IMG/VR virus record: IMGVR_UViG_3300025759_000704
Coordinates: 1-23,710 of that record
DNA from: a virus
Length of the DNA: 23,710 bases
Reading direction: 5' to 3' (one strand)
Shown: positions 1 through 23,710 of the stretch, piece by piece
Position numbering within the stretch: the stretch's first letter is position 1
Layout: the number at the start of each line of letters is the position of its first letter
The notes under the pieces: generated by a model
What the model saw: only the letters and a program-made list of their open reading frames with translations
Told to the model about the DNA's origin: nothing
Database searches by the model: none
Position numbers and translations under genes: made by a program

Positions 1-402
1 GTATTGCTTCCCGTCTGACCCGATAAACTCGAACCCGGTCGACGCCCTCCATCCGTCTTGAGGACGGGTGACGTTGTGATCGTCGAGGTCAGTCTCCGAG
101 ACCGCAGTGTCTGGACGGAACGCGCTCCACTTCACACGGCCAACGACCGCGCTTTCTTTCCAGCATACCCATCCCTTCGAGATCGTTGGGGTCAGAAGGA
201 TGAACCCCTCCTCGGTGTCGAGGTCGTTGCGATCCTGCCCGAAGGTGAGGTCGCCGCTCTTGCCAGAAAAGTAGACGTAATCGACGCCACCCCCTCCGGT
301 CTTGTCTCCGTCGTCAAACGAGGACGCCAGCGACTTGCGCATGTCGTCGTCGAGCTTCAGGCTTGGCAGGCTTGCCGCTACTGTGGTCAAATCGGTCGTC
401 AT
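1..402 (-). CDS. Phage protein of unknown function, 3' end outside window
   Basis: This leftward reading frame stays open for 134 codons and runs off the left edge, so the C-terminus is missing. It starts at an ATG with a good ribosome binding site (AGGAG, about 8 nt upstream) and lies 14 nt after the stop of the nuclease gene, so it is the last visible gene of the leftward operon. The N-terminal 35 residues are polar and acidic. A glycine-rich stretch (TGGGG, residues 35-39) follows, and then beta-rich sequence with conserved-looking aromatics (GWVCWKE, VKWSAF, GWRASTGFEF). I do not recognise the family. Its position beside a nuclease and a helicase would suit a single-strand DNA-binding or recombination accessory protein, but this is inference from context only. 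Confidence 0.8.
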   Translation of the reverse strand, partial: MTTDLTTVAASLPSLKLDDDMRKSLASSFDDGDKTGGGGVDYVYFSGKSGDLTFGQDRNDLDTEEGFILLTPTISKGWVCWKESAVVGRVKWSAFRPDTAVSETDLDDHNVTRPQDGWRASTGFEFIGSDGKQY

Positions 403-416
403 GTCTTGTTACTCCT

Positions 417-1439
417 TTAGAGCTTACGAGGTTTAATGGTGAGCACCTCGGACGGTGCTCCCCGGTACGGTTCGAGATCGACGTCAGGGCACTCTGCCTT
501 GACGACCTTCGCATAGGAGACGCTTCCGGCTCTCGTCGAGAGCGTCACTTGATTGCCGTCGACTTCGAGGTCGGCAACCTGTTCTCTTTTCAGGAGAGCC
601 TTGATCTGCTCCCCTGCCTGATCTTGTGCGGCCTTGGCGGCCGCGATCTTTTCCTTGGCCTCGACGTATGCGGAGACCTGTGTCGTGATGTCACCGGCAG
701 CGGCTCTCCCCTGCCCGGTGCTTGTCCCTGCCCCATCAACACCGCAGACGCCGTTAAAGTTGCAGCGTTGTTTACACTCCGCCTTGAACGGTGTCTCGAC
801 GCCCTCACGGGGCAGGGCGCTCGGGTCGGTGGCGTTCCGAAGGCGTCGGGAGCGAGCTTGCAGCTTGTCGACGGCAGCGTCTGCACGGCGAACCGGGAAC
901 TCTAGGATCGTGTCGAAGTCTGAGCAGTTGATGTAGATCAACTTGCCGAACTTGATCGGCGCACCGAGCATCTCGGGAAGGTCGGCCTTGGCCTCGTCGA
1001 GCATCGCCATGCCTATTTGAAGCTGCATGACGTGCTCGGGCTTCGGCAGCTTCGAGGTGTTGGTGCGAGGGTCGATCGACTTGAACTCGACACCGATCCA
1101 ACCGTCGTCGTTATCTATATCCCAAACGAGACCATCTGGCGTGCAGCTCAGACCGCGCTCGTCGTCACGCAGACCGACCTGATCCTCCCCGGTGAAACAC
1201 ATAGGGACGTTGGCAGCCCGAAGGCGATCGACCATGTAATTTTCTGCGTGCGATCCCCGGCGGGCGAAGCCCCAGTTCTGAGGGCCGTCCTCGGCTGCAC
1301 CGTTGCGGCTATACCATTGCTTGCGGATACAGGTGAGGGCCTCGGAGGCGTTGAGATACTTCGCACGCTCCTCCGGGTCGAACGTCTTGCGGGCGTCGAC
1401 GACGTCGGCACCTCTGAGTATGGCGGCTTTGATGTTCAT
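417..1439 (-). CDS. Cas4/RecB-like PD-(D/E)XK exonuclease with probable Fe-S cluster
   Basis: A 340-residue nuclease of the PD-(D/E)XK fold, related to phage YqaJ/RecB-type and Cas4-type exonucleases that resect DNA ends for recombination. Visible motifs in order are Cys37 in a CxRKxWY context, a helical motif near H64/E65, TPDG with D102, VEFKS with E118 and K120, and the downstream HVMQLQIG helix. Cys222, Cys226 and Cys232 follow (Cx3Cx5C). One early cysteine plus three late ones is the arrangement that holds a 4Fe-4S cluster in Cas4 and AddB nucleases. Residues 250-340 form a charged coiled coil and a small beta region, as in phage recombination nucleases. The start was chosen at the ATG that overlaps the helicase stop (TAATG) and has a GAAGGGAAAG ribosome site; a longer in-frame extension lies inside the helicase gene. 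It is co-transcribed with the helicase. Confidence 0.85.
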   Translation of the reverse strand: MNIKAAILRGADVVDARKTFDPEERAKYLNASEALTCIRKQWYSRNGAAEDGPQNWGFARRGSHAENYMVDRLRAANVPMCFTGEDQVGLRDDERGLSCTPDGLVWDIDNDDGWIGVEFKSIDPRTNTSKLPKPEHVMQLQIGMAMLDEAKADLPEMLGAPIKFGKLIYINCSDFDTILEFPVRRADAAVDKLQARSRRLRNATDPSALPREGVETPFKAECKQRCNFNGVCGVDGAGTSTGQGRAAAGDITTQVSAYVEAKEKIAAAKAAQDQAGEQIKALLKREQVADLEVDGNQVTLSTRAGSVSYAKVVKAECPDVDLEPYRGAPSEVLTIKPRKL

Positions 1440-2749
1440 TATTCTTTCCCTTCTGTTGCATTGCCGAAGACCGCATGAGAACGGCGCTTGGCTTCTGATA
1501 TACGGCGCACGGCCTTGTTGAGCTTGTTGTCGACGAACAGGGTGTCGACGTGAACCGGGCGCTCCTGCCCCATCCGGTGCAATCTGGCGTATAGCTGCGA
1601 CATCACTGATGGGCTCCAATCTTCCTCCACGACGACAATGTTATTCCCACCGCGCTGCATGTTCAGCGACACGCCCATCGCGCCGATCTGACCGACAACG
1701 AAGTCGAGCTTGCCGTCGTTCCAATCCTCGACCGTCTGCTCCTTGGCCTTCGCGCTGACGTGGCCGTCAATGATGTGTCCGGTATGACCTTTCGACCGCA
1801 GTGCTTCGGCAAGGGTCTCGATCACCTCGGTGTGCCACGCGCCAACGACGACAGGCAGACCGCTCTCGATCCGATCGGAGATGTAGACGACGGCCTCGGC
1901 AACCATAGACAGCCCCATCTCGCGGCGGATCGTTGCGAGGTGCTCGGTGTTGGCAGACATCTCGCGCTCGATCTGAGACGACGACATCGCGTCGAGTGCG
2001 GCGATCGGGAACGACGGCTCGATCTCAAGGCGGGTGTGCGTGAGCGGAGGCATATCCTCCCAGACGTCCTCAAGCGTGCGGCGGGTCGCGACTGTCGACA
2101 TGATCTCGCCGAGCTTCCTCTCGTTTGTCGAGCCTACGGTGACCGGCTTCGAGAAGCGTTGCCCGGGGTATTTCTTCATCTGCACGACACAGAATTGAAG
2201 GTTGAAGCGGTCAATGTTTAGGCCGCCAATCTCCGCCTTCACGGCATCAGGTGCAGCCCGGAAGAGGAAGGGGATCGCGTCGTCGTTCCACCGGACGACA
2301 GGCGTGCCAGTGAGAAACCAAGCGTGGTCAAAAGCGGTGACGATCCCACCGCGTCCAAGGATCGCCTTCGTGCGCTGTGTTTTGGTCGACTTGAGGGCGT
2401 GGCTCTCGTCACAGATCAAAACGGATTTTGTGCCCTCGACCCATGCAGCAATCTCCTTGGCTCGGCGGGTCGCGATTACATATGAGAGGACGATCACACC
2501 GGACAGAGGCAGAGGCGTGTCGCCAGTGGAGATGATGGAGGCGTCGAGGCCGAGCCAATCAGAGGAGACGTCGCGCCACATAGGCAGGGCGATCGGCGGG
2601 GCGATGATGACGACGGCGTTCGCGCCTACGAGCTTGGCGGCTTCGAGGGCGGTCAGGGATTTTCCCGATCCCATTGCATTGAAGCAACCGGCAATCTGGC
2701 GATCAGCGAGAAACTGAGCGTCCTCGATCTGGTGGGGCATAAGTTGCAT
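1439..2749 (-). CDS. SNF2-type SF2 DNA helicase/translocase
   Basis: A 436-residue superfamily 2 ATPase of the compact SNF2 type found in phage replication modules. It begins with a Q-motif-like MPHQ. Walker A is AMGSGKS (residues 25-31), motif II is DESH (114-117), motif III is TGTP (147-150), and the C-terminal RecA-like lobe has the SNF2 motif VI in LHRMGQ (390-395). The length covers both helicase lobes and little else. The protein probably remodels or unwinds DNA at forks or recombination intermediates, working with the nuclease encoded directly downstream (1-nt stop/start overlap). The ATG used here has AAGGA about 9 nt upstream; an upstream in-frame ATG would add 24 residues but would run through the putative promoter. 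No motif looks damaged. Confidence 0.9.
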   Translation of the reverse strand: MQLMPHQIEDAQFLADRQIAGCFNAMGSGKSLTALEAAKLVGANAVVIIAPPIALPMWRDVSSDWLGLDASIISTGDTPLPLSGVIVLSYVIATRRAKEIAAWVEGTKSVLICDESHALKSTKTQRTKAILGRGGIVTAFDHAWFLTGTPVVRWNDDAIPFLFRAAPDAVKAEIGGLNIDRFNLQFCVVQMKKYPGQRFSKPVTVGSTNERKLGEIMSTVATRRTLEDVWEDMPPLTHTRLEIEPSFPIAALDAMSSSQIEREMSANTEHLATIRREMGLSMVAEAVVYISDRIESGLPVVVGAWHTEVIETLAEALRSKGHTGHIIDGHVSAKAKEQTVEDWNDGKLDFVVGQIGAMGVSLNMQRGGNNIVVVEEDWSPSVMSQLYARLHRMGQERPVHVDTLFVDNKLNKAVRRISEAKRRSHAVFGNATEGKE

Positions 2750-2791
2750 GTCGTTTGGTTCCTTACAGTTTACAGAGTTACGTCGAGGTGC

Positions 2792-2821
2792 AGGATAAGC
2801 GCATAGTGTCGAAGGGGTCAA
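2792..2821 (-). promoter_or_regulatory. Putative leftward sigma70-type promoter for helicase-nuclease genes
   Basis: On the minus strand, TTGACC (2821-2816) is followed after 18 nt by TATCCT (2797-2792). The bases around the -10 read GCGCTTATCCT, which matches the -10 region of the other leftward promoter at 3487-3514 except for one base. It lies in the 102-bp gap between the OB-fold-like gene and the helicase gene. Confidence 0.5.
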
Positions 2822-2842
2822 GGGGCAGATTTCTCCGCCCCT
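2821..2842 (-). terminator. Short GC-rich stem-loop, weak terminator candidate
   Basis: AGGGGC (2821-2826) pairs with GCCCCT (2837-2842) around a 10-nt loop, just after the stop of the OB-fold-like gene and immediately before the -35 of the internal promoter. No T-tract follows on either strand, so it may attenuate or stabilise the transcript rather than end it. Confidence 0.35.
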
Positions 2843-2851
2843 CGTTCTTAC

Positions 2852-3442
2852 TCACTCCGAGATCAACCAATCGTGCGCTGTCTCCGCGCTATCCGCATAA
2901 TAGTGATACATAATTTCTCCGTTTCTCACCACCTGAGTGACAACTATATCGCACAGCTCACCGCTATGGGAGGCTGCATTAAGGCTGCGTCGAATGAGCG
3001 TCTTCTCGTCTGAGGTGGTCGCTCGAAACACGAGAAACAGGTCTTCATCCGTCAAGGGGGCCTCGGCTGCGATGACGTGATCGACGACGTCCTTGGCAGT
3101 GAATGGGCGACCCTCGTCCTCGTCGTCGTCCTCAACAATAAACTTCAGGTGACTGAAAAGGCTTGGATCAGTGCACTGAAGCTCTGTCTTGCCGTGACCA
3201 GCGTCGACCTTCATCAACTTCTCTGGAGGGATGGGACCGACGGCAGCCCAAGGCGATCGCCCTGTCGGGTCTGTTTTATTCGGGAGGACGAACACCTCCA
3301 GAATGTCGCCAGCGACGGCAGCGTCTGGTATCACGCGAGGCGGTAGAAAGACGCCCTCGCCTTCTTTGTCGCCACTTCCGACGATATAGCCAAAGCCTGT
3401 GCGGTTCTCGATGATGTTGGAAACGTAGGTTTCTACTAGCAT
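2852..3442 (-). CDS. OB-fold/cold-shock-like protein, unknown function
   Basis: A 196-residue soluble protein, first gene of the leftward operon, starting 38 nt or so after a strong promoter and preceded by CGGAG. Residues 8-70 look like a small beta-barrel of the cold-shock or S1 kind (NRTGFGYIVG, EGVFLPPRV, then a GDILEVFVLP strand), a fold that binds single-stranded nucleic acid. A very acidic linker (EDDDEDEG, about 104-111) follows. The C-terminal 80 residues are predicted helix-helix-strand and could be a winged-helix domain, with the segment LTDEDLFLVFRATTSDEKTL resembling helix pairs of such domains. I infer a nucleic-acid-binding early protein, possibly regulatory or a replication accessory. 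The exact family is not recognised, and the OB-fold assignment rests on pattern only. Confidence 0.75.
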   Translation of the reverse strand: MLVETYVSNIIENRTGFGYIVGSGDKEGEGVFLPPRVIPDAAVAGDILEVFVLPNKTDPTGRSPWAAVGPIPPEKLMKVDAGHGKTELQCTDPSLFSHLKFIVEDDDEDEGRPFTAKDVVDHVIAAEAPLTDEDLFLVFRATTSDEKTLIRRSLNAASHSGELCDIVVTQVVRNGEIMYHYYADSAETAHDWLISE

Positions 3443-3486
3443 GTTAGTTCTCCGGTTGGGTTAGCCGCGTTCTTGCGGTGCCACAG

Positions 3487-3514
3487 AGAATAAGCGCTGT
3501 TTCTCGACTGTCAA
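3487..3514 (-). promoter_or_regulatory. Leftward early promoter
   Basis: On the minus strand, a perfect TTGACA (3514-3509) is followed after 16 nt by TATTCT (3492-3487), inside the string GCGCTTATTCT. Transcription would begin near 3480, about 38 nt before the first leftward gene. Confidence 0.6.
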
Positions 3515-3539
3515 GGCAATGAGGTGAAACTATTTTAGG

Positions 3540-3568
3540 TCGACATGCTTGGCCGCCAATCCTATAAA
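3540..3568 (+). promoter_or_regulatory. Rightward early promoter for the replication genes
   Basis: TCGACA (3540-3545) and TATAAA (3563-3568) are separated by 17 nt, a close match to the sigma70 consensus. Transcription would start near 3575, leaving a leader of about 120 nt before the primase gene. Its -35 lies 26 bp from the -35 of the leftward promoter, so the two diverge from one compact control region. Confidence 0.6.
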
Positions 3569-3575
3569 CGGAAAA

Positions 3576-3673
3576 GGGCCGCCAATGATGGCGACCCTCC
3601 TAAAGTTCCCGGCAAGGAACACCCACAGCCCAGAAAGGCCACAAGCGTTTAACACCAACGGTCTGAAAAGACC
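3576..3673 (+). promoter_or_regulatory. Structured 5' leader with three hairpins
   Basis: Three stem-loops lie one after another in the primase leader. The first (3576-3597) pairs GGGnnGCC with GGCnnCCC around AATGAT. The second (3605-3620) pairs GTTCC with GGAAC around six bases. The third (3660-3673) pairs GGTCT with AGACC around a GAAA tetraloop. The ribosome site AAGGA (3683-3687) follows directly. This could protect the messenger, control translation or bind a regulator; no known riboswitch class was recognised. Confidence 0.45.
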
Positions 3674-3693
3674 CCAAGCATTAAGGACTTTCT

Positions 3694-5976
3694 ATGTCTA
3701 AACTTCTTATCACGCAAGCCAAAACCCTTGCGGAGTACGACCCCCCGATCTTCATGCTGCCGGTGCGCCTTAGATTAAACGACGGAAAACTCGACAAGGT
3801 GCCAACCTTGAGTTGGAAGGAGCCGGTGCCATTTCGTGAGCTTCTGCGATCGCTCAAGGGCACGAACGCCCTCGGGATCGACCTTGGGAAGTCTGGCCTC
3901 GTGACGCTGGACGTCGACAGTTACAAAGATGAGTGTAATTTCGACGCCTTCATCGAGGAGCATGACCTTGAGATACCCTACACTTGGAAGATCAAAAGTG
4001 GGTCGGGCGGGACGCACTACATCTTCGCGAACCCTAACGATCTGCGGTTCCGGGGGAAGATACCGGGCGTAGAGGCCGTCGACATCAAGGCGCACGGCGG
4101 TTACTCGGTCGCGCCTCCGTCGAAGCTCAAGGACCGCGTCTATGAATGGATCGTCGGACCAGACGAGCTTGAGGAAGGGCCTGCGATGGTGCCGCAGTGG
4201 CTCTTCGAGTGGGCGGGCAAGGACGGGACAGCCGGGGACATGGGAGAGAACCTGCGATTGAAGGCAGCGGCTCGCGACTTCCAAGAAAACATAGAGGTGC
4301 TCGACCAGCTCGCGGCGGCTCCGAACAATCTTGACGACCGCGAGGAGTGGCTGAAGATCGCCTTCGGTCTGTTCTTCGAGTTTCAGGATACGCCAGAGGA
4401 GGGCAGAGCTCGCGACGTGTTCCTGTCATGGTCGGCGAAGTGGGACGACAGCGAGAAGGCGGTCGAGAATGCGGTGACGACTTGGGACAGCCTGCCTCGG
4501 ATCGCGGAGCTTACGACGGACAACCCGGCGACGATCGCGTCGGTGGTGCGATACCTGCAAGAGAACCCAACACCTAAGACAGAGGAAGAGATCGCCGAGA
4601 TCAAGGAGACGGTGGCGGAGCTCACCAAGAAGAAGGTCGACAGAACCGACTTCCTCTATGATTTCTCTAGGATCGCTACCATCCCACCGCGACAGTGGGT
4701 TCATGGAACGGACGCGCTCAAGGGAGAGGTAACTATGGTCGCGGCACCGGGCGGGGTCGGTAAGTCGTCGACGGTGCTGGTCATGTCGCTTGCGATGGCG
4801 ACAGGTAAGTCGCTTCTTGGGCGTGAGACATACGGCACGCGAAAGGTGATGCTGTGGTCTGGCGAGGACGGCAGGACCGAGATCGACCGCCGAATTATGG
4901 CGGCGATGAAGCACTACAAGCTGACACCAAAAGACATAGGCGATCGGCTGCATGTCGTGACGCACGACGACCTTCCTCTGAACATGGTGCGAGAGGTAAA
5001 AGATCAGCAGGGCGACCGCAGGACCGAGATTAACTCGACAGACGTCGACTACCTGATCGAGTACATGCGAGAACATAAGATCGAGGTTGCGTCGTTTGAT
5101 CCTCTCGTAAGCGTTCATCAGACTGATGAGAACAGCAACACAGACGCGACGATCGTGACAGAGGCGTTCAAGAAGGTAGCGTCTCAGGCAGACGCGGCGA
5201 TCGTCCTCGTCCATCACGTCAGTAAAGGGGCGCTTCGGGACGACAGCAAAGGGGACGCAGCGGACGCGGCCAGAGGCGCGACGGCATGGGTCAATGCTTC
5301 CCGGGTAACGCTTGCACTTAGGCAGATGAGCGCAGCAGAGGCGTCGGCGTACAGGGTGACAAATGTTTACGACTACGCGGAGATCGTCGAGGCCAAGGCG
5401 AACGCCAGTGCACGGCACCTCGGCGGCAAGAGGTACATCGAGAAGGTCTCGGTGAATATCGGGAACGGGGACGCGATCTATATCGCAGGCGACGACGTCG
5501 GTGTCGTCGTCCCGTGGTCCCCAAACGGGGACATGCAGCTCGCTCTAGCGGAGAAGCTGATCTCGATCATGCACATCGTAAACGCGCAGCATGAGCTCTA
5601 TGACGACACAGGTGCGGGGTACATATTCCGCAACGAACAGAACGCACATTGGGCCGGTTACGGAGTGGCGCAGGCGCTCGGGCTGCCTATTGGAGAGGAG
5701 AGCTCTCAGACAAAACGGTCGAACGAAGAGAACCACAATCGCACCTTGATCCGGGCCTATTTCTCGAAGCTGATCGAAGAGAGTTATATGATCTGGGAGG
5801 ACAGAAACAAGCCTTCAGACCGTCACCCAGCCCCTGCTTATGTCGTGCTAAATGACGGGCTATTTGACCTGAAAGCACAGATCGGAGAGCTCAAGAAGCA
5901 GCCGAAAAAAGGTGCGGCACCTAGCGGCACCCAGACCCCAAAATGCGGGACTAAACCCACTTCAGGTGCCGCATAG
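3694..5976 (+). CDS. Bifunctional primase-polymerase / RepA-like hexameric helicase
   Basis: A 760-residue replication protein that should prime and unwind phage DNA. Residues 20-170 are a prim-pol domain: VTLDVD supplies the acidic pair D73/D75, SGSGGTH (102-108) the nucleotide-binding histidine, and VDIKAHGGY with APPS (129-142) the last motif. Residues 200-290 resemble a PriCT linker (REEWLKIAFGL). The helicase domain begins near 335, with Walker A APGGVGKSS (352-360), Walker B ending in SFDP (D469), the sensor LVHHVSKG (505-512) and RGATAWVNASR (528-538), typical of RepA-type AAA ATPases. The last 150 residues are helical with a basic tail. The ATG follows AAGGA at 6 nt. It is the first gene after the rightward promoter, and its final codons overlap the first repeats of the putative origin. 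Confidence 0.92.
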   Translation: MSKLLITQAKTLAEYDPPIFMLPVRLRLNDGKLDKVPTLSWKEPVPFRELLRSLKGTNALGIDLGKSGLVTLDVDSYKDECNFDAFIEEHDLEIPYTWKIKSGSGGTHYIFANPNDLRFRGKIPGVEAVDIKAHGGYSVAPPSKLKDRVYEWIVGPDELEEGPAMVPQWLFEWAGKDGTAGDMGENLRLKAAARDFQENIEVLDQLAAAPNNLDDREEWLKIAFGLFFEFQDTPEEGRARDVFLSWSAKWDDSEKAVENAVTTWDSLPRIAELTTDNPATIASVVRYLQENPTPKTEEEIAEIKETVAELTKKKVDRTDFLYDFSRIATIPPRQWVHGTDALKGEVTMVAAPGGVGKSSTVLVMSLAMATGKSLLGRETYGTRKVMLWSGEDGRTEIDRRIMAAMKHYKLTPKDIGDRLHVVTHDDLPLNMVREVKDQQGDRRTEINSTDVDYLIEYMREHKIEVASFDPLVSVHQTDENSNTDATIVTEAFKKVASQADAAIVLVHHVSKGALRDDSKGDAADAARGATAWVNASRVTLALRQMSAAEASAYRVTNVYDYAEIVEAKANASARHLGGKRYIEKVSVNIGNGDAIYIAGDDVGVVVPWSPNGDMQLALAEKLISIMHIVNAQHELYDDTGAGYIFRNEQNAHWAGYGVAQALGLPIGEESSQTKRSNEENHNRTLIRAYFSKLIEESYMIWEDRNKPSDRHPAPAYVVLNDGLFDLKAQIGELKKQPKKGAAPSGTQTPKCGTKPTSGAA

Positions 5977-6125
5977 TGCCGCGCCTTTTTTCAGCTAAGT
6001 CGTTGAAATACAACGATCGGACTTGCGGCACTGCGGTAGTAGCGCGGGACATTTTTGTAGGCTGGTGCCGCAGGCTTTTGTTCAACAAGTTCAAGGGGTT
6101 ATCCGTTTTGCGGGAGTGCGGGACT
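5913..6125 (+). repeat. Iteron-like TGCGGSAC repeat cluster, candidate replication origin
   Basis: The octamer TGCGG(C/G)AC or a one-base variant recurs about ten times in 212 bp. Direct copies start at 5913, 5923, 5944, 6024, 6043, 6109 and 6117. Inverted copies (GTGCCGCA or GTGCCGCG) start at 5966, 5976 and 6065, and a partial copy is at 6032. Several neighbouring copies are 10 or 19-22 bp apart, close to whole turns of the helix. The cluster spans the end of the primase gene and the following non-coding gap and uses different reading frames, so it is a DNA-level repeat and not a protein repeat. Position and form suit binding sites for the primase/helicase or another initiator. Confidence 0.6.
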
Positions 6126-6130
6126 AGCTG

Positions 6131-6173
6131 CCCCTCTTACAGAGGGGGACGTCGCCAACAGCGCGACGTCCCC
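6131..6173 (+). other. Two overlapping, mutually exclusive hairpins
   Basis: CCCCTCT (6131-6137) pairs with AGAGGGG (6141-6147) around TAC. The second, stronger stem is 11 bp: GGGGACGTCGC (6145-6155) pairs with GCGACGTCCCC (6163-6173) around seven bases. Bases 6145-6147 belong to both, so only one can form fully. An AT-rich stretch (AAAAGATATTTATA, 6178-6191) follows. This may be an RNA switch or attenuator before the helicase gene, or a structural part of the origin. There is no T-tract, so a plain terminator is less likely. Confidence 0.5.
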
Positions 6174-6241
6174 ATGCAAAAGATATTTATACGCGCCGAT
6201 CGCCGTGCAATCGTCGCGATCCAACCACGGGAGAGAATGGG

Positions 6242-7354
6242 ATGGAATTGACACCACAGCAGACGAGAGCCCTCGACTTGGTGCTTGCCGGTCGAAGCGG
6301 CACGCAGATCGGTGGGTTCGCAGGGACAGGGAAGACGACGGTCTTGGCTGAAGCAGCGAGACGCGACCCGACGATCATCTTTGCAGCACCGACCAACAAG
6401 GCCGCGATGGTGATGCGGTCGAAGATGCCGAGGCACACGGATGTGAGGACGTTTCACAAGATCACGCAGAAGCCGGTGATCGACAACACAGGCAAGCTCG
6501 TGGGCTTCGAGCCCGCAGAGCGTCTCCGGCATGGGGCGAGGGTCGTGGTTGATGAAGCCTCGATGATCGGGCAAAGGACATGGGACGTCGGGAGCTACGC
6601 GCTCGAGTACGCTGACGTCGTCCTCGTCGGTGATCCGGCGCAGCTTCCTCCGGTGAACGACACGCCGATCTTCGGGGGCGTCTTCGATCTCGTGCTTACC
6701 GATATTCACCGGCAAGCACAGGGCAACCCGGTTCTTGATCTGGCGACCCGGATCAGGACGACCGCTAAGTTCAGCCCTGAGTGGCTTGACGAGTTTGGCA
6801 TCGAGCAGATCGACGGGGCAAAGCTCAAGCGCGATCGTGAGGCGCTCTCTGCGATCTGGCACGGAGAAGCTCAGTATCTGTGCTTTACCAATCTGGACCG
6901 GGTGAAGGCGAACCGCATGACCCGGGCGTCAATGGGAGACCACACGCCGACACCTGCCGAGCAAGATGTTTTGCTGTTCTACGGCAGAGACCACGCAGAT
7001 AGGTGGCACAACGGATCGACGGCGGTGATCGAGGACGTGGTCGAGAGCCTCAACGGAGCGCACAACGTCAGTGCTTTGATTGATGGGTCAGACTTCGCCG
7101 ACGAGATCACGCTTTACGAGCCGGTTCTTGATGCGTCGAACGTCGGGCAAGCCTACGAAGCCTTGCCAGAGGACACGAGGCACAACTTCGCAATGGCGTC
7201 CTATGGCTACGCAATGACCGTGCACAAGGCACAGGGCAGCGAATGGCCGACGGTTTACCTCAAGGGCAACAACAAGCCGAGAGGGTCGGACGGGGTCAAG
7301 TGGCTTTACACGGCGATCACCCGAGCGCAGGATAATTTGATATGGGTGGGGTAA
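6242..7354 (+). CDS. SF1 DNA helicase, RecD/Dda-like
   Basis: A 370-residue superfamily 1 helicase of the RecD2/Dda type, a size normal for phage versions. Walker A is GFAGTGKTT (25-33), motif Ia is AAPTNKAA (48-55), motif II is VVVDEAS (101-107), motif III is VGDPAQLPPV (129-138). Near the C-terminus the RecD-type motif TVHKAQGSEWP and motif VI LYTAITRAQDNLIWVG complete the second lobe. It should unwind DNA 5' to 3' in replication or recombination. Both lobes look intact. The ATG has GGGAGAG about 5 nt upstream. It is separated from the primase gene by the 265-bp origin-like gap and shares its direction, so it probably belongs to the same rightward unit. Confidence 0.9.
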   Translation: MELTPQQTRALDLVLAGRSGTQIGGFAGTGKTTVLAEAARRDPTIIFAAPTNKAAMVMRSKMPRHTDVRTFHKITQKPVIDNTGKLVGFEPAERLRHGARVVVDEASMIGQRTWDVGSYALEYADVVLVGDPAQLPPVNDTPIFGGVFDLVLTDIHRQAQGNPVLDLATRIRTTAKFSPEWLDEFGIEQIDGAKLKRDREALSAIWHGEAQYLCFTNLDRVKANRMTRASMGDHTPTPAEQDVLLFYGRDHADRWHNGSTAVIEDVVESLNGAHNVSALIDGSDFADEITLYEPVLDASNVGQAYEALPEDTRHNFAMASYGYAMTVHKAQGSEWPTVYLKGNNKPRGSDGVKWLYTAITRAQDNLIWVG

Positions 7355-7358
7355 GAAA

Positions 7359-7394
7359 GGCCGGGGAGCCCATGCAACAAAGCTCGACCCGGCC
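7359..7394 (+). other. Intergenic long stem-loop
   Basis: GGCCGGG (7359-7365) pairs with CCCGGCC (7388-7394), and inside it GAGC (7366-7369) pairs with GCTC (7382-7385), giving 11 pairs with a 2-nt bulge. It fills most of the gap between the helicase stop and the resolvase ribosome site. No T-tract follows, so transcript processing or stability is as likely as termination. Confidence 0.4.
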
Positions 7395-7426
7395 AATCAC
7401 GCAATCCAGTGGGAGGACTAGACCGC

Positions 7427-7918
7427 ATGACACCTAAACACCTAAAGGCGAGCGACGACCGGCGCAAGGCTCGGATAGGCTGCGACCCGGGCTTCACCGG
7501 CGGGCTTGCAGCCCTCACGCCAGACGGCAAGTTCATCAGCGGCATCAGGACGCCGATCTTCAAGTCGGGGAACCGTAAGCTGATCGACGGCAACGCCCTC
7601 GACAACTGGGCGGCTGACTTTGAGATCGAGCACGTCACGATCGAAGCCCCTAACTCCATGCCGAGGCAGGGCTTGCAGTCGACCTTCAACTTCGGGAGGG
7701 CCTGCGGTGCCGTTGAGTGCTGGGCTGTAACGATCGGCTGCCCTGTCACGCTGGTGACGCCGAGCGTATGGAAGCGTGCCCTCAACCTAAGCTCAGACAA
7801 GCAGGCAAGCCTCGACAAAGCGAGGTTGATCTTTGGGGTCAATGAGCTATGGTCGGTGAAGGCGAACGAAGGGATTGCCGAAGCAGCGCTTATTGCAACA
7901 TGGGAGATGTACCGATGA
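7427..7918 (+). CDS. RuvC-like Holliday junction resolvase
   Basis: A 163-residue RNase H-fold nuclease of the RuvC type, which in phages cuts branched DNA before packaging. The first strand carries the acidic residue in IGCDPGFTGGLA (D20), the second acidic site is VTIEAP (E73), the central helix reads FNFGRACGAVE, the wedge region VTPSVWKRAL is typical, and the last acidic motif is NEGIAEAALIA (E148, E152). Family members often have an aspartate pair in the last motif, and here glutamates take that place. The ATG at this start follows GGGAGGA by about 9 nt; a GTG 18 nt upstream is in frame but would lie at the ribosome site. The gene lies downstream of the SF1 helicase and its stop overlaps the next start (ATGA). 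Confidence 0.85.
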   Translation: MTPKHLKASDDRRKARIGCDPGFTGGLAALTPDGKFISGIRTPIFKSGNRKLIDGNALDNWAADFEIEHVTIEAPNSMPRQGLQSTFNFGRACGAVECWAVTIGCPVTLVTPSVWKRALNLSSDKQASLDKARLIFGVNELWSVKANEGIAEAALIATWEMYR

Positions 7919-8337
7919 GAAACACCAACTTTATAAAAAGTGGAGCCCTGATTTCAGCGCTCATATTGGCAGGCTGCACACAGCCGGAACCGCTCTGTGA
8001 TCGTGAGGCGATCGAGTGGGACAAGTACGGAACGGCAGAGGTGCCTATGGAGTGCAGACAGACTTACATCAAGCCGCCCAACACGGTCGACGACCCGCAC
8101 GATCCGGTCGATCCTCCTCACAAGCCGCCAGAGCCGCCCAAAGAGCCGCCGGGGCACAACCCCCCAAAGGAACCGCCAGAGCCGCCCCACGAGCCTCCTG
8201 CGAAGCGTGAGCACCGAGACAACGGCTTGGGGAACGGCGACGATCAGGCACCGGGTCGATCACTGACCCGCAACCGTGCCGAGAACGAGCGCGGCAACCC
8301 GGGGCACAAATCGGGTAAGGCGCAACGCAGTGACTGA
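7915..8337 (+). CDS. Proline-rich lipoprotein, possible outer-membrane spanin
   Basis: A 140-residue protein with a lipoprotein signal: a basic start (MRNTNFIK), a hydrophobic core and the lipobox LAGC, so Cys21 should be lipidated. Residues 53-100 are dense in proline with a repeating PP-E/K pattern (PPEPPKEPP, PPKEPPEPPHEPP), and the rest is a charged, Gly/Asn/Arg-rich tail. Proline-rich lipoproteins of phages are often outer-membrane spanins, which help break the outer membrane at lysis; the overlapping gene downstream encodes a membrane protein, which is compatible. However, this protein is longer than classical Rz1, the gene order is reversed, and no endolysin or holin is nearby. The spanin role is therefore a guess, and a structural or exclusion role is possible. 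The start codon overlaps the resolvase stop. Confidence 0.75.
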   Translation: MRNTNFIKSGALISALILAGCTQPEPLCDREAIEWDKYGTAEVPMECRQTYIKPPNTVDDPHDPVDPPHKPPEPPKEPPGHNPPKEPPEPPHEPPAKREHRDNGLGNGDDQAPGRSLTRNRAENERGNPGHKSGKAQRSD

Positions 8338-8461
8338 TCGCAAGCCGGGAATGTATGAGACCAAGAGCGAGGCGCTACTCGCCCTTGGCCCGGTCGTCGT
8401 CGTTGGTGCGCTGTTCATTGGGGCGATCGTCTACGCCGTCCTCAAGATGACAGCGGCATGA
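8330..8461 (+). CDS. Small single-pass membrane protein
   Basis: A 43-residue protein with a charged N-terminus and one strong transmembrane helix (about residues 19-39, rich in V, G, A, L and I), ending just after it in KMTAA. The GTG start was chosen because it overlaps the lipoprotein stop and has GTAAGG at about 9 nt; an internal ATG would give a 36-residue form. It could be a partner of the lipoprotein or a holin-like peptide, but it has no periplasmic coiled coil as inner-membrane spanins have. No family was recognised. Confidence 0.6.
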   Translation: MTDRKPGMYETKSEALLALGPVVVVGALFIGAIVYAVLKMTAA

Positions 8462-8928
8462 TCGAGGAAGAGGACGCCCGAGAAGAGCAGTACGAGCTCG
8501 ACGCTGTGATGATGCAGCTACAACACGATTGGAGACGCCTTCTGGCGTCTCACCATAACTTCACTCGCTCGTTCAAGGACGAGCTAGACGCCCTCCTCAG
8601 AGCATCACAGAGCCTGCTACCCGAGCAGGTGGACGACGTGATCTCATGCGGTCCACTAGAGGCGAGCCTCCTGTCTGGTCGCTGCACTTGGAGGGGCCGA
8701 GCTGTTCCCCTGTCCCATATGGAGCTGAAGCTAACCAGCACCTTAGCCAAGCGTCCAGATCAGCTATACGACCGCGACTTCCTGATGAGCGCTTTTATAC
8801 CGGACGGAGACAGCGATCGTCTGGTCGACAGCCACATAAAGCGCATTCGACGCAAGTTTGAGGCGGTCGATCGGGACTTCCGGCAAATATACACGATTTA
8901 CTCAGCAGGCTATAGGTGGAACCCATGA
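8458..8928 (+). CDS. Stand-alone OmpR/PhoB-type winged-helix DNA-binding protein
   Basis: A 156-residue protein whose residues 66-156 match the effector domain of two-component response regulators (Trans_reg_C type). It shows an N-terminal sheet (CTWRGRAVPLSHMELKL), the recognition region RLVDSHIKRIRRKF (121-134) and the final wing hairpin IYTIYSAGYRWNP (144-156). The receiver domain with its phosphorylated aspartate is absent; residues 1-60 are instead acidic and helical, perhaps for dimer formation. It should bind DNA without a phosphorylation switch, and could control late phage genes or mimic a host regulator such as ChvI. It overlaps its neighbours on both sides by ATGA and precedes the packaging genes, a fitting place for a late-gene regulator. 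The fold call is firm and the role is inferred. Confidence 0.85.
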   Translation: MIEEEDAREEQYELDAVMMQLQHDWRRLLASHHNFTRSFKDELDALLRASQSLLPEQVDDVISCGPLEASLLSGRCTWRGRAVPLSHMELKLTSTLAKRPDQLYDRDFLMSAFIPDGDSDRLVDSHIKRIRRKFEAVDRDFRQIYTIYSAGYRWNP

Positions 8929-9356
8929 CCTTCGCCCAACTAAAGCAGCGCATAATCGACACGCTCTACCTGCCCTTGTGGCTGCGGAGCGGGATCGCAG
9001 AGGTCGCCCCTGTTCTCATACAGCCCAAGATCGAGCCTGCCCCAGAAGGCACGCCGAAGTGGTGCCCCTTTACTCGGTCGCAGATGGTGGCGCTCAAGCC
9101 CGACGGAACGCAGACAGGGTCGAAGGTGGCAAAGAACCGGACAACCTACCAACGTGTCAACACCGAGACCAACGTCGTCGAGGTCATAGGATCGTCGATC
9201 GAGATCGCCTACTGCATTGGGGACAGGTGCGCAGTCTGGGACGCAAAGCACAGCCTGTGCGGTATGCGGAACCCGCTCCTTCACGTCGAAGACGCTGTCG
9301 TCGAGGCAAAGGCGCTATACGACGCGACCTACGGACAGACGACGTCAACCTTGTAA
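8925..9356 (+). CDS. Four-cysteine phage protein, probable zinc binder
   Basis: A 143-residue protein of unknown function. It contains WCPFTR (C47), YCIGDRCAVW (C97 and C102) and LCG (C112), an array I associate with small uncharacterised phage proteins that carry a CPF ... CIGxxC.AW ... CG pattern and probably bind one zinc ion. The N-terminus is helical and hydrophobic (TLYLPLWLR), but too short to be sure of a membrane anchor. The ATG was chosen for its ATGA overlap with the winged-helix gene and the AGGTGG ribosome site; a GTG three codons earlier is possible. It stands just before the terminase genes. Confidence 0.7.
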   Translation: MTFAQLKQRIIDTLYLPLWLRSGIAEVAPVLIQPKIEPAPEGTPKWCPFTRSQMVALKPDGTQTGSKVAKNRTTYQRVNTETNVVEVIGSSIEIAYCIGDRCAVWDAKHSLCGMRNPLLHVEDAVVEAKALYDATYGQTTSTL

Positions 9357-9380
9357 TTTGCGCCGATCTCGGCATATTCT
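9351..9380 (+). promoter_or_regulatory. Weak candidate promoter before the terminase genes
   Basis: TTGTAA (9351-9356) and TATTCT (9375-9380) are 18 nt apart in the only non-coding gap before the head genes. Each hexamer matches the consensus at four positions, so this is a weak call. A late promoter might instead be recognised by a phage factor. Confidence 0.25.
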
Positions 9381-9401
9381 GCCACAACTCAGAGGGACAG
9401 C

Positions 9402-9764
9402 ATGGCGCATCCAGCCCACATACCGACAGACTTGACACGGGAGAAGGTCTCAGAGCTCGCCTCCTTTGGCGTAAACCAACGTGATATTGCCAAATCGCTA
9501 AAGATAAACCATGCAACGCTGGTAAAGTATTACCGGGCCGAGCTCGACCTCGGCCTCACTGAAGCCAACGCTAAGGTGGCGAGGACACTGTTCAACAAAG
9601 CAACCGACCCCGAGATTAGCGGGCCAACGGTCACCGCTGCGATCTTCTGGTTGAAGACCCGGGCAAGGTGGCGTGAGACCAACGACCTCGACATCACTAG
9701 CTCTGACGGCTCTCTGAAGTCGATCGCTTGGAAAGTAATCAAGGCGAAAGAGGTCGAGGAGTGA
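9402..9764 (+). CDS. Terminase small subunit
   Basis: A 120-residue protein with an N-terminal helix-turn-helix (FGVNQRDIAKSLKINHATLV, about residues 24-43), the DNA-binding part of terminase small subunits that recognises the packaging site. The middle is helical and suits oligomer formation, and the C-terminal 35 residues would touch the large subunit. Identity rests on size, the helix-turn-helix and the position directly before the large subunit, whose GTG start overlaps its stop. GAGGGA stands about 5 nt before the ATG. Confidence 0.8.
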   Translation: MAHPAHIPTDLTREKVSELASFGVNQRDIAKSLKINHATLVKYYRAELDLGLTEANAKVARTLFNKATDPEISGPTVTAAIFWLKTRARWRETNDLDITSSDGSLKSIAWKVIKAKEVEE

Positions 9765-10990
9765 GCTATCAAGGCACGATCAGGAAGAGCTCGGAGCTGC
9801 CGATCGAGGTCGCCGAGAAGATGGTGCCAGCCCTTACGCCGTCCAGATACAAGGCGCTCTATGGTGGCAGAGGTGGCACAAAGTCGTATTTCGCAGCCGA
9901 CTACACCGTCGCCAAAGCGCTAGAGGGCTGGAAGTGCCTCTGTGTTCGTGAGGTGCAGCTCTCCCTCGATCAATCCTCGAAGGCACTGATCGAGAGCCGC
10001 ATCTACTCACACGGATTGCAGGATGACTTCCGCATCCTGAAGAGCCATATCGAGAGCCGCAATGGTGGGCGGATAGAGTTCAAGGGGATGCAGCAGTTCA
10101 ACGCTGCGAACATCAAGTCGCTCGAAGGCTACCATCTCGCATGGTGGGAGGAGGCGCACACCGCCTCTCAGTATGCGATCGACCTACTGACCCCGACGAT
10201 CCGGGCCGCCAAGTCGGAGCTCATATTCACATGGAACCCCGAGTTCCCCGAAGACCCGGTCGACCAGATGTTCCGAGGGCCGAACCCGGTATCTGGGGCA
10301 ATCCTGATCGAGTGCAGCTCGAACGATAATCCTTGGCTGCCTGACGTCCTACGCAACGAACGCTCCGATCTGTATCGCAGAGACCCGGAGAAGGCCGCAT
10401 GGGTTTGGGGCGGCTCATACCGCACGATCTCCGACGCCAACATCCTCAAGGGCCTATACAGGGCCGAGGCGTTCGAGGCTCAACCACATTGGGACGGGCC
10501 TTATCAGGGCCTCGACTTCGGCTTCGCTAATGACCCGAGTGCAGCAATCAGGCTGTGGATATGGGGCAAGTCGCTCTACGTTGAGCACGCCGTCGGCACC
10601 ATAGCCCTCGACATAGACATAACCGAGCAATACATGATCGACCGCGTGCCGGATTGGGACAGATACCCGATCAGGTGCGACAACGCACGACCAGAGAGCA
10701 TCTCATACCTCAACAAACACGGAGCAGGGACTTACTCAGCGGCTAAGAAGTGGCCGGGAAGTATCGAAGACGGGATCGCATGGCTCAGGAGCTTCGACGA
10801 GATCGTCGTTCACCCCACAACAGCGCAGCCATTCCTCAAGGAGTGTAAGCGCTATTCGTACAAGACAAACAAAGCAGGCGACGTTATGCCTGCCGTTGAG
10901 GACAAGGACAATCATTGGATGGACGCCGCACGCTATGCCGCCGCGCCGTTGATCCGGGCGCAAGGTGCGCCTTCAATCAGGAGCCTATGA
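9761..10990 (+). CDS. terL: Terminase large subunit (packaging ATPase/nuclease)
   Basis: A 409-residue packaging motor that drives DNA into the prohead and cuts it. The ATPase half shows a Walker A variant GGRGGTKS (35-42), Walker B with catalytic acid in LAWWEEAH (127-133) and the coupling motif FTWNPEFPEDP. The RNase H-like nuclease half shows the three acidic positions GLDFGFANDPS (D252), RCDNARPES (D307) and DNHWMDAARYAA (D388). The form resembles the PBSX/Terminase_3 group. The start is a GTG that overlaps the small-subunit stop (GTGA), with GAGG just upstream; an upstream in-frame ATG would add 11 residues inside the previous gene. All key residues are present, so it should be active. 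Confidence 0.95.
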   Translation: MSYQGTIRKSSELPIEVAEKMVPALTPSRYKALYGGRGGTKSYFAADYTVAKALEGWKCLCVREVQLSLDQSSKALIESRIYSHGLQDDFRILKSHIESRNGGRIEFKGMQQFNAANIKSLEGYHLAWWEEAHTASQYAIDLLTPTIRAAKSELIFTWNPEFPEDPVDQMFRGPNPVSGAILIECSSNDNPWLPDVLRNERSDLYRRDPEKAAWVWGGSYRTISDANILKGLYRAEAFEAQPHWDGPYQGLDFGFANDPSAAIRLWIWGKSLYVEHAVGTIALDIDITEQYMIDRVPDWDRYPIRCDNARPESISYLNKHGAGTYSAAKKWPGSIEDGIAWLRSFDEIVVHPTTAQPFLKECKRYSYKTNKAGDVMPAVEDKDNHWMDAARYAAAPLIRAQGAPSIRSL

Positions 10991-10991
10991 G

Positions 10992-12242
10992 ATGGGCATG
11001 TTCGACTTTCTACGCAAAGCATCAGAGACCAGCAGGCTCCTAGTGGTGAACCCCGGGCAGCCGAAGTGGACGCCGAGGAACTACACGTCGTTCGCAAAGG
11101 AGGCGTACAGCTATAACGTCGTCGCCTACCAATCCATCAACCGGATCGGGGATGCGATCGCGACCATAGACTTCGACGTCTGGAAGGACGACAAGCCGGT
11201 CGAGGGGCCTCACCCTCTCAAGGAGCTGTGGAAGAAGCCGAACGCACAGCAAGCAGGCGGCGAATACATCAGGGCCGTGATTGGCTATCTGATGATCGCG
11301 GGCAACTCATACGCAGAGCAGGTGACAGGCGAAGGCGGTCGACCCGTCGAGCTGCACGTTCCCCGAGCCGACCGCATGAAGGTCGTGCCAGATGCAGAGG
11401 GCCTCGTCGCCTCTTACGTCTACAAGCACAACGGCAAGCAAGTGAGGTGGGACGTCGACCCCCTTACAGGCAAGGGCGACATCCTGCACCTGAAGACGTT
11501 CAACCCTCTCGATGATTACTACGGTATGAGCCCGGTCGAGGCTGGAGCCTTCGCGATCGACCAGCACAACGAGAGCATGAAGTGGATGCAGGCGCTCCTA
11601 CAGAACAGTGCCAGACCATCCGGCGCACTGGTTGCCAAAGAGGGCAGCGTCCTCGGCGACGAGCAGTTCTCGCGGCTGAAGGCACAGATTGAGGATCAGT
11701 ATTCAGGCTCTGCGAACGCAGGGCGGCCAATGCTCCTAGAGAACGGCCTGTCGTGGCAGCAAATGGGCTTCTCTCCTAACGATATGGGCGCACTTGAGAC
11801 TAAGTTCTCTTCGGCTCGCGACGTTGCGCTCGCCTTCGGCGTGCCTGCACAGCTCCTCGGCATACCCGGGGACAACACCTATTCAAACTATCGGGAGGCA
11901 AGGCTCGCTTTCTACGAGGACACGATCCTTCCTCTGCTCGGTTATCTGCTAGGGGAGTTTAACTCGTGGTTTCAGGAGCCGTTTGACGGCGCTTACCTCA
12001 AGCCCGATATGGACAACATTCCGGCGATCGCGGAGAAGCGGCAAGAGCTATGGGACGCGATCGACAGCAGCTCGGAGCTCACGATCAACGAGAAGCGGGA
12101 AGCCAAGGGCTACCCGGCACTTGAGACCGTGGTGCCCGGTGAAGACGGGAACCGCCTCCTTGCCCCACAGCAGCGCAACACAGCAGCGTTGAACACTGAC
12201 GAGGGCAAAGCAATAGCGGCACGGCTCGCCTTTGGGACGTAG
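10992..12242 (+). CDS. Portal protein, HK97-like
   Basis: A 416-residue portal of the HK97/lambdoid Phage_portal type. Twelve copies would form the ring through which DNA enters and leaves the capsid. Typical stretches are YNVVAYQSINRIGDAIATI near the N-terminus, GNSYAEQV, HLKTFNPLDDYYGMSPVEAG, and LLGIPGDNTYSNYREARLAFYEDTILPLL in the stem and wing region (quoted in parts here: LLGIPGDNTYSNYREAR, then AFYEDTILPLL). The ATG used has AGGAG at 8 nt and lies just after the terminase stop. Another ATG two codons further on is possible. It sits in the standard order terminase, portal, minor head protein. Confidence 0.93.
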   Translation: MGMFDFLRKASETSRLLVVNPGQPKWTPRNYTSFAKEAYSYNVVAYQSINRIGDAIATIDFDVWKDDKPVEGPHPLKELWKKPNAQQAGGEYIRAVIGYLMIAGNSYAEQVTGEGGRPVELHVPRADRMKVVPDAEGLVASYVYKHNGKQVRWDVDPLTGKGDILHLKTFNPLDDYYGMSPVEAGAFAIDQHNESMKWMQALLQNSARPSGALVAKEGSVLGDEQFSRLKAQIEDQYSGSANAGRPMLLENGLSWQQMGFSPNDMGALETKFSSARDVALAFGVPAQLLGIPGDNTYSNYREARLAFYEDTILPLLGYLLGEFNSWFQEPFDGAYLKPDMDNIPAIAEKRQELWDAIDSSSELTINEKREAKGYPALETVVPGEDGNRLLAPQQRNTAALNTDEGKAIAARLAFGT

Positions 12243-13884
12243 AGAAGACATCGAGGCCGAGCTTGCACTGCAAGATCGGGCCGTTGAGCGTCACGAGCGC
12301 AAGATCGCCAAGGCGATAAAGGACGCAATGCTTCAGGTGGCAACCGAGCTCCGGGCAACGCTGAACCCCGATCTTCCATTCGACCACTTCAGACGGATCG
12401 AGGAGGCTATGGGCGATCTCTATCGGGACGTCACACGCAGCATAGCAGCCTCGATGATCGACCGCTTCAAGTCTGGTTTCGAGCACTTGGAGACCAAGGA
12501 CGACAACGACGGCTTCTACGAGCGTATCTGGCAAGAGTACCTGAACCAATACGGCGGGACGAGGATCGCACAGATCAGCGAGACGACCCGCAGGCAGATC
12601 GTCGCCCTGATCGACAAGGGCCTCAGAGACGGCCTTTCTCTCGACGAGATAGCCGGAGAGATCAGGATGCGAGCTCCTGATATGTCGGCGCTACGAGCTC
12701 ACACGATCGCACGCACAGAGACGCACTCTGCCTCGATGTATGCCAGCCTTCAGAGCGCAAAGCAGTCGACGGTCGAGCTCCTGAAGGAGTGGGTATCTGT
12801 CGAGGACAGCAGGACAAGGGACTTCGGAGAGGGCGACGGCGTTGTCGACTTCTACGATCACCGCTCGATGAACGGCGTCAAGGTGCCGATCGACGACCCA
12901 TTCGAGGTGCCGAACAAGCTCGGAGGGAGCGAGAAGCTCATGTTCCCGGGCGATCCGGCAGGCTCGGCGGCTAATATAATCAACTGCCGGTGTGGGCAGG
13001 TCTACGTCGACACAGACGAAGACGAGGTCGAGGACGACGTTCCCCCGGCTATCGAGGCAACAGCTCCAGCATTTAGATATAAGACAATAAAAGACCCGGA
13101 GCCTACAGAGGACGCCTTTAGAGCGTTTATTATTAGCAACGGAATAGCAAAGAAAGCGGACTTTTCAGGGGTAGACTATGAGAAAGTCGCGCCTCACTTG
13201 CGACAGTTTCTTGAGGTAAAGGAGCGCTTTGACCTAGACCCCATGTGGATAGTAGGCCCCATTGAGAACGCAAACCCAAATTGGCTAGGGGACAGAAGAC
13301 CTCTAGCCTCGTTCTACCCTGCAATGGATGAATTGAGCCTCGACACCGGGCCCAACTTTATGAAGCCGACCGGCACTAGGGGCATCTGGAACATGCCAAA
13401 GCAGTTTGGAGACGATGAAACATGGGCAAGGCAAAACTTCTATACGGACAAGTCAAGAAAAGAGGGCACTTATTTAGAGATGCGAGAAGCGGCTGTCGGG
13501 TATCTGGACGAGGACCTCACCGTCAGACTTGACCGATCTCGGGAGAGCGCGAGCTTTGGCTTTACTGTCGAGGACGACATGCTCAGTCCTGCCACGTTCG
13601 AGAGCCGAAAAGCCGCGACAGTCTACCATGAGTTCGGGCACGTCGTGCACTTAGCAAACACTAAAAACCCGGGAATGAGCGAGGCAATAGACACTTTCAA
13701 TGAGCAGGTAGTTCCGCACTACACCGGGTGGAGTTACTTACTCTCCGACTACGCCTCGACTAATGAGAAGGAGTATGTAGCAGAAGCGTTCTCCCTTTAT
13801 ATGAGAGGGGACGTCGACGAGTTCTATCGTATTCACCCTGACCTTCTCTCTATATTTCAACAGTATGACAGAGGAGCGTTATGA
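12232..13884 (+). CDS. MuF-type minor head protein fused to zincin metallopeptidase domain
   Basis: A 550-residue fusion. Residues 100-257 are a Mu gpF/SPP1 gp7-like head morphogenesis domain (ARTETHSAS; VSVEDSRTRD; FPGDPAGSAANIINCRCG), which sits at the portal and enters the virion. An acidic linker (DTDEDEVEDDV, 260-270) leads to a second domain, residues 280-550, with the zinc-peptidase motif HEFGH (466-470) and a plausible third ligand in EYVAEAF (E518). The DNA of this second part is poorer in GC (26 of 60 bases at 13081-13140, against 37 of 60 at 12241-12300), which suggests a separately acquired module. MuF proteins with variable C-terminal toxin domains are a known class of phage polymorphic toxins. 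The start is uncertain: a TTG overlapping the portal stop is used, without a clear ribosome site. Substrate unknown. Confidence 0.85.
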   Translation: MGRREDIEAELALQDRAVERHERKIAKAIKDAMLQVATELRATLNPDLPFDHFRRIEEAMGDLYRDVTRSIAASMIDRFKSGFEHLETKDDNDGFYERIWQEYLNQYGGTRIAQISETTRRQIVALIDKGLRDGLSLDEIAGEIRMRAPDMSALRAHTIARTETHSASMYASLQSAKQSTVELLKEWVSVEDSRTRDFGEGDGVVDFYDHRSMNGVKVPIDDPFEVPNKLGGSEKLMFPGDPAGSAANIINCRCGQVYVDTDEDEVEDDVPPAIEATAPAFRYKTIKDPEPTEDAFRAFIISNGIAKKADFSGVDYEKVAPHLRQFLEVKERFDLDPMWIVGPIENANPNWLGDRRPLASFYPAMDELSLDTGPNFMKPTGTRGIWNMPKQFGDDETWARQNFYTDKSRKEGTYLEMREAAVGYLDEDLTVRLDRSRESASFGFTVEDDMLSPATFESRKAATVYHEFGHVVHLANTKNPGMSEAIDTFNEQVVPHYTGWSYLLSDYASTNEKEYVAEAFSLYMRGDVDEFYRIHPDLLSIFQQYDRGAL

Positions 13885-14060
13885 GAGACCCAAAGAAGCG
13901 ACCATCGGACCTAATTCGTGAAGTGCTCGAAGCTCCACCGGAGCAAAGAGAGGAGCTTGCCGCTAGGCTCCTGTCTGAGTACGAGAACAGCGACACAGAG
14001 CGCGTCGAGATGTGGCTAGAGGAGGCACTAGCCCTAGAACCAGTGGACAGGAAGGGCTGA
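13881..14060 (+). CDS. Small antitoxin-like protein, candidate partner of the MuF toxin domain
   Basis: A 59-residue, highly charged helical protein whose start overlaps the stop of the MuF fusion (ATGA). The segment EQREELAARLLSEY (21-34) followed by ERVEMWLEEALALE (40-53) resembles the short 'addiction module' antitoxin-like family (Unstab_antitox), whose members have an R/E-E-L-A-x-x-L-L-S helix and a W-x-E-E-A helix. The position right after a toxin-like domain, with translational coupling, is where immunity or antitoxin genes are found. It could equally be a small head protein. The SD-like GAGGAG lies 5-10 nt upstream within the previous gene. The ORF is certain by overlap and composition; its role is inferred. 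Confidence 0.65.
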   Translation: MRDPKKRPSDLIREVLEAPPEQREELAARLLSEYENSDTERVEMWLEEALALEPVDRKG

Positions 14061-14061
14061 A

Positions 14062-14115
14062 ATGGCATATATAGACGGCGACACAGCACACGGTAGGCGC
14101 ATCGCATGGACTTGA
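14062..14115 (+). CDS. Possible 17-codon minigene before the protease gene
   Basis: An ATG with a very good ribosome site (AGGAAGGG, 6 nt) opens a 17-residue frame (MAYIDGDTAHGRRIAWT) whose stop overlaps the protease start region. It may be a leader that couples translation to the protease gene, which has only a weak ribosome site (GGTAGG) of its own, or a remnant of a lost gene. No function can be assigned. Confidence 0.3.
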   Translation: MAYIDGDTAHGRRIAWT

Positions 14116-14789
14116 AGCATTTAGACGTCGATCTTGAGGTCAAGCAAATCTCGGACACAGGCGAGTTTGCAGGCTACGCCTCAACAAGCGGAAACGTAGA
14201 CCGGGGCGGCGACATAGTCGAGGTCGGAGCCTTCAAGGTCTCCCTCGATCAGTACGCACAGAAGGGCAAGTTTCCCAAGATGCTCTGGAACCATGACCCG
14301 AACAAGATCGTCGGCGTCTGGACCGATATGCGAGAAGACGAGAAGGGCCTCCTCGTTAATGGCCGCATGATCGTCGACACGCAGCTCGGCAAAGAGACAC
14401 ATATCCTGATGCAACAAGGCGCGATCGACAGCATGTCGATTGGCTACAAGACAATCGAGGCAGACTTCGAGGGCGAGAACGCAAGCGTCAGACGCTTGAA
14501 ACAGCTTGAGCTCTGGGAAGTCTCCCTTGTCACTTTTCCAATGAACCCCGAGGCCGCGATCACAGCCGTGAAGCGTCTCGATCACATTGGTGACGTTGAG
14601 CGCATACTGCGAGAGGCAGGTGTCGCCAACAAGTTCGCGAAGCTCGTCGCCCTTTATGGGTACGAGGGCGCGATCAAACGTCTGGACGGACAGCGGGAAG
14701 CTGACGCACTGGCGAAAACACAGGACGACAACGATCTTCGTCGTCTTTTCGCTAACCTCAACACCCGAAAGGGGATCAGCAATGTCTGA
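14106..14789 (+). CDS. HK97-family prohead maturation protease
   Basis: A 227-residue serine protease that trims the capsid protein and scaffold during head maturation. The N-terminal part has GEFAGYASTSGNVDRGGDIV, the usual opening of the family. The catalytic histidine is in LWNHDP (H63) and the serine in DSMSIGY (S111), with ELWEVSLVTFPMNPEA as the following conserved strand. The C-terminal 70 residues are helical and charged, and could act as scaffold. The gene lies directly before the major capsid gene and overlaps it by 8 nt, the common order in HK97-type phages. Confidence 0.93.
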   Translation: MDLKHLDVDLEVKQISDTGEFAGYASTSGNVDRGGDIVEVGAFKVSLDQYAQKGKFPKMLWNHDPNKIVGVWTDMREDEKGLLVNGRMIVDTQLGKETHILMQQGAIDSMSIGYKTIEADFEGENASVRRLKQLELWEVSLVTFPMNPEAAITAVKRLDHIGDVERILREAGVANKFAKLVALYGYEGAIKRLDGQREADALAKTQDDNDLRRLFANLNTRKGISNV

Positions 14790-16116
14790 TGACATCACAC
14801 TCGGCCAAGTGGCCGACGCCGTTGCCGCTGGCAACACCGCATTCGAAGAGTTCAAGGCAAAGAACGACGCCCATCTCGACGAAGTAAAGACAGGCTTTAA
14901 CGACGTCGTGCGTCGTGACGAGCTCGATCGCATTAACAGCGCACTCGACAAAGCACAGGAAACCAACGAGAAGATGGCCGCTCGCTTGAAGCGCATCTCT
15001 CTCTATGGGGACGCGAAGTCGAGCAACCCGGAAGAGCAGGAAGAGAAAAACTACAAGTGGTTCTCGAACCTTCACGCTCTGCACGGTCGCCGCGTAAACC
15101 GTGACGACTTCACCGACGAGAAGCAGACCGAGGTCGCCGAGTACAAGCGAGCCTTCGAAAAGTATATGCGCCATAAGGGCGACGACAAGCTCATGTCACC
15201 TGAAGACATGAAGGCTCTATCGGTTGGCTCTGATCCAGACGGCGGCTATGTCGTTGATCCAGATCAGTCTGGTCGTATGATCGGTCGCATCTTCGAAACG
15301 TCGCCTATGCGCCAATATGCTTCTGTTCAGTCTATCGGAACAGATGCACTTGAGGGCCTCTTTGACGTAGACGAAGCGGGCTATGGTTGGGTCGCAGAGA
15401 CGGGCGCACGCTCGGCAACGGACACGCCACAGCTTGAGAAGTACCGCATCCCGGTTCATGAGATGTATGCGAAGCCGTCGGCAACGCAGAAGCTCCTCGA
15501 CGACGCTGCGATCAATATGGAGAGCTGGTTACAAGACAAAGTGGTCGACAAGTTCTCTCGTGCTGAGAACACCGCCTTCGTGACAGGCACAGGCGTCGAT
15601 CGTCCTCGTGGCTTCGCTACCTACGCAGACTATGCGTCTGCCGGTGTGTTCGAGATCGGTGCTGTCGAGCAGTTCGACACAGGTGTAAATGGTGCGTTCG
15701 CAGCGGCTCCTGCCGGTGGCGATGCTCTCATCAACGCCCTCTATGGCCTGAAGATGCAGTATCGCAACAACGCTGTGTGGTTCATGAACCGCGCAACAAC
15801 CGGCGGTGTTCGCAAGCTCAAGGACAGCGACGGCGCTTACCTGTGGCAGCCCGGTATTCAAGCGGGGCAGCCTGCCTCGATACTTGGTTACCCAATGGCC
15901 TCCTTCGAGGACATGGCCGACTACACCGGCACAGGCGCTCTCGCGATCGCTGTCGGTGATATGCGGGCAGCTTACCAGATCGTCGATCGTATCGGTGTTC
16001 GCGTCCTTCGCGACCCATACTCCAACAAGCCATATGTTGAGTTCTACTCGACGAAGCGCGTTGGCGGCGACATGGTGAACTTCGAAGCGATCAAGCTGGT
16101 CAACTTCCAAGCCTAA
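14782..16116 (+). CDS. Major capsid protein, HK97 fold
   Basis: A 444-residue capsid protein of the HK97 family. The first 75 residues are charged and helical (the delta domain, a built-in scaffold that the protease should remove). The mature part begins near the segment LSVGSDPDGGYVVDPDQSG. Conserved stretches are EMYAKPSATQKLLDDAAINM, NTAFVTGTGVDRPRGF, AVWFMNRATTGGVRKLKD and ILGYPMASFEDM; together they follow the family from the A-domain to the P-domain. Translation starts at the ATG with AAAGGGGA about 8 nt upstream; a long in-frame extension inside the protease gene was not used. A stem-loop follows its stop, which may help keep its messenger stable. Confidence 0.95.
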   Translation: MSDDITLGQVADAVAAGNTAFEEFKAKNDAHLDEVKTGFNDVVRRDELDRINSALDKAQETNEKMAARLKRISLYGDAKSSNPEEQEEKNYKWFSNLHALHGRRVNRDDFTDEKQTEVAEYKRAFEKYMRHKGDDKLMSPEDMKALSVGSDPDGGYVVDPDQSGRMIGRIFETSPMRQYASVQSIGTDALEGLFDVDEAGYGWVAETGARSATDTPQLEKYRIPVHEMYAKPSATQKLLDDAAINMESWLQDKVVDKFSRAENTAFVTGTGVDRPRGFATYADYASAGVFEIGAVEQFDTGVNGAFAAAPAGGDALINALYGLKMQYRNNAVWFMNRATTGGVRKLKDSDGAYLWQPGIQAGQPASILGYPMASFEDMADYTGTGALAIAVGDMRAAYQIVDRIGVRVLRDPYSNKPYVEFYSTKRVGGDMVNFEAIKLVNFQA

Positions 16117-16122
16117 CCAACA

Positions 16123-16146
16123 AGGCGGAGCTCAACGGCTCCGCCT
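16123..16146 (+). terminator. GC-rich stem-loop after the capsid gene
   Basis: AGGCGGAGC (16123-16131) and GCTCCGCCT (16138-16146) form a perfect 9-bp stem with a 6-nt loop, 7 nt after the capsid stop. There is no T-tract. A near-identical copy follows the next gene (16649-16670), including the same ACTT after the stem. It could be a partial terminator or an RNA processing/stability element. Confidence 0.5.
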
Positions 16147-16197
16147 ACTTCCCGAGGGTGATCCTGCCCTCGATCACACGCTCAAGGAGTAAATCAA

Positions 16198-16641
16198 ATG
16201 CGTGATATGGTTTCAAACACTCAACTCGTTCACCTCGGCAACGTCGCCGTGTCTGGCACTACGCCAGCCGTTTCGTCCTATGTCGACCTCCGCGAGTACG
16301 ACGCAGCGACGATCGTCGTTGTGAACAACACGATCACCGACGCCGGAACGGCTGCCGGTTTCACTGTGACACTGCAAGAGAGCGCAGACACAGCAGGAGC
16401 TTCGGCTTCGACAGTCGCAGTCGGTGACACTGTCGCAGGTGCTAACACTGTCGTGGTTACCTCTGACACAGCAGACAACGCCGTCGCAGGCGCGATCGGT
16501 TACGTTGGCGGCGAACGCTACGTCGGCATCACCGTCACGGGCACCACAGGCTCAAGCGCTGACATCTCTGTGTTGGCACAGCTCAACAAGCCGCACCGTG
16601 CTCCGACGAGCATCCCGGGCACAGCGGTCGCTCGTACCTAA
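16198..16641 (+). CDS. Probable head decoration or capsid-associated protein
   Basis: A 147-residue beta-rich protein, high in Thr, Ala, Val and Gly and poor in charge (YDAATIVVVNNTITDAG; FTVTLQESADTAG; GERYVGITVTGTTG). Proteins of this kind follow the capsid gene in many siphoviruses and are thought to be capsid decoration or head proteins. The ATG has AAGGAGT at about 7 nt, a strong site that suits high expression. Matching stem-loops lie on both sides of the gene. No enzyme motif is present, and the identity rests on position and composition. Confidence 0.7.
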   Translation: MRDMVSNTQLVHLGNVAVSGTTPAVSSYVDLREYDAATIVVVNNTITDAGTAAGFTVTLQESADTAGASASTVAVGDTVAGANTVVVTSDTADNAVAGAIGYVGGERYVGITVTGTTGSSADISVLAQLNKPHRAPTSIPGTAVART

Positions 16642-16648
16642 TCCAAAC

Positions 16649-16670
16649 GGCGGAGCTTCACGGCTCCGCC
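16649..16670 (+). terminator. Second copy of the capsid-gene stem-loop
   Basis: GGCGGAGC (16649-16656) pairs with GCTCCGCC (16663-16670), an 8-bp stem with a 6-nt loop, starting 7 nt after the stop. Aligned with the copy at 16124-16150 over 27 bases, it differs at two loop positions only. Confidence 0.5.
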
Positions 16671-16692
16671 TACTTTCACAGGAGAGCCTACC

Positions 16693-16833
16693 ATGAAGAA
16701 GCTATTCTCTTTGATCGCAGTCGCAGCAACGCTCGGCGCGTGCACGCAGTCGGGGCTCAAGAGCAACCTTGACGGCGTCGTCGTAACCGCTGCCGTTCTC
16801 GGCGCTGCCTGCATGATTTCCTCGGACTGCTAA
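16693..16833 (+). CDS. Small lipoprotein, 46 residues
   Basis: The protein opens with a basic, hydrophobic signal (MKKLFSLIAVAATLGAC) whose LGAC is an acceptable lipobox, leaving a mature part of about 30 residues with a hydrophobic Val/Ala stretch and a final Cys. The ATG follows GGAG at 8 nt. It lies between head and tail genes. Phage lipoproteins of this size can block superinfection or help lysis; nothing in the sequence decides this. Confidence 0.65.
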   Translation: MKKLFSLIAVAATLGACTQSGLKSNLDGVVVTAAVLGAACMISSDC

Positions 16834-16834
16834 G

Positions 16835-17020
16835 ATGGCAGTTAGAGCACGCGCTCGTCTCCTCGTTCGTTATGGTAAATACCGCGAAGGAGACGAGATC
16901 GAGGGCCGGGTCGCCGAGCTCTTGATCGCTAACGGCATGGCGAAAGACGTCACGCCAAAGTCTACACCGGCTAAGAAGTCTCTCGGCAAGGCCCCAGAGA
17001 ACAAAGCCACAGAAGAATAA
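16835..17020 (+). CDS. Small basic phage protein
   Basis: A 61-residue protein that starts one base after the lipoprotein stop, so it is probably translated by coupling. The first half (RLLVRYGKYREGDEIEGRV) looks like a small beta-barrel strand pair as in KOW-like or head-associated proteins, followed by a helix (AELLIANGMAKDV) and a Lys/Ala/Pro/Glu-rich tail that is likely disordered. It stands where head completion or connector genes often sit, but no homology can be claimed. Confidence 0.65.
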   Translation: MAVRARARLLVRYGKYREGDEIEGRVAELLIANGMAKDVTPKSTPAKKSLGKAPENKATEE

Positions 17021-17029
17021 GGGGCAGAC

Positions 17030-17485
17030 ATGGTCGATCTCATCGCGCAGACCGAGGACACAGCGCCGAACGTCACAGACATATTTTACACGGTGCGCGA
17101 TCCTGCCGGGTCGCCTCTCGATCGCAAGGTGACGATCCAGACCTTGCAAAACACGCTGGAGATCGTCGCTAAGACGGCCTCGGCGACTTCTGTGCTGACG
17201 GATAACGCCAAGCTGATAACGATGGACCTCACCGGCACAGCGAACTCCTATACGCTCCAGCCGAACGCGACGATAGCTCACCCTATCGGGACCGCGATTA
17301 TCGTTCAGCAGATCGGGACGGGCGTCACCAGCATCACCGGAGGAACAGGCGTAACCATTCAAGGAGCGGGGCAGTCTGTCTCAGCCGGGTCGTGCGCAAT
17401 CTCAAACCGCTATGATCTGGCGACCTGCATCAAGGTCGCAACAGACACTTGGGTCGTACAAGGTTCGGTGGGGGCGATAGCCTAA
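17030..17485 (+). CDS. Putative virion/tail-fibre-associated protein
   Basis: A 151-residue protein with the opening DIFYTVRDPAGSPLDRKVTI, which is common at the N-terminus of phage fibre or receptor proteins, followed by a beta-rich Thr/Gly region (TSITGGTGVTIQGAGQSV) that resembles the beta-solenoid or trimer segments of tail fibres. Two cysteines (SAGSC; LATC) could be structural. AAGGGG precedes the ATG by 6 nt. The stop overlaps the next start (TAATG), so the two are produced together and may be parts of one fibre or baseplate structure. Confidence 0.65.
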   Translation: MVDLIAQTEDTAPNVTDIFYTVRDPAGSPLDRKVTIQTLQNTLEIVAKTASATSVLTDNAKLITMDLTGTANSYTLQPNATIAHPIGTAIIVQQIGTGVTSITGGTGVTIQGAGQSVSAGSCAISNRYDLATCIKVATDTWVVQGSVGAIA

Positions 17486-20061
17486 TGCTTTTACGTCACG
17501 GGCTTGCAGGTTTAGCCGGGGGAAACCCGTTTAACGTCTACGCTGCCAACGGCTTCACTCCGCCACTTGTCGCAGACTTCTCCAAGGACACAGAGTTCTA
17601 CGGATACGACAGCGCAGCCTCCACCTTCAGCGATATGATGACGGTCAGCACCACTGGCCTAGAGACAATGACTGACAGCGATGGGCTGGTTAAGTGGAAC
17701 GCGCATAACTATCAACCGAATTCCGAGGACTTCACACAGGCTAGCTGGACTAAATCACAAAGTTCGTTTTCAGGCGATACGCTGACGACAACCGCTGTCA
17801 CTGGCGACCCGTACCTATACGAAAATCTCAACGGCGCTATTGCACCAGCAGACGGCGATAAGGTCCGCGCTTCATATGAGGTTGAGCGAGGGAATTGGGA
17901 CTACATAACGTTTACGTTTTACGCTGGCGCTGGTAATTGGACTGCGCAGGTGTTTGACCTTTCGGACGGAACCAAGGGCCAGACCGCAGAGAGCGGCGGC
18001 AGTAACAACCTCGTAAGTTCAAGCATTACTGATGTGGGCGGCGGTAGGTTTGCGCTGACTGTTGAAACCGAAACAAAAAGCGATTTTGGAAACGGCCTGA
18101 TCCTTAGCTTCGCTCCAGCTAAGACAGGAAACAGCTTCACCACCATTGGAACCATTGACGCTACATGGGCCGGGACCGAAACCGTTAAGGTCTATAAGGC
18201 TTGGGCAAACAGGCTTGACCTAGGCGGCATGGTAAACAACAGTGACCAGACAGCCGCAGGACTTCTAAGCTACGTCCCAACCACAGCATCAGCAGTATTC
18301 CTACCACGCCGTAACGCGCACCTCTATGACGCCAGCGTGGCGAAGTGGAACGCGCATAACTACGTTGTCCAATCCGAGGATGCTACCGCATGGACAAAAT
18401 CCAGCGGTACATTGGACACAGCAGTAGCAGACCCAGACGGCGGAACGAGCGCGTTCAGTCTGACGGGAACGGCTGATAATACAGATTGCAAACTATCTAT
18501 TGTTACAGCCGCTCCCACAGCAGTCCAAAAGACTTTCAAGGTCAAGGCTAAGACGTTGGGCGGTAGCGGTTGGTGCTTTGTTGGCCTCTTAAATCCCGCC
18601 ACCATAGTTCACGCAGACTTAGCTAACGGTGTTCTGGGGACGATTGGGGCTAATGTCTCGAACGAAACAATCACGAGCATTGGTGGCGGCTGGTATCAGA
18701 TAGAATTTGATGTTTCGGCAATTACTAATCAGTCCGCTGTTCTCGAAACTGTAGAAGCAGACGGCGCAACCATTGCCGACATAGGCGATAGCATCGCGTT
18801 TTATCAACCCCACGCCTACCGCTCCGACCTCAACGGCGTAGTGGCCAACGGCGACGATGGAACCTATGTAGCCACCACAGGCACAGAAGTTCCCGCAACC
18901 CTCAACACGGTCAGCTTCCCCAAGAAGGGCCTGCGGTGGGAGAGTTCTGCGGCGACGAACCTTATAGACTACAGCAATGAGTTTATTGCTGGCGGTTGGA
19001 GTATAGGCAATACGGACAGCCTTACGCTCACGGCGGCGTCGGCAGTTGGTGCGGACGGCGAAAGTTCACTGACTAAGATGGCAATCACCGACACCGCAAA
19101 CGAATTTCACGGGCTTTACAAGAGCATTACCACAACCACATCGACTACCTATTGCACCTCTACTGATTTAAAGAACGAAGACCAAAGATATGTGACTATC
19201 CGCCACTACAGGGGCACTAGCAACTGGTCTACTCTAGTCGTTGATCTACAGACAGGCACAATCACCCAATCCTCAACGTCAGGTGGTGGTACGATTGTGT
19301 TCAGTGACATAGAGGACTTAGGCGGCGGATTATACAGGGCGCACTTTGCGTCAAGTGAAGCAGGCACGACTTTGTTTGTATCAATAGATACTTGCAGTTC
19401 AGGCACACCAACCCTTGAGGCCTCTGATGGGGCAGAAGTATACGCAGGCACGGGCGGCGAGGCGTTCTACATTGGAGCAGTCCAGACAGTTCTCGGCTCA
19501 TCGCCTTCCAGTTACATCCCCACGAATGGCGCTACAGTAACCCGCGCTCTCGAAACAATCTCCATAGCCGGGGCTAAGACGCCATACAGCGCAAGCGGCA
19601 ATACGGTCCAGATTAGCGGCCTGCAAACCTACGCTGACAATGGCGAGGGTTGGGGGCCGTGGACGTGGGAAAGTGACACTAACAACAGAACGTCTGTTAG
19701 TGTTCTTACAGACGCAACTCGGACGGGACTAATTGCGTGTCAGACTGTAGTCGGCAACGTTCCTCAAGCGGAACCATTTACAGCAAATAATTATTTTTCT
19801 CCGGGGTTGAATGTTCCGTTTAACATTGCGTCTGTTTTTGCCCCTAATAGGTTTAGGTGTGCCGAAGGCGGAAGCCTGTTCGGGTCAGAAGACACCAGCG
19901 GAACAATACCCGATCTTTCATCAGCCGTTTTCACGCTAGGCGCTCCTGCATTCGCTGTTTTAAACTTCTATGGGGACCAAGGCTTTAACGGCTTCCTTTC
20001 GCAAGCGATAATGTGGGGCGCTGACATTGGCGACACAGGCTTGGAGGAAGCAACAGCATGA
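17485..20061 (+). CDS. Large three-module tail/receptor-binding-type protein
   Basis: An 858-residue surface protein. After an N-terminal head (1-65), three related modules of about 180-200 residues can be seen: near 71-263 (WNAHNYQPNSEDFTQASWTK ... LSYVPTTASA), 287-463 (WNAHNYVVQSEDATAWTKSS ... YVATTGTEV) and 492-690 (NLIDYSNEFIAGGWSIG ... SYIPTNGATVTRALE). Each follows the pattern of carbohydrate-binding, jelly-roll-like modules often seen in phage tail proteins, with GGG.Y strands near the end. The last 170 residues (LQTYADNGEGWGPWTWESD onward) are a separate domain. The DNA is clearly poorer in GC than the head genes (23 of 60 bases at 19141-19200 against 38 of 60 at 15361-15420), which suggests exchange or recent gain. 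It probably binds host surface sugars. Confidence 0.75.
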   Translation: MLLRHGLAGLAGGNPFNVYAANGFTPPLVADFSKDTEFYGYDSAASTFSDMMTVSTTGLETMTDSDGLVKWNAHNYQPNSEDFTQASWTKSQSSFSGDTLTTTAVTGDPYLYENLNGAIAPADGDKVRASYEVERGNWDYITFTFYAGAGNWTAQVFDLSDGTKGQTAESGGSNNLVSSSITDVGGGRFALTVETETKSDFGNGLILSFAPAKTGNSFTTIGTIDATWAGTETVKVYKAWANRLDLGGMVNNSDQTAAGLLSYVPTTASAVFLPRRNAHLYDASVAKWNAHNYVVQSEDATAWTKSSGTLDTAVADPDGGTSAFSLTGTADNTDCKLSIVTAAPTAVQKTFKVKAKTLGGSGWCFVGLLNPATIVHADLANGVLGTIGANVSNETITSIGGGWYQIEFDVSAITNQSAVLETVEADGATIADIGDSIAFYQPHAYRSDLNGVVANGDDGTYVATTGTEVPATLNTVSFPKKGLRWESSAATNLIDYSNEFIAGGWSIGNTDSLTLTAASAVGADGESSLTKMAITDTANEFHGLYKSITTTTSTTYCTSTDLKNEDQRYVTIRHYRGTSNWSTLVVDLQTGTITQSSTSGGGTIVFSDIEDLGGGLYRAHFASSEAGTTLFVSIDTCSSGTPTLEASDGAEVYAGTGGEAFYIGAVQTVLGSSPSSYIPTNGATVTRALETISIAGAKTPYSASGNTVQISGLQTYADNGEGWGPWTWESDTNNRTSVSVLTDATRTGLIACQTVVGNVPQAEPFTANNYFSPGLNVPFNIASVFAPNRFRCAEGGSLFGSEDTSGTIPDLSSAVFTLGAPAFAVLNFYGDQGFNGFLSQAIMWGADIGDTGLEEATA

Positions 20062-20420
20062 AGCACCTAGCAATCATAGCAGCCATGTTCCTCGCAGCCT
20101 GTGGCGCAAAGGTTCAACCGGGCGAGGTAGGCGACAGCGTCTCTACAGCTGTTGCTCTAGGAAACGGAGCGGTTGAACTGAACCCGGTGATCTCATGGGC
20201 AGGTGACGCAGCACCAATCGTCAGCATCGTCGGCAAGCAGGTCGTCAAGGCGGCGCTGATCGAAAGTGGCTACGAGGCCGAGACAGTCAACAGCATCTCC
20301 GACAGCCTGTCGTGGGGAGCAACCTGCAATAATCTTGTTATCATCGGCGGCGGCACTGGTGGCCTTGGCCTAGCGGCTGGCCTGATATGCGTAGCCGTGA
20401 CATGGGACGTTGACCAGTAA
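20058..20420 (+). CDS. Phage lipoprotein with C-terminal membrane segment
   Basis: A 120-residue protein with a signal peptide and lipobox LAAC (Cys15). The mature part contains GNGAVELNPVISW, a motif I associate with small phage lipoproteins and membrane proteins of unknown role that carry (A/V)E.NP, then VSIVGKQVVKAALIESGYE and a hydrophobic, Gly-rich C-terminal segment (about 93-115) that may span a membrane. The start overlaps the preceding stop (ATGA) and has GGAGG at 10 nt. Superinfection exclusion or lysis support are possible roles, without proof. Confidence 0.75.
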   Translation: MKHLAIIAAMFLAACGAKVQPGEVGDSVSTAVALGNGAVELNPVISWAGDAAPIVSIVGKQVVKAALIESGYEAETVNSISDSLSWGATCNNLVIIGGGTGGLGLAAGLICVAVTWDVDQ

Positions 20421-20456
20421 CTCACGCGGGCGTTCCGCACATCTCACGAGGCAACT

Positions 20457-20675
20457 ATGAAATCTCTGATTACTCTTTTGGTCTTTCTCCCTGTCGTCGC
20501 AATGGCGAGCGGCAAGCCTGCCGGTGTAGGCAACGCAGATCACGTTGACGCATGGCACGGGACGGGTGATAATCACCAAGCGAACAACGAACCGGGCGAC
20601 ACAGCCTCGGACCGCCACAACTTTGACGACGCCACCGCAGGAAACAGCGACAAGAACCCTCCTGCCGACGAATAA
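20457..20675 (+). CDS. Small secreted or periplasmic protein, low complexity
   Basis: A 72-residue protein with a clear signal peptide (MKSLITLLVFLPVVAMASG, cleavage probably after ALA-type MAS) and a mature chain of about 53 residues that is rich in Asp, Asn, Gly and His (DHVDAWHGTGDNHQANN) and likely unfolded. His and Asp spacing might bind metal, but no motif is firm. CGAGG precedes the ATG by 5 nt. A strong stem-loop follows its stop. Confidence 0.65.
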   Translation: MKSLITLLVFLPVVAMASGKPAGVGNADHVDAWHGTGDNHQANNEPGDTASDRHNFDDATAGNSDKNPPADE

Positions 20676-20680
20676 CAGCC

Positions 20681-20704
20681 GCCACCAAGCTCCGGCTTGG
20701 TGGC
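20681..20704 (+). terminator. Strong 10-bp stem with UNCG-type tetraloop
   Basis: GCCACCAAGC (20681-20690) pairs perfectly with GCTTGGTGGC (20695-20704) around TCCG, closed by C-G as in the very stable UNCG class. It lies 5 nt after a stop codon. No T-tract follows, so it may be a weak terminator or an RNase barrier. Confidence 0.5.
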
Positions 20705-20734
20705 AACAGACGCCAGATCATTAGGAGATAGAAC

Positions 20735-21187
20735 ATGGTCGCCACCACAAAGATCGCAGACTTCGCCGAGGGAGCGTTCGAGAAACAGCACGATCTTTCC
20801 ACTGACACGATCATGATCGCCCTGTCGAATACTGCTTACGCCTCAGAGGCGTCGAACCCGACAGCTACCGGGAACGGTATCCTTGCCAACGTGACGCAGG
20901 TCACTGACACAAACTATGCCGACAGTCTTACGGTCGACAAGACCCTCGAAGGCGTCACCTCTGTCGAGGTTGGTGGTGTGTGGACATTCGACGCGAACGA
21001 CTTCTCGATCTCGGCTTCTGGGGGCACCTACGCGACGTTTCAATACATATATATCTACAACACGACCTCAGTCACGCCAGACGATCAGTTGATTGTAGCG
21101 ATCGACCTTGAGACGCCGATCGCCTTGACCGACGGCTCGTCGATCAACATCAATTTCAACGCCTCCGGTATTATCACCGTCACCTAA
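20735..21187 (+). CDS. Phage virion protein of the common 'T-A-N-T-A' type, unknown role
   Basis: A 150-residue beta-rich protein. The opening VATTKIADFAEGAFEKQHDL followed by STDTIMIALSNTAY, and the later pattern ANDFSISASGGTYATFQYIYIYN, DQLIVAIDL and NINFNASGIITV, are the hallmarks of a widespread uncharacterised phage structural family found near tail genes. The end of each copy of this family reads like an Ig-like sandwich. AGGAG lies about 8 nt before the ATG. It is probably a virion or tail accessory protein. Confidence 0.7.
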   Translation: MVATTKIADFAEGAFEKQHDLSTDTIMIALSNTAYASEASNPTATGNGILANVTQVTDTNYADSLTVDKTLEGVTSVEVGGVWTFDANDFSISASGGTYATFQYIYIYNTTSVTPDDQLIVAIDLETPIALTDGSSININFNASGIITVT

Positions 21188-21198
21188 AAGGGGCGGTT

Positions 21199-21525
21199 AT
21201 GCCTGATTGGCGAATATACTACGACACTGGCACGTATGACAGCAATCAGGGGGAGCCGCATCAGGCTCCCTCGGTCGGCTTCATTGTGGCTGTGGGGTAT
21301 GATGAAGCAGGTGATCGCTTTCTAATGCAGGGCTGGTCGCACTACTGCTTCGATAAGGCCAGCAATCAATGGTGGGGCATGGACGACATGGGGGTCTTCG
21401 ACAGGCTCCGGCGTAATCTGGTCTATGCGTATAAAGAGGGCCGCACGGTTACCAAGTCGGAATGGAACGCGATTATGGAACGCGCTCACAAAGACCCCGA
21501 CTTTCCGTTCGGTGTTAAGAGATGA
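21199..21525 (+). CDS. Small aromatic-rich phage protein, unknown function
   Basis: A 108-residue protein with the notable stretch WSHYCFDKASNQWWGMDDMG (45-64), rich in Trp, Tyr and Met. Its N-terminus is beta-rich (WRIYYDTGTYDSNQ) and its C-terminal 40 residues are helical and charged (RLRRNLVYAYKEGRTVTKSE). Similar short proteins occur among phage tail genes without known role. AAGGGG stands 7 nt before the ATG and the stop overlaps the next start (ATGA). Confidence 0.65.
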   Translation: MPDWRIYYDTGTYDSNQGEPHQAPSVGFIVAVGYDEAGDRFLMQGWSHYCFDKASNQWWGMDDMGVFDRLRRNLVYAYKEGRTVTKSEWNAIMERAHKDPDFPFGVKR

Positions 21526-23426
21526 CACACGTCAATCCGATCCTAAGACAAGACGCCTTCCGGGGCCGGGTAGACAGTGGCAACGAGGCAACCCCGACAT
21601 GGATCGTCGCAGCCGATACAAACTGGACGCAAGCGGTGGACACCGATTTTCGCGTGCGCTTTGTTATCCAAGAAACCGCAGGAGCGTCGAACCCGTCAAC
21701 GGTCACGCCTCTGGTCTTCTACTCCATAAACGGCGGAGGCTATGCGGCTGTCACAGCCTCGACGCCTATCCAATTTGGCACGTTTACCGGCGCGACTGAC
21801 GACGACGCCACGACAGCGCAGCTCGGAGCCGGGACGTTTGTCACCGGGAGACTTGACGATAGCGGAGCGGTGACGACTGCCGACATTCAAGGCAGCGAAA
21901 CGGAATATGAATACTGTCTGAGCATTGACAGCGCACAGGTCGCAAACAGCGACACGATCACGCTGCAAGTCTACGACAGCGCAACTCCTCTCGATCAATA
22001 CGGCTCTGTGCCTTCGATCACGGTGCTGGAGGCAGACCCACCGATCGAGGCGGATATTCCGGCGACTGCTTACACGCTCACGGCTCCGGTTCCGACGTTC
22101 GACATTGTCACCGTCACCGACTTCGACATCGGCCTCACGACCTACACATTCGCGGCACCGGCACCGACATTCCGCGTCGATACTGTCACCAACTTCGACA
22201 TCGGCCTCACGACCTACGCGCTCACGGCACCGGCTCCGGCGTACACCGAAGCGACCGGCTATATGATCGGCGCGACCACTTACACCCTCACGGCACCGGC
22301 TTCGATCCTGACACAAGAGCCACTCTTCAGATTGCAGACGGGTGACGTTCTTGATCTGTCGAACCCGGCGATCCCGGGAGCGTTACAGTTCTACGCCTTC
22401 CCGGCGATCGACGTCGGCCTCACAGCCTACACTCTCACGGCACCGGCTCCGTCCTTTACCGAAGCAGTGGGCTATTTAGTAGGCGCAACGACCTACACTC
22501 TCACGGCACCGGCTCCGTCCTTCACCTCGACAACCGGCTATGTGGCAGAAACCGCAGCCTATACGCTGACCGCACAGACGCCGATCCTGACACCGGAGCC
22601 GCTGTTCAAGTTGCAGACGGGTGAAGTGCTCGATCTGTCGAACCCGCTGATCCCGGGAGCGTTGCAGCTCTATTCGTCTCCACCGATAGACGCCGACATA
22701 GGTGTCACGGCCTACGCACTCACGGCACCGGCTCCGTCCTTCACAGAAGTGACTGATCTCGACATAGGCGTCACGGCCTACACAGAGACCGCTCAGACGC
22801 CAATCCTGACGCCGGAGCCGCTGTTCAAATTGCAGACGGGTGAAGTGCTCGACCTGTCAAACCCGCTGATCCCGGGAGCCTTGCAGCTCTACGCCTTCCA
22901 AGCGTCCATAGGTGTCACGGCCTACACAGAGACCGCACAGACGCCAATCCTGACACCGGAGCCATTGTTCAAGTTGCAGACGGGTGAAGTGCTCGACCTG
23001 TCAAACCCGCTGATCCCGGGCGCTTTGCAGCTTTACGCCTTCCCACCTGTCGAGGCTGACGTCGGCGTCACAGCCTACGCTCTCACGGCACCGGCTCCGA
23101 CCTACACCGTAGAGCTGGACCTTAATGTAGGTGTAACTGCCTACATCCTCACGGCGTTCGCTCCGGGTATCACGACGACCTCAGAGATCAACGTCGGGTC
23201 GACCGACTACACCTTGACCGTGCTCGACCTTACCTTCGATCTGCCGAGCATAACGAGGCCGGGACAGCAGACGTCGACGTCTGGGGGCAGCGCTGCAAAC
23301 TCGACAAACTCTGCCGGAAGTCGTAACAATACGGCAAGCGCTACCGGGTCAAAGAACCGCACGACAGACACGAGCACGCGAAACACGACTTCGGGCGGCA
23401 CAGACACCAAGAACAGGACGGGCTGA
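21522..23426 (+). CDS. Repeat-rich phage tail or surface protein
   Basis: A 634-residue protein in three parts. Residues 1-175 form a beta-sandwich-like domain seen in phage structural proteins (FRVRFVIQETAGASNP; LGAGTFVTGRLDDSG; SETEYEYCLSID). Residues 182-570 consist of repeats: a short one of about 20-25 residues centred on (I/V)G.TAYTLTAPAP (roughly 13 copies) and a long one of 30 residues (EPLFKLQTGEVLDLSNP in its middle) present four times. Residues 580-634 are a Ser/Thr/Asn/Gly/Arg tail, likely unfolded. There are no enzyme motifs. Copies are near-identical in DNA, so copy number may vary by recombination. It probably forms an extended fibrous or adhesive element on the virion. Confidence 0.75.
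   Translation: MTHVNPILRQDAFRGRVDSGNEATPTWIVAADTNWTQAVDTDFRVRFVIQETAGASNPSTVTPLVFYSINGGGYAAVTASTPIQFGTFTGATDDDATTAQLGAGTFVTGRLDDSGAVTTADIQGSETEYEYCLSIDSAQVANSDTITLQVYDSATPLDQYGSVPSITVLEADPPIEADIPATAYTLTAPVPTFDIVTVTDFDIGLTTYTFAAPAPTFRVDTVTNFDIGLTTYALTAPAPAYTEATGYMIGATTYTLTAPASILTQEPLFRLQTGDVLDLSNPAIPGALQFYAFPAIDVGLTAYTLTAPAPSFTEAVGYLVGATTYTLTAPAPSFTSTTGYVAETAAYTLTAQTPILTPEPLFKLQTGEVLDLSNPLIPGALQLYSSPPIDADIGVTAYALTAPAPSFTEVTDLDIGVTAYTETAQTPILTPEPLFKLQTGEVLDLSNPLIPGALQLYAFQASIGVTAYTETAQTPILTPEPLFKLQTGEVLDLSNPLIPGALQLYAFPPVEADVGVTAYALTAPAPTYTVELDLNVGVTAYILTAFAPGITTTSEINVGSTDYTLTVLDLTFDLPSITRPGQQTSTSGGSAANSTNSAGSRNNTASATGSKNRTTDTSTRNTTSGGTDTKNRTG
22305..23036 (+). repeat. Four copies of a 90-bp coding repeat
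   Basis: Copies lie at about 22305-22394, 22584-22673, 22803-22892 and 22947-23036. Copies two to four are almost identical in DNA; the first is more diverged (TQEPLFRLQTGDVL in place of TPEPLFKLQTGEVL). Shorter repeats coding TAYTLTAPAP lie between and around them (22065-23220). The near-identity at silent positions points to recent duplication. Confidence 0.85.
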
Positions 23427-23427
23427 C

Positions 23428-23710
23428 ATGGCGACTTATTATGTGAAACAGGGCAACCGATCCCCACTCATACAGTCTTCTCTGTTGCAGCCAGATGGAG
23501 CAGTCGAAGACCTGACAACAGCGACAAACGTCACGCTCCGAGCACGCAAGGCGAACACGTCGACCTACATAGTCGACGACCTCGCGACCATTACAGACGC
23601 GTTAAACGGCGTCGTGCAATACCAGTTTGACGCAACGCAGACCGACGACCCCGGGCTTCTCCTGATTGAGTGGGTCAAGGACGTCGGGCTCGCGTCAGAA
23701 GAGACCTACC
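23428..23710 (+). CDS. Phage structural protein, BppU-like N-terminus, 3' end outside window
   Basis: The first 94 residues of a gene that runs off the right edge. The pattern YYVKQGNRSPLIQSSLLQ, then DGAVEDLTTATNVTLRARK, and NGVVQYQFDATQTDDPGLLL with IEWVKD matches the N-terminal Ig-like domain of a broad group of phage baseplate or tail proteins (BppU type). AGGACGGG precedes the ATG by about 7 nt, one base after the previous stop. The call is by pattern and the rest of the protein is unknown. Confidence 0.65.
   Translation, partial: MATYYVKQGNRSPLIQSSLLQPDGAVEDLTTATNVTLRARKANTSTYIVDDLATITDALNGVVQYQFDATQTDDPGLLLIEWVKDVGLASEETY

Follow-up and report, generated by a model that had tools for sequence, protein, structure and literature searches.

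What is the function of a dense cluster of short repeats that begins inside the end of a viral primase-helicase gene and runs across its stop codon into non-coding DNA? The window, by which we mean the whole stretch of DNA analysed, is a virus record of 23,710 bases and a linear fragment, and the motif counts given for it cover that fragment alone. A sequence-only reading had proposed that the cluster, together with the hairpins and the AT-rich stretch that follow it, forms an iteron-type replication origin next to the gene of its own initiator.

The primase-helicase gene and its C-terminal domain

The gene that carries the repeats encodes a protein of 760 amino acids with Pfam matches for a Prim-Pol primase, PriCT_2 and an AAA_25 helicase (PF09250, 1.3e-18; PF08707, 2.9e-7; PF13481, 1.4e-33). 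The features of the gene and of its downstream neighbour are as follows.

3694-5976, plus strand: primase-helicase gene, 760 aa, with Prim-Pol, PriCT_2, AAA_25 RecA-fold helicase (Pfam) and predicted C-terminal winged helix
4645-5229, plus strand: AAA_25 (RepA-type) helicase domain, residues 318-512 (Pfam PF13481)
5527-5847, plus strand: predicted C-terminal winged helix, residues 612-718, candidate reader of the array (AlphaFold2 model)
5638-5640, plus strand: codon of Q649, which covaries with word position 2 (covariation, held-out sets, motor tree)
5824-5826, plus strand: codon of H711 at the wing tip, which covaries more weakly with word position 6 (covariation)
6242-7354, plus strand: next gene, Dda/RecD-like SF1 helicase (PHROG 325, 1.1e-65; AAA_30; UvrD_C_2)

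The C-terminal domain has no Pfam name, and apart from a near-identical copy no relative found exceeds about 30% identity to it. Modelling of residues 598-760 with AlphaFold2 (mean pLDDT 82) predicted a winged helix of three helices (612-635, 654-662 and 677-695) and a two-stranded wing (699-705 and 712-718), and the C-terminal domain of one relative gave the same predicted fold. A fold search of the PDB returned no match at E 0.001 or better; as the nearest structures were generic winged helices, they provide no structural template for contacts with the repeated word.

Elsewhere in the window, two genes on the minus strand (417-1619 and 1439-2821) encode a Cas4/RecE-like exonuclease (PHROGs 1706 and 434) and an SNF2-type helicase. 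The small protein encoded at 8458-8928 has an OmpR-type DNA-binding domain (Trans_reg_C, 3e-13), which is unusual for a phage, and a putative tail-region protein at 21522-23426 consists of repeat units that include LTAPAPSFTEAVGYLVGATTYT and PEPLFKLQTGEVLDLSNPLIPGALQLY.

A word array across the stop codon

The repeat cluster proposed at 5913-6125 was confirmed by motif counts. Its core, GCGGSA, occurs 10 times in these 213 bp, whereas its frequency in the rest of the window predicts 0.24 (Poisson p 1.7e-13), and the densest other 213-bp stretch in a count over the whole window holds three. The longer octamer TGCGGSAC is likewise enriched at the array relative to the rest of the 23.7-kb fragment, with six of its seven occurrences at 5913-6124; shuffled versions of the window contained a mean of 2.5, and none of 100 shuffles reached seven. 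The original estimate of about ten copies of this octamer therefore stands if one or two mismatches are allowed, but not for the exact octamer, of which the array has only six copies. On the other strand the octamer is read as GGTGCCGCA, with the variant AGTCCCGCA, and the array is best described by a 9-bp word.

5913-6125, both orientations: iteron array of about 11 copies of the 9-bp word [AG]GT[GC]CCGCA, across the stop codon (motif count)
5913-5921, minus strand: word GGTGCCGCA, exact
5923-5931, minus strand: word GGTGCCGCT
5944-5952, minus strand: word AGTCCCGCA, variant
5965-5973, plus strand: word GGTGCCGCA, exact
5975-5983, plus strand: word AGTGCCGCG
6024-6032, minus strand: word AGTGCCGCA
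6032-6040, minus strand: weak word ACTACCGCA
6043-6051, minus strand: weak word TGTCCCGCG
6064-6072, plus strand: word GGTGCCGCA, exact
6109-6117, minus strand: word ACTCCCGCA
6117-6125, minus strand: word AGTCCCGCA

The array straddles the primase-helicase stop codon, which ends at 5976, and the regular spacings described from the sequence were recovered at both intervals, with words 10 bp apart at 5913/5923 and 5965/5975 and 21 bp apart at 5923/5944, 5944/5965 and 6043/6064.

Arrays beside the helicase gene in distant relatives

Conservation of the cluster in relatives had been named as a check of the origin proposal. Relatives of the helicase, mostly 25-40% identical, were collected from phages, plasmids, phage-plasmids, viral contigs and alphaproteobacterial genomes. 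The single near-identical contig found (L001) is uninformative on conservation. An initial comparison revealed several relatives with arrays of short words in both orientations 3' of the helicase stop codon, with a different word each time. Conservation thus holds for the architecture, an array at the same gene, but not for the exact octamer, and as the octamer itself was not found in relatives, tests for a shared template and for covariation were undertaken.

To locate arrays irrespective of their sequence, 113 non-redundant loci, most of them 4-9 kb long, were each searched over their full length for the best 8-mer array. This array fell between 250 bases before and 450 bases after the helicase stop codon in 84 of the 113, compared with 8.3 expected if its position were random, and in 47 of 51 at a stricter threshold (log10 p <= -10). 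About a quarter of the relatives have no clear array at the helicase gene, including 12 with the winged helix. The words differ from locus to locus yet align on one template, [AG][GC]TGNNGCA. To avoid any circularity from fitting words to a template, the top 8-mers were also tested in raw, unfitted form; TGNNGC was present in 33 of the 65 taken from arrays at the stop codon, compared with 4.5% of 8-mers drawn at random from these loci (p 3e-27). Neighbouring words on the same strand are most often spaced by 8 or 10 bp.

The gene downstream of the helicase varies between loci, and the linkage of the array is to the helicase gene. In the Microcystis phage Mae-Yong1326-1 (L012), 18 copies of GGCGAGGG lie 2200-2423 bases past the helicase stop codon, and words of the form GACTGGCGC adjoin the helicase besides this array.

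The primases found beside the helicase are of more than one kind. A Prim-Pol is fused to it in the window and in L010, a TOPRIM gene adjoins it in L013 and L014, and L016 has a weak, below-cutoff match resembling a RepB primase; L013, L014 and L016 all have a word array 3' of the helicase despite these unrelated primases. Across loci, the array goes with the replicative helicase gene while the primase differs, and the primase seems to be swapped independently of the module formed by helicase and putative origin. In the circular plasmids pVL1_6 (Methylobacterium) and pR24_3, a TOPRIM primase and the helicase are the sole replication genes listed in a gene table that is incomplete.

Hairpins, AT-rich DNA and GC skew

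The hairpins and AT-rich stretch described 3' of the array are present in the window, and the DNA fold of 6126-6180 has a z-score of -4.6.

6131-6147, no strand: hairpin CCCCTCT-TAC-AGAGGGG, likely counterpart of the C4+/G4+ hairpins of relatives (sequence, fold, enrichment in relatives)
6145-6173, no strand: second, stronger hairpin GGGGACGTCGC / GCGACGTCCCC, overlapping the first
6178-6191, no strand: AT-rich AAAAGATATTTATA, possible unwinding element (sequence)

Hairpins with at least four C and at least four G around a short loop are found in the relatives at 0.83 per kb in the region of the helicase stop codon versus 0.044 per kb elsewhere, a 19-fold enrichment contributed by 46 of the 113 loci, and their loop is most often TTTA or TAAA. 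The first hairpin of the window is a looser version of this element. The hairpin string CCCCTTTAGGGG was not found in the literature searched. A group of several near-identical viral relatives (L064-L097) has the hairpin CCCTACGGGG 3' of the helicase and no clear word array.

No consistent AT-rich element is common to the relatives, in which the mean AT profile is nearly flat. A switch of GC skew at the array had also been suggested as a mark of the origin; the skew does not change sign there in the window, and in two circular relatives, pVL1_6 and pR24_3, its minima and maxima lie away from the array. GC skew was dropped as an origin mark on these grounds.

Covariation of the word with the C-terminal domain

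In 67 loci, the window included, word distance tracks the distance between C-terminal domains when motor distance is accounted for (partial r 0.24, 0 of 1000 permutations), and motor distance adds nothing once the C-terminal domain is known (partial r -0.04). The strongest aligned column for word position 2 corresponds to Q649 of the window protein (Z 12.9), and that for position 6 to H711 (Z 6.6). At residue 649, glutamine accompanies G at position 2 in 35 of 38 loci and arginine or lysine accompanies C in 15 of 23 (Fisher 3e-10 for Q versus R/K by G versus C). With Q649, H711 and the word GGTGCCGCA, the window agrees with the pattern, although its two residues would fit its own word by chance about 1 time in 5, a rough estimate from base frequencies.

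A natural pair of loci, L039 and L044, illustrates the relationship. Their helicases share 77% identity over the motor and 51% over the C-terminal domain, residue 649 is Q in the former and R in the latter, and the words are GGTGTCGCA and ACTGTCGCA, respectively. The pairing is also kept where the array is displaced 0.8-1.8 kb downstream, as in L038, L044, L058, L063 and L070; certain other displaced arrays depart from the template. Because the word changes with the C-terminal domain, this domain is indicated as the reader, and comparison of the sequences suggests that the word is read by the helicase's C-terminal domain, the two forming a probable protein-DNA pair. The same covariation explains why the exact word is not conserved in relatives.

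The residue-word rule was then applied to held-out loci. In a first set of 40 loci, less than 80% identical to the training set and with the register set blind to the variable positions, the base at position 2 was predicted correctly in 18 and wrongly in 3 (Fisher 5e-4), and that at position 6 correctly in 10 and wrongly in 3. In a second set of 54 loci, position 2 was right in 13 and wrong in 2 of the main-clade scan loci; over all loci it was right in 15 and wrong in 20. Arginine pairs with A or T in the divergent clade behind alignment A9, so that the arginine-to-C half of the rule fails there, and "R or K means C" was dropped as a general rule on the strength of this set. The association of glutamine with G is present in the second set, with G in 12 of 16 loci with Q versus 2 of 19 with R or K (Fisher 1.4e-4). 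The position-6 rule, to which E and D pairing with G had been added after the first held-out test, was right in 30 of 35, a success owed mostly to one clade with lysine paired to C, and its asparagine-to-G part was right in 1 of 4; this rule is largely clade-bound.

On a tree built from the motor only, word position 2 differs within seven independent pairs located on supported branches. Residue 649 changes in the same direction in 4.9 and in the opposite direction in 0.0 of the seven, which places it first of 288 columns; seven pairs are too few for this test alone to reach 0.05.

Comparison with known replication systems

In the initiator helicases SaPI Rep and SCCmec Cch2, the C-terminal domain recognises iterons directly 3' of its own gene, and these helicases are thought to be self-loading (PMC7581432). 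The window likewise has an array of short repeats immediately 3' of its helicase gene, but the SaPI Rep and Cch2 motors belong to the DUF927 and D5/SF3-like families, and Pfam gives the window protein AAA_25 (PF13481) and primase domains only, with neither DUF927 nor a D5/SF3-like motor. The window system, a RecA-fold AAA_25 helicase fused to a Prim-Pol in alphaproteobacterial-type phages, differs from SaPI and SCC in this respect.

P4 alpha is a single protein comprising a primase, a helicase and a C-terminal domain that binds DNA, and its origin has iterons (PMC4234260). An array of iterons is present in the window as well, there with a putative origin role. The suggestion that the window holds a P4-like replicon was nevertheless not borne out, since P4 alpha couples a TOPRIM primase to an SF3 helicase, whereas the window protein has Prim-Pol, PriCT_2 and an AAA_25 motor of the SF4/RSF1010 RepA-like kind. 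The pRN1 protein ORF904 unites an archaeo-eukaryotic primase, a helicase and a C-terminal winged helix, with the origin just downstream (PMC4234260). The window protein resembles it in having an archaeo-eukaryotic primase and a predicted C-terminal winged helix in one chain; it differs in its AAA_25 motor and iteron array, where pRN1 has an SF3 motor and a 100-nt stem-loop origin without iterons.

The motor itself belongs to the helicase family of RSF1010 and the IncQ plasmids, in which iterons are accompanied by hairpins where the primase starts and RepC is the iteron reader (PMC4234260). The window helicase is of the RepA-type AAA_25 kind, and IncQ RepA genes are among its relatives by tblastn. 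In IncQ plasmids (pBRST7.6 was compared), however, RepA ends after the motor at 287 amino acids and a separate repC adjoins it, whereas the window protein continues into a predicted C-terminal winged helix and the next gene encodes a Dda-like helicase. Because its motor is of the RSF1010 RepA kind, the window is not a member of the SaPI/SCC, P4 or pRN1 systems; by analogy, it would work like SaPI Rep, P4 alpha and pRN1 ORF904 while belonging to none of them. No description of this pairing of helicase and array was found in the literature searched, from which subscription journals were mostly absent.

Probable origin function and alternative explanations

The array at 5913-6125 is, in our assessment, quite probably an iteron-type replication origin recognised by its own Prim-Pol/AAA_25 primase-helicase. 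The proposal of an origin beside its initiator gene is supported by the equivalent arrays of the 84 relatives and by the change of their word with the C-terminal domain. The computation yields an array, its recurrence in distant relatives, a template common to them and the covariation of word and domain, and from these we infer binding, hexamer loading, unwinding, priming and the start of replication at the array. In the mechanism that we propose, the C-terminal winged helix of each subunit would bind one 9-bp word, with Q649, just before the second helix, and H711, in the wing, helping to set the bases read at positions 2 and 6. Words on the same strand 8-11 bp apart, together with more distant inverted words, would gather helicase subunits, on which hexamers could assemble without a separate loader. 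The helicase would then open the adjoining duplex, and the hairpins at 6131-6173 would become single-stranded and allow the fused Prim-Pol to prime there.

The alternative that survives best keeps the helicase as reader of the array but makes the array an operator or a site of copy-number control, used for autoregulation, for incompatibility or to regulate the next gene, with replication starting at another place. Covariation indicates a probable protein-DNA pair and not an origin, and arrays can sit 0.8-1.8 kb away from the helicase gene. Control copies of such repeats exist in P4 and in iteron plasmids. The array, however, lies 3' of the gene and not at its promoter, and no sigma-70-like promoter was found at 5850-6260. 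Its linkage to the helicase gene, whereas the downstream gene varies, and the co-enrichment of hairpins with arrays also argue against a control site, which we consider unlikely.

A protein other than the helicase, with a role in partition, packaging or repression, might read the array, and the covariation would then reflect the shared ancestry of linked genes. Linked genes do share trees, and only seven position-2 switches fall on well-supported branches. Against this, the motor encoded by the same gene does not predict the word when the C-terminal domain is already taken into account, residue 649 comes out first among the 288 columns on the motor tree, the displaced arrays of five loci keep the pairing and the neighbouring genes vary between loci; we give this explanation a slim chance.

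Slimmer still is the chance that the inverted repeats serve to terminate transcription, or belong to a family of RNA-hairpin repeats after a convenient stop codon. Inverted words and T runs create four terminator-like sites at 5850-6260, where 0.5 are expected, and 5900-5931 can form a 32-nt pairing with 5965-5996; many of the words are direct repeats, however, with same-strand spacing peaks at 8 and 10 bp, and a terminator leaves both the change of the word with helicase residues and the template shared across loci unexplained. A chance cluster of a common octamer in coding, GC-rich DNA is hardly conceivable. The word is indeed rich in G and C, in a window of 57% GC, but chance is refuted by the Poisson probability of about 2e-13 computed from the remainder of the window and by the recurrence of arrays at the same gene in relatives.

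Implications for phage and phage-plasmid replication

The reading of the array as an origin recognised by the adjoining helicase may extend beyond the window. On balance, we favour the view that AAA_25 helicases with a C-terminal winged helix are a widespread and previously undescribed class of initiators in phages, prophages and phage-plasmids, mostly of Alphaproteobacteria, in which each replicon has its own origin word built on one template and a few winged-helix residues largely set specificity. Words and domains would co-diversify, thereby separating replicons. The replication origins of many phages and phage-plasmids would then be findable from sequence alone, and the principle of an origin beside the helicase that reads it would be extended to the RecA-fold family, whose known example, RSF1010, relies on a separate initiator protein. 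The words and residues that change together would serve as a natural data set on the evolution of origin specificity, and may indicate how the replication of related phages that share a cell could be kept separate.

What the first reader, a model, noticed from the sequence alone, without database searches (positions are those of the whole stretch)
13072..13884. Zincin metallopeptidase domain fused to a MuF head protein: candidate phage polymorphic toxin
After a standard MuF domain and an acidic linker, the protein gains about 270 residues with HEFGH and a downstream EYVAEAF, the layout of a zinc peptidase with a glutamate as third ligand. GC content drops at the junction. MuF proteins with exchangeable C-terminal toxin domains are known in phages, but I do not recognise this particular zincin as a described toxin family. 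It may enter the host with the DNA or act between bacteria.
Basis: partly seen in the sequence, partly recalled or inferred. Interest (0 to 1): 0.85.

Follow-up and report, generated by a model that had tools for sequence, protein, structure and literature searches.

The report
Swappable protease on phage head protein
A phage head protein carries a zinc-protease end that nearly identical phages swap for very different proteases, or lack, together with a tiny partner gene; this is the pattern of a protein weapon carried in the virus particle, but its effect has not been tested.

Summary
The 550-aa protein (12232-13884) is a MuF head protein (Pfam 46 bits) whose last ~270 residues are a zinc peptidase: AlphaFold2 pTM 0.85, nearest solved folds lethal factor and Pro-Pro endopeptidases (VIA Z 10.3 and 8.4), with eight active-site-region residues invariant in 32 aligned sequences. 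The stated refuter, a conserved C-terminus, fails. Two contigs 99% identical to the window in DNA diverge at 13038-13040; the one that reaches further rejoins at 14087. Between, the three C-termini are 38-40% identical. In other marine phages one head protein carries several zincin classes or none: L177, L178 and L183 (96.5-99% identical flanks) have class Z1, class Z4 and no cassette.

Such a small, mostly acidic partner follows 53 of 54 zincin-bearing representatives but 1 of 7 without; its divergence tracks the zincin, not MuF. In the window's closest relatives it is fused as a C-terminal tail.

Best reading: a virion-carried, probably injected protease effector with a cognate inhibitor, in the MuF polymorphic-toxin mould. 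Swapping and co-inheritance are shown; injection, toxicity and inhibition are inferred. MuF-metallopeptidase fusions as a kind were already known.

The parts
12232..13038 (+). MuF carrier part of the head protein, residues 1-269, ending in an acidic linker (DTDEDEVEDD)
   Evidence: PF04233 46.4 bits; phrog_2468 head morphogenesis E 1.2e-44; MuF part 100% identical in protein to L002 and L003
13039..14086 (+). variable cassette (zincin domain plus partner ORF)
   Evidence: blastn against the window: L002 (99.5%) ends at 13038, L003 (99.3%) at 13040 and resumes at 14087 (99.1%); L004 (91%) ends at 13039, L005 (67%) at 13040 and resumes at 14274
13072..13884 (+). zincin metallopeptidase domain, residues 281-550
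   Evidence: AlphaFold2 pLDDT 84, pTM 0.85; VIA Z 10.3 to the lethal factor C-terminal region, Z 8.4 to PPEP-1
13627..13641 (+). HEFGH zinc-binding and catalytic motif (H466, E467, H470)
   Evidence: H, E, G and H invariant, F nearly invariant, in 32 aligned sequences
13750..13752 (+). invariant Tyr507, seven residues before Glu514; candidate catalytic tyrosine
   Evidence: invariant in 32 aligned sequences; PPEP-1 and PPEP-3 entries mutate a Tyr together with the catalytic Glu (entry titles); the role itself is recalled
13771..13791 (+). EYVAEAF; Glu514 the likely third zinc ligand, Glu518 also invariant
   Evidence: ligand role inferred from known zincins
13881..14060 (+). 59-aa partner ORF overlapping the zincin stop (ATGA); similar to the fused C-terminal tail of relatives
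   Evidence: 24 of 46 residues (52%) identical to the L012 tail, E 5e-13 for that single comparison; aligned with other partners and tails
10965..12242 (+). portal protein directly upstream (context)
   Evidence: PF04860 248.1 bits
14106..14789 (+). separate S78 prohead protease directly downstream (context, conserved flank)
   Evidence: PF04586 108.5 bits; lies in the 99.1% identical right flank of L003

Best explanation
The cassette encodes a protease effector carried in the phage head and a small cognate partner. MuF places one or a few copies at the portal side of the capsid (known for SPP1 gp7; inferred here). The C-terminal zinc peptidase is carried in the particle and most likely enters the cell with the DNA, where it cleaves a host protein (inferred). 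The ~60-aa helical partner, whose ORF overlaps the zincin stop and so is probably translationally coupled, binds the zincin and holds it inactive while particles are built (inferred); in some relatives it is fused as a C-terminal tail, like a zymogen domain that would have to be cleaved or displaced. Shown: zincin fold and conserved active-site set, dispensability in related phages, swapping of zincin plus partner as one unit between better conserved flanks, use of the same zincin family on different carriers.
For: Fold and active site; two viral proteins, one annotated as a minor capsid protein, match the model at E <= 0.001. Swap in near-identical genomes: window/L002/L003 MuF 100% identical, C-termini 38-40%; L177/L178 carriers 100% identical with zincins of different class; L183 lacks the ~1-kb cassette, with flanks 96.5% and 98.4% identical to L177, 99.2% and 97.6% to L178. 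Dispensable: pelagiphage records HTVC111P, HTVC112P and HTVC202P have the short head protein followed at once by the scaffold gene, HTVC026P has zincin and small ORF. Partner: 27 of 33 non-redundant loci have a 50-110-aa ORF at the zincin stop, 2.4 expected by shuffling; 53 of 54 zincin-bearing against 1 of 7 zincin-less representatives; identity tracks zincin (partial rank correlation 0.86 given MuF; best of 2000 permutations 0.58) and not MuF (-0.09); dN/dS about 0.10-0.26 in seven of nine estimable pairs; net charge negative in 49 of 53, mean -6.9, against a mean of +6.0 for the C-termini. Other carriers: the same family as a free gene beside a DarA gene on Moritella plasmid pMR24a, also followed by a 62-aa ORF. 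MuF toxins Bxa and Apk2 have adjacent small inhibitors (PMC11699363, PMC12226406; passages).
Against: No activity, injection or inhibition was tested. A partner fused to its protease (L002, L003, L005, L012) is odd for an immunity protein acting in trans. Hardycor1, L024 and L026 have the zincin but no such ORF; Hardycor1 and lotta8-1 were reached by weak matches only (E 0.6 and 0.04). The large pelagiphage carrier is not recognised as MuF by Pfam, PHROGs or hhalign, so part of the evidence comes from a head protein in the MuF position that is not proven MuF. Classes Z2-Z6 rest on the HExxH motif, without a predicted fold or a Pfam peptidase match above cut-off. In several pelagiphage-type pairs the next gene is itself only 54-62% identical, so there the right flank is not a sharp control. 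Two of nine partner pairs have dN/dS 0.68 and 0.84. Fisher and correlation values treat related phages as independent.
Confidence: 0.6

Rival explanations
1. The zincin is a processing protease: it cleaves MuF (or the partner tail) inside the head or after entry, releasing a piece, as proposed for metallopeptidases in polyvalent proteins. It does not act on host proteins.
For: Iyer et al. propose autoprocessing for such domains, with P1 DdrB as an example (PMC5512222 section 8). The fused tail follows a low-confidence linker (residues 288-299 of the L002 model) that could be a cleavage site.
Against: No further domain above cut-off was found that could be released: MuF plus one zincin. Close relatives and named pelagiphages do without it. 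A processing enzyme with a fixed MuF substrate should not diverge to 38-40% or be replaced by another class while the carrier stays 100% identical.
Confidence: 0.17
2. The partner is not an inhibitor but a chaperone or loading adaptor that folds the zincin or docks it in the head; the zincin is still an effector. (Overlaps with the best explanation; differs only in the partner's role.)
For: Fused forms exist, the overlapping start suggests co-assembly, partner divergence follows the zincin.
Against: Small neighbours of the MuF toxins Bxa and Apk2 are inhibitors (PMC11699363, PMC12226406; passages); acidic partner against basic domain fits a blocker as well. The data do not separate the two.
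Confidence: 0.3
3. Ordinary structural variation: the C-terminus is a head-decorating or assembly domain that happens to look like a peptidase.
For: It is encoded in the head module.
Against: Zinc site and the Tyr and second Glu invariant in 32 aligned sequences; domain absent from named pelagiphages with a complete head module; separate S78 prohead protease next door.
Confidence: 0.05
4. The pattern is a metagenome assembly artefact (chimeric contigs at the linker).
For: Most relatives are IMG/VR contigs.
Against: Four contigs each lose similarity to the window within bases 13038-13040; the same pattern recurs in many other contigs and between named phage records, HTVC026P against HTVC111P/112P/202P.
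Confidence: 0.02

Closest known systems
MuF polymorphic toxins (Jamet et al. 2017; characterised members Apk2 and Bxa)
   Same: MuF carrier in the head module, exchangeable C-terminal enzyme, adjacent small ORF that behaves as a cognate unit
   Different: Enzyme is a lethal-factor/PPEP-like zincin; in the 54 C-terminal representatives examined the alternatives were other HExxH proteins, not nucleases or ARTs; relatives include two complete pelagiphage records without a detected integrase, whereas the 2017 study reports toxin MuFs only in temperate phages
Lethal factor C-terminal domain and Pro-Pro endopeptidases (M34-like zincins; MEROPS name recalled)
   Same: Fold (VIA Z 10.3 and 8.4), HExxH, Tyr, Glu
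   Different: 10-15% sequence identity; Pfam ATLF 16.3 bits against a cut-off of 27.4; carried on a phage head protein, with no other Pfam domain than MuF above cut-off
Polyvalent proteins of phages and conjugative elements (MPTase domains)
   Same: Zincin on a MuF-type or Dar-linked, probably transferred protein
   Different: Only one enzymatic domain found; no PF18818 match in the window protein
P1-like Dar head proteins
   Same: A free zincin of this family plus a 62-aa ORF lies next to a DarA gene on Moritella plasmid pMR24a
   Different: In the window the zincin is fused to MuF, not a separate gene

Membership tests
MuF polymorphic toxins | N-terminal MuF domain encoded in the phage head module | tested here: met
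   PF04233 46.4 bits; portal upstream, prohead protease and capsid downstream
MuF polymorphic toxins | Variable C-terminal domain on a conserved N-terminus | tested here: met
   MuF 100% with C-terminus 38-40% in window/L002/L003; different classes or none on near-identical carriers elsewhere
MuF polymorphic toxins | C-terminal domain shared with other delivery proteins | tested here: met
   Same zincin family free beside a DarA gene and on a second head-protein family
MuF polymorphic toxins | Cognate immunity gene downstream | tested here: inconclusive
   Position and co-inheritance met; neutralisation not tested; fused in four relatives
MuF polymorphic toxins | C-terminal domain toxic to bacteria | not testable with these tools
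   needs expression
MuF polymorphic toxins | Carried by temperate phages (reported in 2017, not strictly defining) | tested here: inconclusive
   No PF00589 or PF00239 match in the window record, HTVC026P, Kolga or five IMG/VR records, several of which may be fragments; Sphingobium locus L087 lies in a 964-kb contig and its neighbours read by eye like a prophage
Lethal factor/PPEP peptidases (Pfam PF07737 ATLF) | Sequence match above the curated cut-off | tested here: not met
   16.3 bits against 27.4
Lethal factor/PPEP peptidases (Pfam PF07737 ATLF) | Shared fold | tested here: met
   VIA Z 10.3, rmsd 3.6 over 173 residues; PPEP-1 Z 8.4, rmsd 3.2 over 156; Foldseek alone weak, best E 0.031, no row at E <= 0.001
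Lethal factor/PPEP peptidases (Pfam PF07737 ATLF) | HExxH, Tyr and downstream Glu | tested here: met
   all invariant in 32 aligned sequences; role of the Tyr from PPEP entry titles and recall
Polyvalent proteins | Two or more effector domains in one polypeptide | tested here: not met
   only MuF above cut-off plus one zincin
Prohead maturation protease | Sole or required head protease | tested here: not met
   separate S78 protease; domain absent from related phage records

The most novel reading that the evidence does not exclude
Marine phages, including those of SAR11, run a polymorphic protease-inhibitor system on their heads: interchangeable zinc proteases of several classes are injected with the DNA, each cleaving a different host target or defence protein, while the matched small partner protects the infected cell from its own and from co-infecting phages of the same type.
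Probability: 0.27. Interest if true: 0.88.

Novelty: new variant of a known kind. Interest (0 to 1): 0.68.

Why it matters
MuF toxins with metallopeptidase ends were counted in 2017, but the experimentally studied kinds I met in the passages read are alarmone synthetases (Apk2) and ADP-ribosyltransferases (Bxa, EFV toxin). Here swapping is visible at base-pair resolution in near-identical genomes, the protease ends have a matched small partner, and named SAR11 phages with and without the cassette exist. That makes two open questions testable: are MuF effectors really injected, and what do phage-borne proteases cut in the host?

Tried and rejected
A search of viral contigs with the zincin alone confirmed no relative, because exact peptide patterns miss diverged alleles; the full protein and alignments worked. 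Against named phages with the full protein, 533 records matched, all below 60% identity, and none covered 80% of the query; the zincin alone gave only seven weak matches (best E 0.04). PHROGs and PADLOC have no match for the zincin or the 59-aa ORF; NCBIfam gave only sub-cut-off hits. The first genome scan confirmed nothing; the second gave two loci. More Dar-linked zincins were sought on plasmids and phages: only the Moritella plasmid itself, with two places in that record, and no phage. A prohead-processing role was considered and set aside (see rivals). Whether the tail docks in the active site could not be read from the model: only confidence and secondary structure were returned.

Rows dropped before counts: one search parsed 31 of the 32 loci (L120 covers only 66 aa) and the 80 loci that one search kept of 133; one search used the 98 loci with a complete C-terminus, thinned to 61 representatives below 95% identity. 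Because gaps were not counted as differences, zincin-less L183 and L179 and the shortened L151 were merged into longer relatives; none of the three shows the small ORF. L118, the one zincin-less locus with a small ORF, has a membrane-like ORF unlike the partners. In one search the lotta8-1 ORF (cysteine-rich) is counted among the 27 but is probably unrelated. Some loci are contigs already held under other numbers (for example L030 and L022). The class labels Z1-Z6 are mine, by motif; hhalign joins Z2 with Z4 and Z3 with Z6 clearly and gives weaker, partial links between some other classes, so I count about three groups plus L166 and L035.

Papers: PMC5576092 (passages, sections 7 and 13), PMC5512222 (passages, section 8), PMC3482391, PMC7911831, PMC11699363 and PMC12226406 (passages); others only as search listings. 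In the listings I recognised no paper describing this system; the library lacks most subscription journals and all preprints, supplementary tables were not available, and I did not open every listed paper.

Full report
What is there. The ORF at 12232-13884 encodes 550 residues. Residues 124-255 match the Pfam MuF domain with 46.4 bits against a cut-off of 29.6, and PHROGs gives head morphogenesis. It lies between the portal gene and a separate S78 prohead protease, followed by a capsid gene (PF05065). After an acidic linker ending at residue 269, GC falls from about 0.59 to about 0.52 and a second domain begins. The window is a 23.7-kb virus record; among named phages no record matches its MuF protein above 60% identity or over 80% of its length (533 records), and its terminase is below 60% identical in all 1752 matching records.

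The domain is a zincin. In an alignment of 32 sequences, the window included, Y465, H466, E467, G469, H470, Y507, E514 and E518 never vary. AlphaFold2 on that alignment gave mean pLDDT 84 and pTM 0.85. VIA-align ranks lethal factor's C-terminal region first (Z 10.3, rmsd 3.6 over 173 residues, 14% identity), then the Pro-Pro endopeptidase PPEP-1 (Z 8.4, rmsd 3.2 over 156 residues of a 193-residue chain). Foldseek against the PDB is weak (best E 0.031); against predicted viral structures two proteins reach E <= 0.001, one annotated as a minor capsid protein. By sequence the Pfam ATLF model scores 16.3 bits, below its cut-off of 27.4, so I do not file it as a member of that family; it shares the fold and the active-site layout.

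The end is swapped in the window's own population. L002 matches the window at 99.5% DNA identity up to 13038 and then stops; L003 matches at 99.3% up to 13040 and again at 99.1% from 14087; L004 (91%) stops at 13039 and L005 (67%) at 13040. In protein, MuF is 100% identical in window, L002 and L003, while the C-termini are 38-40% identical. L002's C-terminus is closer to that of L005 (50%) than to the window's (40%), although its MuF is 100% identical to the window's and only 60% to L005's. That is replacement by recombination, not slow drift. The window, L002, L003 and L005 all keep the catalytic residues; L004 is cut off before them.

The same happens widely. A scan with a distant relative found 58 loci, some of them contigs already held. 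Pairs such as L041/L051 (MuF 97.6%, C-terminus 57.5%), HTVC026P/L079 (97.2%, 57.4%) and L022/L035 (88%, 22%) repeat the pattern; other pairs, such as L074/L083 (83.4%, 82.6%), show equal identity in both parts. Scans with the carrier part alone then showed what sits behind it: among 61 representatives, 54 have a C-terminal domain with an HExxH motif, in six motif classes, and 7 have only 8-17 extra residues. L177 and L178 have 100% identical carriers with class Z1 and class Z4 ends. L183 lacks the cassette: its DNA is 96.5% identical to L177 on the left and 98.4% on the right, and 99.2% and 97.6% identical to L178. Profile comparison clearly joins Z2 with Z4, and Z3 (found on the pelagiphage carrier) with Z6 (found on MuF), so there are about three groups plus two singletons (L166, L035). 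Only the window's class, Z1, has a predicted fold; the others are HExxH calls.

Named phages show the same. Pelagibacter phage HTVC026P has a 608-residue version and a 60-residue next gene; HTVC111P, HTVC112P and HTVC202P, with 65-71% identical carriers, have the short protein followed at once by the scaffold gene. Kolga EXVC016S has a head-morphogenesis protein with this zincin and a 56-aa overlapping gene. Taking these records as viable isolates, the domain is dispensable for making infectious particles. No Pfam integrase or resolvase match was found in the complete HTVC026P and Kolga records, in contrast to the report that toxin MuFs occur only in temperate phages (PMC5576092, section 13). 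A caution: the HTVC026P-type carrier occupies the MuF position but is not recognised as MuF by Pfam, PHROGs or hhalign.

The overlooked partner. In the window a 59-aa ORF (13881-14060) overlaps the zincin stop. Of 33 non-redundant loci with enough downstream sequence, 27 have a 50-110-aa ORF starting at -45 to +12; shuffles predict 2.4. Of the six without, three (L003, L005, L012) carry the corresponding piece fused as a C-terminal tail, and three (L024, L026, Hardycor1) have none; L002, too short downstream for the count, is also fused. The window's ORF is 52% identical over 46 residues to the L012 tail. AlphaFold2 of the L002 cassette shows the tail as three helices after a low-confidence linker. 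In one search, 53 of 54 zincin-bearing but 1 of 7 zincin-less representatives have the small ORF (Fisher p 9e-7; related phages are not independent); the one zincin-less case, L118, is a membrane-like ORF, and the one zincin case without, L174, has a shortened C-terminus. Among pelagiphage-type loci, partners are on average 52% identical within a zincin class and 26% between classes. Over 77 pairs, partner identity follows zincin identity (rho 0.905; partial 0.86 given MuF) and not MuF (partial -0.09); the best of 2000 permutations within clusters reached 0.58. The next gene downstream is often conserved again (90% in L039/L043 and L032/L033, 100% in L042/L049), but in several pelagiphage-type pairs it is only 54-62% identical. 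Partners are mostly acidic (49 of 53 negative, mean -6.9) while the C-termini are on average basic (+6.0).

Other carriers. On Moritella plasmid pMR24a a free 288-aa zincin of this family (tblastn E 1e-5 to the window's), sharing the LEV.ERF and HE.GH motifs, is preceded by a DarA gene (DarA_N and DarA_C above cut-off) and followed by an overlapping 62-aa ORF and an InPase-type gene. P1 DarA is among the proteins that Iyer et al. used as examples of proteins transferred during invasion (PMC5512222, passage). This is independent support for a transferred protein. A Sphingobium sp. Leaf26 locus has MuF-zincin plus a 67-aa ORF; its neighbours read by eye as terminase, portal and capsid genes.

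How it most likely works. MuF proteins are thought to be present in one to three copies per head, with SPP1 gp7 in complex with the portal (PMC5576092 section 13; PMC12226406, passage), so a catalytic cargo makes sense. I infer that the zincin enters with the DNA and cuts a host protein, and that the partner blocks it beforehand, as small neighbours do for the MuF toxins Bxa and Apk2 (PMC11699363, PMC12226406; passages). The fused tail is the main difficulty: it fits a zymogen or a chaperone as well as an immunity protein. Autoprocessing, proposed for other phage metallopeptidases (PMC5512222 section 8), remains the main rival for the zincin itself.

Novelty. MuF with a metallopeptidase is a known kind: 20% of 191 putative MuF toxins (PMC5576092 section 7); which metallopeptidases those are I could not check, as the supplementary tables were not available. 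I recognised no description of this zincin group on MuF with its small partner, or of cassette swapping in marine phages, in the listings, which cover only open-licence papers. I rate it a new variant of a known kind.

Noticed in passing
window 21522-23426: 634-aa protein built of repeated TLTAPAP-type units, with a 144-bp tandem duplication (93% matches) at 22763-23043.
   Followed up: no
window 8458-8928: 156-aa protein with an OmpR-type winged-helix DNA-binding domain (PF00486, 50 bits), placed before the terminase genes.
   Followed up: no
L088 3413-4282: Free 289-aa protein with the YHEFGH motif in a Clostridiales MAG, after a gene that reads by eye like a conjugation-type ATPase.
   Followed up: partly
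L009 (Moritella plasmid pMR24a): A DarA_N protein below cut-off, a DarA_N/DarA_C protein above cut-off, a zincin, a 62-aa ORF and an inorganic-pyrophosphatase-type gene in a row: a possible dar-like operon. A second place in the same record matches the zincin.
   Followed up: partly
L199 21400-21813 (HTVC026P gp47): Annotated as toxin-activating lysine-acyltransferase among tail genes of a pelagiphage.
   Followed up: no
L035 3769-5285: A different HEYGH domain (~400 aa) on an 88%-identical MuF, followed by an unrelated 104-aa ORF; beyond MuF neither has a Pfam match at E <= 1.
   Followed up: partly
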